Below are positions 1 through 64,000 of a stretch of DNA of 64,000 bases, in pieces; positions within the stretch are counted from its first letter, which is position 1, and the number at the start of each line of letters is the position of its first letter. The position numbers were made by a program, and so were the translations under genes. The notes beneath the pieces are model-generated. The model did not search any database and was not told the origin of the DNA. It saw only the letters and a list, made by a program, of their open reading frames with translations. Source of the stretch: an uncultured Bacteroidales bacterium. Lineage in GTDB: Bacteria; Bacteroidota; Bacteroidia; Bacteroidales; Bacteroidaceae. The DNA lies in assembly GCA_902798685.1 (NCBI GenBank), contig CADBXO010000004.1, forward strand, positions 62,001 to 126,000, in the 5' to 3' direction.

Positions 1-1329
1 ATGGAGGTCGGTGTGAATCTCATCGGCCCATGAACCCCACTCGCGGTAGAATGCCTTCTCGGCCTCATCCCATGCAAACTCATCAAGTGTGCTGGTGGGT
101 GACTCCTGAGCGGCGTAGTCATATGCGTGTGTGATATTGGCAATGGTTACAGACTTGCTTCCGTACATCTTGCGGATCCAGTCTGCGTTGGGCAGGTTGA
201 TACCTATAGGTGTTGAGGGGTAGGCGTCACCTGCCAGGCAGACGGCGTTGATGACCTTGGCTGATATACCCTTGCACTCCTTCTTCTTGAAGCGCGGATC
301 AACCGGTGAATTGTCCTCAAACCACTGTGCGTTGGCACTCAGGATTACTGAACGCTCTGATGCCTTGTGGTCCTTGATGTTTACGTAACCTTCCCATGCA
401 CCTTTGCGGCCCAGGGGATCGTTGTAATCCTCAATGAATCCGTTGATGAAATCAACAGTTCCGATGGTATCCTTAACCCACTCGATGTTGAACTCATCCC
501 ATATCTTGAGGTCACCGGTCTCGTAGTATTTTACGAGCAGGCCAAGGGCGCGCTTCTGGATATCGTTCTCAGCGCAGGCGGCAGCCAACTTGAGCTCCTC
601 GCAGATCTTCTTGATGGCGGGACCGTACATGCCGTCGATCTTCCAGGGAATTTCAACGATATTGCCCTTGGAATCCTTTGTAACCTTGGTGTTCAGACCG
701 TATGCGATGGGAGTCTCATTGGTCTTATCCTCGATGGATTCGTAGTATTTCTCAACCTCGGCACGGGTAACACCCTCATAGAAGTTGCCTGCTGACAGTA
801 CAACTATATCGCCGTCAGTTGAGGTTGAGCGGCGCTGCTGCAGGATGTCGGGATTGTAGATAATATCCAGCAGCTGGGCGCACTTGTCACCATCACCTAC
901 AGCCTCCATCAGAGACTTGAAGTAAGCCTGTGAGCACTCAGGGAAGAACTTGTCCTCAGCGTAGTGATGGTGAATGCCGTTTGCAAAGAAGAGACGCTTG
1001 GCATATACCATGAACTGATCGAACTCCTTTGACTCACGGTCACCCTTATAGTTCTCGATAATGTTCTCAACGACGTGACGGATGGGAATGTTCCATTTGC
1101 AGTTCTGGTCCCAGTGGATGTCACGGCCCCACTTGGCAGCTTCTGCCAGATGGTAGGCGTACTCCTTCTGCTGCAGTGTCAGCTCATCCCAGCCGGGAAT
1201 CTGATAGCGCATGACCTTGAGGTCTGCAAACTCGTCAAGCAGATACTTGAAATCACTCTTTTTCTGTCCGCAGCCGGCGGTAATGGCCAGCACACCAGTC
1301 ATCATCATAATTCTAAAGATTGTTTTCAT
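1..1329 (-). CDS. Dipeptidyl peptidase III (M49), lipoprotein, 3' end outside window
   Basis: The first 443 residues of a protein that continues past the left edge of the window. The N-terminus MKTIFRIMMM...LAITAGC is a lipoprotein signal with the lipobox cysteine at residue 20, so the protein is probably exported and lipid-anchored. The body resembles the Bacteroides type of dipeptidyl peptidase III, a zinc enzyme that releases dipeptides from peptide N-termini. The zinc motif HExxGH of M49 lies in the unseen C-terminal part, so the catalytic site cannot be checked here. The start is the ATG at 1329-1327. It lies 6 bases downstream of the EamA gene stop and is probably co-transcribed with it. 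The family call rests on recognition of the N-terminal half. Confidence 0.75.
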   Translation of the reverse strand, partial: MKTIFRIMMMTGVLAITAGCGQKKSDFKYLLDEFADLKVMRYQIPGWDELTLQQKEYAYHLAEAAKWGRDIHWDQNCKWNIPIRHVVENIIENYKGDRESKEFDQFMVYAKRLFFANGIHHHYAEDKFFPECSQAYFKSLMEAVGDGDKCAQLLDIIYNPDILQQRRSTSTDGDIVVLSAGNFYEGVTRAEVEKYYESIEDKTNETPIAYGLNTKVTKDSKGNIVEIPWKIDGMYGPAIKKICEELKLAAACAENDIQKRALGLLVKYYETGDLKIWDEFNIEWVKDTIGTVDFINGFIEDYNDPLGRKGAWEGYVNIKDHKASERSVILSANAQWFEDNSPVDPRFKKKECKGISAKVINAVCLAGDAYPSTPIGINLPNADWIRKMYGSKSVTIANITHAYDYAAQESPTSTLDEFAWDEAEKAFYREWGSWADEIHTDLH

Positions 1330-1335
1330 CGTTTA

Positions 1336-2286
1336 TTATTTTGTTTGTTCAGTCCTTTTCTTGGCTCCCGCCAGTATCACACCGCCCAGAATCATGGCCG
1401 ATCCCAGACCGGATACCAGAGTCATCCTTTCACCCAGGATAAGCACTGCCGCAATGAGTGTGAAAACGGGATTGAGATATACATAGTTGGTGGCGGTCAC
1501 GTTGCCGATGGCCAGCATGACCCTGTTCCATACCACAAAGCATACAAGTGATGCGATGGTTGAAAGGAACAGCAGGTTACCCCATACCTGTATGTGATCG
1601 AATCTGACCTGTGCCAGATTGGAATTGTCAGTCAGAAGCAGGAAAGGCACTATGGTTACCAGGCCCCAGAAGAAGACCTTGCGTGTGGCAAACAGCGTAC
1701 CGTAGCGGTCTGTCATCTGTCCCATGAATTGGCTGTAGACTGCCCAGCAGAGAGCGGCCAGGAAAGCCAGGATATCACCCTTGGGAGAGAGGCTTACGCC
1801 GTTGCCGTCAAAGATTACCATTACCATTCCGGACAGAGCCAATATGGTACCGGCCACAAGCGGGAACCTTACCTTGACATCCTCAAGTCCGTCCATGAAC
1901 GGCCCCTTGAACATTTTCTTGAGAACCAATGTAAGCAGGACAGTCAGCAGCGGTGCAATGCATACAATGAAAGATACGTTGCAGGCCTGGGTATAGCTGA
2001 GTGCGGTGTTCTCGGTCCAGAAATAGAGCGATCCACCGGTAATTCCGGTTATTATGAACACCAGCTCGTGACGCAGCGAACGTGAAAAAGCTCTCTTGTC
2101 GCGACCTCCGCGGATTAGGCATACCAAAAGGAGGCCTATGTAGGCAATGATGAACCTGATGGTGAATATCTGTGCCGGAGTAAGACCGTGATTGATCAGC
2201 GTTTTGGTGGATACAAATGTCACACCCCACAGTGCCATGGTAAGGAACGCCAGCACATGGAAAAAGAATTTACCCTCTCTTTTCAT
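1336..2286 (-). CDS. EamA/DMT-family transporter
   Basis: A 316-residue, very hydrophobic protein with about ten predicted membrane segments arranged as two EamA repeats (about residues 10-140 and 165-305), the usual size and layout of drug/metabolite transporter superfamily exporters. An early segment reads LWGVTFVSTKTLINHGLTP, typical of EamA proteins. The substrate cannot be read from sequence; family members export amino acids, nucleosides or metabolites. The start codon overlaps the stop of the upstream glycosyltransferase gene by four bases (ATGA), so the two are translationally coupled. It is therefore the distal part of the leftward polysaccharide operon, although its role there is unknown. 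Confidence 0.85.
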   Translation of the reverse strand: MKREGKFFFHVLAFLTMALWGVTFVSTKTLINHGLTPAQIFTIRFIIAYIGLLLVCLIRGGRDKRAFSRSLRHELVFIITGITGGSLYFWTENTALSYTQACNVSFIVCIAPLLTVLLTLVLKKMFKGPFMDGLEDVKVRFPLVAGTILALSGMVMVIFDGNGVSLSPKGDILAFLAALCWAVYSQFMGQMTDRYGTLFATRKVFFWGLVTIVPFLLLTDNSNLAQVRFDHIQVWGNLLFLSTIASLVCFVVWNRVMLAIGNVTATNYVYLNPVFTLIAAVLILGERMTLVSGLGSAMILGGVILAGAKKRTEQTK

Positions 2287-3188
2287 TTGCCTAACAAAGC
2301 TTTTGTGACGTTACGGCGGAACCTGATCAGCATATTTCCGCGGCTGGGCCTGAATGTAACCAGATAGAAACACCAGAGAACGATTGTAGCGCACCATTTC
2401 TTGAGTTCGGAGAGCAGGCGCTTGCGGTAAGATGACTTGCCGATTCTGAGAGTGCGTGCCCTTTCACTCTGGCCGATGCCCGTGGTCAGGCGGTTAAAGT
2501 AATCGGCCTCCAGTTTGTAACCCGGAATGCTGTGATAAAGTATGGCGCCGGGAAGGTAGACGAACTGCATACCCTCACGTTTCATCTTGTCGAAGATATC
2601 CTTCTCCTCGCCTCCGCCCAGACTGTCTCCGTTTCGGCCCAATTCAACGTTGTAAAGGCCCACTTTCTCAAAGACGCGGCTGCGGTAGGCGGCGTTGCCT
2701 CCGCCGGGGTAGTTGTCACCCGGAAAGGGTTTTGCCTTGTCACCGAAGTAGAGATAACCGGTTAGCAGACGCTTGATGAAGTAGGTCATCCACTTGGGCT
2801 CGCTGCCTGTCTCGTAATGGGGGATGATGGGACCTCCGGCGGCATCGGTCTCGGGATGATTGAGGAACCAGTCGGCGTAGGTGGCCAGGTACTCCGCATT
2901 TACGGTGGCATCATCATCGACGTAAGCCAGGATATCACCCTTGGACTCCTTGATTCCGCGGTTGCGTGCATGTGAAAGACCCTGGTTGGTCTCCACAAAG
3001 TAGCGCAGGCTCACCTGCGGGTAATCCTTGCAGAACCTGTCAACCTCACTGCGGGTATTGTCCGTGCAGTTGTTGTCTACAAGCACAATCTCATACCCAT
3101 CGGCCCCGAGAGTACCCTTGGCCAGGCTCTGAAGTACGTTGTAGATGTACTTATCGCGGTTATATGTGCAGATAATTACCGATATCAT
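2283..3188 (-). CDS. Glycosyltransferase family 2
   Basis: A 301-residue GT-A fold inverting glycosyltransferase. The N-terminus MISVIICTYNRDKYI is the standard GT2 opening, VDNN (37-40) belongs to the nucleotide-binding strand, and the DDD at residues 91-93 (AYVDDDA) is the metal/nucleotide-sugar binding motif. A hydrophobic segment near residues 262-282 suggests membrane association. It probably adds one sugar to a lipid-linked surface glycan on the cytoplasmic face. It overlaps the upstream TagF-like gene and the downstream EamA gene by four bases each (ATGA), forming a tightly coupled operon. Donor and acceptor are not predictable. Confidence 0.9.
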   Translation of the reverse strand: MISVIICTYNRDKYIYNVLQSLAKGTLGADGYEIVLVDNNCTDNTRSEVDRFCKDYPQVSLRYFVETNQGLSHARNRGIKESKGDILAYVDDDATVNAEYLATYADWFLNHPETDAAGGPIIPHYETGSEPKWMTYFIKRLLTGYLYFGDKAKPFPGDNYPGGGNAAYRSRVFEKVGLYNVELGRNGDSLGGGEEKDIFDKMKREGMQFVYLPGAILYHSIPGYKLEADYFNRLTTGIGQSERARTLRIGKSSYRKRLLSELKKWCATIVLWCFYLVTFRPSRGNMLIRFRRNVTKALLGK

Positions 3189-4378
3189 TTGCTTTGCTCT
3201 TTTATGAACTCCAGGATCTTACGGGATGCATCGTAAGTTGCGGTTACGCCCCAGAATTTCTCAATCATTGCGTCACGTTCGGCGGGATCCAACTTGTACT
3301 GTCCCGATTCAATCAGTGAGCACAACTCGTGGAAAGTCTCGACTCTGCAGCCTGCCACGTTACCGTCAAAAGGATAGTAGAAATCCCTCTCGTTGATGTA
3401 ATCCTTGTAGTCATACAGGTAGAGGATAACATCCTTGCCGTCCATCAGCAGCCAGTCGTAAAGTATCGATGAATAGTCGGTAATGAGTACGTGGGCGTAG
3501 GGCAGGACAGGGTAGATATCCATGCGCGGTGAGGCCAAAATGATATTTGAAAGAGAATGTGCATTCTCGTCAAGTATAACGTTGGAGTGCGGCTTGAGAA
3601 TAAGAATCTCATTCTTTGCAGCCAGAATTCCGTTGAGTTTCTCCAGATCCATACCCTGGGTGAAGATGTTACGCTGGGAGTCACGCCAGGTGGGCATGTA
3701 GATGAGAACCTTATCAAATCCCTTGACCTTCTCTATCAGGGAAACCGTTATCTCAGACTCGTATCTGGCAATGAACTGTGAGCGCTCCTGCTCAGACGCG
3801 GTAAGGATGCGGTTACGGGGATAACCCATCTCAATGCACCTGGACTCGGGAATGCGGAAAGCCCTTGCCAGGGAGTAGGTCTGGAACTGGGTCGATGACA
3901 ACAGCCAGTCGGGACGTCTGAATGACTCCGGATGGCAGAAAGCGTCATATTTGTTCCTGCGGCTGAAACGGTCGGCAAGCGGTCCTGCCACAGTGTTGAA
4001 TTCAATCCTCTTAAGGCCCACACCGTGCCAGAGGTTTATGCAGGTTGCCCTTCCGGACAGGCAGAACATTATGTCTGATGTGTATGAATTGAATATCCAG
4101 TATTTGGATGTCAAGGCATGCCAGACACCGCGCGGTTCAAGCACCCAATATGCACGCAGTCCATAGCTGCGCACCGTTTTCACGGTTGAGCGTTTGGTTG
4201 AGAGCCAGATATATCTGATATCCTTGTCTCCATTCTCGACGGCATAAAGGAACAGGTATTTGGCATTGTCAGCGAATGTGCCGCGATAGCTGCCGAATAC
4301 GTATTTCCTCCTGCTGCGCGGGAACAGGAATGAGAACGGATAGATGATATAACAGATTATGTAAGCCAGTAGTTTCAT
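3185..4378 (-). CDS. CDP-polyol:polyol-phosphate transferase, TagB/TagF-like
   Basis: A 397-residue protein of the CDP-glycerol glycerophosphotransferase family (Glyphos_transf), which moves glycerol-phosphate or ribitol-phosphate from a CDP-activated donor to a growing polymer or a glycan. WHGVGLK at residues 117-123 contains the family's conserved active-site histidine region. The C-terminal signature ITDYSS followed by DWLLMDGKDVILY matches the CDP-binding half. The N-terminal 20 residues are hydrophobic and may attach it to the inner membrane. It sits between two GT2 genes, so it probably decorates or builds the same surface glycan. A CDP-pentitol gene set lies at 13497-15898, making CDP-pentitol a plausible donor (inference). 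CDP-glycerol is the alternative. Confidence 0.85.
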   Translation of the reverse strand: MKLLAYIICYIIYPFSFLFPRSRRKYVFGSYRGTFADNAKYLFLYAVENGDKDIRYIWLSTKRSTVKTVRSYGLRAYWVLEPRGVWHALTSKYWIFNSYTSDIMFCLSGRATCINLWHGVGLKRIEFNTVAGPLADRFSRRNKYDAFCHPESFRRPDWLLSSTQFQTYSLARAFRIPESRCIEMGYPRNRILTASEQERSQFIARYESEITVSLIEKVKGFDKVLIYMPTWRDSQRNIFTQGMDLEKLNGILAAKNEILILKPHSNVILDENAHSLSNIILASPRMDIYPVLPYAHVLITDYSSILYDWLLMDGKDVILYLYDYKDYINERDFYYPFDGNVAGCRVETFHELCSLIESGQYKLDPAERDAMIEKFWGVTATYDASRKILEFIKEQSK

Positions 4379-4396
4379 TTTCCTGTCGGAGTTATG

Positions 4397-5356
4397 TCAC
4401 AATCCAAAACGCTTTTTTGTCCTTTTGATGCCATACATAAAGAGGGCCAGGCCATATGATATGTGAAGCGATGTCCAGATTATGAGTTTAATAGAGAATG
4501 CCTTCTTGCGGTAGTCCTTCCACCTGACACTCTTCAGGCTTGAGAACTTACCGTAATAATCTTTCCTGGAATAGGCCTTGGAGCCGATAGCCAGATAGGC
4601 TATTCCAAGAAGCTGGTTGTCTATGATATTGTCATATCCCTGAGGCAGCAGTTTACGGAGTTCCGATACGAACCTTTCACCCTGGAGTATCTTCTGCGGT
4701 GAAACTCCGCGTGATGCCGAGTCAAGATTGCTTATGTAGTCATAATGGTAGAGAGCCTTAGGTACATATGAGACCGATGCCCCCGCCATTATAAGCTGTA
4801 GATTGACCAGCTGGTCCTCACCGTAATCCAGACCCTGGGGATATGAGATGTTGTTCTGAGTGTAGAGAGAACGTCTTACCAGTTTGTTGCAGGGACCGTT
4901 CTGCAGGCGGCATACCAGATCGTCAATCAGGGTCTCCCGGTCATAAGCCTTGGGCTGTTCCTTCCTGTAGTAGACCTTCTTTCCCTTCTCCAGCAGAAGG
5001 TCGCAGATAACCATATCGGCCCCCGATGAAACGGCCTCCCTGTAGAGGAGTTCCAGGTAATCGGGCTCAACCCAGTCATCTGAATCGGCATGGATGGTAT
5101 ACTCTCCCGATGCATGCTCCAGTCCGAACTGACGGGTTGTGCCTATTCCCTCGTTGGGTTTATGGAAAACCTTGAACCGGACATCGGACTCCGCAATGCT
5201 GTCGCAGATGGAACCTGATGCGTCGGTGCTTCCGTCATCAATCAGCAAAACCTCGAAATCAGGCATAGTCTGTGCCTTAAGACTGTCGGCAAGTCGGCAG
5301 ATAGTCTTTTCGGCGTTGTAGACGGCTACTATTACGGATACAGGAACAGTGTTCAT
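4397..5356 (-). CDS. Glycosyltransferase family 2, polyol-locus GT
   Basis: A 319-residue GT2 enzyme. The start is taken as the ATG at 5356, giving MNTVPVSVIVAVYNAE; the reading frame is open for eleven more codons upstream but this Met begins exactly at the conserved GT2 strand. IDDGSTD is the uridine/nucleotide-binding motif and HADSDDW the metal-binding DxD. The C-terminal quarter is basic with a hydrophobic helix, typical of membrane-associated GT2 enzymes of capsule loci. It is the first gene of the leftward operon, driven by a sigma-ABfr-like -7 box at 5391-5398. An 18-base gap separates it from the TagF-like gene. Confidence 0.88.
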   Translation of the reverse strand: MNTVPVSVIVAVYNAEKTICRLADSLKAQTMPDFEVLLIDDGSTDASGSICDSIAESDVRFKVFHKPNEGIGTTRQFGLEHASGEYTIHADSDDWVEPDYLELLYREAVSSGADMVICDLLLEKGKKVYYRKEQPKAYDRETLIDDLVCRLQNGPCNKLVRRSLYTQNNISYPQGLDYGEDQLVNLQLIMAGASVSYVPKALYHYDYISNLDSASRGVSPQKILQGERFVSELRKLLPQGYDNIIDNQLLGIAYLAIGSKAYSRKDYYGKFSSLKSVRWKDYRKKAFSIKLIIWTSLHISYGLALFMYGIKRTKKRFGL

Positions 5357-5390
5357 CGGTGTTACGGCTGTTTCTTTGCAGTAAAGCATT

Positions 5391-5398
5391 CAAAGGTA
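5391..5398 (-). promoter_or_regulatory. -7 promoter element for the leftward glycan operon
   Basis: Reading the minus strand gives TACCTTTG, a match to the Bacteroides TAnnTTTG -7 element, 35 bases before the ATG at 5356. No good -33 TTG is seen at 19-21 bases, so the assignment rests on the -7 box and its position in the divergent intergenic region. Confidence 0.5.
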
Positions 5399-5442
5399 CG
5401 ATTAATAAGCCATTAATAGTGTGTGTTGAAGTAAGATTTTGC

Positions 5443-5450
5443 TATCTTTG
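5443..5450 (+). promoter_or_regulatory. -7 promoter element for the rightward glycan operon
   Basis: TATCTTTG, matching TAnnTTTG, lies 25 bases before the flippase ATG at 5476. A TTG at 5426-5428 is closer (14 bases) than the usual 19-21, so the -33 element is uncertain. Together with the minus-strand box it makes 5357-5475 a divergent promoter region for the whole locus. Confidence 0.55.
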
Positions 5451-5475
5451 CATAAAGAGATAATAGCAGAAGTTG

Positions 5476-6996
5476 ATGAGTTCAAGAAACAACTATTATT
5501 TGAGTAGTTTCTTCTGGAGCACCGTATCGAAACTGTTGAATGCAGTTTGGGGATTCATTACGGTTCCGTTGCTGTTGGGCTATTTCGGTAAGGCTGAGTA
5601 TGGAATCATTGCCATCGCCACATCTTGGAATGCTTACATGCATTTGCTGGATCTGGGAATGAACACAGGTGCCGTCAAATTCTTCTCCCAATGGGCCGCA
5701 AAGGGTGACAGGGCAAAAATCAGCCGTGTAGCCAGAACCAACATCACTTTTTACATGTTTGTAGCTCTGGTAAATGCTCTTTTTCTGCTGGCATTGGCTT
5801 TCTGGGGAGAACCCCTTTTCTCCATTTCACATGAGGAGTTCCTGGAGTTACGCATCTGTTTCTTTATCCTGGCTCTGTTCACGGTAATCAGTTGGGGTGC
5901 TACATCCTTCAATCAGCTGCTCATAGCCGATAAGCAGCTTGATTTCACCATGAAGGTCCAGACTATTCAGACCGTCCTTAAGATGGCCCTCATCTTCATA
6001 ACGATCAAGGGCGAAATGTTGTTGATCCAGTATTTCTTCTGGCTTACGCTGATAATAGCACTTGCAATCGTTCCTTATGCATGGAAATGCAGGCGGGACA
6101 ATCTGATTGATTCTGTCAAGCCGGCCATGTACTGGTCAGAATTCAAGACTGTACTTGTTTTCAGTCTTTCTCTTTTTGCATTGTCGCTTTTCCAGGTTAC
6201 GGCTTCACAGTCACGCCCCATAATTCTGAGCATCTTCTCTTACAACGGAGCCGATGCTGTGGCCGATTTCAAGGTGGTAGAGGTCATACCTGCCTTCATT
6301 ATCACGCTTTGCGGATCATTTACCAGCATATTCCTGCCTAAAACATCCGAAATGATAGTCCGGAATGACCATGATGAGATAATGGCCTTCCTTAAGAAAT
6401 GGACCTCGATCACGACAATCATCGTGTGCGTTCTCTGTTTCCCGTTCATACTGTCCAACTCGACTATCATCACTGCTTACGTGGGTGAGTCTCTTTCTCA
6501 CCTTGGCAGATGGCTGGCTCTCTGGTGTATTTTCCTGATATTGCAGCTTCATTCCACTCCTGCATTCAGCCTGATTGTTGCAAACGGCAAGACCAAGGCT
6601 CTTGTATACGCCACGGGAATATCCTGTCTGATTTCAATCATAATCAATGCCGCTCTGTGCAAGAGAGTACCGGTGGGATCGGCTGTAATAGGTTACAGCG
6701 TTTACATGACGATCCTTGTTCTGGTCTACTACATATACATCTACAAGCGTTATCTCAACCTGGACCGTTGGGTTCTGGCCAAGTCGTTCATCAAACCCCT
6801 CTTGCTGGCAGTCATTGCCTGTGTGGTACCCTATCTGGTGCGTCTGGACGTTTCAATGTTTGATTCACTGAATCTGGTTCCGCGCTGGTCAAATGTCCTG
6901 CTTTTCGGGGTGAATTCGGCTATCTGGCTGTTATGTTACTTTGTACTTTTGAAAGTGTTCGGGTTGTTCCCGTCAATTAAGTCAGTAAGACAATGA
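5476..6996 (+). CDS. Wzx-type polysaccharide flippase (MOP superfamily)
   Basis: A 506-residue membrane protein with about 12-14 hydrophobic segments, matching the size and pattern of polysaccharide exporters of the MOP superfamily. The N-terminus (FFWSTVSKLLNAVWGFITVP) is typical of Wzx-like flippases that move undecaprenyl-linked repeat units across the inner membrane. A TTG codon at 5473 precedes the ATG directly; the ATG at 5476 is preferred. It is the first gene of the rightward operon and its stop overlaps the SDR start (ATGA). No Wzy polymerase is visible nearby, so either polymerisation uses genes elsewhere or the product is a short unit. Confidence 0.85.
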   Translation: MSSRNNYYLSSFFWSTVSKLLNAVWGFITVPLLLGYFGKAEYGIIAIATSWNAYMHLLDLGMNTGAVKFFSQWAAKGDRAKISRVARTNITFYMFVALVNALFLLALAFWGEPLFSISHEEFLELRICFFILALFTVISWGATSFNQLLIADKQLDFTMKVQTIQTVLKMALIFITIKGEMLLIQYFFWLTLIIALAIVPYAWKCRRDNLIDSVKPAMYWSEFKTVLVFSLSLFALSLFQVTASQSRPIILSIFSYNGADAVADFKVVEVIPAFIITLCGSFTSIFLPKTSEMIVRNDHDEIMAFLKKWTSITTIIVCVLCFPFILSNSTIITAYVGESLSHLGRWLALWCIFLILQLHSTPAFSLIVANGKTKALVYATGISCLISIIINAALCKRVPVGSAVIGYSVYMTILVLVYYIYIYKRYLNLDRWVLAKSFIKPLLLAVIACVVPYLVRLDVSMFDSLNLVPRWSNVLLFGVNSAIWLLCYFVLLKVFGLFPSIKSVRQ

Positions 6997-7850
6997 GTAA
7001 GAGACGTTTCTTTAAAAGGATCCGACAGGCTCTCAGGTGCGCTGTTCAGGGATACAGGTATGGAGGCAATTCCACCGTCCGGATATCATACCCGGCATAT
7101 GGGGAAATACTGGCCGGAAAGAGGATTCTTGTCACCGGAGGCAGCTCAGGCATAGGTCTAGCCATTGGCAAAAAGTTCGTTGAATGCGGGGCCGATGTGG
7201 TTATAACCGGCCGCAACAGCGATAAACTCCAGGCTGCGGTGAATGAGATAGGAAAGGATCACTGCTTCCCCATGACATGGGACATATCCCGTACTGCTGA
7301 GATCGGGAAGAAACTGGATGAGTGTGAGTCTTTGCTGGGAGGAGAGATATCGGCCCTGGTGAATAATGCAGGTGTTGCCCCGTCCAAATTCTGGGGCAAT
7401 GTCGATGAAGAGGAGTGGGACAGGATTTATTCCACAAATCTCAAGGGTATGTTTTTTCTGACTCAGACATTGGCCAAGCGTTGGAAGGGACAGATTTCTC
7501 CCGATGAATACAGAAAGATTGTCAATATCTCTTCTCAGGGAGGATTTGTGGGAGCCACCTATCCGTACAGGATGGTAAAGTGGGATGTCAGAGGACTGAC
7601 CGAAGGGTTGGGAAAGACCCTTGTCAAAGACCGCATAATAGTGAACGGAATAGCTCCGGGTGTGGTAAAGACATCAATGCAGCAGTTCTCTCTCCAACAG
7701 GGTGAGAACTTTTATACTGACCAGAATCCTATAGAGCGCGTCATCCTCCCGGAGGAGATAGCTGAACTTGCCCTCTTCCTTTTGAGTGATGCCGGCAATG
7801 CCATAGTAGGTCAGACAATAGTGTGTGACGGTGGTTATACTTTAAAATAG
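6993..7850 (+). CDS. Short-chain dehydrogenase/reductase in glycan locus
   Basis: A 285-residue classical SDR. TGGSSGIG at 48-55 is the NAD(P)-binding glycine motif, NNAG is at 124-127, catalytic serines lie at 180-181, and YRMVK gives Tyr192 and Lys196. There is an extra basic N-terminal stretch of about 42 residues before the Rossmann fold, unusual for a cytosolic SDR and perhaps used for membrane or partner binding. It overlaps the flippase gene and lies 5 bases before the MenD-like gene. The pair could make or reduce a keto intermediate for an unusual sugar or polyol of the glycan (inference). The substrate is unknown. Confidence 0.85.
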   Translation: MSKRRFFKRIRQALRCAVQGYRYGGNSTVRISYPAYGEILAGKRILVTGGSSGIGLAIGKKFVECGADVVITGRNSDKLQAAVNEIGKDHCFPMTWDISRTAEIGKKLDECESLLGGEISALVNNAGVAPSKFWGNVDEEEWDRIYSTNLKGMFFLTQTLAKRWKGQISPDEYRKIVNISSQGGFVGATYPYRMVKWDVRGLTEGLGKTLVKDRIIVNGIAPGVVKTSMQQFSLQQGENFYTDQNPIERVILPEEIAELALFLLSDAGNAIVGQTIVCDGGYTLK

Positions 7851-7855
7851 CAACT

Positions 7856-9553
7856 ATGTATTCAATAGCAAAGAACGTTCGTCTGGTAATAGCTTTATTG
7901 AAGAAGCATGACATAAATCAACTGGTTTTGAGTCCCGGTGGAACAAATGCCGCTTTTGTAAGGGGCGTACAGGACGATCCTTTCTTTAAATGCTTCTCGG
8001 TAGTTGATGAGAGGAGTGCGCTCTATTTCGCTATAGGTATATATCTTTCCACCGGAAAGCCTGTGGCTGTCTGCTGCACAAGTGCGCAGGCCACCAGGAA
8101 CTATATTCCCGGTCTGACAGAAGCCTACTATAAGCATGTGCCTATTCTGGGCATCACTTTCTCCAAGCATCCGCAGTACACCTATCAGGAGTATATGCAG
8201 GCACCTGACCAGACGTCGCTTCCCAAGGATGCCGTCAGGGCTACCTATTCACTTCCGTATGTGTCCGATGAACACGACCGTATGCTTTGCGAGCGTCTCA
8301 TCAACGAGGCCATTCTGAACCTGACCCATACCGTGCCGGCTCCCGTACAGCTTAACGTACCCATGCTGGATACTGAACTCACCAGGGATTCATCTGATCC
8401 TCTGCCTGAAGTGAAAGTGATAAGGAGATATCAGAAAAAGGAGATATCAGATATTGTACTTGACAACCGTCGTATCCTCGTGGTGGTAGGTGAGAATAGA
8501 GGTATGGATGATTCGGCATTGGAGGAATTCGCATCACGTACCAATACTGCAATATACGTAAACCACCTTTCCAACATGCAGAATGACTATACCGTAAACG
8601 GTAATCTTCTGCTTACCTGCCTTACCCAGAAAGAGTTTGATGAGACCTTCTGTCCCGATATCCTGATCTCAATAGGCGGACAGACCGGCGACTATCCTTT
8701 CTATCACAAACTGGCGGAGACAGGCAGAGAGTATGAGCATTGGCGTATATCGGAAACAGGTGATATTGCCGATACCTATGACCATCTGACCAAGGTGTTC
8801 GAGTGTTCTCCTGCCGACTTCTTTTCATCATTCACTCTCAAGGGGACAGAGAATGAGTATATCGGTGTCTGGAAAGAGGCAGTCTGCAAGTACGTGTCAG
8901 TTGACGACCTGCCGCTGTCGGCCGCATTTGTGGCACAGCAGATGTGTGAACTGATTCCTGAGAACTCATACGTGAATTTCTCAATATTGAACTCCCTCAG
9001 GACCTGGAACCTTTTCAAGTTCAGAAACAGGGTCAAGTGCTTCTGCAATGTAGGTGCATTCGGTATTGACGGCTGCATGTCAACATTCCTGGGACAGAGT
9101 GTTATGGTGGATGATTTGTGTTTTATGTTTGTGGGAGACCTCTCTTTCTTCTATGACATGAATTCACTGGGTATACGTTACATAGGCAACAACGTCCGCA
9201 TAGTGCTGGTCAACAACAACGGAGGCATTGAGTTCAAGCTGGGCGGATCACCTGAAAGATTCGGATATATTGACCGTTACATCGCCGCCGCAGGTCACTT
9301 CAAAGGGGCCGAGGGCTGGGCTGTAACCAACGGTTTCGAGTACCATTGCGTTAAGACTGCCGATGAATTCCGGAATATAAAAGGCAGACTGGTGGAGAAA
9401 TCGGACGCCCCGATTCTGGTAGAGGTCATAACATCCGATGTCAATGAATCTGATGCATACTGTGCAATCAAGAATGCCAACAGCACTCCGCTTTCAGTAG
9501 TTCAGAAGATTGCAGGACGCGTAAAAAGAGGAATATCATCGATAAAGAAATGA
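7856..9553 (+). CDS. MenD-like thiamine-diphosphate-dependent enzyme
   Basis: A 565-residue enzyme with the three-domain ThDP fold. SVVDERSALYFAIG carries the cofactor-activating Glu52, the opening LVLSPGGTNAAFV resembles MenD, and VGDLSFFYD at 426-434 followed by VNNNGGIEF is the ThDP/Mg binding region. MenD makes SEPHCHC for menaquinone, but this copy is divergent, sits in a polysaccharide operon and has no men genes near it. A role in making an unusual glycan building block by C-C bond formation or decarboxylation is more likely (inference). It lies between the SDR and the pyruvyl transferase, overlapping the latter by four bases. Other ThDP families such as sulfopyruvate-decarboxylase-like proteins are less similar by eye. 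Confidence 0.8.
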   Translation: MYSIAKNVRLVIALLKKHDINQLVLSPGGTNAAFVRGVQDDPFFKCFSVVDERSALYFAIGIYLSTGKPVAVCCTSAQATRNYIPGLTEAYYKHVPILGITFSKHPQYTYQEYMQAPDQTSLPKDAVRATYSLPYVSDEHDRMLCERLINEAILNLTHTVPAPVQLNVPMLDTELTRDSSDPLPEVKVIRRYQKKEISDIVLDNRRILVVVGENRGMDDSALEEFASRTNTAIYVNHLSNMQNDYTVNGNLLLTCLTQKEFDETFCPDILISIGGQTGDYPFYHKLAETGREYEHWRISETGDIADTYDHLTKVFECSPADFFSSFTLKGTENEYIGVWKEAVCKYVSVDDLPLSAAFVAQQMCELIPENSYVNFSILNSLRTWNLFKFRNRVKCFCNVGAFGIDGCMSTFLGQSVMVDDLCFMFVGDLSFFYDMNSLGIRYIGNNVRIVLVNNNGGIEFKLGGSPERFGYIDRYIAAAGHFKGAEGWAVTNGFEYHCVKTADEFRNIKGRLVEKSDAPILVEVITSDVNESDAYCAIKNANSTPLSVVQKIAGRVKRGISSIKK

Positions 9554-10710
9554 AAGCCGGAACGACGAAATACGTGATATTATCGGACTTCAATGTCCGC
9601 TCCAACAACCGCGGTACCGCTGCGCTTGGATATGGAGCGTTGGCTTTTCTGCAGAGTAAGGGTTATATCGATGATGGTTTTGAGATTGTAAAGATCCGGT
9701 TTCATCGTTATCCCTGGAGCAAGATTCCTAAGGAGAAAGTCAGTGAACTGGACATCAACGGAAAGAAATGGAAACTCCATGAGCTCTCCGTATGGGCATT
9801 GGAGCGATATCTGTACAGGTTCAGGCTTCATTTCCTCAATACTTTGTACCGCCGAATCATCAGTAATGTCAGGATCGTGGCAGCCATTAACGGCGGTGAC
9901 GGACTTACTGACCTTTACGGCAACAAGCTGCTTGATTCACGTCTGCCGGAGATGAAGCTGGCCATAGAGTCACGTATACCGTTTATAGTAATGCCCCAAA
10001 CCATCGGACCATTTCTGGATCCGGCCAATAAGGAGAGAATCCTTTCAATACTGGGCAAGGCGCAGAAGATTTATGTCAGGGATACCAATTTCGTGAAAGA
10101 GTTGGAGGATAAGGGGTTGCAATATGAGGTTGACAATGACCTCTCCTGTTACATGCAGCCTGAGCCAGTGGACGTTGAGATCAAACACCCGTGCGTGGGC
10201 GTTAATGTGAGCGGTCTGGCCTATTCCAACAGGTTCGGAAACCTGGCGGGAGAGTTTGACTGCTATCCGGCACTCATGGAAGGTATCGTAAGGATGTTCC
10301 AGTCCAAGGGTTGCAACGTCTATATAATACCCCACTCATACAATACCGAGAGTATTGAAGCCAATAATGATGATATGGAGGCCTCAAAACAGTTCTATGA
10401 CGGACTGACGGAGAAAGAGAAAGTCTTCTTTGTTGACAGGAACCTGATTTCACCTCAGATAAAGTACCTGATTTCCCGGATGGACTTCTTTATAGGCACC
10501 CGTATGCATGCCAACTTTGCGGCCATATTTACAGGCACGCCTGTATTTGGCCTTGCTTACAGTTACAAGTTCAAGGGGGCGTTTGAGAGGAACGGAATCT
10601 ACAACAGGGTGGCGCTTATCAATAATCTGAAGGAATCAGATATAAGCGGTGTCCTGTCTCAAATAGAGAGCGCATATAACGACGATGTCAAATCAAAACA
10701 GACCAAGTGA
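9550..10710 (+). CDS. Polysaccharide pyruvyl transferase family protein
   Basis: A 386-residue protein of the PS_pyruv_trans family, which transfers pyruvate from phosphoenolpyruvate to sugars of exopolysaccharides as a ketal. Support comes from the GGDG motif near residue 115, MPQTIGPF, and the C-terminal IGTRMHANFAAIFTGTPVFG, a signature of the family's GT-B-like fold. The ATG overlaps the preceding stop (ATGA). A pyruvyl ketal adds negative charge to the glycan, in line with a polyol-phosphate polymer. The acceptor sugar is not predictable. Confidence 0.88.
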   Translation: MKAGTTKYVILSDFNVRSNNRGTAALGYGALAFLQSKGYIDDGFEIVKIRFHRYPWSKIPKEKVSELDINGKKWKLHELSVWALERYLYRFRLHFLNTLYRRIISNVRIVAAINGGDGLTDLYGNKLLDSRLPEMKLAIESRIPFIVMPQTIGPFLDPANKERILSILGKAQKIYVRDTNFVKELEDKGLQYEVDNDLSCYMQPEPVDVEIKHPCVGVNVSGLAYSNRFGNLAGEFDCYPALMEGIVRMFQSKGCNVYIIPHSYNTESIEANNDDMEASKQFYDGLTEKEKVFFVDRNLISPQIKYLISRMDFFIGTRMHANFAAIFTGTPVFGLAYSYKFKGAFERNGIYNRVALINNLKESDISGVLSQIESAYNDDVKSKQTK

Positions 10711-11777
10711 TGAGTAATAAGAAACCGCGTCTGATAGCTTTTTATCTGCCACAGTTCTATCCTACCCCGGAGAATGATGAGTGGTGGCGTAAGGGTTTTA
10801 CGGAGTGGACCAATGTGGGTAATGCCAAACCTCAGTTCAGAGGACATTACCAGCCGCGTGTTCCTGCAGATCTGGGTTACTATGACTTGAGAGTACCTGA
10901 GGTCCGTGAGCAACAGGCCGCCCTGGCCCGTGAGGCAGGTATTGAGGGTTTCTGCTACTGGCATTACTGGTTCGCCGGCCGCAGACTGTTGGACAGGGTC
11001 TTTACTGAGGTGGTTGAGTCAGGTCATCCTGATTATCCGTTCTGCCTTTGCTGGGCCAATCACAGCTGGTATCAGAAGACCTGGGATCCGTCAAGTCCCG
11101 ACAAGCTGCTGATAGAACAGACTTATCCCGGTGAGCAGGATTACATCGACCAGTTCAATGCCATGCTGCCGGCATTCAAGGACAAGCGTTACATGAAGGC
11201 CGACGGAAAGCTGATATACGGAATATTTGACGCCGACAATATCAAGGATTTCCCGGTGATGAAAGAGACATGGGAGAGACTGGCTGCCCAGAACGGACTG
11301 CCCGGCTTCTATTTCTTTGGTTTCTGTCAGGGAGCCCACAGACTGCCCAAGACTCAGGAACTGGGTTTTGACGCAATCGTCTATGAGCATATGACCACCG
11401 TGGCAAAGGAGGTCAGAGGCACATGGCTGAGCCGTTTAAAGGGCCGAATCAACTGCCCCGTCACCATTGATTATTCCAGATACGTGAAAGAGGCGCTTGC
11501 CTTCTTCAATGAGCACAAGGAATACATCCCGTGCATGATTCCCAATTTTGACCATTCACCGCGTTCAGGCCTCAAAGGGACAATCCTGGTAGACAGCACT
11601 CCCCAGAAATGGTATGAATACTGCCGTGAAATAAGGAAGTTGGAGGAGTCAAAGAATGACGATGAACGTCTGGTGTTCATCAAGGCATGGAACGAGTGGG
11701 GTGAAGGCAACTATCTTGAGCCGGATCTGAAGTTCGGTAAAGCCTACATTGAAAAGACTGACCAGGCGTTCAAATAG
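10710..11777 (+). CDS. WbsX-like glycosyltransferase (GH99-like fold)
   Basis: A 355-residue protein of the WbsX family (Glyco_tran_WbsX), found in O-antigen and capsule loci. Diagnostic stretches are RLIAFYLPQFYPTPEND, WWRKGFTEWTNV, FCYWHYWFAGRRLL and, near the C-terminus, VFIKAWNEWGEGNYLEPD. The fold is related to GH99 endo-mannosidase-like proteins, so it may transfer or cleave glycosidic bonds. A GTG at 10707 directly precedes the ATG; the ATG at 10710 overlaps the upstream stop by one base (TGATG) and is preferred. It ends the rightward glycan operon, only one base before the converging small gene at 11778. Confidence 0.88.
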   Translation: MSNKKPRLIAFYLPQFYPTPENDEWWRKGFTEWTNVGNAKPQFRGHYQPRVPADLGYYDLRVPEVREQQAALAREAGIEGFCYWHYWFAGRRLLDRVFTEVVESGHPDYPFCLCWANHSWYQKTWDPSSPDKLLIEQTYPGEQDYIDQFNAMLPAFKDKRYMKADGKLIYGIFDADNIKDFPVMKETWERLAAQNGLPGFYFFGFCQGAHRLPKTQELGFDAIVYEHMTTVAKEVRGTWLSRLKGRINCPVTIDYSRYVKEALAFFNEHKEYIPCMIPNFDHSPRSGLKGTILVDSTPQKWYEYCREIRKLEESKNDDERLVFIKAWNEWGEGNYLEPDLKFGKAYIEKTDQAFK

Positions 11778-11912
11778 TCACAAAGCTTCATCATCAGGTT
11801 TGACAGGAGGGGTAGATTTCTTTGAGATACCGCTCCTGCCTTTGTTTTTCTCCCAAGCCGCCTTCCGCTTGAGATAGTCTTCATAGTGTTTCTCCAGATA
11901 GTTGTCAGCCAT
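11778..11912 (-). CDS. Small conserved hypothetical protein, 44 aa
   Basis: A short reading frame coding for 44 residues, starting MADNYLEKHYEDYLKRKAAW and rich in charged residues, with a Pro/Asp/Glu tail. Small proteins starting MADNYLEK are common in Bacteroidales and often carry misleading names such as dehydrogenase. It starts 6 bases after the folK stop and is the last gene of the core operon. It is predicted to be cytoplasmic, with a helical first half. Function is unknown. Confidence 0.65.
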   Translation of the reverse strand: MADNYLEKHYEDYLKRKAAWEKNKGRSGISKKSTPPVKPDDEAL

Positions 11913-11918
11913 AATCAG

Positions 11919-12338
11919 CTACTTCTTGAGTTCCGGTGCAATCTGCAGGAGCGGTTTCATGACGAACTGGCGCTCATACATCAGCGGGTGTGGGATTGTA
12001 AGCTCGGGTGTGTTCATGACCAGATCGTCATACAGGAGTATATCAATATCGATAGGGCGGTCATGGTACTCTCCGGCGGCCGTTTTATGGGTTCGTCCCA
12101 ACTTGCGTTCAATCTCCTGGGTGGTGTGCAACACCTCGAGCGGTTGAAGATGGGTCTCCACCTTTACCGCCATATTGAGAAAGCGGTTGGAACTGTCAAA
12201 ACCCCACGGTTCTGTTTCAATAATGTCCGATGCCGACAAGACTGTACCCACCTCACTGCCTATGAGTTCCAGGGCAAGAGAGAGATTCTTCTGCCTGTCG
12301 CCCAGATTGGTTCCGAGTGAGAGGTACAGTGTCGCCAT
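11919..12338 (-). CDS. folK: 6-hydroxymethyl-7,8-dihydropterin pyrophosphokinase
   Basis: A 139-residue HPPK that transfers pyrophosphate from ATP to 6-hydroxymethyl-dihydropterin in folate synthesis. The start is the ATG at 12338, giving MATLYLSLGTNLGDR; the open frame upstream of it overlaps queA and is not conserved sequence. The family signature DRPIDIDILLYDD and the pterin-site residues ETEPWGF are present. It is 7 bases after the queA stop, in the Bacteroidales order truB-queA-folK. Length is normal for a monofunctional enzyme. Confidence 0.93.
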   Translation of the reverse strand: MATLYLSLGTNLGDRQKNLSLALELIGSEVGTVLSASDIIETEPWGFDSSNRFLNMAVKVETHLQPLEVLHTTQEIERKLGRTHKTAAGEYHDRPIDIDILLYDDLVMNTPELTIPHPLMYERQFVMKPLLQIAPELKK

Positions 12339-12345
12339 CAGTCTA

Positions 12346-13464
12346 TCAGTCTGTAATGAGCATTGCGTCACCGTAACAGCCAAAGCGGTAACCCTCCTTG
12401 ACTGCAAGGTTGTATGCTGCCATAATCTTTTCATAACCGCCGTAGGCGCAGGTGAGCATGAGCTGTACTGATTCGGGCAGCTGGAAGTTGCTTACCATGC
12501 TGTCAGCTACGCTGAATGTGTAGGGCGGGAATATGAACTTGTTGGTCCAGCCGTCAAAAGGCTTGATCAGATGGTCTGTTCCCACTACAGTCTCAAGAGC
12601 GCGGTTGACGGTGTTGCCAATGGCGCAGATCTTGTGACCGCCCAACTTGGCGTTGTTTACAATATCGGTGCACTCCTGTGTCACGTACATCTCCTCGGAC
12701 TCCATCTTGTGCTTGGTCAGGTCCTCCACGTCAATCTCGCGGAAGTTACCAAGACCGCAGTGCATGGTGATGAATGCACGGTCAATACCCTTGATCTCCA
12801 TGCGCTTCATCAGCTCACGGCTGAAGTGCAGGCCGGCGGTAGGAGCGGTAACGGCACCCTCGTTGGTGGCAAAGATTGTCTGGAAACTCTCCTCATCACA
12901 GAAGTCACCCTTCTCAATCTGAGCCATGGGTTTGGGCACGGCCTTACCCTCTTCATCATAGGTCCATGCGCATGCCTTACGCTTCATGTAGGTAGGTATG
13001 GGAGCCTCACCCAGGGCGTAAAGTGCCTTCTTGAACTCATCGTGCGGACCGTCATAGAGGAAACGCAGTACACGGCCGCGTGATGTGGTGTTGTCAATTA
13101 CCTCGGCTACCATCGAGTTGTCCTCGCCGAAGTAGAGTTTGTTACCGATACGGATCTTACGGGCGGGATCCACCTGTACATCCCAAAGCAGGTTCTCTTC
13201 ACGCAGCTCACGCAGCAGGAAGACCTCAATGCAGGCACCGGTCTTCTCCTTGTTGCCGTACATGCGGGCGGGGAATACACGGGTGTCATTGAATACGAAA
13301 ACGTCCTTTTCATCGAAATAGTTCAGGATGTCCTTGAACTGTACATGCTCGATTTCATCGGATTTCTTGTGCACGACCATCAGTCTTGATTCGTCGCGGT
13401 GTTCTACAGGATACTGTGCAATCCTGTCCTCGGGGAGTTTGAATTTGAATTGAGATAGTTTCAT
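12346..13464 (-). CDS. queA: S-adenosylmethionine:tRNA ribosyltransferase-isomerase
   Basis: A 372-residue QueA, which transfers and isomerises the ribose of SAM onto 7-deazaguanine in tRNA during queuosine synthesis. The N-terminus [19 protein letters not shown] and the motifs [20 protein letters not shown] and the end [12 protein letters not shown] are typical. It is 32 bases downstream of the epimerase-like gene, a larger gap than elsewhere in the operon, consistent with the three upstream genes being an insertion between truB and queA. Confidence 0.95.
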
Positions 13465-13496
13465 TCCCTAGTATTTAGTTGTTATTAATTCCTGTT

Positions 13497-14177
13497 TTAC
13501 TTGTTGATGGCTTTACGGAGTTTTTCCAGATTCTGTGCATAGTCCTTGATGTCTCCTGTAAACAGACATGATGTACCGGCCACAAAAATGCTGGCTCCTA
13601 TCTTGCTGAGTATCTCTGCATGTTCGAGGGTTATGTTGCCGTCCACCTCCATGATGACATCTTCATGGTTCTTCTCCTTAAGAAGCTGCATGACCTTCTC
13701 GGCTTTCTTTATGGTGGAGGGTACTATGTTCTGACCGGCAAATCCGGGATTTACCATCAGAAGATGGATTCCGTCAATGTAATCAAGCACCTCTTCGAGT
13801 GAATAGACCGGTGTGGCAGGGTTGATGGCAAGGAATCTCTTGCAGCCGAACGGTTCCAGGAAATCCAGTGCACGCTGAACCTGGAAGGTACTTTCGTAAT
13901 GAACTGAAACGATATCGTTCTCTTTTATTCCTACCCACTGGAACTTGTATTCCGGATCCTTGACCATAAGATGGAGGTCCATGGGTATGTCAGTCAGTTC
14001 ACGAAGACTGCGGATGTAGTCAACGCCAAGTCCAAAGTTGGGAACAAATGTTCCGTCCATCACATCAATGTGCAGATGCTCCACTCCCTCATCCTCAAAG
14101 ATCTTGAGTGTCTCCTTAAGGTTGATGAGGTCCGAGCACATCATCGATGCCGAAATCTCTTTCTTGTGTGATTGCAT
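13497..14177 (-). CDS. Ribulose-phosphate 3-epimerase-like protein
   Basis: A 226-residue TIM-barrel protein of the Rpe family, which interconverts ribulose 5-phosphate and xylulose 5-phosphate. LHIDVMDGTFVPN, MDLHLMV, NPATPV, LMVNPGFAGQ and EVDGNI give the metal-binding and catalytic residues (His, Asp, His, Asp). The sequence is divergent from the usual Bacteroidales Rpe as I know it, for example at the N-terminus and around FQWVGIKENDIVSVHYE, suggesting a specialised paralogue. It follows the reductase-like and cytidylyltransferase-like genes, so it may adjust which pentulose 5-phosphate enters a CDP-pentitol pathway (inference). A hexulose-phosphate epimerase is the main alternative. Confidence 0.8.
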   Translation of the reverse strand: MQSHKKEISASMMCSDLINLKETLKIFEDEGVEHLHIDVMDGTFVPNFGLGVDYIRSLRELTDIPMDLHLMVKDPEYKFQWVGIKENDIVSVHYESTFQVQRALDFLEPFGCKRFLAINPATPVYSLEEVLDYIDGIHLLMVNPGFAGQNIVPSTIKKAEKVMQLLKEKNHEDVIMEVDGNITLEHAEILSKIGASIFVAGTSCLFTGDIKDYAQNLEKLRKAINK

Positions 14178-14196
14178 ATTGTCTTGTTTTACAGTT

Positions 14197-15210
14197 TTAT
14201 TCGTTCCACAGGGTCATTACCTTGCAGTAAGGCTCCTGATGCTGTTTCATAAGTTCAAGTCCGTCCATGAGTCTCTCCTGGTTGAAACGGTGGGTTATCA
14301 GGCTCTTGCCGTCAATCTGTTTGGCGGCCAGTGCTTCAACGACATCGGTCCAGTCAGACGGATTGGTTCCGTCGTAAGAGGAGTTCCATGTTCCGGTCAT
14401 TACAAGCTGCTTGCGCAGTATCTTCCAGTAGACGCTCTGGCTGAGCGTGATATCACCGCTGGGATTGCCCATCAGTACCAGTCTGCCTCCGCGGCGTGTG
14501 GCATTGATTGCGGCCTCAACTGAAGCGGGTGTACCCACGGCCTCCAGGACAAAGTCATATTCATTCTCCATCCTACCGTCCTGGACCTTGTACTCCAGTC
14601 CGAACTTCTCAATCATGGAGCGTTTCTGCTCGCTTCGGCCTATGACGGTAACCTGTGCGGCGCCTCGCATCTTTGCCCACAGACCTGCTGCTATTCCAAT
14701 CATTCCGGTGCCGATAATCGCAACTTTGTCCCTGGCCGATACCTGACCGAACTTTATGGCATGCAGTGCCACTGAGAAGGGCTCTAGCATGGCGGCTACC
14801 TCAAAAGGAAGGTCTGCCGGTATCTCAATCAGGTTCCATACCGGTACGGCGACATACTCGGCAAACGCTCCGTCGCGACGGGAGCCAACGTAGTCATAGT
14901 TCTCGCACATCTCATAGTGCTTATCGGCACACGGACGGCATTTGCGGCATGGAATGAGCGGGAACACTCCCACATGCTTTCCTATCCACTTGCTGTCCTG
15001 TGCATCGGCCACTGATTCAACTATACCCGAGAACTCATGACCGGGTATGGTGGGGAAGTGGTATGTGCCCTTGGTGAATACGCGTGATATGTCGGAACTG
15101 CATATTCCGGCAGCCTTCACCTTTACGATGGCCCAACCGGCCTCGCATTTGGGCATAGGAACATCCTCATAACGGAAGTCACCTACTGAGTGCAGATTAT
15201 ATGCTTTCAT
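14197..15210 (-). CDS. Zinc-type MDR dehydrogenase, possible pentulose-5-phosphate reductase (TarJ-like role)
   Basis: A 337-residue medium-chain dehydrogenase. The start is the ATG at 15210, giving MKAYNLHSVGDFRYED. AAGICSSDI has the catalytic zinc cysteine, PGHEFSGIV the next ligand region, CRKCRPCADKHYEMC the four structural-zinc cysteines, and IGTGMIGIAAG the NAD(P) motif. By itself it looks like a galactitol-1-phosphate or sorbitol dehydrogenase. Its start overlaps the cytidylyltransferase gene by 14 bases. In teichoic-acid systems the TarI cytidylyltransferase pairs with the MDR reductase TarJ to make CDP-ribitol, and arabinitol-making capsule systems use a similar pair. That role is inferred from context. 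Confidence 0.8.
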   Translation of the reverse strand: MKAYNLHSVGDFRYEDVPMPKCEAGWAIVKVKAAGICSSDISRVFTKGTYHFPTIPGHEFSGIVESVADAQDSKWIGKHVGVFPLIPCRKCRPCADKHYEMCENYDYVGSRRDGAFAEYVAVPVWNLIEIPADLPFEVAAMLEPFSVALHAIKFGQVSARDKVAIIGTGMIGIAAGLWAKMRGAAQVTVIGRSEQKRSMIEKFGLEYKVQDGRMENEYDFVLEAVGTPASVEAAINATRRGGRLVLMGNPSGDITLSQSVYWKILRKQLVMTGTWNSSYDGTNPSDWTDVVEALAAKQIDGKSLITHRFNQERLMDGLELMKQHQEPYCKVMTLWNE

Positions 15211-15898
15211 TCCTGACGATTGATTCAAAGTTGGACAAATCTTCCTGGGTGGTGATCTTGAAGTTGTTCGTGTCACCCGGAATCAGTACGCATTTCAATC
15301 CTGCCCTGTATGAAACCTCGGTGCTGCCGGTGATACGGTTTATTTCATCGGCCGATAATTTCATGTTGGCATCGTAGTAGGTTCCGAACCTGAATGCCTC
15401 GGGAGCCTGTCCGTTCCAGAGTGTCTTGCGTTCAAGCAGGGAGTCTATGTTTTTGCCGTCCCGGCTCATGTAGACAGTGTCCTTGACCGGGATGACAGGC
15501 AAGACTGCATCAGCGTCCTTGCATGCGTTGAAGCAGTCTGATATCAGCTGTGCTGTCAGAAGCGGGCGGGCGGCATCATGTATGAGAACAATGTCGTCAT
15601 GAGCAGCACCGTTCTCCTTGGCTGCTTTCAGGGCGTTGATGATGGAGCCCTGTCTGGTCTCACCCGGACGGGAGTAGTAAACCGGTTTTCCGGATGCTGA
15701 CCTTGCCACGCAGTTGCGTACATACTCCAGCCAGTCATCGGCCACGGCAATGACTGCACAGTCAACCGTCTTGTGACTGAGTATGGTATCCAGACAATAC
15801 TGAATGACGGGTTTTCCGTTCACTTCAACATATTGCTTGGGAGTTGAAAGCCCCATCCGGGTTCCTGTTCCTCCTGACAGAATAATCGCTATGTTCAT
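15197..15898 (-). CDS. IspD/TarI-family cytidylyltransferase, probable pentitol-phosphate type
   Basis: A 233-residue nucleotidyltransferase. The start is the ATG at 15898 (MNIAIILSGGTGTRMGLSTPKQY); the longer frame upstream runs into truB and is not conserved. SGGTGTRMG is the CTP-binding loop, IHDAARPLL and NFKITTQEDL are the metal and CTP contacts. The acceptor region reads LWNGQAPEAF and lacks the TDDAS-like segment usual in IspD, closer to TarI-type polyol-phosphate cytidylyltransferases. A second family member at 36562-37266 is a better IspD. With the following reductase and epimerase genes it forms a compact CDP-pentitol cassette (inference). Confidence 0.78.
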   Translation of the reverse strand: MNIAIILSGGTGTRMGLSTPKQYVEVNGKPVIQYCLDTILSHKTVDCAVIAVADDWLEYVRNCVARSASGKPVYYSRPGETRQGSIINALKAAKENGAAHDDIVLIHDAARPLLTAQLISDCFNACKDADAVLPVIPVKDTVYMSRDGKNIDSLLERKTLWNGQAPEAFRFGTYYDANMKLSADEINRITGSTEVSYRAGLKCVLIPGDTNNFKITTQEDLSNFESIVRNESI

Positions 15899-15909
15899 TA
15901 TAATCCTTT

Positions 15910-16608
15910 TTACGGTTCTTGTATGGTTTGTGCGTCCAGCCACTCGGTGAATTTCTCGGGGTTCAGGCAATCCTCAACCCTGTAGTCACCCACGCGGGTA
16001 CGACGCAGGGCAATCAGGTGTCCTCCGCTCTGCAGCGCCTCACCTATGTCACGGGCCAGTGCCCTGATGTATGTTCCCTTGCTGCATACCACGCGGATGG
16101 TTATGTCCGGCAGGTTGCACTCGGTCAGTTCAATCTCATCTATGACCAGAGTCTTGGGTTTGAGTTCCACCTCATTGCCTTTTCGGGCCATCTCATAGGC
16201 GCGTTTGCCGTCAACCTTGCAGGCTGAGAATGTGGGCGGAACCTGCTCTATCTTTCCTTTGAAACGCTCCAGCACCTGCTCCACCATCTCACGGGTTATA
16301 TGCTCCGTGGGGTAGGTGGCGTCAATGGGTTTCTCCAGGTCGAAGGATGGAGTGGTTGCTCCCAGGCGTATGGTAGCGTAGTACTCCTTGGTGCCTGACT
16401 GCAACTCCTCGATGCGTTTGGTTGCCCTGCCGGTGCATACAATCAGTACGCCTGTGGCCAGAGGATCCAATGTGCCGGCATGTCCCACCTTGAGTTTCTT
16501 GACACCCAGACGGCGGCAAATGAGCCATCGGACCTTACCCACAACATCGAATGATGTCCAGCGGTAAGGCTTATCGAACGCCATTATTACTCCTTCCTGG
16601 AAATCCAT
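15910..16608 (-). CDS. truB: tRNA pseudouridine(55) synthase
   Basis: A 232-residue TruB, which isomerises U55 in the T-loop of tRNAs. The catalytic Asp48 is in VGHAGTLDPLATGVL, and the KGTYIRALARDIG motif is present. It starts just after the uppP stop at 16610 (one base between them) and is followed by the inserted cytidylyltransferase gene 11 bases later. The position between uppP and queA is the ancestral Bacteroidales order. The length is typical of Bacteroidetes TruB without the long C-terminal PUA extension. Confidence 0.95.
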   Translation of the reverse strand: MDFQEGVIMAFDKPYRWTSFDVVGKVRWLICRRLGVKKLKVGHAGTLDPLATGVLIVCTGRATKRIEELQSGTKEYYATIRLGATTPSFDLEKPIDATYPTEHITREMVEQVLERFKGKIEQVPPTFSACKVDGKRAYEMARKGNEVELKPKTLVIDEIELTECNLPDITIRVVCSKGTYIRALARDIGEALQSGGHLIALRRTRVGDYRVEDCLNPEKFTEWLDAQTIQEP

Positions 16609-16609
16609 A

Positions 16610-17431
16610 TTACAGGAACAGTATTGTTACAAGTCCAACAACAGCGCAATAGAGGCCGAACCAGATCAGTTTGCCCTTGCGCACGATTGAGATCATCCAC
16701 TTGCATGCTGCACAACCTGAAAGGAAAGCAGCAACAAAGCCTATGGCCAGAACGCCGAAACTTGTATCGGCTCCGGCTACACCTGTACCGGCAGACTCAA
16801 TCAGGTCTTTCATATCCAGCAGTGCCTCACCCAGAATGGGCGGAATCACCATCAGGAATGAGAACTGTGCCAGACGCTCCTTCTTGTTGCCGAGCATGAT
16901 ACCGGTTGCTATGGTCGAGCCGGAACGGGAAATGCCCGGAAGCACTGCGACTGCCTGTGCAATTCCGATGATGAACGCATGCCAGCCTGAGATGTTCTCC
17001 CTCTGACGCGGCTTGGCGTAGTAGGAGAATGTGAGCAGGGCGGCGGTAACCAGCAGACAGCAGCCTACAACGGTTGTTCCGGAACCGAATATGGCCTCGA
17101 TATTGTCCTTGAAGAAGACGCCTACAATGCCCACCGGAATCATAGAGATAATGATGTTGATGGCATATCGGGTGCCTTCATTAAGACCGCTGTAACTCTT
17201 CCAGGACTGCTTTGTGAACAGGTCACGGAATATCCAGACAATCTCTTTCCAGAGAATCACCAGTGTACTCAGGACGGTTGCCACATGTACCAGTACGGTA
17301 AATGCCATGTTCTGCTCACCGTCTATTCCGAACAGTGATGAAGCTATTGCCAGATGTCCGCTGCTGCTTATGGGCAGGTATTCGGTAAGACCCTGCAGCA
17401 GTCCCAGCAGAAATGATTCAAACCAATTCAT
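16610..17431 (-). CDS. uppP: Undecaprenyl-diphosphatase
   Basis: A 273-residue BacA/UppP integral membrane enzyme that dephosphorylates undecaprenyl pyrophosphate to recycle the lipid carrier of peptidoglycan and surface glycans. [16 protein letters not shown] near the N-terminus and [10 protein letters not shown] in the middle are the two signature catalytic motifs. Seven or eight membrane segments are visible. The start overlaps the DUF3098 stop by one base. Its place in an operon with ftsX and beside genes for lipid-linked glycans fits its role. Confidence 0.96.
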
Positions 17432-17673
17432 TACTCTTTATCCTCCTTATCGGCTTTGGGTTTGAAAACGATAGCTGCTATGATGGTCAAGAATCCGATG
17501 AGAGTAACTACAGGAGCCACCTTAATGCGGCGAACGCTGAAGATATCGGGTTCAAAGTTCTCGGCTGTGCAATTGGGGCCGGTCATCAGCAGGAGGCCGA
17601 TGATAATGATAGCCATTCCGACTGCGATCAGAATGTAATTTGTCTTGGTGAAAGCTAATTTGTTCTTTTCCAT
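17431..17673 (-). CDS. DUF3098 small membrane protein
   Basis: An 80-residue protein with two membrane segments (about residues 13-33 and 54-72) separated by a conserved loop, [29 protein letters not shown] written here only in part as [16 protein letters not shown]. The ATG at 17673 ([13 protein letters not shown]) is chosen over the in-frame ATG at 17700, which would overlap ftsX. DUF3098 proteins sit between ftsX and uppP in most Bacteroidetes. A role in cell-envelope synthesis or division is suspected from this constant position, but no function is established as far as I know. Confidence 0.85.
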
Positions 17674-17692
17674 ACATTCAAGGATTGATTGG

Positions 17693-18565
17693 TTATACAT
17701 AATGGAGTTCGCCCGATTTCATACGGAGGAAACGGTTGACGGAGTGCAGGGCGCAGAGGCCTGTTATAAGCAGTCCGATAAGCATTACCACCGCGAAAAC
17801 GGGAATTATAATTCTCGGTTCAGCCAACATGATAAGCCAGGGTTCATACTTGAGGCCTATCTTGAGACCGTACCATATGATGATGCATGTGAGTACGGCC
17901 GATGTAAATCCGATCCACAGGTTACGGCTTATGAAAGGCTTGCGTATGAATGACCACTTGGCACCCACCAGTTTCATGGAGTAGAGCACGAAACGCTGGG
18001 CGTAGATGGTGAGTTTGATAGTGTTGTTTATCAGTGTGAATGATACCAGTGAGAGTATCATGGCCAGCACCAGCAGCAGGCCGGCAACCTTGCGGATATT
18101 GCTGTTGATGATGTCGAGCAGATCCTTCTGCCATGTCACCTCGCGCACACCCTCCATTGCGGCAATCTTCTTCTCAATCACCTTAAGGCTGTCGTTGCAG
18201 GCGTAATCGGCCTCAACCCTTATGTTCAGTGAAGCGTAGAAGGGGTTGTACTCCAGGAACTGCGAAGGATCGGTACCCATGGCTTTGGTCATATCCTTCA
18301 GGGCGTCGTCCTTGGATATGTACGAGCAGACGGCGCAGTAGGGCGATGCCTCGATGCTGCGGCGGAGTGTTGAAAGCTGGGTATCGGTTATGCTCTCCTT
18401 GAGAATCACCTCGACCGTCATCTCCTGCTTGAGGTGGCGTGACAGGTCACTCGCGGTAAGCAGCAGAAGTGCCACGATACCTATGAGCAGCAGAACCAGA
18501 GACGTGCTGATACAGGCTGTGATGAACAGCAGGTCTATCTTTCTCTTTTTCTTTTGTTTGACCAT
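17693..18565 (-). CDS. ftsX: Cell division protein FtsX
   Basis: A 290-residue permease-type protein with one N-terminal membrane segment, a periplasmic domain of roughly 130 residues (EVILKESITDTQLSTL onward) and three C-terminal membrane segments, the FtsX layout. With the ATPase FtsE it links division to peptidoglycan hydrolase activation. The hallmark SLVSFTLINNTIKLTIYAQR occurs at the second segment. ftsE is not adjacent, which is usual in Bacteroidetes. It starts one base before the methyltransferase stop, indicating co-transcription. Confidence 0.92.
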   Translation of the reverse strand: MVKQKKKRKIDLLFITACISTSLVLLLIGIVALLLLTASDLSRHLKQEMTVEVILKESITDTQLSTLRRSIEASPYCAVCSYISKDDALKDMTKAMGTDPSQFLEYNPFYASLNIRVEADYACNDSLKVIEKKIAAMEGVREVTWQKDLLDIINSNIRKVAGLLLVLAMILSLVSFTLINNTIKLTIYAQRFVLYSMKLVGAKWSFIRKPFISRNLWIGFTSAVLTCIIIWYGLKIGLKYEPWLIMLAEPRIIIPVFAVVMLIGLLITGLCALHSVNRFLRMKSGELHYV

Positions 18566-18566
18566 A

Positions 18567-19475
18567 TTATTCCGATGTTATCCTTTTTCTGAAAACGTAA
18601 ACCAGCGAGCTGCTTTTGCTTCGCTTGGTAAGTGAAACCCTCCACGAATGCAGTCCGTGAATCATTCCGCGAATGAACGCCATCTTGTGACGCATATGCT
18701 TCTCAGACAGTATCGATATGTAAAAACTGTCAAACGGCATCTTCTCATGATGCATCAGCGTGAATCCGTGCTTGTATGCCAGTGCACTTATTGAAGCGGG
18801 GTTGAAGTGCCAGATATGTCTGGGCACATCATATGCCGCCCAATAGGGTCCGTAGTACATGGCATCGGTCGAACAGATATTGGGGCAGGCCATTATCAGT
18901 ATGCCTCCCGGACGGAGCAACTCGTAGAACCTGTCCAACAGCTCATGAGGATTATGGCAGTGCTCAAAGACGTGCCACAGGGTGATGACGTCAAATGTAC
19001 CGGCATGCAGTGCATCCATCTCAGGTACGTCGATCATGCGGTGGTGGAACATCTCAAGTGAGAAAAGCCTCTCCTCGTGGTATTTTTCGACCGATGTCAC
19101 CTTCCATCCGCGTCTCTCCATCTTATATGAGAAGAATCCCGTCTTGGCTCCGTAGTTGAGCAGCGAACCGCCGGTACGGTATGCCTGTGACTCCACGATC
19201 CTGACCTTCTTGCTGAGCATACGGTTGCGGACGTGATAGTAAAGACGGCCGATAAGACCTGAGGGGGAGTCTCCCAATTTGAGTTTCAGGTTCACCTTGT
19301 CGTAACGGTCCATCTCCTCCTCTGAAGGGGGCTCCAGTGTGTAAACCACACCGCAGGAGGGACAGCGCATCAGAGTGTAAGACTCTTTGCTCACCGTAAA
19401 GTCAGTGCAGTTAGCGTAAGGGATCTGTCCCGACGCTCCGCATAATGGACAAGGCTTGAATTCCTGATAAATCAT
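18567..19475 (-). CDS. Class I SAM methyltransferase with N-terminal zinc ribbon
   Basis: A 302-residue protein. The start is the ATG at 19475, giving MIYQEFKPCPLCG; a GTG at 19490 is possible but less likely. CPLCG and CPSCG about 35 residues later form a zinc ribbon, followed by a methyltransferase type 11/12 domain with DVITLWHVFEHCHNP and PGGILIMACPN. Such proteins often methylate sugars or other small molecules in envelope glycans; the substrate is unknown. It is the first gene of the ftsX-folK operon and has its own strong promoter at 19523-19554. Confidence 0.8.
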   Translation of the reverse strand: MIYQEFKPCPLCGASGQIPYANCTDFTVSKESYTLMRCPSCGVVYTLEPPSEEEMDRYDKVNLKLKLGDSPSGLIGRLYYHVRNRMLSKKVRIVESQAYRTGGSLLNYGAKTGFFSYKMERRGWKVTSVEKYHEERLFSLEMFHHRMIDVPEMDALHAGTFDVITLWHVFEHCHNPHELLDRFYELLRPGGILIMACPNICSTDAMYYGPYWAAYDVPRHIWHFNPASISALAYKHGFTLMHHEKMPFDSFYISILSEKHMRHKMAFIRGMIHGLHSWRVSLTKRSKSSSLVYVFRKRITSE

Positions 19476-19522
19476 CCTCTTCGTGTACACGCGCCCTACG
19501 CGGCACGCGCGCAGGGTGACCG

Positions 19523-19554
19523 CAAAGATAATACCCCGAAAACCCCCTTGTCAA
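19523..19554 (-). promoter_or_regulatory. Promoter of the ftsX-uppP-truB-queA-folK operon
   Basis: On the minus strand a TTG (19554-19552) is followed after 21 bases by TATCTTTG (19530-19523), a complete match to the Bacteroides sigma-ABfr consensus. It lies about 50 bases before the methyltransferase ATG, with a GC-rich leader. Confidence 0.7.
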
Positions 19555-19637
19555 GTGTTTTAAGGTTTTTTTGCTGGTTTTATTGTATTTACGTCACGCA
19601 GGAACGGCCATTTTCCTACCCGCCGCACCTCATTTCT

Positions 19638-19772
19638 GGCCATACCTGTCACCACAAGCGTTGTAGCCCCATTTCCCCGCAAGTATGGCTCCAAAAATGG
19701 CCAAAACCCGGGTTTTTGCTGCCATACTTGCAGAAAACCGCCCTTAAAAAGCCCTTTTACGCAGGTATGGCC
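19638..19772 (+). repeat. 135-bp nested palindromic repeat, copy A
   Basis: The element starts with GGCCATACCTG and ends with CAGGTATGGCC, an 11-base outer inverted pair. Inside is a second pair, GCAAGTATGGC and GCCATACTTGC, surrounding the 14-base palindrome AAAACCCGGGTTTT at 19703-19716. It is about 94% identical by eye (8 differences) to the reverse complement of copy C. It lies at the 3' end of miaB; similarity continues past 19772 into CATTTTAAAGAAT, so the miaB stop codon falls within the repeat's tail. The stretch 19555-19637 just before it shows no gene. Confidence 0.92.
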
Positions 19773-19775
19773 ATT

Positions 19776-21107
19776 TTAAAGAATCTCTGTGCCGAAGAGG
19801 GTGGCGGAAGTGGCGTCGGTGATGCGGACTTTGAGGAAATCGCCCGGACGGTGGGTGCCTTTGTCGAATACAACGGTGCGGTTCTGCTCGGTGCGGCCGT
19901 AGAGCTGCTGGCGTGAACGCTTGGAATAACCCTCGGCCAGAACCTCATATTCATGGCCGATGCACTCGCGGTTGCGTTCCAGTGAGAGCTGGTTCTGCAG
20001 TTCGATCATTTCATTGAGACGGCGTATCTTAATCTCCTCGGGAACATTGTCGGGAAGATGCTTGCTGGCGTATGTGCCGGGACGCTCCGAGTAGCGGAAC
20101 ATGAATGAGGCATCATAGCGGCACAGGCGCATCAGTGAAAGGCTCTCCTGATGATCCTCCTCAGTCTCTGAGTGGTAGCCGGTGAACATATCGGTGGTAA
20201 GACCGCAGTCGGGGATGATACGCTTGATTGCATCCACACGCTCCAGGTACCACTCGCGGGTGTACTTGCGGTTCATCAGCTTGAGGATACGTGAGCTTCC
20301 GCTCTGTACGGGCAGGTGAATGTGACGGCATATGTTGGGAACCTCGGCAATTACATGCAGGGTCTCGTCACTCATATCCTTGGGATGTGATGTTGTGAAC
20401 CTTACCCTTATCTCGGGAACTGCCTCGGCAACCATGCGCAGAAGCTGCGGGAATCCGACGGTGGATTCACCGTTTTCAAACTTGTATGAATTCACGTTCT
20501 GACCCAGGAGTGTTACCTCTTTGTAACCTTTTTTCTTAAGGTCAAGAACCTCGTTCAGGATGCTCTGCGGATCTCGGCTGCGCTCACGGCCTCGGGTGTA
20601 GGGAACAATGCAGTAGTGGCAGAAATTGTTGCAGCCGCGCATGATTGAAACGAATCCGCTTATGTGGTTGCCGCAAATACGCTCTGGTATGATGTCACGA
20701 TAGGTTTCGGTAGTGGAGAGCTCCACATCCATTGCCTTATGACCGGCCTCCACCTGGGCCATCAGATCCGGAAGTGAGAGGTATGCGTCGGGACCGCACA
20801 CGACATCAACATGATGATTCTCGGTCAGGTCCTCCTTGGTGCGCTCGGCCATGCAGCCCATAACGCCGATGTAAAGATTCTTTTTCTTCTTTTTGAGGGC
20901 GTTCAGAGCCTCCAGGCGGTTCCAGATTTTCTGCTCGGCGTTCTCGCGGATGGAGCATGTATTCAGGAATATGGCATCGGCCTCATCAATGTTTTCGGTG
21001 GGTTCGTAACCCGCCATGCGCATGATTGATGCAATAACCTCGCTGTCTGCCACATTCATCTGGCAGCCGTAAGTCTCAATGAACAGTTTCTTTGTTCCCT
21101 CTTCCAT
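19776..21107 (-). CDS. miaB: tRNA-2-methylthio-N6-dimethylallyladenosine synthase
   Basis: A 443-residue radical-SAM methylthiotransferase that adds the 2-methylthio group to i6A37 in tRNAs. It has the N-terminal UPF0004 domain (ETYGCQMNVADSE), the radical SAM motif MRGCNNFCHYCIVPYTRGRE with its CxxxCxxC cysteines, and a C-terminal TRAM domain. Length is normal. The last codons, ending GTEIL, run into the tail of repeat copy A, so the stop codon sits in repeat-like sequence. A -7 box (TAAATTTG on the minus strand, 21135-21128) lies upstream. Confidence 0.95.
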   Translation of the reverse strand: MEEGTKKLFIETYGCQMNVADSEVIASIMRMAGYEPTENIDEADAIFLNTCSIRENAEQKIWNRLEALNALKKKKKNLYIGVMGCMAERTKEDLTENHHVDVVCGPDAYLSLPDLMAQVEAGHKAMDVELSTTETYRDIIPERICGNHISGFVSIMRGCNNFCHYCIVPYTRGRERSRDPQSILNEVLDLKKKGYKEVTLLGQNVNSYKFENGESTVGFPQLLRMVAEAVPEIRVRFTTSHPKDMSDETLHVIAEVPNICRHIHLPVQSGSSRILKLMNRKYTREWYLERVDAIKRIIPDCGLTTDMFTGYHSETEEDHQESLSLMRLCRYDASFMFRYSERPGTYASKHLPDNVPEEIKIRRLNEMIELQNQLSLERNRECIGHEYEVLAEGYSKRSRQQLYGRTEQNRTVVFDKGTHRPGDFLKVRITDATSATLFGTEIL

Positions 21108-21127
21108 ATTCCTTTGTTTTGCGGGTG

Positions 21128-21135
21128 CAAATTTA
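21128..21135 (-). promoter_or_regulatory. -7 promoter element for miaB
   Basis: The minus strand reads TAAATTTG, 20 bases before the miaB ATG. No convincing -33 TTG is seen. Confidence 0.45.
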
Positions 21136-21136
21136 C

Positions 21137-21167
21137 TTGTTTTTATATTAGGAAATGGTTAATTTTG
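21137..21167 (+). promoter_or_regulatory. Promoter of the acetyl-CoA hydrolase/transferase gene
   Basis: TTG at 21137-21139 and TAATTTTG at 21160-21167 are 20 bases apart, matching the Bacteroides consensus. The gene starts 46 bases further on. The two divergent promoters overlap between 21128 and 21167. Confidence 0.7.
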
Positions 21168-21213
21168 CGCAACTTTATACCAAAGAAGTCAAACAAGTAA
21201 ATAATAATACAAA

Positions 21214-22695
21214 ATGGCTTTCAAAAGAATGACCGCTGCCGAGGCAGCACGTTACGTCAAGAACGGTGACAATGTAGGTCTGAGCGGTTTTACCCCTGCA
21301 GGTACCCCCAAGGCTGTCACTCATGAGATCGGTTTAATGGCCCACGAACTCCACGAGAAGGGTCAGGAGTTTCAGATCAGTCTGTTTACCGGTGCTTCTA
21401 CCGGTGATTCATGCGACGGCATCCTGGCACGTGAACACGCTCTCAAGTACCGCGCTCCCTATACCACCAACAAGGATTTCCGTACAGCCGTCAACAACGG
21501 TGAAATCGCATATAACGACATCAACCTGAGCCACATGGCACAGGAGATGCGCTACGGATTCTACGGCAAGCTTAACATCGCCATCATGGAGGCCTTTGAC
21601 ATTACCGATGACGGTAAGATATGGGTAACCGCCGGTGTGGGTATCGCTCCCACCGTTGCACGTCTGGCCGATAAGATCATCGTCGAGCTCAACGCAGCCC
21701 ATGCCCGCTGCGCCAAGGGGCTGCACGACATCTACGAGCCCGCTGATCCCCCTTACCGCCGCGAGATTCCCATTTACACTCCCAGCGATCATATCGGCAA
21801 GGACTACATCCAGGTTGATCCCGCCAAGATCATAGGTATCGTTGAGGTTAACATCCCCGACGAGGCACGCGGATTCACCGCTCCTGATGAGACCACCCTC
21901 CAGATAGGTCACAACGTAGCCCAGTTCCTTATCAGCGACCTCAAGCGCGGCATCATCCCTTCAACCTTCCTGCCTCTGCAGAGCGGTGTAGGTAATGTAG
22001 CAAACGCTGTTCTGGGTGCTCTGGGTGAGGATCCTTCAGTTCCCGCATTCCAGATGTACACTGAGGTTATCCAGGATTCAGTTATCGACCTGATGCGTGA
22101 GGGCCACTGCAAGTTCGGATCAAGCTCATCACTGAGCGTTAGTAACGAGACCCTGCAGGGCATCTACGATGATATGGATTTCTTCAAGGACAAGCTGGTG
22201 CTCCGTCCTACCGAAATATCAAACAACCCCGAGGTTGCACGCCGTCTGGGTCTGATTGCAATGAACACCGCCCTGGAGGCCGATATCTACGGCAACGTGA
22301 ACTCAACCCACGTAAGCGGTGTCAAGATGATGAACGGTGTGGGCGGTTCTGCCGATTTCACCCGCAACGCATTCATCTCAATATTCAGCTGCCCGTCTAC
22401 CGCCAAGGGAGGCAAGATCAGCGCCATCGTTCCCATGTGCTCACACGTTGATCACAACGAGCATAGCGTGAAGGTGCTCATCACCGAGCAGGGTATAGCC
22501 GATCTGCGCGGAAAGTCACCCGCCCAGCGCGCCAAGTGCATCATCGAAAACTGCGTGCACCCCGACTACAAGCAGCTCATGTGGGATTACCTCAAGATCT
22601 CCGAGAAGGGTCAGACCAGCCACGCCCTCGAAAAAGCCTTTGCCCTCCACAAGGCACTGGCCGAGAAGGGCGACATGCATCTGGCCGAGTTCTAA
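21214..22695 (+). CDS. Acetyl-CoA hydrolase/CoA-transferase family protein
   Basis: A 493-residue two-domain CoA transferase of the acetyl-CoA hydrolase/transferase family, most like succinyl-CoA:acetate CoA-transferases used in acetate, succinate or propionate fermentation. Support includes VGLSGFTPAGTPKAV (N-terminal CoA-binding loop), MYTEVIQDSV with the probable catalytic Glu, and MNGVGGSADF in the C-terminal domain. Codons are strongly biased to those of highly expressed genes (many GGT, CGC, AAG), fitting central metabolism. It has its own promoter. Repeat copy B begins only 3 bases after its stop codon. Confidence 0.9.
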   Translation: MAFKRMTAAEAARYVKNGDNVGLSGFTPAGTPKAVTHEIGLMAHELHEKGQEFQISLFTGASTGDSCDGILAREHALKYRAPYTTNKDFRTAVNNGEIAYNDINLSHMAQEMRYGFYGKLNIAIMEAFDITDDGKIWVTAGVGIAPTVARLADKIIVELNAAHARCAKGLHDIYEPADPPYRREIPIYTPSDHIGKDYIQVDPAKIIGIVEVNIPDEARGFTAPDETTLQIGHNVAQFLISDLKRGIIPSTFLPLQSGVGNVANAVLGALGEDPSVPAFQMYTEVIQDSVIDLMREGHCKFGSSSSLSVSNETLQGIYDDMDFFKDKLVLRPTEISNNPEVARRLGLIAMNTALEADIYGNVNSTHVSGVKMMNGVGGSADFTRNAFISIFSCPSTAKGGKISAIVPMCSHVDHNEHSVKVLITEQGIADLRGKSPAQRAKCIIENCVHPDYKQLMWDYLKISEKGQTSHALEKAFALHKALAEKGDMHLAEF

Positions 22696-22698
22696 TCC

Positions 22699-22833
22699 GG
22701 CCATACCGGTCGCTACAACCTCTGTAGCCCCGATTCCCTGCAAGTATGGCAGCGAAATAGCCCAAAACCCGGGTTTTCGCTGCCATACTTGCACAAAACC
22801 GCCCTTTTAAGGCCATTTTTCGCAGGTATGGCC
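22699..22833 (+). repeat. 135-bp nested palindromic repeat, copy B
   Basis: The same length as copies A and C and in the same orientation as A. The inner arms are longer here: GCAAGTATGGCAGCGAAA pairs perfectly over 18 bases with TTTCGCTGCCATACTTGC. The AAAACCCGGGTTTT palindrome is conserved. The left-hand small hairpin reads GCTACA/TGTAGC instead of the CAACAC/GTGTTG of copy C, so the bases changed while pairing was kept. The outer pair has one mismatch (CCATACCGG). Tail similarity continues to about 22860 (AAAGAATACGC, CCTGCGT). Confidence 0.92.
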
Positions 22834-22862
22834 ATTTTAAAGAATACGCTGTGCCTGCGTAA

Positions 22863-22892
22863 TTGGTTTGTCAGCAATTATCCATATATTTG
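22863..22892 (+). promoter_or_regulatory. Promoter of the helicase gene
   Basis: TTG at 22863-22865 and TATATTTG at 22885-22892 are 19 bases apart, matching the Bacteroides consensus. The helicase ATG is 31 bases downstream. The promoter starts right at the outer edge of repeat copy B's tail. Confidence 0.68.
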
Positions 22893-22922
22893 CCAAACAA
22901 GAAACCTGATTACTACTATACT

Positions 22923-25073
22923 ATGAAAAAAGATCATCTCTTTGAATTGGCCGAAAATTACATCTCCCAGACGGGAATCTCGGTCTTCTTGACCGGCAGG
23001 GCCGGAACCGGAAAAACCACATTCCTCAAGTACATTGTTGAGAATACGCCCAAGCGCTGCGTGGTGCTTGCTCCAACCGGTGTTGCCGCAATCAATGCGG
23101 GCGGCGTTACAATCCATTCTTTCTTTCAGTTGCCGTTGTGCCCGTATCTTCCTGATGTTGAGGAACTGGTTACGGAGTATCAGTTGCCAGAGGCACGCCG
23201 CCAGTTGCGAAAGGAAAAAGTCAAGATCATCAAGACACTGGACCTCCTTATTATAGATGAGATCTCCATGGTCCGTGCAGACCTGCTGGACGCCGTTGAT
23301 GCAGTGATGCGCCGATACAGACACAACAACAAACCGTTTGGAGGAGTCCAGTTGCTCATGATAGGCGATGCTCACCAGTTGCCGCCGGTAGTTACGGAGC
23401 AGGATGAACCCTGGCTCAAGAAGGTTTACCAGTCACCTTTCTTCTTCCATTCCAAGGTGATGCGGCAACTCAAGTACGTGACAATAGAACTGCAAACAGT
23501 TTACCGTCAATCTGATACATCATTTCTGGATATACTCAACAGCATAAGAGGCGGTGTGATGGACAACGCAACATACCGAATGTTGAATAGCCGCCTGGAT
23601 CCCCGTTTCAATCCCGATGACAGCGCAGAAGTATCTGGACACCGATGGATTCGCTTGACCACTCACAACCGCCAGGCAGACGCCATCAACCAGGAGAAGA
23701 TGGAGGCTCTGAAAACCAGGCTCTACACATTCTACGCCGAGATTGAAGGCAACTTCCCAGAGAATACGCTCCCAGCAGAGAAAGTTTTGCAGCTAAAAGA
23801 GGGAGCACAGGTAATGTTCCTGCGCAACGACTCCCGCGAGGGCCGATACTACAATGGCAAGATTGCCACCGTAACGGAGATTGACTACGATGACGGCATT
23901 ATAGTGACCGATGAAAACGGCGAAGAAATCAACGTCCCCATCGAAAAATGGGAGAACATCCAGTATGAAATAGACAGTGAGACCAAGGAGATTGTACCCA
24001 AAGTTGAGGGCACGTTCTCACAGTATCCTCTTCGTGCCGCGTGGGCAGTAACGATACATAAGAGCCAGGGCCTGACATTCGATAATGTCATCATTGATGC
24101 GGCATCGGCCTTTACCTTCGGGCAGGTTTATGTTGCTCTTTCCCGCTGCCGCACACTTGAAGGTATTGTTCTGAGCAGCCCGATATCACAGTCATGCCTG
24201 TTCAACAACAGCGACGTTTCGGGATTCCATGACCAGTTCCTGCCGGTATCGGAGATGGAACGGCAACTGGAGGAATCTCGTACCGAGTATTTCATGAACA
24301 ACCTCAAGGAGTGTTTCACGTTCAGTGAGCTGGAAAGACTGACCGGTTGGGCAGGAGGAATATTCAACAATCATCTTAAGAACACCTATCCGGAGCAGAC
24401 CGCCAGGATGGAGGAAAACCGACGCAAGATCAGGGATATTGAGAAAGTAGCCGAGGCATTCCGCAGGGAGTTGGACCGGATAGACACCGATAACAAGCCC
24501 TATCTTGAGGAGAGAGTCGGTAAAGCTGCGAGATATTTCCTTCCGATTTTGATCGAAGTGGCATCGGACGTAACTCCGATCATGTCCGTTTTAATAGATA
24601 ATAAAGAGGTAAAAAAGACATTGCTGGAGGCTTCGGGCGAACTCCTGCCGGAACTCTCCATGCATCTTCAGAGTCTGAAAGAGATACAGGAAAACGGATT
24701 CAGTATCGAGTCATACCTCAAAATCAGAAATGATTCCGTGCTGTCTCCAAAGGCCAAAACAACGATCAAAAAGATAAAGGAGCCCAAACCGGTCAAGGAG
24801 AAGGTTATCAAGACCAAGCCCACCATCGAGGAAATCTACTCCGATAACCGCCACCCCGAGCTTATCCAACCGCTAATAGACTGGCGCACCGAACAATACA
24901 TATCCCAGAACATCCGTGCCTATTGGGTGCTCACCCAACGCACCCTCCTGGAAATAGCCGATACCTGCCCATCGACCAAAGAGGAACTCCTGGCAATTAG
25001 CGGATTCGGCCCCGCCAAATGGAAACAGTACGGCCAGGAAATCCTGGACTTGATTGCCGAGCACAAGAAATAA
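22923..25073 (+). CDS. Pif1-like helicase with C-terminal HRDC domain
   Basis: A 716-residue superfamily 1B helicase. The start is the ATG at 22923 (MKKDHLFELAENY), 31 bases after a -7 box. GRAGTGKTTFL is Walker A, LIIDEISMVRADLL Walker B, MIGDAHQLPPVV motif III, and WAVTIHKSQGLTFDNV with YVALSRC the C-terminal motifs of Pif1/RecD-like helicases. Residues from about 645 (IQPLIDWRTEQY...ISGFGPAKWKQYG) form an HRDC nucleic-acid binding domain. Such Pif1-HRDC proteins are common in Bacteroidetes chromosomes, so it could be an ordinary genome-maintenance enzyme. Its neighbour is a HUH transposase and inverted repeats flank both. Confidence 0.9.
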   Translation: MKKDHLFELAENYISQTGISVFLTGRAGTGKTTFLKYIVENTPKRCVVLAPTGVAAINAGGVTIHSFFQLPLCPYLPDVEELVTEYQLPEARRQLRKEKVKIIKTLDLLIIDEISMVRADLLDAVDAVMRRYRHNNKPFGGVQLLMIGDAHQLPPVVTEQDEPWLKKVYQSPFFFHSKVMRQLKYVTIELQTVYRQSDTSFLDILNSIRGGVMDNATYRMLNSRLDPRFNPDDSAEVSGHRWIRLTTHNRQADAINQEKMEALKTRLYTFYAEIEGNFPENTLPAEKVLQLKEGAQVMFLRNDSREGRYYNGKIATVTEIDYDDGIIVTDENGEEINVPIEKWENIQYEIDSETKEIVPKVEGTFSQYPLRAAWAVTIHKSQGLTFDNVIIDAASAFTFGQVYVALSRCRTLEGIVLSSPISQSCLFNNSDVSGFHDQFLPVSEMERQLEESRTEYFMNNLKECFTFSELERLTGWAGGIFNNHLKNTYPEQTARMEENRRKIRDIEKVAEAFRRELDRIDTDNKPYLEERVGKAARYFLPILIEVASDVTPIMSVLIDNKEVKKTLLEASGELLPELSMHLQSLKEIQENGFSIESYLKIRNDSVLSPKAKTTIKKIKEPKPVKEKVIKTKPTIEEIYSDNRHPELIQPLIDWRTEQYISQNIRAYWVLTQRTLLEIADTCPSTKEELLAISGFGPAKWKQYGQEILDLIAEHKK

Positions 25074-25119
25074 CCATCTCATAAAATGCTATTCATAATC
25101 TCTAAATACCTTTTATATC

Positions 25120-26256
25120 ATGAAACAGATGATTCATTGTTGTTTCACCTCTCATCAGGAGGTGATGTTCCGTTGTCCGCAGGATGTGGGCTTTTTTCTG
25201 AACTTGCTTGCACTCACTTCATGGAAGTACGGTATTGACATATTCGCCGATACGGAGATGTCAAACCATGTTCATTTATTATTGTTTTCATCGGTCAATA
25301 CCGAGAATCGGTTGGTTGTCGGACCATATTCGAAGACAGTTTTAAAACCCGGATTTGACAGGGATGGAAGTATTCTTTACTCTGAATCCAACCAGTTGTC
25401 CGATTTTGTATGTGCTTTACGGAAGCGTTACACATGGTATTTCAATGAAAAATACCAACGGGACTGCGGTGGAAGGATGGGCGAGAAATACTACTTCTCC
25501 CTGATTGTAGAAGGCAATTATCATATGATTTCTGCTTGCAGTTATGTTCTGCGTAACGGCCTTCATCACGGTGTTTCGGGTACTTCTTTCATGTATCCCT
25601 ATTCATCCATCAATGACATGTTCATTCCGGAATTGGGAAAAACGGAACGCCCATATCAGGGAAACCGGAATCCCGATGAATACCGCAAAAACAGATCAGG
25701 GCACTGGAACAAGGTCGTTTCTTCCAGAAGCAACCCCACTTATGGTTTAATCTTTCCCGATGGTTACGCTCCCATCACCAGCCGGAATGTGATTAAACTC
25801 TATCTTCCAAGGTATTCCGAATGGCCCGATGAATGGGTAATGTCGCCTTCAGGCGTTTTCCTGCGACCTTGTTTCGAACAATTGCGTCAAACCGAGCTGT
25901 TGTTTGTTTCGCCCGGAGCCTTTGAATTCAATATGTTCCGCAAGACCGATGAAAAGTGGCTTGAAGAGCAGGAACAGGACAGGAACGGAAAGCCGGCCAT
26001 CGGTATTTCGGACATAGAACCCATCCACAATGAGGATGCTGTCAAATCCTATCTGTATAACGAACGCGCTTCGACTTTCCGAAACGGCCGGAGCGACATA
26101 GACTTGTGCGGCATTATTGACCGATGCATACTCCCCGAATTCAAAGCCCCATCGATATACCAGTTGAACCGCGACAAACGGGAATCCATAAAAAAGACCC
26201 TGATTAACGATTTCCATGTGTCCGATATCCAGGCTTCCCGATGCTTATGGCTATAA
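25120..26256 (+). CDS. RAYT-like Y1/HUH transposase (REP-associated)
   Basis: A 378-residue protein with a transposase IS200/RAYT-like N-terminal half. EMSNHVHLLL (residues 46-55) has the HUH motif His50 and His52. ALRKRYTWYFNEKYQR (99-114) contains the probable catalytic tyrosine, Tyr104 or Tyr107, and GEKYYFSLIVEGNYHMISACSYVLRNGLHHGV aligns with the RAYT pattern ending in a YPYSS-like motif. The C-terminal 150 residues are extra and of unknown role. RAYTs nick and join hairpin REP sequences. Repeat copy C starts 27 bases after its stop. No promoter is evident in the 46 bases before it, so it is probably co-transcribed with the helicase. Confidence 0.82.
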   Translation: MKQMIHCCFTSHQEVMFRCPQDVGFFLNLLALTSWKYGIDIFADTEMSNHVHLLLFSSVNTENRLVVGPYSKTVLKPGFDRDGSILYSESNQLSDFVCALRKRYTWYFNEKYQRDCGGRMGEKYYFSLIVEGNYHMISACSYVLRNGLHHGVSGTSFMYPYSSINDMFIPELGKTERPYQGNRNPDEYRKNRSGHWNKVVSSRSNPTYGLIFPDGYAPITSRNVIKLYLPRYSEWPDEWVMSPSGVFLRPCFEQLRQTELLFVSPGAFEFNMFRKTDEKWLEEQEQDRNGKPAIGISDIEPIHNEDAVKSYLYNERASTFRNGRSDIDLCGIIDRCILPEFKAPSIYQLNRDKRESIKKTLINDFHVSDIQASRCLWL

Positions 26257-26282
26257 CGCAGGTGCCGCGTATTCTTTAAATT

Positions 26283-26417
26283 GGCCATACCTGCGTAAAA
26301 GGGCCTTTTAAGGGCGGTTTTCTGCAAGTATGGCAGCAAAAACCCGGGTTTTGGCCATTTTTGGAGCCATACTTGCAGGGAATCGGGGTTACAACACTTG
26401 TGTTGACAGGTATGGCT
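26283..26417 (-). repeat. 135-bp nested palindromic repeat, copy C (inverted)
   Basis: The reverse complement of this stretch aligns base for base with copy A over 135 positions with about 8 differences. Outer arms are AGCCATACCTG and CAGGTATGGCC, inner arms GCAAGTATGGC and GCCATACTTGC. The small hairpin at its far end reads CAACAC-AA-GTGTTG. It lies 27 bases downstream of the RAYT-like gene, the placement expected for a REP copy that the transposase acts on. Confidence 0.92.
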
Positions 26418-26467
26418 TAGAAAAGGTACGCACGCACGTAGTGTAGAGTTAAAATACGTTAATTCTG

Positions 26468-26497
26468 TTGCAGGTAAAGAATTGCGCCTTATATTTG
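26468..26497 (+). promoter_or_regulatory. Promoter of the ABC transporter operon
   Basis: TTG at 26468-26470 and TATATTTG at 26490-26497 are 19 bases apart. The ATPase ATG is at 26573, leaving a leader of about 70 bases that could hold a site for the GntR regulator encoded in the operon. Confidence 0.7.
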
Positions 26498-26572
26498 CAG
26501 TGTCTTAGTGAAGTAATACACCGAACAGCACAGAGACAAAGCAGTATAAAACGTTACAAAAACAACAGGAAT

Positions 26573-27400
26573 ATGATTACAATCAAGAAATTAGGATTCA
26601 GCTATGACGAGCACGTCGTACTGAAGGACATTTCGATGGAGCTCCAAGAGGGTAAGATCTACGGTCTTCTTGGAGAGAACGGAGTGGGTAAGACTACTCT
26701 TCTCACCTTGCTTGCCGGCCTCAAGAAGGTCGATGACGGAATGCTGGAGATTGACGGTCAGAAACCGTTCAACCGTGAGCCTTCTTTCCTCTCAAATATC
26801 TACTATCTGCCCGATGAGGTTCCCGCACCGCGTCGTAAGGCAATTGATTTCGCAATTGATCACGGACAGTACTGGAATAACTTCAATGCACAGAAGTTCT
26901 CTGAGATTATGACCATTTTTGATACTGACCAGAATCAGCGTATGGACCAGATGTCATACGGTCAGTTAAAGAAGACATTCATCAGCTTTGCCCTTGCTTG
27001 CAACACCAAATACCTTTTCATGGATGAGCCCACAAACGGACTTGACATCCCTTCAAAGGCTCAGTTCCGCAAGGCTGTCTCCAAGTACACTTCCGATGAT
27101 TCAACCCTTCTCATCTCAACCCACCAGGCACGTGACCTGGAGGCTATCATCGATCCTATCATCATTCTGGACCGCCGGGACGTTCTGCTGAACGCATCAC
27201 TCGATGAAATCGCAGAGAAACTCTATTTTGACTACTCAAATGATGCTGATCCCAACGCCCTTTACCAGGAGATGGTTCCGGGCGGCAACATCCAGGTAGT
27301 ACGCAACACTACCGGTGCCGAGAGCAAAGTCAACATCGAGGCTCTGTTCAATGCTGTGCTGCTGCACAAGAATGAGATCAAGGAAATGTTCAACAAGTAA
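26573..27400 (+). CDS. ABC transporter ATP-binding protein
   Basis: A 275-residue ABC ATPase. The start is the ATG at 26573 (MITIKKLGFSYDEHVV); upstream in-frame codons lie in the promoter. Walker A is GENGVGKTT (34-42), the signature is degenerate (MSYGQLKKTF instead of LSGGQ), Walker B is YLFMDEPTNGLD, and the H-loop is ISTHQA. It belongs to the antibiotic/lipid-export-like branch often found with small GntR regulators. With the permease encoded just downstream it probably forms an exporter responding to envelope stress; the substrate is unknown. Confidence 0.9.
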   Translation: MITIKKLGFSYDEHVVLKDISMELQEGKIYGLLGENGVGKTTLLTLLAGLKKVDDGMLEIDGQKPFNREPSFLSNIYYLPDEVPAPRRKAIDFAIDHGQYWNNFNAQKFSEIMTIFDTDQNQRMDQMSYGQLKKTFISFALACNTKYLFMDEPTNGLDIPSKAQFRKAVSKYTSDDSTLLISTHQARDLEAIIDPIIILDRRDVLLNASLDEIAEKLYFDYSNDADPNALYQEMVPGGNIQVVRNTTGAESKVNIEALFNAVLLHKNEIKEMFNK

Positions 27401-27401
27401 A

Positions 27402-28283
27402 ATGATTACGGCTATGAAAAATGATGTTTTGAATATGAACCGTATGGGTCGCTATCTGGTGACCGATATCAAGAATGCAATTGCAAGATACGGTATTTCA
27501 TTTCTCGTAATGGCAACAGTAAGCCTTACCGCATACCTGTTGGTAGGATTCTTTACAACAATCGTCGGTGCAGGCTGGTATAGTCTGGAAGTTGTACCCA
27601 GATCGGTGATTTTGGGTATTACCCTGGTGGTGCTCACATTATCGGCTCCCGCCAAGATATATGGTTTCATTACCGATAAAAAAGAGGGATCATCGTTCCT
27701 TATGGTTCCCGCCTCATCACTTGAGAAGGCACTGTCAATGATAATTGTCTGCTGTGTGGTAGTTCCGTTTGCATTCTTTGCAGTTTACCTGTCATTGGAT
27801 CAGATACTCTGCCTGATTGACAACCGCTGCGGTGACTCTCTCATAATAGCAATCAACAATGGTCAGACTGTTTTGACCGAAGTTTTCCGTAAAGCCTCAC
27901 TGGAGTCCAACAATCTCATTCCTGACTACTCGTCTTTCACCACTCCCTGGCTGTATGCCGATGATCTGGCCGAAGGATTCCTTATCTTCCTGCTGGGTGC
28001 CCTGTTGTTCAAATCATCAAAACCGGCCAAGACCGTAGGTTGCCTGATCCTTATCAGCATTGTTTTGAGCATGATTACAACTCCCATCTTTACTCACGGA
28101 ATAATGGAGAAATTCAGGGAGGCTCAAACCAGCAATATGACCCCTGAGCAACTGTTCGATATGTTCCCGTTCCTGTCATGGAGTGTAAAACATGCAGTAT
28201 TGTTGGACTGCATCTCAGATACGATTGTGAATATCGGACTTTCAATAGCCATCTATTTCAGAGTCAGAAAGCTTAAACATTAA
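27402..28283 (+). CDS. ABC transporter permease
   Basis: A 293-residue membrane protein with about six hydrophobic segments (for example FLVMATVSLTAYLLVGFFTT and ALSMIIVCCVVVPFAFFAVY) and a large soluble loop in the middle. The ATG at 27402 is one base after the ATPase stop; a second ATG at 27414 (MKNDVLNMNRMG) is an equally possible start. It is predicted to be the membrane partner of the preceding ATPase. No substrate is predictable from the sequence. Confidence 0.82.
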   Translation: MITAMKNDVLNMNRMGRYLVTDIKNAIARYGISFLVMATVSLTAYLLVGFFTTIVGAGWYSLEVVPRSVILGITLVVLTLSAPAKIYGFITDKKEGSSFLMVPASSLEKALSMIIVCCVVVPFAFFAVYLSLDQILCLIDNRCGDSLIIAINNGQTVLTEVFRKASLESNNLIPDYSSFTTPWLYADDLAEGFLIFLLGALLFKSSKPAKTVGCLILISIVLSMITTPIFTHGIMEKFREAQTSNMTPEQLFDMFPFLSWSVKHAVLLDCISDTIVNIGLSIAIYFRVRKLKH

Positions 28284-28297
28284 AATAGGACTGTCTT

Positions 28298-28636
28298 ATG
28301 GAATTCAATCAGAACAAACCGATATACCTTCAGATAGCCGATGGAATCAGTGAAAAGATTCTGAGCGGAGAACTGAAGGAGGGTGACAGGATACTGTCAG
28401 TGCGTGAACTGGGCGGCGAACTTGGAGTGAATCCCAACACAGCCATGCGCAGTTATGAGAAACTCACGATGGATGGCATCATCTTCAACCAGCGCGGTAT
28501 AGGTTACTTTGTGGCCGAGGGCGCAAAAGCCATTGCGCTTGATAAGATGCGTACCGATTTCATAGAAAATGAGGTTCCACTGATAAAGAGAAAGATGGAA
28601 CTGCTTCAACTCAAGGCGTCAGACTTGGGACTCTGA
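28298..28636 (+). CDS. GntR-family (YtrA-type) transcription regulator
   Basis: A 112-residue short GntR protein: a winged helix-turn-helix (PIYLQIADGISEKILSGEL, SVRELGGELGVNPNTAMRSY) followed by only a short helical tail, the YtrA layout. Such regulators sit in operons with ABC exporters and repress them. It is 14 bases after the permease gene, so it most likely autoregulates the promoter at 26468-26497. In many Bacteroidetes the regulator gene comes first; here it is last. Confidence 0.88.
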   Translation: MEFNQNKPIYLQIADGISEKILSGELKEGDRILSVRELGGELGVNPNTAMRSYEKLTMDGIIFNQRGIGYFVAEGAKAIALDKMRTDFIENEVPLIKRKMELLQLKASDLGL

Positions 28637-28640
28637 ATTA

Positions 28641-28679
28641 AAAATCGGAAGCTGCAATACGGCTTCCGATTTTCTTTTT
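28641..28679 (+). terminator. Intrinsic terminator after the ABC/GntR operon
   Basis: AAAATCGGAAGC (28641-28652) pairs perfectly with GCTTCCGATTTT (28662-28673), followed by CTTTTT. The stem is 12 base pairs with a 9-base loop. A TATCTTCG sequence right after it (28681-28688) may be the -7 element for rnr. Confidence 0.85.
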
Positions 28680-28712
28680 GTATCTTCGTAAACAGAACAA
28701 AACATTCTCAAT

Positions 28713-30881
28713 ATGGGTAGATCTTTCAAAGGGGGAGTCCGTCTCAACCGCAGAACCATGACGGACCTCATTACCGACTGGTTCCGTGACAATCAGGATA
28801 GTTCCATAAGCGTTAAGCGTCTGTATGATGAGCTTAAACTCAAGACTCATCCCATGCGCAGCATGTGCCTTGACATAGTTCTGGATCTTGTTGAGGACGG
28901 TTTCCTCAAGCAGAAGGACAATCAGTTCAGCCTGATGCAGAAAAGTAAGTTCGTTGAGGGCGTGCTTCAGCGCCGTGTAGGCGGCAAGAACTTCCTTGTG
29001 CCCGATGACGGCAGCGACCCCATATTCGTGGCTGAGCGCAACTCGGCCGGTGCCGTAAACGGTGACCGCGTCAAGATAGTGCTCTTTGCCCGCCGTCCCC
29101 ATTCAGGCCCCGAGGGTGAGGTGACCGAGATTCTCAAGCGCGCCAAGGACACCTTTGTAGGTACGCTCCAGGTCAGTGGCAAGTTCGCCTATCTGGTGAC
29201 CCCGGACAAATCGGACCGTGACATATTCATCCCGCTCTCCAACCTCAAGAAGGGTCGTGACGGTGAGAAAGCGGTCGTAAAGGTCGTTGAATGGCCCGAT
29301 ACCCCTGACCGCAACCCCGTAGGAAAGGTTATCGACATACTGGGTGCCGCCGGTGAGAACAACACCGAGATGCACGCCATACTGGCCGAATACGGACTGC
29401 CCTACACTTATCCCGAGAACGTAGAGCGTGCTGCTGATGACATTTCGGCCGATATAACCGATGCCGCACTGGCCGGCCGTGAGGATTTCCGTGACGTGGT
29501 TACATTCACCATTGACCCGCACGACGCCAAGGACTTTGACGATGCTCTCTCCATCCGTCCCATCAAGAAGGGACTCTGGGAGGTTGGTGTACATATTGCC
29601 GATGTAAGTTACTACGTACAGGAGGGCAGTATCATCGACAAGGAGGCATTCAAGCGCGCCACATCAGTCTATCTGGTGGATCGCACCATACCCATGCTGC
29701 CCGAGAAACTCTGCAACAACCTGTGCTCACTGCGTCAGGATGAGGAGAAACTCACCTATTCGGTAATCCTTGAGATGACCGATGCCGGCGTGGTTAAGCG
29801 CTCCCGCATAGCACGCACCGTGATACGCAGCAACCGCCGTTTTGCCTATGAAGAGGTTCAGGCCATCATTGAGCGTGAGCAGCAGGGCGGCAAGAATCCT
29901 CTGCCGGGCGATGAGTTCAAGACAGAGATAATGACCCTGGACAGTCTGGCCAAGATACTGCGTGCAAAACGTTTTGCCGACGGTGCCCTGAGCTTTGACC
30001 GTGTAGAGGTACGATTCGACATAGACGAGACAGGTCATCCCGTAAGCGTATACTTCAAGGAGTCCAAGGATGCCAACCAACTGGTTGAGGAGTTCATGCT
30101 GCTGGCCAACCGCACAGTAGCCGAATTCATCGGCAAAGTCAAGGGCGGCAATCCCAAGACATTCGTCTACCGTGTACATGACGAGCCGGATCCCGAGCGT
30201 ATGGAGAACCTGCAGAACTTTGTGGCCAAGTTCGGTTACAAGCTCAAGGCTACAGGTGATCCCGTCGAGATGGCCAAGTCAATGAACAAGATGCTCTCAG
30301 AGGTTAAGGGCAAGAAGGAGCAGGAACTTATCGAGACCATCTCGATCCGCTCAATGCAGAAGGCCTGCTACACCACCGAGAACATCGGCCACTATGGTCT
30401 GGCATTCAAGTTCTACACCCACTTCACATCACCCATACGCCGTTATCCCGACCTGATGGTACACCGTCTGCTCACCCGTTACATAGGCGGAGGCCGCAGC
30501 GTGAACCAGGCCAAGTATGAGGAGTACTGCGAGCATTGCTCGGGTCGTGAGCAGCTGGCCGAGCAGGCCGAGCGCGCCAGCATCAAGTACAAGCAGGTTG
30601 AGTATATGGCCGACCGCATGAATCAGGTATTCGATGCCGTCATAAGCGGTGTTACAGAGTGGGGAATCTACGCTGAAATCATAGAAAACAAGTGCGAGGG
30701 CATGATTGCCATACGCTCGCTTGGCGGTGACTACTTTGAGTTTGACGAGAAGAACTACTGCCTGATAGGACAGCGCACCCGCAAGCGTTACCGCCTGGGT
30801 GACCATGTAAAGGTTAAGGTTGTACGCTGCAACCTTGAAAAGAAACAGATGGACTATGAACTGGTTTCGACTGAAGAGTAG
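28713..30881 (+). CDS. rnr: Ribonuclease R
   Basis: A 722-residue RNase II-family 3'-5' exoribonuclease that degrades structured RNA. It has an N-terminal winged-helix region, cold-shock-like domains (FVGTLQVSGKFAYLVTPD), the RNB catalytic domain with HDAKDFDDALSI supplying the metal-binding aspartates, and a C-terminal S1 domain (VTEWGIYAEIIENKCEGMI). The basic start MGRSFKGGVRLNRR is shorter than in E. coli. The M64 peptidase gene begins inside its last 26 bases, so the two may be translationally coupled. Confidence 0.95.
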   Translation: MGRSFKGGVRLNRRTMTDLITDWFRDNQDSSISVKRLYDELKLKTHPMRSMCLDIVLDLVEDGFLKQKDNQFSLMQKSKFVEGVLQRRVGGKNFLVPDDGSDPIFVAERNSAGAVNGDRVKIVLFARRPHSGPEGEVTEILKRAKDTFVGTLQVSGKFAYLVTPDKSDRDIFIPLSNLKKGRDGEKAVVKVVEWPDTPDRNPVGKVIDILGAAGENNTEMHAILAEYGLPYTYPENVERAADDISADITDAALAGREDFRDVVTFTIDPHDAKDFDDALSIRPIKKGLWEVGVHIADVSYYVQEGSIIDKEAFKRATSVYLVDRTIPMLPEKLCNNLCSLRQDEEKLTYSVILEMTDAGVVKRSRIARTVIRSNRRFAYEEVQAIIEREQQGGKNPLPGDEFKTEIMTLDSLAKILRAKRFADGALSFDRVEVRFDIDETGHPVSVYFKESKDANQLVEEFMLLANRTVAEFIGKVKGGNPKTFVYRVHDEPDPERMENLQNFVAKFGYKLKATGDPVEMAKSMNKMLSEVKGKKEQELIETISIRSMQKACYTTENIGHYGLAFKFYTHFTSPIRRYPDLMVHRLLTRYIGGGRSVNQAKYEEYCEHCSGREQLAEQAERASIKYKQVEYMADRMNQVFDAVISGVTEWGIYAEIIENKCEGMIAIRSLGGDYFEFDEKNYCLIGQRTRKRYRLGDHVKVKVVRCNLEKKQMDYELVSTEE

Positions 30882-32073
30882 TTTGGCGCTGCTGCTTCTG
30901 GCTGCAGGCGTCCATGCCCAGAATCAGACCCTTAGGGTGAACTACACCTTCTCCGGCAACAACAAGGAGTCACGCATCTATCTTGATGACCTGAATGTGA
31001 TAGACGGTTGGTACGGACGCCGTGTCAACCTGAAAGACTTATATCTGGAAGGAAACGGTCAGATAACCATGACCGATGCCGCCACGGGTGACACCCTGTT
31101 CCGCAACTCATTCAGCACCCTGTTCCAGGAGTGGCAGAACACCGAGGAGGCAACTCAGGTGGACCGCAGTTTTGAGAACGTCTACCTGCTGCCCATGCCA
31201 TCCGCAAAGGCAGTGGTCGAGGTTAAGCTTACAGACAACTACAACAAGGTGGTAGCTTCTCTGCGCCACACCGTTGACCCGGAGGATATCCTTATCCGCA
31301 AAATAGGAAAGAACCCGCCCGTCTGGAAGTACCTGCATCAGGGAGGAAGCCCCGAGAAATGCATTGACGTAGTGATAGTTCCAGAAGGCTATACCGCCGA
31401 TGAAATGGAACTTTTCTACAAGGATGCGGCCATAGCCGTGAACAGTATGCTCTCACATGAGCCCTTCAAGACCATGCAGGACCGTTTCAACATTCTGGCG
31501 GTTGAGCTGGCATCAAAGGACGGTGAGGTGAGCGTTCCCAAGGAGGGACTCTGGACCGAGACAGCCCTGAGTTCATCCTTCAGCACGTTCTATTCGGACC
31601 GATACCTGACAACCCTCAGGTTAAGACAGTTGCACGACAAGCTGGCATGTATCCCTTATGAGCATATCATAATCCTGGCTAATACCGATGTCTACGGAGG
31701 AGGCGGAATATTCAATTCCTACACCCTTACCACCGCCCACCACGCACAGTTCGCTCCCGTAGTGGTACACGAGTTCGGACATAGTTTTGGAGGTCTGGCC
31801 GATGAGTACTTCTACGATGACCAGTACGAGCAGTACTACAACTCAGAGACTGAGCCTTGGGAGCCCAACATCACTACAAAGGTTGACTTTGACAGCAAAT
31901 GGAAGGATATGATGCCTGATAAGGCAGGTCTGTATGAAGGAGGCGGGTATATGTCGAAAGGCGTATGGCGCGGCTCGTTTGACTGCCGTATGAAGACAAA
32001 CAAATACCCCGAATTCTGCCCGGTTTGCCAGCGCTCTCTTGAGCGGATAATCAGATTTTACACTGAAGAATAG
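30856..32073 (+). CDS. M64-family zinc metallopeptidase, secreted
   Basis: A 405-residue protein of peptidase family M64, named after an IgA protease. The start ATG at 30856 gives MNWFRLKSSLALLLLAAGVHAQ, a clear signal peptide without a lipobox. The zinc site is HEFGH at 305-309 within HEFGHSFGGLADEY. The N-terminal 150 residues form the M64 N-domain (LRVNYTFSGNN, IYLDDLNVIDGWYG). The gene overlaps rnr by 26 bases at the 5' end and the converging glycosyltransferase gene by 23 bases at the 3' end. It is probably periplasmic or surface-exposed; the true substrate is unknown. Confidence 0.9.
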   Translation: MNWFRLKSSLALLLLAAGVHAQNQTLRVNYTFSGNNKESRIYLDDLNVIDGWYGRRVNLKDLYLEGNGQITMTDAATGDTLFRNSFSTLFQEWQNTEEATQVDRSFENVYLLPMPSAKAVVEVKLTDNYNKVVASLRHTVDPEDILIRKIGKNPPVWKYLHQGGSPEKCIDVVIVPEGYTADEMELFYKDAAIAVNSMLSHEPFKTMQDRFNILAVELASKDGEVSVPKEGLWTETALSSSFSTFYSDRYLTTLRLRQLHDKLACIPYEHIIILANTDVYGGGGIFNSYTLTTAHHAQFAPVVVHEFGHSFGGLADEYFYDDQYEQYYNSETEPWEPNITTKVDFDSKWKDMMPDKAGLYEGGGYMSKGVWRGSFDCRMKTNKYPEFCPVCQRSLERIIRFYTEE

Positions 32074-33172
32074 CCTGGGTCATCTTGCTCCAGGAGTATT
32101 TGTTCTTCTCGTCAAGGATACCCTTGGCGAACTGCTCCTGTCTGTTGCCCGCAAAGAAATCCACCAATCCATCGGCAATACGGGTGGGATCGGGTTCAAC
32201 CACGTAACCGGCTTTTCCGTCGGGAACTATCTCGGCCAGTCCGCCCACGTTGGTTACCAGCATGGGCTTTCCAAAGTGATAGGCTATCTGTGAGACGCCG
32301 CTCTGAGTGGCGGTCTTGTAGGGCTGTGCAATGATATCGGCCGCACCGAAACAGTATCGGACCTCTTCACTGGGTACGAACTCCTTCTTCCAGACTATGA
32401 GTCCTTCAAGTCCCAGTTCCTTCTCAAGTTCAAAGTATTTGTCGGAACTTCCGTAGAATTCACCGGCCACCAGCAGACGTACGTTCAGTTCACGCAGGCG
32501 GCTGTCGGCATATGCCTTGAGCAGCAGGTCCAGACCCTTGTAGTCACGTATCAGACCAAAGAAAAGTATGTAGCGGTAAGCGGGATCAAGCCCCAGGTGC
32601 TCAAGTGACTCCTCTCTTGTGGCAAGCTCGCCAAAGTGGTCATAAAGCGGGTGTGGGCTGAAAGTACGCGGTTTCTTTGTGTCAAACAGGTTGATATCAT
32701 CCCTGACAGACTCGGACAGAGCCACAAAACTGTCAACGGATTTTATGAAGTAGCGTGACAGGATTCTGTCACCGGGCTTGTGCTCGTGGGGTATGAGGTT
32801 ATGAAGTATGGCAACTCTGCGGGCTCCGCACTTACGGGCCATACGTGATACGAATCCGGTTGAAGGTCCCATGAAAGGCATCCAGAAGGGCACAATCAGC
32901 AGATCCGGTTTCTCACGTCTGATCTGACGGCCCACCTTGATCCAGTTGAAGGGATTGACCGAACTGAGCCGTCTTACAATATCCAGTCCCTGGGGCTGAG
33001 GGTCAGGGGAGTACTGTGTCTTGCCGGGGAACAGGAATGAAGGGTATTGCAGCGTAAAGGTGTAAATCCTGACTTCATTGCCCTCTTTGATGAATTCCTG
33101 AGCCAGCCGGTTGTTGAAATCGGCTATTCCTCCGCGGTAAGGCCATGCGGTTCCCAAAATGACTATTTTCAT
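32051..33172 (-). CDS. Glycosyltransferase family 4
   Basis: A 373-residue GT-B glycosyltransferase. The N-domain begins MKIVILGTAWPYRGGIADF and has the glycine-rich loop of GT4; the C-domain includes ILFFGLIRDYKGLDLLLKAY, the donor-site stretch YKTATQSGVSQIAYHFGKP and VTNVGGLAEIV. It is likely to add a sugar to an envelope glycan or lipid. It stands alone on the minus strand between converging and diverging neighbours; a second glycosyltransferase-like gene is divergently encoded 82 bases away. Confidence 0.88.
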   Translation of the reverse strand: MKIVILGTAWPYRGGIADFNNRLAQEFIKEGNEVRIYTFTLQYPSFLFPGKTQYSPDPQPQGLDIVRRLSSVNPFNWIKVGRQIRREKPDLLIVPFWMPFMGPSTGFVSRMARKCGARRVAILHNLIPHEHKPGDRILSRYFIKSVDSFVALSESVRDDINLFDTKKPRTFSPHPLYDHFGELATREESLEHLGLDPAYRYILFFGLIRDYKGLDLLLKAYADSRLRELNVRLLVAGEFYGSSDKYFELEKELGLEGLIVWKKEFVPSEEVRYCFGAADIIAQPYKTATQSGVSQIAYHFGKPMLVTNVGGLAEIVPDGKAGYVVEPDPTRIADGLVDFFAGNRQEQFAKGILDEKNKYSWSKMTQAILQCKI

Positions 33173-33254
33173 AATTCCGGAATACGATTAGTGACACAAA
33201 CTTACACAAAAAATAGTACTTTCGCAATTCGGAAGGAATAAGGAACCAAGAGTT

Positions 33255-34109
33255 ATGAATATCCGCAGATATATCTTTGAGAAGGCTGTCCGATGCATGG
33301 AGCGCCATTTTCTGCGCCGCCGCCCTGAGAGCCTGGATTCCATATTCCTGAGTCTTGACAAGGTACAGGAGCCTGACAGCATAGATGTCTATACCATCGC
33401 GTTCAACAACGCCCAGGTGATAGAACTCCATAACAGGTACGTTGCCAAATACCTTAAGGGTAATATCAATCACATAATCATTGACAACTCATCGGACCCC
33501 GTTCAGGCCGATAAGATTCGTCAGGTATGCCTCTCCACCAAGACTCCTTATCTGAGGCTCCACAAGAACAGAATGGGCGTTTTCAGCGGCAGTTATTCAC
33601 ATGCGGCCGCTGTCAACTGGACCTACCGTCATATAGTATCGGCCCGTCGGCCCTACGGATTCGGATTCATTGACCATGACATATTCCCGGTGGTGCCGCT
33701 TGACATGGCCTCCATACTGCATGAAAGACCTGTTTACGGAGCCAGACGTGAGCGCGGGAATGCATGGTATCTGTCGGCCATCATCAGTTTCTACAGGCTG
33801 GATTGGCTCAAGGACAAGAAGTTTGATTTCATGCCCGCCAAGGTTGACGGCGTCTATCTGGATTCAGGCGGAGGCAACTGGAACAATATCTACTCAAAGG
33901 CCGATGCTTCCGATATCAATATCGTGACGGAGCGTACCGAGCCCTTCCGTGAAGGAAACCAGAGGCATCAGGACCTGATAGAGCTGTTTGATGATGACAA
34001 ATGGGTACACACCATCAACGGTTCATATTGGAAAACCATTGATGTGGTCAAAGAGGACTTTATCCCTGATATAATCAGTCGTTTCGAGTCGAAGAATCCT
34101 GTTTCCTGA
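33255..34109 (+). CDS. Putative GT-A-like glycosyltransferase, uncharacterised
   Basis: A 284-residue protein with no signal peptide. DVYTIAFNNAQVIELHNRYV and HIIIDNSSDP look like the first strands of a GT2-like Rossmann fold, and FGFIDHDIFPV supplies a DxD-like metal motif (DHD). KVDGVYLDSGGGNWNNI and EGNQRHQDLI may form the acceptor site. I do not recognise the exact family. A weak -7 (TACTTTCG) lies near 33216-33223. The 3' end overlaps the converging yfhO-like gene by 35 bases. Confidence 0.7.
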   Translation: MNIRRYIFEKAVRCMERHFLRRRPESLDSIFLSLDKVQEPDSIDVYTIAFNNAQVIELHNRYVAKYLKGNINHIIIDNSSDPVQADKIRQVCLSTKTPYLRLHKNRMGVFSGSYSHAAAVNWTYRHIVSARRPYGFGFIDHDIFPVVPLDMASILHERPVYGARRERGNAWYLSAIISFYRLDWLKDKKFDFMPAKVDGVYLDSGGGNWNNIYSKADASDINIVTERTEPFREGNQRHQDLIELFDDDKWVHTINGSYWKTIDVVKEDFIPDIISRFESKNPVS

Positions 34110-36537
34110 CAAAGTGCCAGACAGGTAATCCTACAGACAGAAGGATCATGATAATTAGCAGTGCTATGCACAGACGATCTGTCTTGAGTGCATCGGGCAC
34201 GAATTTCATGACGATGGAGTGGTTTCCGGCAGGAATAACCGCAGCCCTGAGCACATAGTTTACACGCCCCAGCTGCTGCTCCTTTCCGTCTATATAAAGA
34301 TGCCACTCGCGCGGGTAGTAAATCTCTGAGAATACCGCAACCTTATCCTTGGTGGAATGTGATGAATATTCCAGATGGTCGGGTATGTATTTTTCCATCT
34401 TGATGTAAGCCCCCGGATCACTTTCCGTAACCTTCAGGTTAAGGGCATCGGCAAAAAGCTTATCGGCCACAGCCGTTGTCTTTATGTCAATCGTGTTCAG
34501 GGCATTGCTCTCCTGAACGGGAGTGTCAACAAAGAGCAGTGTGTCAACGAACCAGGCGTTGCCCATGGCTTCGGAGTTACGCATTACCTGACCGTCTTGG
34601 GAGATCACATACTTGGTGTTGAGCATATTCAGGACGTTCATGTTGTTCTTTGCGATATGAGCGTCGATGAGATCCTGATAACGGCGCATCTTTGCGGCAG
34701 AGTAACCTCCCAGTGATTTGAGCCTGTAGGATGTTCTGGCATCATTGAAGGTGTCAGATGACAGGTTGAGAACGCGGTAATCAAGTGATTTGTCCTGAAG
34801 TATGGCCTTCTCCCAGTCCTGCATGTCAAAATAACGGGATTTCTCCTTGCGGGTAACAAAGTCACGGTCGCCAAAGAACTTCCGGTCAACAGGAACCATG
34901 TCAATCAGAGTTACAATTCCAAGGGCGGCAGCCAGCAGAACGGTGCTGTTCTTAGTTTCTTTCCTGGAGCAGTAAACCCAGGTGATGGCAGTTCCCAAAA
35001 GCACGAATACCAGACTGCGCAGGGCCGATGAAGATATCAGGGCCTGTCTCTGAGCAAGTACGGCATTATAGAAATCTGGGAACATGCGATCGTCAACGTA
35101 TCTATGAAGTCGAGTGTCGTAGCTGGATGAGGTGTCAATTGCACCCGATGCAGCCGCAACTATCAGACAGACAGCAGCTGTTATGCCGCCTGCAATAAGT
35201 ATTGCTTTCCTGTTTGCTGCCTTGTCATCGGACTCTATGAGCTGCTTGACGGCAAGGAATCCCAGCAGAGGCATGGTTATCTCTGCGACTACCAGGATGG
35301 ACTCTACTGTACGGAACTTGTTGTACAGGGGGAAATACTCAAAGAAGAGTCTTGAGAACCATTCATAGTTATGTCCCCAGGCAAGTAATATTGAGAAACA
35401 GGTTGCTGCGAGCAGGCTCCACTTGTATGCTCCCTTTACGATTATAAGGCCAAGCACGAAGAGGAAACAGATAATGGCTCCCACGTAAACGGGACCGCTT
35501 GTGAACCGTTTCTCTCCCCAATATGTCGGTGCGGTGTTGCAGAAACTGCGTGCGCTGGCAGCGGGAACACCCATGTCCTTGAGTTCCTTTTCAAGACGGG
35601 AGTTTTTTCCCAGCTGGTAATTGGTGGCTCCTCCCATATATTCGGGAATAAGCAGTGTAAGAGTCTCACTCTTGCCGTATGACCATGCCGTTACATAGTC
35701 AAAACTCAGACCGGTCATCTGCTCACCGCTTGCCTGGTCCGTAACCAGTTCGCTGTGACCTCCACGCATGGTCTCCTTGAGGTAACTTTTGTTCATCTGG
35801 AGCCAACTGGCCTTTGTTCCAAAAATCATGAGCAAGGAAAGCAGAAGTAAAGCAGTGGACTTTCCAAAATCTTTCCACTGTTTATTCCGGGCATGAATGA
35901 ATATCTCACCTATGAACAATACTCCCAACAGCATGAAAGCGTAATAGGTCATCTGCGTGTGCAGTGTAATACCTATTGTGCCGTACATCATGATGATGGG
36001 CATGCCAAGCCAGTATTTACGCCTGAATAATGCATAGAATCCGCCTATCATGGGAGCCAGGCAGCATATTGCATTGGCTTTTGTGATATGTCCGGCGGGA
36101 ATGATCAGCAAGAAATATGATGACAGCGTCAGCGCAAAGGCACCCGCTATACTTATCCATGGGTCAACATCAAAACAGAGAAGCATTATGAAGAAACCTA
36201 TCAGATATGCCACGAGTATGCCGATGGGGGCGTTGTTTCCAATCAGCCACAGGTGAGAGAGATTCTCAAGCTTACCCCTCAGCTTGTTGGCAGGTGTCTG
36301 TCCGCTTATCTGGTAAGTAGGCATACCTCCGAACATGGAGTTAGTCCACCAGACCTGTCTTCCTTCAGACTGTGAGTACTCACGGATCTCATTTGATGAT
36401 CCTACATAAAGGGTGGTATCACCGCCCTGCAGCACTTTCCCGTCAAGAACAGGGGAGCAGTATATGAGTGCGAAAGCCATGAAGGCAATGATTGCAATAA
36501 CAAAGGGGGTCAGTTTCTTAAGGTCAGGTTTTTTCAT
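34075..36537 (-). CDS. YfhO-family membrane protein
   Basis: An 820-residue membrane protein with about 12 transmembrane segments and a soluble C-terminal part of about 200 residues ending in another membrane helix and a short basic tail. QGGDTTLYVGSSNEIREY and WWTNSMFGGMPTYQIS near the N-terminus are typical of YfhO proteins, which resemble GT-C glycosyltransferases and are needed for glycosylation of surface lipids or polymers in Gram-positive bacteria. The gene is 24 bases after the ispD-like gene and in the same direction as metG. Its substrate in Bacteroidales is unknown. Confidence 0.88.
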   Translation of the reverse strand: MKKPDLKKLTPFVIAIIAFMAFALIYCSPVLDGKVLQGGDTTLYVGSSNEIREYSQSEGRQVWWTNSMFGGMPTYQISGQTPANKLRGKLENLSHLWLIGNNAPIGILVAYLIGFFIMLLCFDVDPWISIAGAFALTLSSYFLLIIPAGHITKANAICCLAPMIGGFYALFRRKYWLGMPIIMMYGTIGITLHTQMTYYAFMLLGVLFIGEIFIHARNKQWKDFGKSTALLLLSLLMIFGTKASWLQMNKSYLKETMRGGHSELVTDQASGEQMTGLSFDYVTAWSYGKSETLTLLIPEYMGGATNYQLGKNSRLEKELKDMGVPAASARSFCNTAPTYWGEKRFTSGPVYVGAIICFLFVLGLIIVKGAYKWSLLAATCFSILLAWGHNYEWFSRLFFEYFPLYNKFRTVESILVVAEITMPLLGFLAVKQLIESDDKAANRKAILIAGGITAAVCLIVAAASGAIDTSSSYDTRLHRYVDDRMFPDFYNAVLAQRQALISSSALRSLVFVLLGTAITWVYCSRKETKNSTVLLAAALGIVTLIDMVPVDRKFFGDRDFVTRKEKSRYFDMQDWEKAILQDKSLDYRVLNLSSDTFNDARTSYRLKSLGGYSAAKMRRYQDLIDAHIAKNNMNVLNMLNTKYVISQDGQVMRNSEAMGNAWFVDTLLFVDTPVQESNALNTIDIKTTAVADKLFADALNLKVTESDPGAYIKMEKYIPDHLEYSSHSTKDKVAVFSEIYYPREWHLYIDGKEQQLGRVNYVLRAAVIPAGNHSIVMKFVPDALKTDRLCIALLIIMILLSVGLPVWHFVRKQDSSTRND

Positions 36538-36561
36538 AACAGGAGTATTTTGGAATTTACG

Positions 36562-37266
36562 TTATGGTTCTGGGGTTGAAAGGAGGAATTCCAGCAGAGG
36601 CAGGTCATCGGCGTATGTAAGCTTGATGTTCCTCTCGCTTCCGCGTACAATACCCACCTTCTCATCGGGAAGGTAGCGCAGCACGGTTCCGCAGTCATCG
36701 GTTGCCGTGAAACCGGGGTCCTTGAGCGCAACCTCATAGGCCTTGGCGATGGTCTTGCGGCGGAATCCCTGCGGGGTCTGCATGCGCCAAAGGAGATTGC
36801 GGTTCTGGATTGATTCCATCACGGAACCTGCGGCGTCACACTGAACGATGGTGTCCACTGCAGGGATGGCCACATCGACCGCATTGAAGGTCTCCATAGC
36901 CTTTAGTGTGTCCGAAATTATCCGGGCCGATACCAACGGCCGTGCGGCATCATGGAAGAGCATTACCAGGTCCGGATTGCCGCTGAAATGGCGTACGGCT
37001 GCCAGGCTGGAGTCAAAACGCTCCTTTCCACCGGGAAGAACAGCCGTTACCTTGGTCCAGTTATTGTCTTTGACAATACCCTGAACCTTGCTTATGAACT
37101 CGGGTGAGGTGACAATAACCACCTGGTCAATACCGGGATGGTCATTGAAAGTCTGTACCGAATGTTCCAAAACAGTCTTTCCACCCAGAAGCAGGAACTG
37201 CTTGGGGGTGGAAAGGCCGGTTCTTGAACCGGAGCCTGCTGCAAGTATGACTCCGACTGTATTCAT
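36562..37266 (-). CDS. ispD: 2-C-methyl-D-erythritol 4-phosphate cytidylyltransferase (IspD) or relative
   Basis: A 234-residue cytidylyltransferase. LAAGSGSRTGLSTPKQF is the CTP-binding loop, FHDAARPLV and NIKLTYADDL the metal/CTP contacts, and LLWRMQTPQGF with FTATDDCGTVL the IspD-like acceptor region. The MEP pathway enzyme is the best guess. The stretch GLSTPKQ is shared with the second family member at 15197-15898, which lacks the TDD segment and looks more like a polyol-phosphate enzyme. It follows metG by 9 bases and precedes the yfhO-like gene, so a role in glycan precursor synthesis cannot be excluded. Confidence 0.68.
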   Translation of the reverse strand: MNTVGVILAAGSGSRTGLSTPKQFLLLGGKTVLEHSVQTFNDHPGIDQVVIVTSPEFISKVQGIVKDNNWTKVTAVLPGGKERFDSSLAAVRHFSGNPDLVMLFHDAARPLVSARIISDTLKAMETFNAVDVAIPAVDTIVQCDAAGSVMESIQNRNLLWRMQTPQGFRRKTIAKAYEVALKDPGFTATDDCGTVLRYLPDEKVGIVRGSERNIKLTYADDLPLLEFLLSTPEP

Positions 37267-37275
37267 TTGTACTTT

Positions 37276-39336
37276 TTAGCAAACTTCGCTGCCCGGTTTT
37301 ACGGGACGCTGAACTGTTGTTACGGCCAGTGTTCCGTCAGCGTCAAGGGCGCTCAGTATCATACCCTGGCTCTCGCGGCCCAGAATCTTGCGGGGAGCAA
37401 GGTTGGCAATGAAGCAAACCTGCTTGCCTACCAGATCCTCAGGGTTGTAATAGTTTGCAATACCTGAAAGTATGGTGCGTCCGCCCAGACCGTCATCGAT
37501 CCTGAACTGGAGCAGCTTGTCTGATTTGGGAACCTTGATGCACTCAAGCACTGTACCTACGCGGATATCCAACTTCTCGAATTCGGGGAACTGGATGTTC
37601 TCCTTGATGGGCTTGGCGGGCTGAGCGGCTGCGGCAGCCTTCTCATTCTCCTCCTTGCGCTTGAGCAGCTTCTGGATCTGAGCCTCAATGACATCGTCCT
37701 CAATCTTCTCAAACAGAAGCTCTGCCTTACCCAGCTTGTGGCCGGCGGGCAGCAGATCAATGGCACCCAGGCGGTTCCAGTCAGCACCGTCCAGGGCAAT
37801 CATTCCGCGCAGTTTCTCACTTGAGAAGGGCAGGAACGGCTCAAAGGCGATAGCCAGGTTGGCAACCAACTGGAGAGATATGTTGAGTATGGTCTCAACT
37901 CTCTTCATATCGGTCTTGGCAAGTTTCCAGGGCTCGGTATCGGCCAGGTACTTGTTACCTATGCGGGCCAGGTTCATGGCCTCCTTCTGTGCCTCACGGA
38001 ACTTGAAGTTCTCGAGCAGAGACTCAAGCTGTCCCTTTACATCGGCAAACTCCTTGAGGGTATCGCGGTCATAATCGGTCAGTTCACCGCACTGGGGAAC
38101 TACGCCGTCAAAGTATTTCTGTGTCAGAACCAGGGCGCGGTTAACGAAGTTACCGTAGATGGCAACCAGCTCGTTGTTGTTGCGTGCCTGGAAATCCTTC
38201 CATGTAAAGTTGTTGTCCTTGGTCTCAGGAGCGTTGGCGGTAAGTACGTAACGCATTACATCGGCCTTGCCGGGGAAATCCTCCAGATACTCGTGTACCC
38301 AAACGGCCCAGTTGCGTGAGGTTGAGATCTTGTCATCCTCCAGGTTCAGGAACTCGTTGCTGGGAACGTTGTCGGGAAGAATGAATGAACCCTCGGCCTT
38401 AAGCATTGCGGGGAACACGATGCAGTGGAACACGATGTTGTCCTTTCCGATAAAGTGGATAAGACGTGTGTCAGGATCCTTCCACCAGGTCTCCCAGCTG
38501 CCACGCTCGGGATGAGAGTCGCAGAACTCCTTGGTGTTGCTGATATAACCGATGGGGGCATCGAACCATACATAGAGAACCTTACCCTCGGCACCCTCAA
38601 CGGGAACGGGGATACCCCAGTCAAGGTCACGGCTCACGGCACGGGGCTGCAGACCCATGTCAAGCCAGCTCTTGCACTGACCGTAAACATTGGGACGCCA
38701 CTCCTTGTGCTCCTGCAGGATCCACTTCTCAAGCCACTCCTGATACTGCTCCAGAGGCAGGTACCAGTGTGTGGTCTCCTTCATTACGGGCTTGCTTCCG
38801 CTTACTGTGCTCTTGGGATTGATCAGTTCAGTGGGTGAGAGTGATGTACCGCACTTCTCGCACTGGTCACCGTATGCGTGATCGTAGTGGCAGTGAGGGC
38901 ACTCACCGGTGATATAGCGGTCGGCCAGGAACATCTTGGCCTCCTCGTCATAGTACTGCTCGCTGGTCTTCTGGATGAACTTGCCGGTATCATACAGTTT
39001 GCGGAAAAAGTCCGATGCAACCTTATGGTGAGTAGGGGAACTGGTACGACCGTAGATGTCGTAAGATATGCCCATACCCTTGAAGGTATCCTTCATCTGA
39101 TAGTGGTAACGGTCAATGATCTCCTTGGGTGTCACGCCCTCTTTCTTGGCGCGGATGGTGATGGGCACACCGTGCTCGTCACTGCCTCCAATGAACATCA
39201 CGTCCACCTTCTTGAGACGTTGGTAACGGACATAAATATCGGCCGGAACGTATGCGCCTGCCAGGTGGCCTATGTGAAGCGGGCCGTTGGCATAGGGCAG
39301 GGCCGATGTAACCAGAATCCTCTTGTAATCTTTCAT
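37276..39336 (-). CDS. metG: Methionyl-tRNA synthetase
   Basis: A 686-residue class I aminoacyl-tRNA synthetase. [21 protein letters not shown] carries the HIGH-type motif, the KMSKS-type motif is KISTSRN, and four cysteines in [22 protein letters not shown] form the zinc knuckle. The last 110 residues ([20 protein letters not shown]) are the EMAP-II-like tRNA-binding domain. Length matches Bacteroidetes MetG. A -7 box (TAATTTTG on the minus strand) lies at 39371-39364. Confidence 0.97.
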
Positions 39337-39363
39337 ATGATATATCTAAGTTGTTTCGGACTG

Positions 39364-39371
39364 CAAAATTA
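39364..39371 (-). promoter_or_regulatory. -7 promoter element for metG
   Basis: The minus strand reads TAATTTTG, 27 bases before the metG ATG. A -33 element is not obvious. Confidence 0.45.
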
Positions 39372-39381
39372 CTATATTTTT

Positions 39382-40920
39382 TTATTTACCCCAAGAGGCA
39401 CGGTCTAAGCTGCGATAACCAATCGCTTCGGCTATATGATCAGGCCTGATTGTGTCTGAGCGGTCCATGTCGGCAATAGTCCTGGAAACCTTCAGTATGC
39501 GGTCATAGGCACGGGCCGATAGGTTCAGCCGGTTCATGGCCTCACCCAGCATACGGATGGCGGCAGGCTCGGCTCTGGCATACTTGCGCAGCAGACGTGA
39601 ATCCATCTGGGCATTGCAATATAAGCCCTTTTCACCGCTGAATCTGGCGGCCTGTACAGCTCTGGCCCCTATCACCCGTTCACGAATAGCGGCACTTGTC
39701 TCACCCTTCCGTTCCGATGACATGTCGTCAAACCCTACGGGGAGAATCTCGCACTGAATGTCAAAACGGTCCATGAGCGGGCCCGATATCTTTCCCAGAT
39801 AACGTTCAATCACTGTAGGCGTACAGTGACACTCCTTTGTCGGGTGATTGTAGTATCCGCACGGGCAGGGGTTCATCGATGCAAGCAGCATGAACGATGC
39901 AGGATACTCTATCCTGTATTTGACTCTGGATATGACTACGCTCCTGTCCTCGAGCGGCTGACGCAGTGTTTCAAGTGCCGACCTGGTAAACTCGGCCAAT
40001 TCATCGAGATAGAGCACACCGTTATGGGCAAGCGATATTTCACCGGGCTGCCCGTTGGCGCCTCCGCCTGCCAGAGCCACGTTGGATATGGTATGATGCG
40101 GATGACGGAACGGCCTCTCGGTTATAAGTGCGGCGCCGTGTCCCGTAAATCCGGCAACTGAATGGATACGTGTGGTCTCAATGCTCTCCTCCTCGGTAAG
40201 CGGCGGAAGTATTGAAGGGAGAGCCCTTGCCATCATGGATTTACCGCTTCCCGGCGGGCCGACCATGATCAGGTTATGTCCCCCGCTTGCGGCTACTTCA
40301 AGTGCGCGTTTTACTGCTTTTTGTCCCTTTACATCGGCAAAATCGGCCTGATATCCGGTGGGTACGACGTTCCTCAGGGCTATGCTCTTGTCCAATGGTT
40401 CAATGTGTTCGGGCATCCGATTGAGCAGGTCCACCACTTCACGCAGATTGTTTGCTCCGTAGACCTCCAGTCCGTCTATGACTGCGGCTTCGGCTGCGTT
40501 CTGAGCCGGCAGGATTATGCCCTTGAATCCGTGGTCCCGGGCCTCGATTGCCATTGAAAGGGCTCCTTTTACGGGCTGCAGTGAGCCGTCCAGGCTCATC
40601 TCGCCCATTATGACATAATCATCAAGGGTTGACGTGTCAATCTCTCCTCCGGAGGCCAGTATGACTATGGCAAGCGGAAGGTCATAGGCCGCGCCCTCCT
40701 TCCGGATATCGGCCGGAGCCATATTGATGATTATCTGACTTGACGGAAACTTGTAGCCGTTTACCTGGAAAGCCGATATTATGCGTTCGTGGCTCTCCTT
40801 CACTGCACTGTCAGGCAGTCCTACAAGAAAGAATCTGATACCGCGCGATGTACTCGCTTCGATGGTCACGATGTATGCGTCTATCCCTTGGACAGCCGCA
40901 CCGGAAACTTTGATAAGCAT
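39382..40920 (-). CDS. YifB/ComM-family AAA+ ATPase
   Basis: A 512-residue magnesium-chelatase-like ATPase. It has an N-terminal Lon-like domain (EASTSRGIRFFLVGLPDSAV), Walker A GPPGSGKSMMA, Walker B-like VLYLDELAEF, and a C-terminal Mg_chelatase_C domain (LNLSARAYDRILKVSRTIADM). ComM in Vibrio and Haemophilus is a helicase aiding branch migration of incoming DNA during transformation; the same role is possible here but not shown. It lies 62 bases after the lipoprotein gene in the same direction. Confidence 0.92.
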   Translation of the reverse strand: MLIKVSGAAVQGIDAYIVTIEASTSRGIRFFLVGLPDSAVKESHERIISAFQVNGYKFPSSQIIINMAPADIRKEGAAYDLPLAIVILASGGEIDTSTLDDYVIMGEMSLDGSLQPVKGALSMAIEARDHGFKGIILPAQNAAEAAVIDGLEVYGANNLREVVDLLNRMPEHIEPLDKSIALRNVVPTGYQADFADVKGQKAVKRALEVAASGGHNLIMVGPPGSGKSMMARALPSILPPLTEEESIETTRIHSVAGFTGHGAALITERPFRHPHHTISNVALAGGGANGQPGEISLAHNGVLYLDELAEFTRSALETLRQPLEDRSVVISRVKYRIEYPASFMLLASMNPCPCGYYNHPTKECHCTPTVIERYLGKISGPLMDRFDIQCEILPVGFDDMSSERKGETSAAIRERVIGARAVQAARFSGEKGLYCNAQMDSRLLRKYARAEPAAIRMLGEAMNRLNLSARAYDRILKVSRTIADMDRSDTIRPDHIAEAIGYRSLDRASWGK

Positions 40921-40981
40921 GGTTAGATGTATGAATGGTTAACATTAGATTCTGCAAAACAAGGTAAGTGTTTTTATCGTG

Positions 40982-42010
40982 CTATTTTTTTGGTTTTGGT
41001 CTGTATAATACTCTGTCCAGTTCTTTGTCAAGGTCTGGTATTGAGGTTGTCTTATAAGTAAGTCTTTTAGCGCTGGAGAAGAGGATGAATGAAGGTGCGG
41101 TCTGAAGATTGGCATTCTTGACGAATCTGCTTTCCCAACCTGCAGGGTCGTTGTATGAAACCCATCTGACGGTATCACCGGCGATTGCCTGTTTCCACCT
41201 GTCCAGATTCACGTCAATAGAAAGGTCTATCACGTTGAAGTTCCTGCCCTCATACTTTTCAAGGAAATACCTGAGGGTATCCCTTGCGTCCAGTCCGGCC
41301 TGTCCCATCCAGGATGCCCAAACGCATACCAGCAGATTGTTCGATGTGCCGCCCACATCTATGAACTGACGCTGAATGCCGGATGAATCCTTCAAGGTGT
41401 ATGTGTCGAAGTAGAGATTGTTGAGGGCCTCTTTCTCAAAATCACTCTTGAGTGAAACCAGATAGGGTGCATCCTGCATATTGCCGCTCATACGTTTTAT
41501 AAGCGGTTCGATGACGCTCTCACGTGCATGGTACTTCCTGACCATCTGGTCATAGATAAGGAAGGGAGTTACCTCCGAGAAGGGATCTCTGGTGATGAAA
41601 GAGTCAATCCTAGCCGCTGTCTGCTCCATCGAGGTGTCCCTCTGTGAAGCCAGATAGAAGGAGTGGTATGAGTCATTGCAATAACCTCCCGATACAGAGA
41701 ACAGTCCGGAGTCGGCAGGAATGGTTATGAATGCTTCCACGTCCTTCTCGGCAAATACGGGATGCATGCGTCCGTCGGGCAGCATCAGAATGAGTGTGGT
41801 CACTGTATCCGGACGGAACTTCCATGTAAACTGGCCGTTGTGGCAGAATATGGTATCGACACCCTCATAGCGGGAATCGATTCCGGCCACCAGGATTGAA
41901 TCGGTCCCGTCCTGAACGGTTCCCTGCAGTACGAACATACCCTTGTCTCCGCATGAGGCGGTCAAGAGCAGCACAATGAGTGCAGATACTGCAGAAAACC
42001 TCGTTTTCAT
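40982..42010 (-). CDS. Thioredoxin-fold lipoprotein lacking the CxxC motif
   Basis: A 342-residue lipoprotein: signal MKTRFSAVSALIVLLLTASC with the lipobox Cys20. The N-terminal half resembles the DUF4369-like beta domain of Bacteroidetes thiol:disulfide proteins, and the C-terminal half is TlpA-like. At about residues 231-239, where TlpA has WATWCGPC, this protein reads WASWMGQAG, so both redox cysteines are missing. It probably acts as a structural or chaperone-like protein in the periplasm rather than an oxidoreductase. It follows bipA by 12 bases. Confidence 0.8.
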   Translation of the reverse strand: MKTRFSAVSALIVLLLTASCGDKGMFVLQGTVQDGTDSILVAGIDSRYEGVDTIFCHNGQFTWKFRPDTVTTLILMLPDGRMHPVFAEKDVEAFITIPADSGLFSVSGGYCNDSYHSFYLASQRDTSMEQTAARIDSFITRDPFSEVTPFLIYDQMVRKYHARESVIEPLIKRMSGNMQDAPYLVSLKSDFEKEALNNLYFDTYTLKDSSGIQRQFIDVGGTSNNLLVCVWASWMGQAGLDARDTLRYFLEKYEGRNFNVIDLSIDVNLDRWKQAIAGDTVRWVSYNDPAGWESRFVKNANLQTAPSFILFSSAKRLTYKTTSIPDLDKELDRVLYRPKPKK

Positions 42011-42022
42011 CGGGAGATATGG

Positions 42023-43816
42023 TTACTTGGCGGCGCGCTTGCGCTCCAGTTCGTTCAGGATAACCTTACGCATACGCATGCTCTTGGGGGTAACCTCTAC
42101 GTACTCGTCGTTCTTGATGTACTCGAGAGCCTCCTCAAGAGAGAATACTACGGGAGGTGCGATGTGGGCCTTTTCATCGGCACCGCTGGCACGCATGTTG
42201 GTAAGCTGCTTGCTCTTGGTTACGTTGATGACCAGATCCTTCTCGTGTACGTGCTCACCTACAACCTGACCTGCGTAAACCTGATCCTGCGGGTTCACAA
42301 AGAACTTACCGCGGTCCTGCAGCTTGTCAAGTGCGTAAGCGAATACGGTACCGGTCTCCATGGCAACCATCGAACCGTTGGTACGGCGCTCAATGTCACC
42401 CTTGTAAGGCTGATACTCCTTGAAGCGGTGTGCCATCACGGCCTCACCCTGTGATGCGGTGAGAACGTTTGTTCTAAGGCCGATGATACCGCGTGAGGGG
42501 ATATCGAATACAATGACAACACGGTCACCCTGGGTGTCCATTGATGTCATCTCACCCTTGCGCTTGGTGGCCAGGTCAATCATCTTGCTGGCAAACTCCT
42601 CGGGAACGCTGATGGTGAGTTCCTCGATAGGCTCGCATGTACGGCCGTCAATCTCCTTCATGATAACCTGAGGCTGACCTACCTGGAGTTCATAACCCTC
42701 ACGGCGCATGGTCTCGATCAGGATTGACAGGTGCAGCACGCCACGGCCTGATACTATCCACTTGCCATCCTCCTCGGTGCGGCGAACGCGCAGAGCCAGG
42801 TTCTTGTCAAGCTCCAGGTTCAGACGGTCCTGAATGTGACGTGATGTGACGTACTTACCCTCCTTGCCAAAGAAAGGTGAGTCATTTATTGAGAAGAGCA
42901 TACTCATGGTAGGCTCGTCAATTGCGATAGGAGGCAGAGGATCGGGATTCTCGGCATCGCAGATGGTATCACCGATCTCGAACTTGTCCAGACCTACGAT
43001 GGCACAGATGTCACCGGCGCCTACTGTGGGAACGCGCTTGCGGCCCATACCCTCAAAGGTGTGGAGCTCCTTGATCTTGACCTTCTCCTTGCTGCCGTCA
43101 CGGTGTGCCAGTGTGCAGGTCATACCCTCGTTCAAGGTGCCGCGGTTTACTCGGCCCACTGCAATACGTCCGGTGTATGAAGAGTAGTCAAGTGATGTGA
43201 TAAGCATCTGCAGGGTGCCCTCCTCCTGCTTGGGTTCGGGGATGTACTTGATGATGGCATCAAGCAGGGGCAGAATATTGTCGGTGGGCTGTTTCCAGTC
43301 GGTGCTCATCCAGTTCTGCTTGGCTGAACCGTAGAGTACGGGGAAATCCAGCTGATCCTCAGTGGCATCAAGTGCGAACATCAGATCGAATACCATTTCG
43401 TAAACCTCCTCGGGACGGCAGTTGGGTTTATCAACCTTGTTTACCACAACGATAGGCTTGAGTCCTATCTGAAGAGCCTTCTGCAGTACGAAACGTGTCT
43501 GAGGCATCGGACCCTCAAATGCATCCACCAGAAGGATGCACCCGTCGGCCATGTTGAGCACGCGCTCAACCTCACCGCCGAAGTCGGAGTGTCCCGGAGT
43601 GTCAATGATGTTAATCTTGGTATCCTTATAAGTAATAGATACATTCTTGGACAGGATTGTTATACCGCGCTCACGCTCCAGGTCATTGTTGTCGAGCATA
43701 AGTTCTCCTTTGGCCTGATTGTCGCGGAACAGGTGTCCGGCCAGCATCATCTTGTCGACCAGTGTCGTCTTGCCGTGGTCGACGTGTGCAATAATAGCGA
43801 TGTTTCTAATATTCAT
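42023..43816 (-). CDS. typA: Translational GTPase BipA/TypA
   Basis: A 597-residue ribosome-associated GTPase that helps 50S assembly and stress or cold adaptation. [14 protein letters not shown] is G1, [13 protein letters not shown]2, [17 protein letters not shown]3 and VVNKVDKP G4. Domain II, the EF-G-like domain V and the BipA-specific C-terminal domain follow in normal order and length. A -7 box on the minus strand (TAACTTTG, 43849-43842) lies 26 bases upstream of the ATG at 43816. Confidence 0.96.
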
Positions 43817-43841
43817 ATATATATGTTTCTCCTTCGGGCTG

Positions 43842-43849
43842 CAAAGTTA
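43842..43849 (-). promoter_or_regulatory. -7 promoter element for typA/bipA
   Basis: The minus strand reads TAACTTTG, matching TAnnTTTG. It diverges from the rpsO promoter 25 bases away; no -33 TTG is seen at the right distance. Confidence 0.5.
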
Positions 43850-43872
43850 CGGCAAAAATGTTAGAAAATTCA

Positions 43873-43902
43873 TTGTGTATTGAAAAAGAAGCTCTATCTT
43901 TG
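43873..43902 (+). promoter_or_regulatory. Promoter of the short rpsO gene
   Basis: TTG at 43873-43875 and TATCTTTG at 43895-43902 are 19 bases apart, a full match to the Bacteroides consensus. The ATG is 38 bases further on, so the truncated gene keeps an intact promoter and leader. Confidence 0.75.
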
Positions 43903-43939
43903 CGCCCGCTAAACGAGTTTTCACATTATTTTTAAGAAA

Positions 43940-44077
43940 ATGTATTTAGACAAAGAGAAAAAACAAGGGGCACTGACCCAGCTGGTAGGTAAGCGTCGTA
44001 GACTGCTCAACTACCTCAAGGAGAGAGACATCGAGCGCTACCGCGCCATCGTTAAGGCTCTCGGTCTGCGTAAGTAA
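43940..44077 (+). pseudogene. rpsO: Internally deleted ribosomal protein S15
   Basis: The frame codes for 45 residues: MYLDKEKKQ joined directly to [17 protein letters not shown] and ending in ALGLRK. The first nine residues and the last 35 match the start and end of Bacteroidales S15 (about 89 residues), but the middle, including the DTGS-containing loop, the following helix and the conserved H/D/S residues that contact 16S rRNA, is missing in frame. Promoter and terminator are intact. The gene could be a true shortened S15, a dead copy with a full copy elsewhere, or an assembly collapse. It would not fold as a normal S15. Confidence 0.82.
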
Positions 44078-44091
44078 GGCTAGGAAAGATG

Positions 44092-44129
44092 AAAGTGGGG
44101 TTGACCAAGAGGTTAACCCCACTTTTTTT
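44092..44129 (+). terminator. Intrinsic terminator after rpsO
   Basis: AAAGTGGGGTTGACC (44092-44106) pairs with GGTTAACCCCACTTT (44111-44125) over 15 base pairs with one G-T and a 4-base loop, followed by TTTT. A second small hairpin (GTCCG/CGGAC) with a T run follows at about 44132-44157. Confidence 0.88.
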
Positions 44130-44159
44130 GTGTCCGGCCTTATCGGACCTTTTTTTTAC

Positions 44160-44167
44160 TACCTTTG
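44160..44167 (+). promoter_or_regulatory. -7 promoter element for ahcY
   Basis: TACCTTTG lies 19 bases before the ahcY ATG, directly after the rpsO terminator T run. No -33 TTG is seen at 19-21 bases. Confidence 0.5.
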
Positions 44168-44186
44168 CAGTCACAAATAATTAAAT

Positions 44187-45605
44187 ATGAACGAACTTTA
44201 CTCAAACCTGCCGTATAAAGTGGCAGATATCAAGCTGGCTGATTTCGGCCGTAAGGAGATTGAGATGGCCGAGAAGGAGATGCCGGGTTTGATGGCTCTC
44301 CGTGACAAGTACCGTGATTCAAAACCTCTCAAGGGCGCCCGCATCATGGGTTCCCTGCACATGACAATCCAGACAGCTGTCCTTATTGAAACACTTCACG
44401 AGCTCGGTGCTGAGATACGCTGGTGCTCATGCAACATATATTCAACCCAGGACCATGCCGCAGCAGCCATCGCCGCTGCAGGCAGCGCCGCAGTCTTTGC
44501 ATGGAAGGGTGAGACCGCGCAGGAGTACTGGTGGTGCACACTTCAGGCTCTTAACTTCCCGGAGGGCGGCCCCAACATGATAGTTGATGACGGCGGTGAC
44601 GCTACACTCATGATACATCTGGGCGTAAAGGGTGAGAAAGATCCCAAGGCTCTGGAGTATGAGGCTGAATCGGCCGATGAACGCGAACTCCTGAACGCAC
44701 TAAAGGAGGTTGCCAAAGTAAAGGGCAACAGCTACTGGCAGAACATAGCCAAAGAGATAAAGGGTGTAAGTGAGGAGACAACCACCGGTGTACACCGTCT
44801 GTACCGTATGCAGCAGAACGGCGAGCTCCTGTTCCCTGCATTCAACGTAAATGACTCGGTAACCAAGAGCAAGTTCGACAACCTGTACGGCTGCCGTGAG
44901 TCACTGGCCGACGGTATCAAGCGCGCCACCGATGTAATGATAGCCGGTAAGGTATGCGTGGTATGCGGTTACGGTGAGGTAGGTAAGGGCTGCGCCCAGA
45001 GCATGCGCTCATACGGTGCCCGCGTACTGGTAACTGAAATCGATCCCATCTGCGCACTGCAGGCTGCCATGGAGGGCTATGAGGTAGTCACCATGGAGGA
45101 GGCTGCACCGCTCGGCAACATATTTGTGACCACAACCGGTAACATCGACGTCATAACTACTGATCACATGATGGTAATGCCTGATCAGGCCATCGTCTGC
45201 AACATCGGCCACTTTGACAGTGAGATCCAGGTTGACAAACTCAAGAAGATACCCGGCATCAAGTGCCAGAACGTAAAGCCTCAGGTAGACCGTTACTTCT
45301 TCCCCGACGGACACAGCATTATCCTTTTGGCCGATGGCCGACTGGTTAACCTGGGATGCGCAACAGGTCACCCCAGCTTTGTAATGAGTAACAGCTTCAC
45401 CAACCAGACACTGGCTCAGATAGAACTCTTCAACAAGAAATATCCCGTTGACGTATATCGTCTGCCCAAGCACCTGGATGAGGAGGTAGCACGCCTGCAC
45501 CTGGAGCGCATAGGCGTACATCTGTCCAAACTCACTAAGGCTCAGGCCGATTACATAGGCGTACCTGTTGAAGGTCCCTACAAGGCTGAACATTACAGAT
45601 ATTGA
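44187..45605 (+). CDS. ahcY: Adenosylhomocysteinase
   Basis: A 472-residue S-adenosylhomocysteine hydrolase, which splits SAH to adenosine and homocysteine with bound [40 protein letters not shown] (NAD-binding) and the C-terminal [10 protein letters not shown] are typical; Lys and Tyr of the last motif contact NAD. Length matches other Bacteroidetes enzymes. A -7 box, TACCTTTG, is at 44160-44167. A LOG-family gene follows after two bases. Confidence 0.97.
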
Positions 45606-45607
45606 TC

Positions 45608-46195
45608 ATGGAAAGAAAGACTGTGGTAGTATACGGTGCGTCCAGCGCTGATGCCGAGAAGGTATTCGTGGATGCCGCTTTCCAGCTTGGAAGCCTCATT
45701 GCCAAAGCTGGCAAACGGCTTGTCAGCGGTGCCGGCAGTACCGGACTGATGGCGGCTGTCGAGAACGGCACCCTTGCCGCCGGTGGCGTATCCATAGGTA
45801 TCATACCGCAGTTTATGGTTGACAACGGTTGGCTCCACGAGGGACTTACCGAGGTGAGAGTAACCGCAACCATGCATGAGCGCAAAAAAATGATGGCCGA
45901 GATGGCTGATGCCGTCGTGGCCCTTCCCGGTGGAACCGGAACATTTGAGGAACTGTTTGAAATTATTACCTGGAAGATGCTCGGTCTGTTTGTCAAACCG
46001 ATCATAATCCTTAATACTGACCATTACTACGATCCTCTCCTTGATATGCTTGACCGTACGGCCCAACGTCATTTCATGAACCCTGTGTTCAAGAAGCTGT
46101 GGGCTGTTGCCCAGACTCCTGAAGAAGCGTTGACACTTGTGGATACGCTCTCTGACTGGAATGATACGACTAGCAAAATCAACACAAATAAATGA
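45608..46195 (+). CDS. LOG-family protein (TIGR00730 type)
   Basis: A 195-residue Rossmann-fold protein. The ATG at 45608 (MERKTVVVYGASSAD) is preferred over an in-frame TTG six bases earlier. VYGASS and the diagnostic PGGTGTFEEL define the LOG family, whose members release ribose 5-phosphate from nucleoside monophosphates such as cytokinin precursors or AMP. HERKKMMAEMADAVVAL is also conserved. It lies two bases after ahcY and its stop overlaps the DUF4271 start (ATGA). In bacteria it probably acts in purine salvage. Confidence 0.88.
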   Translation: MERKTVVVYGASSADAEKVFVDAAFQLGSLIAKAGKRLVSGAGSTGLMAAVENGTLAAGGVSIGIIPQFMVDNGWLHEGLTEVRVTATMHERKKMMAEMADAVVALPGGTGTFEELFEIITWKMLGLFVKPIIILNTDHYYDPLLDMLDRTAQRHFMNPVFKKLWAVAQTPEEALTLVDTLSDWNDTTSKINTNK

Positions 46196-46884
46196 TGTCC
46201 GTTCCAATACTTATTCTAAACGACTATTACAAGGTCAATGACTGGTTCCTGGCAGTAATGATTCTGACATTGCTGCTTATGCTTATAATCATGGGACCTT
46301 ACAGGCATGCATATGCCTATTCAGTCTCTTCAATGTTCAGGTTCAAGAATCCAGACGGTGACGTAAGCTATCCTCTGCTCTCCACAATGGAGTATGTGAT
46401 TATTTTTATCCTATCCTGTCTGGGTGTGGGAATAGCAGTCGCAATTTACTCCCACGATATGCTGGAAGAGGGATTATCACTGGTGGTCTTCCTATTGTGG
46501 TACTGTTCGCTTATGGTGGTGTTCTTTCTGGTAAAGCTTTTGCTTTACACCATCGTAAACAGGGCGCTCTTCAACAGGCAGATCATCACCATCAAACCCA
46601 GCCGATGGAACTGCTTTTTCGTCATGTCGTTTTCGGCCGCCTCTTTCCTGATACTGTTATTCTCATTTCTGGTTCTGTTCCTGGATGTTCCTCTCGTAGC
46701 ACTGCTTGTTTTTGCGTATCTGATGCGCGCTTTGGTGATTACGGGCAGAATTTTCAAGATGAAAACCACCTTATTTAAGAATAAGCGCACCAATTCAGGA
46801 TTTATTTTGTACCTTTGTGCGTTCGAAATTGTACCCATATTAGTGGAGTTCGTATTTACGGGCATATTATTTGGTCTAATTTAA
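46192..46884 (+). CDS. DUF4271 membrane protein
   Basis: A 230-residue integral membrane protein with about six transmembrane segments and a basic loop after the fourth (NRALFNRQIITIKPSRWN). DUF4271 proteins are found directly before hemD in many Bacteroidetes, as here. The start overlaps the LOG stop by four bases; a second Met follows at 46195. Function is unknown. Confidence 0.82.
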   Translation: MMSVPILILNDYYKVNDWFLAVMILTLLLMLIIMGPYRHAYAYSVSSMFRFKNPDGDVSYPLLSTMEYVIIFILSCLGVGIAVAIYSHDMLEEGLSLVVFLLWYCSLMVVFFLVKLLLYTIVNRALFNRQIITIKPSRWNCFFVMSFSAASFLILLFSFLVLFLDVPLVALLVFAYLMRALVITGRIFKMKTTLFKNKRTNSGFILYLCAFEIVPILVEFVFTGILFGLI

Positions 46885-46895
46885 ACCTCACAGCC

Positions 46896-47645
46896 TTGAA
46901 AGTTAAGAAGGTTCTCATCTCCCAGCCGCAGCCTACAACAGGCAAGTCACCCTATTTTGACCTGGCTGAGAAATATGGTGTTGAGTTCGTGTTCAAACCC
47001 TTCATCCGCGTTGATCCGCTCAGTGCTAAAGAGTTCAGACAGCAGCATGTCAACATACTTGACCACACAGCTGTAGTATTCACATCACGTCACGCTGTTG
47101 ACCATTTCTTCCAGCTTTGCGCCGAGATGAGAGTAAACATCCCGGAGGACATGAAGTATTTCTGCATCACTGAGACAGTATCTCTCTATATCCAGAAGTA
47201 CGTTCAGTACCGCAAGCGTAAGGTGTTCTTCGGCAATACCGGTAAGGTAGACAGCCTCATGGCTCCTATCCTCAAGCACAAGACAGAGAAGTATTTCATT
47301 CCCATGTCCAACGTACATACCGGTGAGCTCAAGGAACTTCTCGATGCCAACAAGATTGCCCATACCGAGGCTATCATGTATCGCACCGTAAGCAATGAGT
47401 TTGCAGCTGGTGAACTTGATGATTATGATATGCTGGTATTCTTCAGCCCGGCCGGTATCGAGTCACTCAAGCAGAATGCTCCTGACTTTGTTCAGGGTGA
47501 GAAGATCATTGGCTGCTTTGGCGGCACAACCGCAAAGGCTATCCGCGATGCAGGTCTGCGTCTTGATATCGAGGCTCCGGTTCCCGGAATCACCTCCATG
47601 TCTGCCGCAATCGACGCCTGGTTTGCAGCCAACCAGAAGAAGTAA
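46896..47645 (+). CDS. hemD: Uroporphyrinogen-III synthase family protein, TTG start
   Basis: A 249-residue protein of the HemD fold. The start is chosen at the TTG codon 46896-46898, giving (M)KVKKVLISQPQPTTGKSPYFD, which matches the usual N-terminus of Bacteroidales HemD-like proteins; no ATG or GTG lies at a fitting place, and upstream codons overlap DUF4271 in another frame. HTAVVFTSRHAVDHFF and MLVFFSPAGIESL are the two substrate-cleft motifs. It closes the tetrapyrrole ring in haem synthesis, or is a paralogue coupled to DUF4271. Confidence 0.85.
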   Translation: MKVKKVLISQPQPTTGKSPYFDLAEKYGVEFVFKPFIRVDPLSAKEFRQQHVNILDHTAVVFTSRHAVDHFFQLCAEMRVNIPEDMKYFCITETVSLYIQKYVQYRKRKVFFGNTGKVDSLMAPILKHKTEKYFIPMSNVHTGELKELLDANKIAHTEAIMYRTVSNEFAAGELDDYDMLVFFSPAGIESLKQNAPDFVQGEKIIGCFGGTTAKAIRDAGLRLDIEAPVPGITSMSAAIDAWFAANQKK

Positions 47646-47660
47646 TTCAAATTCTATACA

Positions 47661-47712
47661 GACGGGTTCCCATCATTGAGGCACTTTGCCCCGTGCGGAA
47701 CCCGTCTTTCAT
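47661..47712 (+). terminator. Terminator-like hairpin between hemD and rnpA
   Basis: GACGGGTTCC (47661-47670) pairs perfectly with GGAACCCGTC (47697-47706), followed by TTTCATTT. The 26-base loop is long for a classic terminator, so it may attenuate rather than stop transcription into rnpA. Confidence 0.55.
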
Positions 47713-47715
47713 TTA

Positions 47716-48108
47716 ATGTCATCAGGTTCAAACACATTCAGCAAACAGGAGCGCCTTTGCAGCAGCACGCTCATAGACCGTCTCTTCAGTGAGGGAAACC
47801 GTCAGATATCGGTGTTCCCCGTACGTTTGGTGTGGCTTCTGGCCGATGACATAGAAGGGGTGCAGGTACTCATAAGTGCACCCAAACGCAATTTTCATCA
47901 TGCGGTGGACCGTAACCGGATTAAGCGTCAGATCCGTGAGTTCTACCGTACCGGATCCTCTTCACTTAAGGAAACCGTAGCACAGAAAGGCAAAGGTATG
48001 GCACTGGCATTCCTTTTCAACGACAATAAGCTATGGGAGTCCGATAAGCTTGACCAACGCCTGAGCCAGGCGATGGAAAAACTGGTTGAAACAGTGTCTG
48101 AGAAGTGA
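47716..48108 (+). CDS. rnpA: Ribonuclease P protein component
   Basis: A 130-residue RnpA. The ATG at 47716 ([14 protein letters not shown]) is chosen; ten further in-frame codons lie in the hairpin upstream. The family motif is [12 protein letters not shown], with [17 protein letters not shown] before it. It binds RNase P RNA and aids 5' maturation of tRNAs. In Bacteroidetes it is next to yidD rather than rpmH, as seen here. The stop overlaps the yidD start codon. Confidence 0.93.
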
Positions 48109-48347
48109 GGAAATTGTTGAATATTTTTACTAAATCTCTGGGGTGGTTGCTGATGCTTCCCATACGGTTTTACCGTAAGTTCATTTCACCCCTTACCCCT
48201 CCTACCTGCAGGTTCACTCCCACCTGTTCCGAGTATGCCATTGAGGCAATAACCAAACACGGTCCCTTTAAGGGAACATGGCTTGCCATAAGGCGTGTGC
48301 TCCGTTGTCATCCATGGGGTGGTTCCGGATATGATCCCGTTCCATGA
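48105..48347 (+). CDS. yidD: Membrane protein insertion efficiency factor, GTG start
   Basis: An 80-residue Yid[16 protein letters not shown] and [13 protein letters not shown] are the hallmark motifs with three conserved cysteines. The start is the GTG at 48105, overlapping the rnpA stop (GTGA), so translation is coupled. An amphipathic or hydrophobic N-terminal helix ([19 protein letters not shown]) attaches it to the inner membrane near YidC. Length is normal. Confidence 0.95.
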
Positions 48348-48970
48348 ACATCATTGATATTCACACGCACGTACTGCCTCCGGTGCCCGGAACGGCTCTG
48401 GTATGCATAGGATGCGGGCCGATACCTCAGGCCGACGGCCATTTTTTCAGTGCAGGACTGCACCCGTGGGATGTTACCGGTGATGATGAGGATAAATTCC
48501 GTATTCTGGAGGAAGCGGTTGCGAATCCCCTGGTTCTGGCTGTTGGAGAATGTGGCTTCGACACACTTAAAGGGCCTTCACATGAACTGCAGGAACAAGC
48601 CTTTGTCCGTCAGGTCAGACTCTCCGAACAGTACGCTAAACCCATGATACTCCATGTGGTACGTGATTTTGACAGTGTGATCCGATTGCGCCGTATACTC
48701 AAACCCGTCCAGCCCTGGCTCATTCACGGCTTCCGCGGAGGCCCTGAGCAGATGAACCAGCTTTATTCACAGGGGATCCTTGTATCATTCGGGCTCAAGC
48801 ATAACCCCGAATCCCTGAAATCGGTCCCTTGGGACCGGCTCTTCGTGGAGACTGACGGCGCAGGCCCCGTTGAAGATGTCATCTCCATGGCCGCATCTGT
48901 AAGAAATTCGGCAACTCAGGTAATCTGCAATCAGATTTTAAGGAATAACAACATTCTTCTTGAGCGATAG
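48344..48970 (+). CDS. TatD-family metal-dependent hydrolase
   Basis: A 208-residue, shortened TatD-like protein. [13 protein letters not shown] gives the first metal histidines, VGECGFD the metal-bridging Glu, MILHVV and LIHGFRG further histidines, and VETDGAG the last Asp. It is smaller than TatD deoxyribonucleases (about 260 residues), mainly through shorter loops, a form common in Bacteroidetes after yidD. It is probably a nuclease or phosphodiesterase. Start and yidD stop overlap (ATGA). Confidence 0.85.
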
Positions 48971-48972
48971 TG

Positions 48973-49003
48973 TTGTGACTTTGAACAAAGTATCGTACAT
49001 TTG
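48973..49003 (+). promoter_or_regulatory. Promoter of tyrS
   Basis: TTG at 48973-48975 and TACATTTG at 48996-49003 are 20 bases apart, a full consensus match, 33 bases before the tyrS ATG. Confidence 0.72.
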
Positions 49004-49036
49004 CGGACTTTTGAGCAAAATCCAATACTCATTACT

Positions 49037-50335
49037 ATGACTAATTTTGTTGAAGAACTGACCTGGAGAGGCATGATTCACCAGATGATGCCCGGTACTG
49101 ATGAACTCCTTAGCAAGGAACAGGTTACAGCTTACGTGGGTTTTGACCCCACCGCCGATTCACTTCATATCGGCCATTTGTGCAGTATCATGATACTCCG
49201 TCATTTCCAGCGTTGCGGCCACAAGCCTCTGGCACTTATTGGAGGTGCTACCGGAATGATAGGTGATCCTAGCGGAAAATCACAGGAGCGCAACCTTCTG
49301 AATGAAGAGACACTCAAGCACAATGTGGAGTGCATCCGCAAGCAGCTGGCCAAATTCCTGGACTTTGACAGCGACGCCTCGAACAAGGCTGAACTTGTAA
49401 ATAATTATGACTGGTTGAAGGATGTCACTTTCCTGGACTTTTCACGTGACATCGGCAAGCATATCACCGTCAACTACATGATGGCGAAAGACTCCGTAAA
49501 GAAGCGCCTGAACGGCGAAGCCCGCGACGGTCTTTCCTTTACAGAGTTTACATATCAGCTCCTTCAGGGATATGATTTCCTTTATCTGAACGAGCACAAG
49601 AACTGCAAACTCCAGATGGGTGGAGCTGATCAGTGGGGTAACATCACCACCGGCGCCGAACTGATACGCCGTATCAACGGAACCGAGTGCTTTGCCTTGA
49701 CCTGCCCGCTCATAACCAAGTCCGACGGCACCAAGTTCGGTAAGACCGAGGGCGGTAACGTATGGCTCAACCCTGAGTACACATCACCCTATAAGTTCTA
49801 CCAGTTCTGGCTCAACGTCAGCGATGAGGACGCAAAGCGCTACATCAAGATCTTCACAAACATCGAAAAGGAGGAGTGTGAGGCCCTGATAGCAGAGCAT
49901 GACGCCGCTCCGCATCTGCGTCTGGTTCAGAAGCGTCTTGCCAAGGACGTAACCTGCATGGTTCACAGCGAGGCCGATTACAAGGCAGCCGCCGAGGCAT
50001 CGGACATACTGTTCGGAAACTCAGCAAGTGCCGATGACCTTAAGAACATTGACGAGTCAATGCTGCTTTCAGTCTTCGACGGTGTTCCGCAGTTCCGTTT
50101 CAACCGCGAGGTCCTCAAGCAGGAGGTAAAGGCATCTGATTTCCTGACTGACATCTGCCCGGTCTTCTTCAGCAAGAGCGAGGCCCGCAAGATGATGCAG
50201 GGAGGAGGTGTTTCGGTCAACAAGGAAAAGACCTATGACCACTCCAGGATTTTCACCGAGGATGATCTGGTTGACGGTCGTTACATAGTCCTCCAGAGAG
50301 GCAAGAAAAACTACTATCTGTTGATAGCCGAATAA
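49037..50335 (+). CDS. tyrS: Tyrosyl-tRNA synthetase
   Basis: A 432-residue class Ic synthetase. The ATG at 49037 ([15 protein letters not shown]) follows the -7 box; the in-frame codons upstream are leader. [16 protein letters not shown] carries HIGH, the tyrosine pocket includes [11 protein letters not shown] and [10 protein letters not shown], the KMSKS equivalent is KFGKT, and an S4-like tRNA-binding domain ([15 protein letters not shown]) closes the protein. Normal length. Confidence 0.97.
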
Positions 50336-50390
50336 GGGGAAAACCACTATATTTGCATGCCCTTTGCAACACCAAAAGGGCTTAGGCGAT

Positions 50391-50461
50391 TGTCGTATGG
50401 TGTAATGGTAGCACAACAGGTTTTGGTTCTGTTTGTCCTGGTTCGAATCCGGGTACGACAG
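50391..50461 (+). tRNA. tRNA-Gln (anticodon UUG)
   Basis: A 71-base cloverleaf with no encoded CCA. The acceptor stem TGTCGTA (50391-50397) pairs with TACGACA (50454-50460), including the U1-A72 pair typical of bacterial tRNA-Gln. The anticodon loop TTTTGGT gives anticodon TTG, and the T arm reads CCTGG-TTCGAAT-CCGGG. A -7 box TATATTTG lies at 50348-50355. Confidence 0.95.
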
Positions 50462-50509
50462 CTTTTTTAAGGAATTTTTTCACAGTCGGAACAATTCTTA
50501 ACGTCAATG

Positions 50510-50542
50510 GCACGTTTCGGGTATACAAAGCCGGAAACGTGC
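50510..50542 (+). repeat. Palindrome upstream of a possible small RNA
   Basis: GCACGTTTC (50510-50518) pairs with GAAACGTGC (50534-50542) around a 15-base centre that can extend pairing with CGG/CCG. It lies directly before the TATCTTTG box at 50545 and may be an operator or a hairpin at the 3' end of the tRNA transcript. Confidence 0.6.
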
Positions 50543-50544
50543 TA

Positions 50545-50676
50545 TATCTTTGCGATGTAAGTTTTCATGCACATATTTGGTTAGTAATTGACTTTCGTGA
50601 TGTCCTGATTCTGGTCTGAGAAGATGTGGATAAGGACCTAAAAAAGGGGCCGCCTCGCAGCGGCTTCTTTTTTTTT
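50545..50676 (+). ncRNA. Candidate small RNA with own promoter and terminator
   Basis: A -7 box TATCTTTG at 50545-50552 is followed about 90 bases later by a strong terminator: AAAAAAGGGGCCGC (50640-50653) pairs with GCGGCTTCTTTTTT (50660-50673) over 14 pairs with two G-T pairs. No reading frame of useful size lies between, since every ATG is followed quickly by a stop. The transcript would be about 115 bases long. No -33 TTG is seen at the standard spacing. It lies between tRNA-Gln and the first gene of the glycan-use locus. I do not recognise the family. Confidence 0.45.
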
Positions 50677-50680
50677 ACCC
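50640..50680 (+). terminator. Strong intrinsic terminator before the glycan-use locus
   Basis: A GC core (GCCGC, six-base loop CTCGCA, GCGGC) is extended by A/T pairs on both sides, giving a nearly symmetric hairpin that could work in both directions. It separates the tRNA/small-RNA region from the GH43 gene. Confidence 0.88.
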
Positions 50681-50730
50681 TTTTTTTAAAAAAAAACGTG
50701 CTGAATCTGCTTTGAAAGCCAAAAAAGAGT

Positions 50731-50738
50731 TAACTTTG
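50731..50738 (+). promoter_or_regulatory. -7 promoter element for the glycan-use locus
   Basis: TAACTTTG lies 48 bases before the GH43 ATG. A TTTG at 50711-50714 is 16 bases upstream, slightly short of the usual spacing. The box sits in GTTAACTTTGGCCGCTAAC, an imperfect inverted repeat (GTTA/TAAC) that could be a regulator site. Confidence 0.55.
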
Positions 50739-50786
50739 GCCGCTAACTGAATTTTTTAGATAATAATATATTAACCAAAGTAACTT

Positions 50787-51818
50787 ATGAAGAAGCGTTA
50801 TCTTTTTCCCGAGGATTACATGGCAGACCCCTCTGTTCACGTATTCAACGGTAGAGTGTACATCTATCCTTCACACGACTGGGAATGCGAAAATGTCGAG
50901 AACGACAATGGTGACCAGTATGTCATGAAAGATTATCACGTCCTTTCCACAGATGACATTATGAACGGTCAGGTAGTTGACCACGGCAAGGTAATCGGTC
51001 TGGAAGATATTCCATGGGCCGGCCGCCAGCTTTGGGACTGCGACGTTCAGGAGTATGAGATCGAGGTTCCCACAAATGCAGAGGAACAGGCTCAGGGAAT
51101 GGGCTACAGCAAGAAAACCAAGCGTTACATCATGTACTTTCCCATGAAGGACCGCAACGATGTGTTCCACTGGGGTACAGCCATCGCTCAGCGTCCCGAG
51201 GGTCCGTTTATTCCCAACCCAGCACCCGTAGCAGGCAGCTACAGCATCGATATGTGCGCATTCCGCGACGATGCAGACGGTGAGGTTTACGTATACTTCG
51301 GCGGTCTGTGGGGCGGACAGCTTCAGCGCTATAAAGACAACATCCATCTGGAGACTCCGTACCTGCCCGAGGGCAAGGAGGATGCTCTCCCCAGCCGCTG
51401 CGTACGTCTTACCAAGGACGGTCTGAACTTTGCAGAGGCTCCGCGTCCGATCCTGGTGGTTGACGAGAAAGGAAACCCCCTCAAGGCCGATGATCCCCAC
51501 CGTTTCTTCGAGGCTTCATGGATGCACAAGTACAAAGGAAAATATTACTTCTCATATTCAACCGGTGACAGCCATCTGCTGTGCTACGCAACCGGTGACA
51601 ACCCCTACGGTCCTTTCACTTACCAGGGCGTTATCCTGACTCCCGTTGTAGGCTGGACCACCCACCACTCAATCATCGAGTACAAGGGTAAGTGGTATCT
51701 GTTCCATCATGACAGCGTGCCTTCAGGCGGCAAGTCATGGCTCCGCAGCCTGAAGGTCTGCGAGATTGAATATGATGCTCAGGGCCATATCAACACCATT
51801 GAAGGAATTGATAAGTAA
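50787..51818 (+). CDS. Glycoside hydrolase family 43, cytoplasmic
   Basis: A 343-residue five-bladed beta-propeller hydrolase. The three catalytic acids are visible: Asp14 in MADPSV (general base), Asp155 in SIDMCAF (pKa modulator) and Glu242 in FFEASWMHKYKGKYY (general acid). GH43 enzymes remove arabinofuranosyl or xylosyl units from plant glycans. There is no signal peptide, so it is likely to act in the cytoplasm on imported oligosaccharides. It is the first gene of the locus, 42 bases before the FAS1 lipoprotein gene. Confidence 0.88.
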   Translation: MKKRYLFPEDYMADPSVHVFNGRVYIYPSHDWECENVENDNGDQYVMKDYHVLSTDDIMNGQVVDHGKVIGLEDIPWAGRQLWDCDVQEYEIEVPTNAEEQAQGMGYSKKTKRYIMYFPMKDRNDVFHWGTAIAQRPEGPFIPNPAPVAGSYSIDMCAFRDDADGEVYVYFGGLWGGQLQRYKDNIHLETPYLPEGKEDALPSRCVRLTKDGLNFAEAPRPILVVDEKGNPLKADDPHRFFEASWMHKYKGKYYFSYSTGDSHLLCYATGDNPYGPFTYQGVILTPVVGWTTHHSIIEYKGKWYLFHHDSVPSGGKSWLRSLKVCEIEYDAQGHINTIEGIDK

Positions 51819-51860
51819 ACGAGATTACCTAATTGATTCAATAATCAAAACAACCAAATA

Positions 51861-54800
51861 ATGAAAAGATTTAAATCTCTTACAAACCGTTCCGGGTTGT
51901 TTGGAGCAATTCTGGCTGTCATGGCCACAGTGTTCGGCGTAACTTCATGTAAGCCGGACTTTGACCTTGACAAAAGGTTCCCCGAATGGCTCGGTACAAG
52001 CATCTATGAGACTCTCAAGGAGGGCTTCAGAAATGACAGCACCGGTGAGCAGTACTCATTCAACACGTTCGTCAGACTAATCGAAGATCTGGATCAGGTC
52101 AGCGTTTTGGCCAAGACCGGCAGTAAGACCCTTTTTGTGGCCGATGACAAGGCATTCGAGCGTTTCTTCAAGAATTGCCCGTTCTTACTTGAAAACGGTG
52201 AGAGGGTAACCAGTTATGATCAGTTGAGCATAGCTCAGAAAACAATGATCCTGAACGGATCAATGCTTAACAACGTTTATCAGGTTGCAATGCTTTCAAG
52301 CAGCCCTGGAAGTGATCAGAACGGTAACGTGACTCCTCCGCTTCCCGGTACCTGTATGCGTAAGGTTTCCGCATCTACAGTCCTTGATACCATACCGGTT
52401 CTCAAGGCCAGCGACTTCCCCAAGCACAACGAACATTGGGACCGTCTTCGCACCAAGAACGCCGGCAGAGGCATCGTTCTTCTCCAGGATGGAACAAACA
52501 AGCCTATCATATTCTTTGTAAACAAGTTCCTTGTTGCAAAAAGAATTGACACTGATGACTATGATTTCCTGTTCCGTCTTGGCAAATACAGCAAGGTCGG
52601 CAAGCCTGCTCACAAGCCCGGTGATGCCAGCATTAACGGTACTTCAATAGCATGGCCCAACAAGAAGTGCTTCAACGGATTCCTCCACGTAATGGAAGAT
52701 GTAGTATATCTGTTGCCTAACATGGCCGATTACATTGCGACAAATCCCAACAGCCAGATATTCAGCTCTATTATCGAGCGTTTCGCTGTACCTACCTATT
52801 CACGCAATGACAGAGGCAGCCGTGACGAGAACATCAGAATGCTTCTTGATGCAGGTCTTATCAAGAGCACGGCTCTGGAGCAGGCTATGTCAGGAAACGC
52901 TGACTCTGTGTTTGTAAAGAAGTATCTCTCCAGCCGAGCCAGTGTCAGCCAACAGAACAAGTTCGTGGGACAGAGTACCGGCCTTGACGGAATTCCTGTC
53001 AAATCCGAGGCTATTCTCAGATTTGATCCGGGCTGGAACAGTTACATCGCATCCGTCAACGGAAGCAGTGCTGACGTAGCTATCCAGGAGGATATGGGCC
53101 TTATGATGGTTCCTCTGGATTCTGCTCTCATGCAGTGGTGGCTTGATGAGAGTCAGGTAGGCGCCCGACTCAGAGCCACATTCGGACTTAAGAAAGACAT
53201 GCCTGCCGCTTCCATGACCAAGGAAGATGTAATAGAGGATATGGCAGGTATTCCTTTGGATGTTGTTGTAGAACTTGTAAACAATAACATGCAGTATTCT
53301 CTGGTAAGTTCAGTTCCCAGTAAGTTCCAGAGCGTTCTTAACGATGCTCAGGATCCTTTCTTTGAGGACAAGACACGTACCGAGGCCGAGAACACTATCG
53401 ATGATGTGGTTATGTGCTGTAACGGTGCGGTCTATTTCACATCTACCGTATACGTACCTACTACATATAGGTCAGTAGCATATCCGGTTATCGTAAACCA
53501 GAAACTCAAGATCATTGACTACGCTATACGTAGCGATAAGAAACTGGCTTACAAGGCTTATCTGAACTCAATGGTGGCAGAGTACAGTTTCTTTGTTCCT
53601 CTGGTGGATTCCATAGGAACGGGTATCCCTGCATTCAAGGATAAACTTGTCTGGATAGATCCCGCTTCATTCTATCTTAAGGCAAACGGTCAGGGAAGCG
53701 TCAAAGTCATAGCATTCAGTTATGGCAAGCTGGATGAGACCGACCCGTTGGCTCAGCCAACTCTCATGGGTGACATCTATGATTATGATGTGGACAATGG
53801 TACATTCACCGAATTCGGCAAGAAGCTTGTCCTTAAGTTGAAACTGGACGGCGGTGAGTATGTTGCCGATGAAAGTGATGATGCCACTGCATTCTTCCGT
53901 AACAGGCTTCAGGACATTATGGATTACCATATTGTAATAGGTGATGTCGAGACTCCTACGGTAGCTGATCCCGAAGGCTACTCATACTTCAGGACCAAGG
54001 GTCGCGGTACCATCCGTTTCAAGGGTGTAGCAGATCCCGTCAACGACTATGAGAACATGATAGTCCAGGGAGGATGGCAGATTGAGAATGAAGGAAAGGG
54101 CGATGCCATTGAAAGACCTATAAAGGTGGTTCAGCGCGTTGACCTGTCCAAGAAGACTTCACTTACTCCCGGTAACGGCCGCACCTATATTATAGACCGT
54201 CCGTTGCAGACTTCCAGAAAATCAGTTTTTGACATCGTATCGGATTCAGTCAACTATCCTGAATTCACTACCTTCTATCATCTGATGAGTGATGCAGGAG
54301 TCTTTGCCGAGTTGTCAAACGGCAACAGTTTGGGTGCATCTAAGTGCGTTTCATCATTCAATACATACCATTATACTGTTTATGTTCCCACGAATGCGTC
54401 ACTGAAGACTCTCTATCAGAGCAGAGTCCTTCTGACCAAAAACCAGTTGGATTCAATCGAGAAAGCATACAATACAAATATTGTAGAGAGCATCAAGGAT
54501 GATTATGAGGATGAGGATGACTATAATCCCGCCAAGGTGGACAGCATCATTGGCGTAAGGTATCCTCCTTATCTAATGGCTCTTTCCATGGAACTGTTCG
54601 GAACCAAGGATAGTCTGAATGCAGTCAAGGCTGCAGCTCCTCTGAAAGCAGGTGAAACCAATGATGCCTACAGAGCTCGTTTCGGTGCGACTTTCTTTGT
54701 CAACAAGAAGAAAAATCAGATGAAGGATTTCGTCAACTATCATATTCAGGACAACTCTGTTTACATCGGTGCTGATTTCAATGCCGGTATTGATGACAGA

Positions 54801-55118
54801 ACAGGTCTGCCCGCCGAGAAGGCCGAGTATGAGACAGCATTCATGAACAGCAACCAGCAGTTCGTAAAACTCACCGTTAAGGGTGGCAATCATATCTACG
54901 TTACCGATAGGAAAGGCAATACCCGTCAGGTTCAGGAGATCAAGAGCCCGACAGACAAGCCCTACTATAATATAATGTGTCGTGAGTATGAGATCAAGCC
55001 TACCAGCGGAACCACATTGAGTGAGACCTCATATGAGTTGTTCTCAATAGAGACTTCATCATATGCTGTAATTCATCTGATTGATGAGCCGTTGTGCAAT
55101 GGTGTTTTGGATTTTTAA
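51861..55118 (+). CDS. Large lipoprotein with several FAS1 (fasciclin) domains
   Basis: A 1085-residue lipoprotein (lipobox FGVTSC, Cys30). Repeated FAS1-like patterns are visible: SKTLFVADDKAFERFF with FNGFLHVMEDVVYLLP; MMVPLDSALMQWWL with AVYFTSTVYVP; a central divergent unit; and YHYTVYVPTNASLKTLY with FVNYHIQDNSVYIG near the C-terminus, so perhaps four units. FAS1 domains bind glycans or proteins. Placed directly before SusC/SusD it may act as a surface glycan-binding protein like SusE/F, in place of the usual ones. It is 18 bases before the SusC gene. Confidence 0.82.
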   Translation: MKRFKSLTNRSGLFGAILAVMATVFGVTSCKPDFDLDKRFPEWLGTSIYETLKEGFRNDSTGEQYSFNTFVRLIEDLDQVSVLAKTGSKTLFVADDKAFERFFKNCPFLLENGERVTSYDQLSIAQKTMILNGSMLNNVYQVAMLSSSPGSDQNGNVTPPLPGTCMRKVSASTVLDTIPVLKASDFPKHNEHWDRLRTKNAGRGIVLLQDGTNKPIIFFVNKFLVAKRIDTDDYDFLFRLGKYSKVGKPAHKPGDASINGTSIAWPNKKCFNGFLHVMEDVVYLLPNMADYIATNPNSQIFSSIIERFAVPTYSRNDRGSRDENIRMLLDAGLIKSTALEQAMSGNADSVFVKKYLSSRASVSQQNKFVGQSTGLDGIPVKSEAILRFDPGWNSYIASVNGSSADVAIQEDMGLMMVPLDSALMQWWLDESQVGARLRATFGLKKDMPAASMTKEDVIEDMAGIPLDVVVELVNNNMQYSLVSSVPSKFQSVLNDAQDPFFEDKTRTEAENTIDDVVMCCNGAVYFTSTVYVPTTYRSVAYPVIVNQKLKIIDYAIRSDKKLAYKAYLNSMVAEYSFFVPLVDSIGTGIPAFKDKLVWIDPASFYLKANGQGSVKVIAFSYGKLDETDPLAQPTLMGDIYDYDVDNGTFTEFGKKLVLKLKLDGGEYVADESDDATAFFRNRLQDIMDYHIVIGDVETPTVADPEGYSYFRTKGRGTIRFKGVADPVNDYENMIVQGGWQIENEGKGDAIERPIKVVQRVDLSKKTSLTPGNGRTYIIDRPLQTSRKSVFDIVSDSVNYPEFTTFYHLMSDAGVFAELSNGNSLGASKCVSSFNTYHYTVYVPTNASLKTLYQSRVLLTKNQLDSIEKAYNTNIVESIKDDYEDEDDYNPAKVDSIIGVRYPPYLMALSMELFGTKDSLNAVKAAAPLKAGETNDAYRARFGATFFVNKKKNQMKDFVNYHIQDNSVYIGADFNAGIDDRTGLPAEKAEYETAFMNSNQQFVKLTVKGGNHIYVTDRKGNTRQVQEIKSPTDKPYYNIMCREYEIKPTSGTTLSETSYELFSIETSSYAVIHLIDEPLCNGVLDF

Positions 55119-55136
55119 TAAGCAAACATACAGAAA

Positions 55137-58100
55137 ATGAAATATACTGACAGATTATTTAGAGGGGCTTTGGCCATATTGATGGCTTTAACGCCCGGTT
55201 TGCTTCAGGCACAGAAGGCCGGTGATGTCATCAGTGGTGTCATTGAGGACAATGAAGGCCCGATGATGATGGTGAATGTGACTGAGAGAGACGCAGCTGA
55301 CCGTATCGTGGCTCACGCCATTACTGATATGGAGGGTAACTTCTCTTTCCGTCTGGTTAATCCCAGTGACCGTCTTCAGGTTACATACGTAGGTTATGAG
55401 ACCGTTGATATCCCTATCGACAAGGTCTATTTTGAGATAAAGATGAAGGAGGCAGGTGAGCTTCCTACAGTTGAGATTACCGCAGAACGTGTACAGCAGA
55501 CCACCGGTCTTGCCATTCCTCTGCGTGAGGCATCAAGCGTAGTCCAGACCATTAACATGGAGGACTTTGAGGGCCTGGGTATTACAACAGTCGATGAGGC
55601 TCTTCAGGGTCAGGTTGCAGGACTTGATATCGTGTTTGACTCCGGTGACCTGGGAGCACGTTCATCAATGCGTCTGCGTGGTCAGTCAACCCTTACCGGT
55701 GACGGTAACCCGCTGATCGTAATTGACGGTATCATCCTTTCAATTGATGATAATACCAAGAACCAGTTCGCCGATGGTTTGAATGCTTATCTGGATGCCG
55801 GTATCGAGGCCCAGTTCGAGCAGGACCGTCTGGCTGAGTTGCTCAGTATCAACCCGGCCGATATCGCATCAATATCATTCCTTAAGGATGCGTCTGCAAC
55901 AGCCATCTGGGGTATGCGCGGTGCTAACGGTGTTATGGAAATCACAACCAAGCGCGGACAGCGCGGTGCAACACGTGTCAACTATCAGTACCGTCTCAAC
56001 GCCAATTTCCAGCCTAACGGTTACAACTACCTGAACGGTGATCAGTACACAATGTTCGTAAAGGAGTCTCTGTTCAACCCGCTGTTGAACGACAACAAGA
56101 CCAACGATATCTGGGAGATCAACTACGTCAAGACCAAGCCCGAATATGAGATGTGGAATGACAATACCGACTGGGTGAATGCAGTCAAGAGGGTGGGTAT
56201 CTCTCATTCACACAACCTCTCAGTATCCGGTGGTGGTGACAAGGCCCAGTTCCGTATATCTACCAGTTTCGATAACGAGACCGGTTCAGTAATCGGACAG
56301 AAACTTAACCGTTTCACAACCCGTGTAAACTTTGACTACTTTGTATCAGAGCGTATCAAGGTTCAGACTAACTTCTCATTGTCTTACTCTAACAACCGTA
56401 GAAGCGGTAACACTGCCGTAAGCAGTGCTCAGGAGATGATGCCTAACCTTGCCATCTATTATGAGGATCCTCTTACCGGTGAGCCCACCGGCGTTTACTA
56501 CCTGATGCCCGATAATTCATCGCGTGACCTGCCTAAGCAGGGTAACCCGTTGCTGGAGGCCGAAGAGAAGGAGAGTTACAGCATTAACCTGAACGTTAAC
56601 CCTGACTTCCACATCACTTATAACCTGTTGGGACTTGAGAACAACCAGACACGTCTTATCTATGAAGGTCAGGTTCAGTTCGGTGTTACAAACAGCAGCA
56701 GTGAGAGTTATACTCCCCAGACCCTGGATCGTAAGGGCTGGAACGGAGGTGGCTCAAACAAGACCTCAAGCAGTGCCAACAAGAACTCTTCAATCAACAC
56801 ACAGCATTCACTTACTTTTATTCCGCATCTTAAGAACCCCAACCACAGCATTCAGGCTTTGGCCCGACTGACGGTTCAGAACAGTAACGGAAAGAATATG
56901 AGTACCGGACTTTCAGGACTTCCTTCAGGTTCATTCAAGTCTGTAGGTCTTCCCGGTACTATAGACGACATGTCAACCAGCGCAAACCGCAACCGCAGCG
57001 TTGGTGTTTCAACCCAGATTCACTACTCTTACAAGAGTAAGTATTCTGTCACTTTCACCACCCGTTCCGATGGTACAACACGTACCGGTAACGCCAAGAA
57101 GTGGGGAACCTTCCCTGCAGCATCAGCACGTTGGAACGTATCTGATGAGAAGTGGTTTGACAACATCCGTGAAAGCGGTCTGCTTACAATGGCCGGATTC
57201 ACAGCCAGCTGGGGTTATACCGGTAACGCTCCGGGCGGTGACGATATGTTCCGCAGCCGTTACTCTTCAGGTAACTCATATATGGGACAAGCTACCATTT
57301 ATCCCGCAAACATCAGACTCAGTGATTTCCAGTGGGAGGAGAAAACCGAGTGGAACTTCGGTCTGAATCTGGGTATGTTCTATGATAAACTGACTGCAAA
57401 CATCAACTTCTATCATTCTACAAGTGACAAGCTCATCAATAACAACTATCCTATTCCTTCATCTTCAGGTTTTTCATCACTGAGCGCCGTAAACGACGGT
57501 AAGATGCAGAATGAGGGATGGGATTTGAGCATCTCGGCAGGCCGTATCTACTCCACCAAACTTGCAGGTAAGGACTTCAGCCTGGGCGCCAATGTAAACT
57601 TCGGTGACAACACCAACCAGGTGCTTGAGATGAATGAGGTTGTCCTTAAGAGCTGGCAGCAGGATTTTGATATGAACAATCCTCATAACAAGTACCTCTC
57701 ATACGTAGCCCTCAATAACTCTTACGGTTCAATCTACGGTTTCAAGTGGAAGGGTATTTATCAGTACACTGACTACAGTGAGGTTGAGGTTCCCGGCGTA
57801 AGCGGTCCTAACGCTCCTGTAGTAAGGGATGCTGACGGAAACGTAATTCTGGATTCCAAGGGCAAGCCCATGCCAATGGTATTCGGCTTCGGCAAACTCA
57901 CCAATCCTTACAAGTTCGTAGGTGGTGACGTTGAGTATGAAGATATCAACCATGACGGTAACATCAACGAACTTGATATAGTTTACCTGGGTAGTTCTCT
58001 GCCTAAACTGAACGGTGGTTTCAGCGTCCGTATGTCATGGGGCCGTCTTTCATGGAACAACAACTTCAACTTCCGTTACGGAAACCGTATCGTAAACGCT

Positions 58101-58490
58101 TCACGTCTGGGTGCTGAGGCTCCCCGTGAACTCCGTAACGTTATGGCTGCCATCAACTGGCGCTGGCGTGTTGAGGGTGATATAACTGAGGTTCCCCGCG
58201 CACTTTACAAGTATGGTTACAATGACCTGGGTTCAGACCGTTACGTAGAGGATGGTTCTTTCCTGCGTTGGACTTCAACTTCTTTGAATTATTCACTTGA
58301 TCCTAAGATTACCAAGAAGATTCATCTCAGCAATGTAAGCTTCAACTTCAACATCAACAACCTTGCAACCTGGACAAAGTATACCGGTCTTGATCCTGAG
58401 GTCAGCTCCGGACGTGGTCAGGTAGCTACTGATAACAGCCGAACCCCGCGTGCACGCAGGCTCACGTTCGGTGTCAATGTGAATTTCTAA
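55137..58490 (+). CDS. SusC-like TonB-dependent outer-membrane transporter
   Basis: A 1117-residue SusC/RagA protein. A signal peptide (ALAILMALTPGLLQAQ) is followed by a carboxypeptidase-regulatory-like domain (GDVISGVIEDNEGPMMMVNV), the plug (VDEALQGQVAGLDIVFDSGD, RLRGQSTLTGDGNPLIVIDG) and the long beta barrel ending RRLTFGVNVNF, with the aromatic C-terminal residue needed for outer-membrane insertion. It would import oligosaccharides bound by the SusD-like partner encoded 20 bases downstream. Confidence 0.95.
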   Translation: MKYTDRLFRGALAILMALTPGLLQAQKAGDVISGVIEDNEGPMMMVNVTERDAADRIVAHAITDMEGNFSFRLVNPSDRLQVTYVGYETVDIPIDKVYFEIKMKEAGELPTVEITAERVQQTTGLAIPLREASSVVQTINMEDFEGLGITTVDEALQGQVAGLDIVFDSGDLGARSSMRLRGQSTLTGDGNPLIVIDGIILSIDDNTKNQFADGLNAYLDAGIEAQFEQDRLAELLSINPADIASISFLKDASATAIWGMRGANGVMEITTKRGQRGATRVNYQYRLNANFQPNGYNYLNGDQYTMFVKESLFNPLLNDNKTNDIWEINYVKTKPEYEMWNDNTDWVNAVKRVGISHSHNLSVSGGGDKAQFRISTSFDNETGSVIGQKLNRFTTRVNFDYFVSERIKVQTNFSLSYSNNRRSGNTAVSSAQEMMPNLAIYYEDPLTGEPTGVYYLMPDNSSRDLPKQGNPLLEAEEKESYSINLNVNPDFHITYNLLGLENNQTRLIYEGQVQFGVTNSSSESYTPQTLDRKGWNGGGSNKTSSSANKNSSINTQHSLTFIPHLKNPNHSIQALARLTVQNSNGKNMSTGLSGLPSGSFKSVGLPGTIDDMSTSANRNRSVGVSTQIHYSYKSKYSVTFTTRSDGTTRTGNAKKWGTFPAASARWNVSDEKWFDNIRESGLLTMAGFTASWGYTGNAPGGDDMFRSRYSSGNSYMGQATIYPANIRLSDFQWEEKTEWNFGLNLGMFYDKLTANINFYHSTSDKLINNNYPIPSSSGFSSLSAVNDGKMQNEGWDLSISAGRIYSTKLAGKDFSLGANVNFGDNTNQVLEMNEVVLKSWQQDFDMNNPHNKYLSYVALNNSYGSIYGFKWKGIYQYTDYSEVEVPGVSGPNAPVVRDADGNVILDSKGKPMPMVFGFGKLTNPYKFVGGDVEYEDINHDGNINELDIVYLGSSLPKLNGGFSVRMSWGRLSWNNNFNFRYGNRIVNASRLGAEAPRELRNVMAAINWRWRVEGDITEVPRALYKYGYNDLGSDRYVEDGSFLRWTSTSLNYSLDPKITKKIHLSNVSFNFNINNLATWTKYTGLDPEVSSGRGQVATDNSRTPRARRLTFGVNVNF

Positions 58491-58510
58491 TCCTAAAGAC
58501 GAATAATGAT

Positions 58511-60256
58511 ATGAAACATATAAAATCATTAATTTTAGCAACACTGTTAGGGGCGTCATTCACATCATGTAATGATTTCCTTAACCTGGAACCCTTGAAC
58601 GATATCGTTCTGGAGAACTTCTGGACAGACAAGTCTGATGTCGAGACAGCGCTGTTGGGCGTATATGAAGCCCTTGCGTCATCTGACTGCATAAAGCGTA
58701 TTTGCTTATGGGGCGAGATTCGTGCCGACAATTATGTTGAAGGCAATCAGACCAGTGAGGATATCCGTCAGTTATTGCGTGAGAACCTGATATATACCAA
58801 TTCATATTGCAACTATGTATCATTCTATAACGTGATCAACCGTGCCAATACAATACTCTACTTTGCTCCCCAGGTGGCCGAGAAAGACCCGAACTACCTG
58901 TATGATGAGCTTCTGGCACATGAGGCCGAGGCCATTACCCTGCGTTGTCTGAGTTATTTTTACCTTATCCGTTCTTTCCACGATGTACCATACGTACTGG
59001 AACCTTCAATCGATGATGAAGGCGGTCGTGCCAAGTTCTATGTTCCGCAGAGCTCTTTTGAGGATATTCTGGATTCTCTGATCACTGATCTGGAGCATGT
59101 CAAGAAATATGCCGTCAATAAATATGCAAGTGTGGATGCCAATACCGGCCGTATCACCAGGGCTACTATTTGTGCCTTGCTTGCAGACATGTATCTGTGG
59201 CGCGGACGTGCCGATGACTGGGACAAGTGCATAGCAGTTTGCGAGGAGGTCAATACTCTCAAGAGAGCTGATTATGACAAAATCAAGGGTAAGGAGGGAC
59301 AACTGAGTGACCTCAGGTTGTACAACAACTATCCTCTTATATCCGATGTATGGGATGAGGATTATCTGGGCAATGCTTTCTATGAGATTTTCGGAATAGG
59401 AAACTCTTTTGAGTCCCTGTTTGAACTCCCTTACAGTATTGATGTAAAGAACCCCACCAAAGGTTTCTACCTGAGTACATGGATGAACCAGACCAATTAC
59501 GGAGAACTCAAGGTGTTCCCCAAGATAGGTGATTCATTCAGCGGTACAGGAAATGATGTATTTGAGCAGCCTCTTGATAACAGGTACTATCATAACGTAT
59601 TTGACTTCAGTGGTGATCCTAGCCAATACATGCCTGGTAAATATATTATCAGTGATCTTGAGGTTTACATAAGCGGAGGAGATATTGCATTAGACTATAC
59701 TTCATACCGCGGCAGTGAGAACAGCGCCCAGGCCAACTGGATCATCTACCGTTACTCGGAGGTTCTTCTGTTTGAGGCCGAGGCATATCTGGCAAAAGCC
59801 AGGAGAGCCGGTGACGGCAGTGAAGATGCCAAGACTTTCAAGAGCAAGGCTTTCGATCTGATTGACGCCGTCAACAAGCGCGCCATCGGTATCGATAATG
59901 AAAAGATTGAGAAGACAGACCCCAAGACCCTTGAAACCATGGGTTATAAGACTGCTACACTTGAGGAGATGGAGAACCTCCTCTTGAAGGAGCGTCGCCG
60001 TGAATTGATGTTTGAGGGAAAACGCTGGTATGATCTGGTCCGTTTCTCACGTCGTGAAGGTAATCAGGAACGTTTGATCAAAGCAATTGATGCAAGGCAT
60101 GACGGTGCAACCATGAGTGCCATCAAGATCAAACTCAGAAATCCTTATGCCATGTACTTCCCGATTGCCAGGGATGAGATGCGTAAGAGCGAGGGATACC
60201 TTAAGCAGAATCCTGCTTACAAGGATGATGAGAAGATTGAACAGTCTTCACATTGA
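58511..60256 (+). CDS. SusD-like glycan-binding lipoprotein
   Basis: A 581-residue RagB/SusD protein. The lipobox is LGASFTSC (Cys20), followed by FLNLEPLNDIVLENFW, a usual SusD start. TPR-like helices include EAEAITLRCLSYFYLIRSF and NAQANW-type segments, and the C-terminal motif RRRELMFEGKRWYDLVRFSR is diagnostic. It forms the lid of the SusC-like transporter encoded upstream. The sugar specificity is not predictable; the GH43 gene suggests arabinose- or xylose-containing glycans. Confidence 0.94.
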   Translation: MKHIKSLILATLLGASFTSCNDFLNLEPLNDIVLENFWTDKSDVETALLGVYEALASSDCIKRICLWGEIRADNYVEGNQTSEDIRQLLRENLIYTNSYCNYVSFYNVINRANTILYFAPQVAEKDPNYLYDELLAHEAEAITLRCLSYFYLIRSFHDVPYVLEPSIDDEGGRAKFYVPQSSFEDILDSLITDLEHVKKYAVNKYASVDANTGRITRATICALLADMYLWRGRADDWDKCIAVCEEVNTLKRADYDKIKGKEGQLSDLRLYNNYPLISDVWDEDYLGNAFYEIFGIGNSFESLFELPYSIDVKNPTKGFYLSTWMNQTNYGELKVFPKIGDSFSGTGNDVFEQPLDNRYYHNVFDFSGDPSQYMPGKYIISDLEVYISGGDIALDYTSYRGSENSAQANWIIYRYSEVLLFEAEAYLAKARRAGDGSEDAKTFKSKAFDLIDAVNKRAIGIDNEKIEKTDPKTLETMGYKTATLEEMENLLLKERRRELMFEGKRWYDLVRFSRREGNQERLIKAIDARHDGATMSAIKIKLRNPYAMYFPIARDEMRKSEGYLKQNPAYKDDEKIEQSSH

Positions 60257-60283
60257 TTAGTTTGAACTTTAACAGATAAAGAT

Positions 60284-62005
60284 ATGAAGAAGTTTTTCAC
60301 TATAAGCAAAACCGTTCTGTTGGCAGCTGTTCTGGTTGCATTCGGATCATGCAAGGATGCATGGAATGATCACTACAGCTTCAAGGAGACGGAGAGCAAG
60401 TATCCGGTCGATAAACTGGCCGAGACACTGAAACTGAAATCCGGTGACGGTTTCAGCAATTTCTATGAAGCCCTTCGCACAACAAAGATGTGTGACAAGC
60501 ATGGCAGACCTATTGATATCACATACCTGGAACTTCTTGAGGAGGATCAGTTCCTTACCGTATGGGCTCCGTCCAACAGTTCAGTTGATGACTGGTCACT
60601 CTATACCAAGAAGGACAAGACCAATGCTGAGCACAAGGAGGTAGGTGAAAAGTTCATTATGAACCATATAGCCCGTTTCAAACACTCAGTTGGTGACGGT
60701 ACTGATGAGAAGATCTATATGATGAACGGAAAACCTTACCGTTCAACCGCCACAGACATCGCAGGTCAGAAATACCATGCAGATGACAAGAATATCCGTT
60801 GCAGCAACGGTGTCCTGCATTGCATTGACGGCTCACTCGGATATCTCCCTAACCTGTATGAGTTCATCACTACTGATCCCAGATACAAGGATGCATTCGG
60901 AAAGTGGTACAAGAGTTACACCGTAAAGGAACTGGATCTCGGCAAGAGTGTTGCACAGGGTGTAAATGAAAACGGTGAGATGGTTTACGTCGATTCCGTT
61001 ATGACAGAGTCCAGCGATCTGATGAGATATTTCGGTTACATCAATTCAGAGGACAGCACCTATGCGATGCTGTTGCCTACTCCCGAAGTATTTGCATCCA
61101 CCTTTGACCGTATCAAGGAACATTTTGTTTACAGGGAGGATGACCTTAACAATGATTCCCTGCAGAAGTACTATACATACGGCTTTATGATGTGTGACAT
61201 GGTTTTCAATACCAACAAGAAGGTCAACATTTATCTGCCGGATTCAATTTTCTCAACCCAGTACTACGCTTATGAGAACCGCAGGGATAACAAGCCTTAC
61301 CATATCTTTGGCAAACCTTACCAGCCAGGCGGTATATTTGGCAGCTGTATTGATTCTGTAGTCTGCAGTAACGGTGTTGTTTACATAGTAGATCAGTGGC
61401 CCATCAAGGATGAACTTTCATATCTTCGTCCCATACGACTGGAGGCCGAGGACTACTCAGGCAACCTGTCAAGATTTGTTGTGTCTTATGTGAACATCAA
61501 GTCATTCAACGGTCGTGAATATGAGGAGCCCGTAAAGATTATGAGACTTTACATGAAGGGTATGGACAAGTGGGATGCACAGTTCTATATAGGCCATACC
61601 CTGAAGGGTAAATATAAAGTGAAGATAGTTGTTGCTCCCAACATCCTCACAAATGTATCTGACGGTCAGGGCGGCACCAAACCTCTGCCTTTCAAGATAC
61701 ATCCCAAGATTCTTTATGATACTCCCACCATGTATGATTCAGTACTTGTTGATTCTACCGGATACGATACAGTAGTAAATCCCAGAACCGGACGTATAAG
61801 ACTGGTTCCGGCTGATTACACAATCACCAATAACGTATATGATCTGGATACCATAGAGTTGGGAGTTGTTGACATACCTTACTCAAGTTACGATATGAAA
61901 CAGTCAAGACTCTCAGTCGTATTAAGCAGTAAAGTTGAAAATACTGCCAAGAATACCAGCGAGTTGTGGCTTGACTGCTTTATTTTGGAACCTGTTGTTG
62001 AATAA
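60284..62005 (+). CDS. FAS1-domain lipoprotein
   Basis: A 573-residue lipoprotein (lipobox VAFGSC, Cys23). A FAS1-like unit is seen from SNFYEALRTTKMC and FLTVWAPSNSSVDDW to IRCSNGVLHCIDGSLGYLP; a second, weaker one ends SVVCSNGVVYIVDQWP. The last 180 residues (RPIRLEAEDYSGNLSR onward) are rich in beta strands and may be a carbohydrate-binding-like domain. It follows the SusD-like gene by 27 bases and precedes a second SusC-like gene, in the position where SusE/F-type binding proteins are usually encoded. Confidence 0.82.
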   Translation: MKKFFTISKTVLLAAVLVAFGSCKDAWNDHYSFKETESKYPVDKLAETLKLKSGDGFSNFYEALRTTKMCDKHGRPIDITYLELLEEDQFLTVWAPSNSSVDDWSLYTKKDKTNAEHKEVGEKFIMNHIARFKHSVGDGTDEKIYMMNGKPYRSTATDIAGQKYHADDKNIRCSNGVLHCIDGSLGYLPNLYEFITTDPRYKDAFGKWYKSYTVKELDLGKSVAQGVNENGEMVYVDSVMTESSDLMRYFGYINSEDSTYAMLLPTPEVFASTFDRIKEHFVYREDDLNNDSLQKYYTYGFMMCDMVFNTNKKVNIYLPDSIFSTQYYAYENRRDNKPYHIFGKPYQPGGIFGSCIDSVVCSNGVVYIVDQWPIKDELSYLRPIRLEAEDYSGNLSRFVVSYVNIKSFNGREYEEPVKIMRLYMKGMDKWDAQFYIGHTLKGKYKVKIVVAPNILTNVSDGQGGTKPLPFKIHPKILYDTPTMYDSVLVDSTGYDTVVNPRTGRIRLVPADYTITNNVYDLDTIELGVVDIPYSSYDMKQSRLSVVLSSKVENTAKNTSELWLDCFILEPVVE

Positions 62006-62019
62006 TAAAAGAATAGAAT

Positions 62020-64000
62020 ATGAAGATATTTGACAAGATAAGGTCTTTAGCCTTAGGATTGGCAGGTTTTATGCTGCTGTTCTCAACTCCTGTTTCAGCT
62101 CAGAACACTACGGAGGATCTTGTGGTAGTTACCGGTTTTGTAACCGATGCGGCTCTCAATACTCCCATGCCCGGTGTCAGAGTTCAGGCTTATAATAACA
62201 CCCGTTACTCAGCAATGAGTAAGGCTGACGGTTCATTTACAATCAGGGTTCCTGAATATGTAACATCACTTACATTCAGTCTTGAAGGTTGCAATACCAT
62301 AGTTGAATCCCTTAAGGGACGCACCGAGGGTGTCAACGTAAAGATGTTTGATGAGAATTTCTCAGAGATTTACAGAACCAGCACCAGTGCGAATTCAGTT
62401 TCTGAGGCCGGCATATCACGAGTTAATGCCGATCTGAGTGTGGATGTCCAGATGCAGCAGTCTTTGCAGGGCGGCATCTTTTCAATCATGCGTTCAGGTC
62501 AGCTCGGTATGGGTGCGCTGATGCAGATTGACGGTATCAATTCACTGAACATCAACACACAGCCGCTCATTGTACTGGACGGTGTCATTCTCGATATGGG
62601 CTACGATCAAGTAGCGATGCATGACGGATTCTATAATAACCTGCTTGCAAACATCCCCGTTGAGGATATTGAGTCTGTTCAGGTTCTCAAGAACGGATAC
62701 GGAATTTACGGATCAAAAGGATCAAATGGTGTCATTCTTATCAATTCCAAGCGTATCAAGACTATGGCCACCAAGATTGATGTGAACATATCCGGAAACT
62801 ATCAGTTGATGCCCAAACTTCCGATGGTAATGAATGAGTCACAATACCGTTCATACGCTTCTGAGTTGCTGGGTACCACAGGAACCAAACTGACAACATT
62901 CAAGTTTCTCCAGTCAGACTACAACTATCCGTACTACTACTGGTATCATGAGAATGAGACAGACTGGAGCAAGGTATCATATCAGGATGCTTTTGTACAG
63001 AGTTATGACGTAACCGTACAGGGTGGTGATGATGTTGCCAATTACAGTCTTGCAGTAGGTTATGTGACAGGTGATGCTACTCTTGCCGAGAGTGAGTTCT
63101 CACGTTTCAATCTGCGTCTTAACTCAGATATCATACTTGGAGACAAGGTATCAATGCGTTTTGACGCTTCATACAGTGATGTAACACGTGACCTTCGTGA
63201 CGACGGTGCTCCCGATGACATTGACAACACCATGATCAATGCTCCCGGATTCCTGGCACTGGTAAAATCTCCTTTCCTTTCACCGTATGCACATATGTAC
63301 GGAGGTGGTGTAACCAATTATCTTGCCACCGAGGATGATTATCTTGATGAGGTTCTCGGTACCGACGTATCTCTTGCAAACCCGTTGGCAATTCTTGTAA
63401 ACGGTGACGGTATCAACAAGAACTATTTCGGCAGCCGTTTCATTACACTGAGTGTTATCCCCAAGTGGGAGATCAAGCGTAACCGACTGAATATGTACAG
63501 CCAGTTCACTTACACTCTTGCCAATTCTGACGAGAACAACTATATTCCTCTTAACGGAACCCCGCGTTTTGACATTGAGGGTATAGGTACCGTAGAGAAC
63601 AAGGTTGCCGCCATGTCTGCAAAGCAGGACGGTTTCATGAGCAATACCTTCCTTGAATACATTCATAAGCGTAATGCCCATGACCTGAACATCCAGGCTG
63701 GTTTCCGTTATATTAACAACTCAAGGTTCCAGACCACAATGACCGGTTACAACTCAGGTAACGATAAGAAGCCTAACATGGATAAGAACCTTAAGTACAG
63801 AGTTACAGACGGTTCCGAGGCACAGGACATCTCTCTTACCTGGTGGGGTCAGGCCGGCTATAACTACAAGGAGAAGTACTATCTGGCAGCCAGCGTAGGT
63901 CTTACCGCATCATCACGTTTTGGTAGTGATGTAAAGACAGGAATCCGTATGTTCGGAGTGCCATGGGGACTCTTCCCGTCAGTATCTGCTGCATGGGTTG
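62020..64000 (+). CDS. Second SusC-like TonB-dependent transporter, 3' end outside window
   Basis: The first 660 codons of a SusC-like protein. The signal peptide (MKIFDKIRSLALGLAGFMLLFSTPVSAQ given here in part as GFMLLFSTPVSAQ) precedes a carboxypeptidase-regulatory-like domain (VTGFVTDAALNTPMPGVRV), a plug with QPLIVLDGVILDMG and FRSGQ-like motif IMRSGQLGMGALMQIDG, then barrel strands. It starts 14 bases after the FAS1 lipoprotein gene and is part of the same operon. A SusD partner for it would be expected beyond the right edge. Confidence 0.9.
   Translation, partial: MKIFDKIRSLALGLAGFMLLFSTPVSAQNTTEDLVVVTGFVTDAALNTPMPGVRVQAYNNTRYSAMSKADGSFTIRVPEYVTSLTFSLEGCNTIVESLKGRTEGVNVKMFDENFSEIYRTSTSANSVSEAGISRVNADLSVDVQMQQSLQGGIFSIMRSGQLGMGALMQIDGINSLNINTQPLIVLDGVILDMGYDQVAMHDGFYNNLLANIPVEDIESVQVLKNGYGIYGSKGSNGVILINSKRIKTMATKIDVNISGNYQLMPKLPMVMNESQYRSYASELLGTTGTKLTTFKFLQSDYNYPYYYWYHENETDWSKVSYQDAFVQSYDVTVQGGDDVANYSLAVGYVTGDATLAESEFSRFNLRLNSDIILGDKVSMRFDASYSDVTRDLRDDGAPDDIDNTMINAPGFLALVKSPFLSPYAHMYGGGVTNYLATEDDYLDEVLGTDVSLANPLAILVNGDGINKNYFGSRFITLSVIPKWEIKRNRLNMYSQFTYTLANSDENNYIPLNGTPRFDIEGIGTVENKVAAMSAKQDGFMSNTFLEYIHKRNAHDLNIQAGFRYINNSRFQTTMTGYNSGNDKKPNMDKNLKYRVTDGSEAQDISLTWWGQAGYNYKEKYYLAASVGLTASSRFGSDVKTGIRMFGVPWGLFPSVSAAWV

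Follow-up and report, generated by a model that had tools for sequence, protein, structure and literature searches.

In the 64,000-nucleotide stretch of DNA analysed here (hereafter the window), which belongs to the draft genome (2.26 Mb, 84% complete) of an uncultured Bacteroidales bacterium, a gene for a Pif1-like helicase with a C-terminal HRDC domain is followed 46 bases downstream by a gene for a Y1-type HUH protein. This is the arrangement, on one strand, that the initial annotation described, and both the coordinates and the Pfam assignments agree with it. The helicase gene runs from an ATG at 22923 to 25073 on the plus strand (PIF1, 6.4e-30; HRDC, 1.5e-16), with a longer alternative frame starting at a TTG at 22863, and the HUH gene, a predicted divergent RAYT, occupies 25120..26256 on the plus strand. 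The pair is bounded by facing copies of a nested palindrome of about 150 bp, namely copy b (22696..22845, plus strand), immediately 3' of the stop codon of a CoA-transferase gene, and copy c (26267..26416, minus strand), just past the RAYT stop codon. The facing pair had been recognized initially, but a third copy in the window, copy a (19635..19784, plus strand), which overlaps the 3' end of miaB and is also faced by copy c, had been missed together with four sites elsewhere in the genome. Each copy consists of four alternating GCCATACYTGC-like units, and GTAG is present in copies a and b. The facing repeats around the two genes (22700-22863 and 26253-26416) are 84% complementary across 164 nt, and copies a and c match better still (19639-19784 and 26271-26416, 95% across 146 nt). 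Folding of six copies of this genome against shuffled sequences gave z values of -4.1 to -8.7 in five and of -2.7 in the shorter copy on contig C12.

Sequence comparison and a predicted structure identify the HUH protein as a putative RAYT whose subfamily, found in Bacteroidales, is divergent and has a long extension at the C terminus, in line with the RAYT-like character first assigned to it. The HUH motif NHVH (H50, H52) had been read correctly; the catalytic tyrosine, previously placed at residue 104 or 107, is most likely Y142 (SYVLRNG), which, like H50 and H52, is unchanged in all 68 aligned members. The focal protein alone gave nothing significant in Pfam or NCBIfam scans. Across the subfamily, however, the general Y1_Tnp and RAYT models were the only recurring matches in these scans: at E<=0.1, the NCBIfam REP-associated tyrosine transposase model (NF047646) is reached by 39 of 68 members (best 2.6e-10) and Pfam Y1_Tnp by 26 of 68 (best 6.7e-8). 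The AlphaFold model of the focal protein (pLDDT 84.9, pTM 0.86) has as its top PDB match 4er8, a complex of the E. coli RAYT with a REP hairpin (E 8.3e-5, prob 1.00, TM 0.66 by target length). A PDB profile search by sequence also returned 4er8 as its best match with an 18-row profile (E 0.14) and gave no match with a 68-row profile. The last 162 residues, folded alone, yielded no Foldseek matches from a model that is itself little informative (pTM 0.38). Undamaged members are 300-378 aa long and carry the motif Y[VI]LRN[GP], and the tryptophan expected between the HUH motif and the tyrosine is missing in 67 of 68 and present in one, so we filed the protein as a divergent RAYT relative rather than in a canonical subclass.

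Relatives of this protein are encoded in 94 stretches of the genome collection, the best 80 of which were kept as family loci; these 80 are assigned to Bacteroidales, Bacteroidaceae, Prevotellaceae, Bacteroidia or Candidatus Colenecus caballi, and many come from the rumen or the herbivore gut. Among 151 genomes drawn from the family, whole-profile matches were listed in the window's genus only. The RAYT gene is under purifying selection, with dN/dS of 0.06-0.09 in 10 of 12 pairs, three of which have a dS above 2; the other two pairs gave no value. An IS200/IS605 element was considered and rejected, as several near-identical mobile copies would be expected, whereas the focal RAYT is present once in its own genome with paralogues only 35-46% identical in the matched stretches. 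Genome G020 holds additional RAYT copies at 49-53% identity.

The palindromes appear to behave as REP-like repeats of this RAYT, as had been proposed at the outset. A repeat pair scoring above 40 bits directly bounds 42 of 74 family genes compared with 3 of 113 control genes, the 74 being those with 700 bases on both sides among 83 family genes (the 80 loci, the window and the genome's two own paralogues), and in 39 of the 42 the repeats are in direct orientation. The window's RAYT gene is not one of the 42; in its branch the left copy sits beyond the helicase rather than beside the RAYT, and a repeat pair lies outside helicase and RAYT together in 8 of 11 units, facing in seven of those. Of the seven sites that the focal repeat occupies in the whole genome, three lie in the window, two face each other on contig C30, one is on C12 and one is a degenerate cluster on C19. 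Three of the four sites outside the window touch stop codons (of an efflux permease gene, of leuB and of a 2412-aa frame), and the C19 cluster lies between two divergent genes; in total, the 3' end of a gene adjoins the repeat at six of the seven sites. The contigs that carry these four sites hold no RAYT of the subfamily, and the two other subfamily RAYTs of the genome are bounded by different repeats.

Among the 37 genomes of the genus examined, the repeats track the RAYT, with the enrichment that the initial annotation had proposed to test for: the 10 genomes encoding an orthologue at or above 69% identity all carry the focal repeat, as do 2 of the remaining 27. The 69% cut was chosen after the hits were known, and the genomes share descent. 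The two exceptions, G006 and G026, are only a weak instance of the abundance in RAYT-less genomes that the initial annotation had named as evidence against its reading. When G020 (60% orthologue) and G001 (a remnant), neither of which gave a match to the focal repeat in the whole-repeat search of the 37 genomes, are counted as carriers, the figures become 10 of 12 carriers and 2 of 25 others. Fisher values for this co-occurrence overstate the evidence, because the rows are related by descent. The whole-repeat search was used in place of an 11-mer count, whose chance background was high, and a type-B unit, GCCGTACTTGC, tried as a sign of allele-specific repeats, was set aside since its count was weak against background.

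At two unlinked loci, the block enclosed by facing repeats has opposite orientations in different species. At the helicase locus, the block of helicase and RAYT (22696..26416) is inverted relative to the window in G009, G028, G034 and G019. Of the 81 genes in the 124 kb around the window, 75 were matched in G009, 51 in G028 and 28 in G034, and helicase and RAYT form the sole block on the opposite strand in each of the three, the remaining matched genes agreeing throughout (73/73 over about 120 kb, 49/49 and 26/26, respectively). In G012, G002 and G032 the two genes adjoin a methyltransferase gene instead. The close relatives G028 and G029 differ in the orientation of the block while their outer flanks agree almost base for base; in this pair, the one examined base by base, the orientation switches inside the repeats, close to their inner ends. 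The neighbouring block between copies a and b (19776..22695), with miaB on the minus and the CoA-transferase gene on the plus strand, is inverted in G030, G007, G027 and G026, which lack the RAYT.

At the second locus, around leuB, 24 genomes were inspected and 18 had leuB in view, with 12 in forward orientation, five inverted (G006, G009, G002, G032 and G035) and one, G012, rearranged. The focal repeat stands at both ends of the leu block in six genomes, three forward and three inverted; the other 12 comprise nine forward genomes, the inverted G032 and G035, and G012. The inverted junctions of G032 and G035 carry a different palindrome family, the search for which did not extend to the nine forward genomes. 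The focal repeat family is also present somewhere in each of the five leu-inverted genomes. The contig ends before the efflux gene of this locus in G034 and G019. On a quick tree, in which 6 of 20 inner branches are weak, orientation changed at least seven times at the helicase over 20 genomes, relatives without repeats at the locus included, four times in the miaB block over 20 genomes and three times in the leu block over 17. Since the helicase also flips where there are no repeats at the locus, repeats are not required for the flips and are at most one cause, the RAYT need not be their catalyst, and the idea that the repeats are the sole cause was discarded. That another palindrome lies at every flip junction of the RAYT-less relatives holds only partly: stem scores were clearly above those of shuffled sequences between CoA-transferase and helicase genes in G025, G004 and G033, between miaB and the methyltransferase gene in G031 and between CoA-transferase and methyltransferase genes in G026, but not clearly so at most other such junctions.

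We consider it probable that the locus carries a domesticated RAYT/REP system, its RAYT belonging to a divergent subfamily marked by a C-terminal extension, that blocks between its facing repeats invert, and that the helicase is a resident gene. The RAYT would nick and rejoin single-stranded hairpins of its own repeat and thereby spread copies, and where two copies come to face each other the intervening block could invert, the likeliest route being homologous recombination or template switching between the imperfect repeats and not a dedicated invertase. One branch of the RAYT is located downstream of the helicase in several species, has passed between species at this site and is carried along with the helicase whenever the block flips.

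It is unlikely, if not greatly so, that the flips reflect no more than the usual noise in gene order at a hot spot, with the repeats just happening to fall into the same intergenic gaps at 3' ends. The inversions of both the helicase and the miaB-CoA-transferase blocks in genomes without a repeat at the locus speak for this, as does the placement of the repeats mostly at gene 3' ends; the agreement of all other matched genes in G009, G028 and G034 speaks against it, as do the presence of the same repeats around the leu block and the switch inside the repeat in G028/G029. Somewhat more doubtful is a stronger version of the mechanism, in which facing palindromes kept by the RAYT would form a slow reversible inversion system, the enzyme renewing the repeats and perhaps cutting both hairpins while several loci flip, RAYT and helicase included. 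A little less likely again, the RAYT itself might catalyse the inversions, cleaving the two facing hairpins and joining them anew, with which the G028/G029 breakpoint near the inner end of the repeat and the focal family in all five leu-inverted genomes are consistent. However, flips of the helicase occur in relatives that lack this RAYT as well, the inverted leu block of G032 and G035 is bounded by another palindrome family, and the crossover position is known from a single pair.

All genomes used, that of the window included, are drafts, and the related loci come from MAGs or uncultured isolates, none of them named as a cultured strain, which gives some ground for reading the flips as short-read assembly errors at repeats. 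Exact inverted matches between facing junctions extend to no more than 12-31 nt in 10 of 15 pairs, making such errors unlikely for most pairs, several flipped ones among them (G028 and G019 at the helicase locus; G006, G009 and G035 at the leu locus). In the other five the longest match is 50-96 nt, and an assembly error may be possible there, namely in G034 at both loci, in G009 at the helicase locus and in G002 and G032 at the leu locus. As an account of the flips in general we find this very improbable.

The initial annotation had inferred that the helicase belongs to the RAYT/repeat system and supplies strand unwinding for the HUH nuclease, as in Helitrons. The helicase is instead a resident gene: it was found in 28 of 37 genus genomes (E<=1e-60) and sits between the same neighbours in 12 of the genomes compared at this locus, where both this RAYT and the repeat unit are absent, an outcome that the initial annotation had itself named as contrary to its proposal. 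A Pif1/HRDC helicase lies near the RAYT in 9 of 80 family loci, and in the other 71 none was found within the DNA covered, up to 6 kb a side and less at contig ends. The window's genome has one such helicase, and its two other subfamily RAYTs stand without one. Helitrons, moreover, have Rep and helicase within one protein, whereas here there are two separate genes. In the branch to which this RAYT belongs the two genes lie side by side and point the same way in all 11 genomes, through several inversions, with 21-66 nt between their matched ends, and this conservation is the argument for a single mobile system; we nevertheless hold that reading to be highly improbable, and a Helitron-like unit was rejected given the helicase resident without a RAYT. 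The RAYT is damaged in G009 and G012, and the helicase frame is broken in G002. RAYT alleles have been exchanged between species at the helicase site, as synonymous divergence indicates: G032 and G035 differ by a dS of 0.25 in the helicase and 2.45 in the RAYT, while between G028 and G035 the RAYT value (0.59) is below that of the helicase (0.97), four helicase rows with G000 being excluded from these comparisons.

To the question of what a RAYT does for its host, a subfamily with repeats at the ends of inverted blocks brings a concrete and testable effect on chromosome structure outside the Gammaproteobacteria. RAYT/REP systems and repeat-bounded rearrangements are already known, the latter from TRIP1 in E. 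coli; what looks new is the divergent subfamily and the fact that its repeats coincide with the ends of inverted blocks. No report of RAYT repeats as inversion ends was found among the matches listed in a search of titles and abstract openings, in which subscription journals are largely uncovered.

Invertons and phase-variable regions of Bacteroidales, as far as the available accounts go, share with the present blocks the order and the inverted repeats around invertible DNA. They have short repeats and site-specific invertases, unlike the long imperfect repeats found here, which surround whole gene blocks that differ between species. The TRIP1 repeats of E. coli, which bound chromosomal rearrangements, are similar in that long hairpin repeats, fixed in their loci, serve as rearrangement ends; the accessible part of that report does not mention a RAYT, and its events reach 1.3 Mb as against gene blocks of 3-9 kb here (PMC10888264). 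Quentin et al. (2018) described, in the portion of their text available, a RAYT subclass 2.6 of Bacteroidetes with atypical repeats, which resembles the present subfamily in phylum and in having long, atypical palindromes that recur at other places in the genome (PMC6006769). The proteins of that subclass are 179 aa long with WQ and YIH[QN]NP, in all of which the focal subfamily differs, and membership was rejected. The first search in that study applied Y1_Tnp at E 0.01 (PMC6006769), and the focal protein, at 0.015, a value not strictly comparable with that cut-off, might escape it; other members match better, at best with 6.7e-8, and their set may thus include some of the subfamily. With RAYT/TnpA-REP systems in general the subfamily shares an HUH motif with a single tyrosine, accompanying dispersed palindromes, purifying selection and damaged copies in some genomes, and it differs in the missing tryptophan, the C-terminal extension and the four-unit nested palindromes. 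Going by the available parts of the sources, REPs usually exceed 100 copies (PMC2817692), compared with seven sites here; single-stranded REPs are processed in vitro by their cognate TnpA-REP enzymes, with which they co-evolve (PMC8266576); and RAYTs are described as domesticated transposases inherited vertically (PMC8049555), a strict descent from which the allele exchange observed here departs.

At the downstream junction of the same CoA-transferase gene that precedes the helicase in the window, the related genome G018 also carries a RAYT directly (stretch L098, 3366-6424), and this is a different one, 29% identical, as if the junction were a hot spot. In three other genomes of the genus, G009, G012 and G001, the RAYT beside the helicase is damaged or has shrunk to a remnant (L081 6734-7597, L082 6649-7299 and L157 818-1124).

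The window's own genome holds a second RAYT-like gene in the recA/dnaK interval of contig C8 (L044 5100-8600), with palindromic units of 83 bp arrayed on either side of it. Two more matches to the HUH domain, both weaker, at C8:27870 and C2:115087, lie in frames of 276-297 aa and are probably ordinary short RAYTs.

At the leu locus of G032 and G035, the inverted block is bounded by a third palindrome family (CGCCAAAGTGTCCCAC; L273 7199-7371 and 11243-11581; L280; L044 10750-11606), which the window's genome also has.
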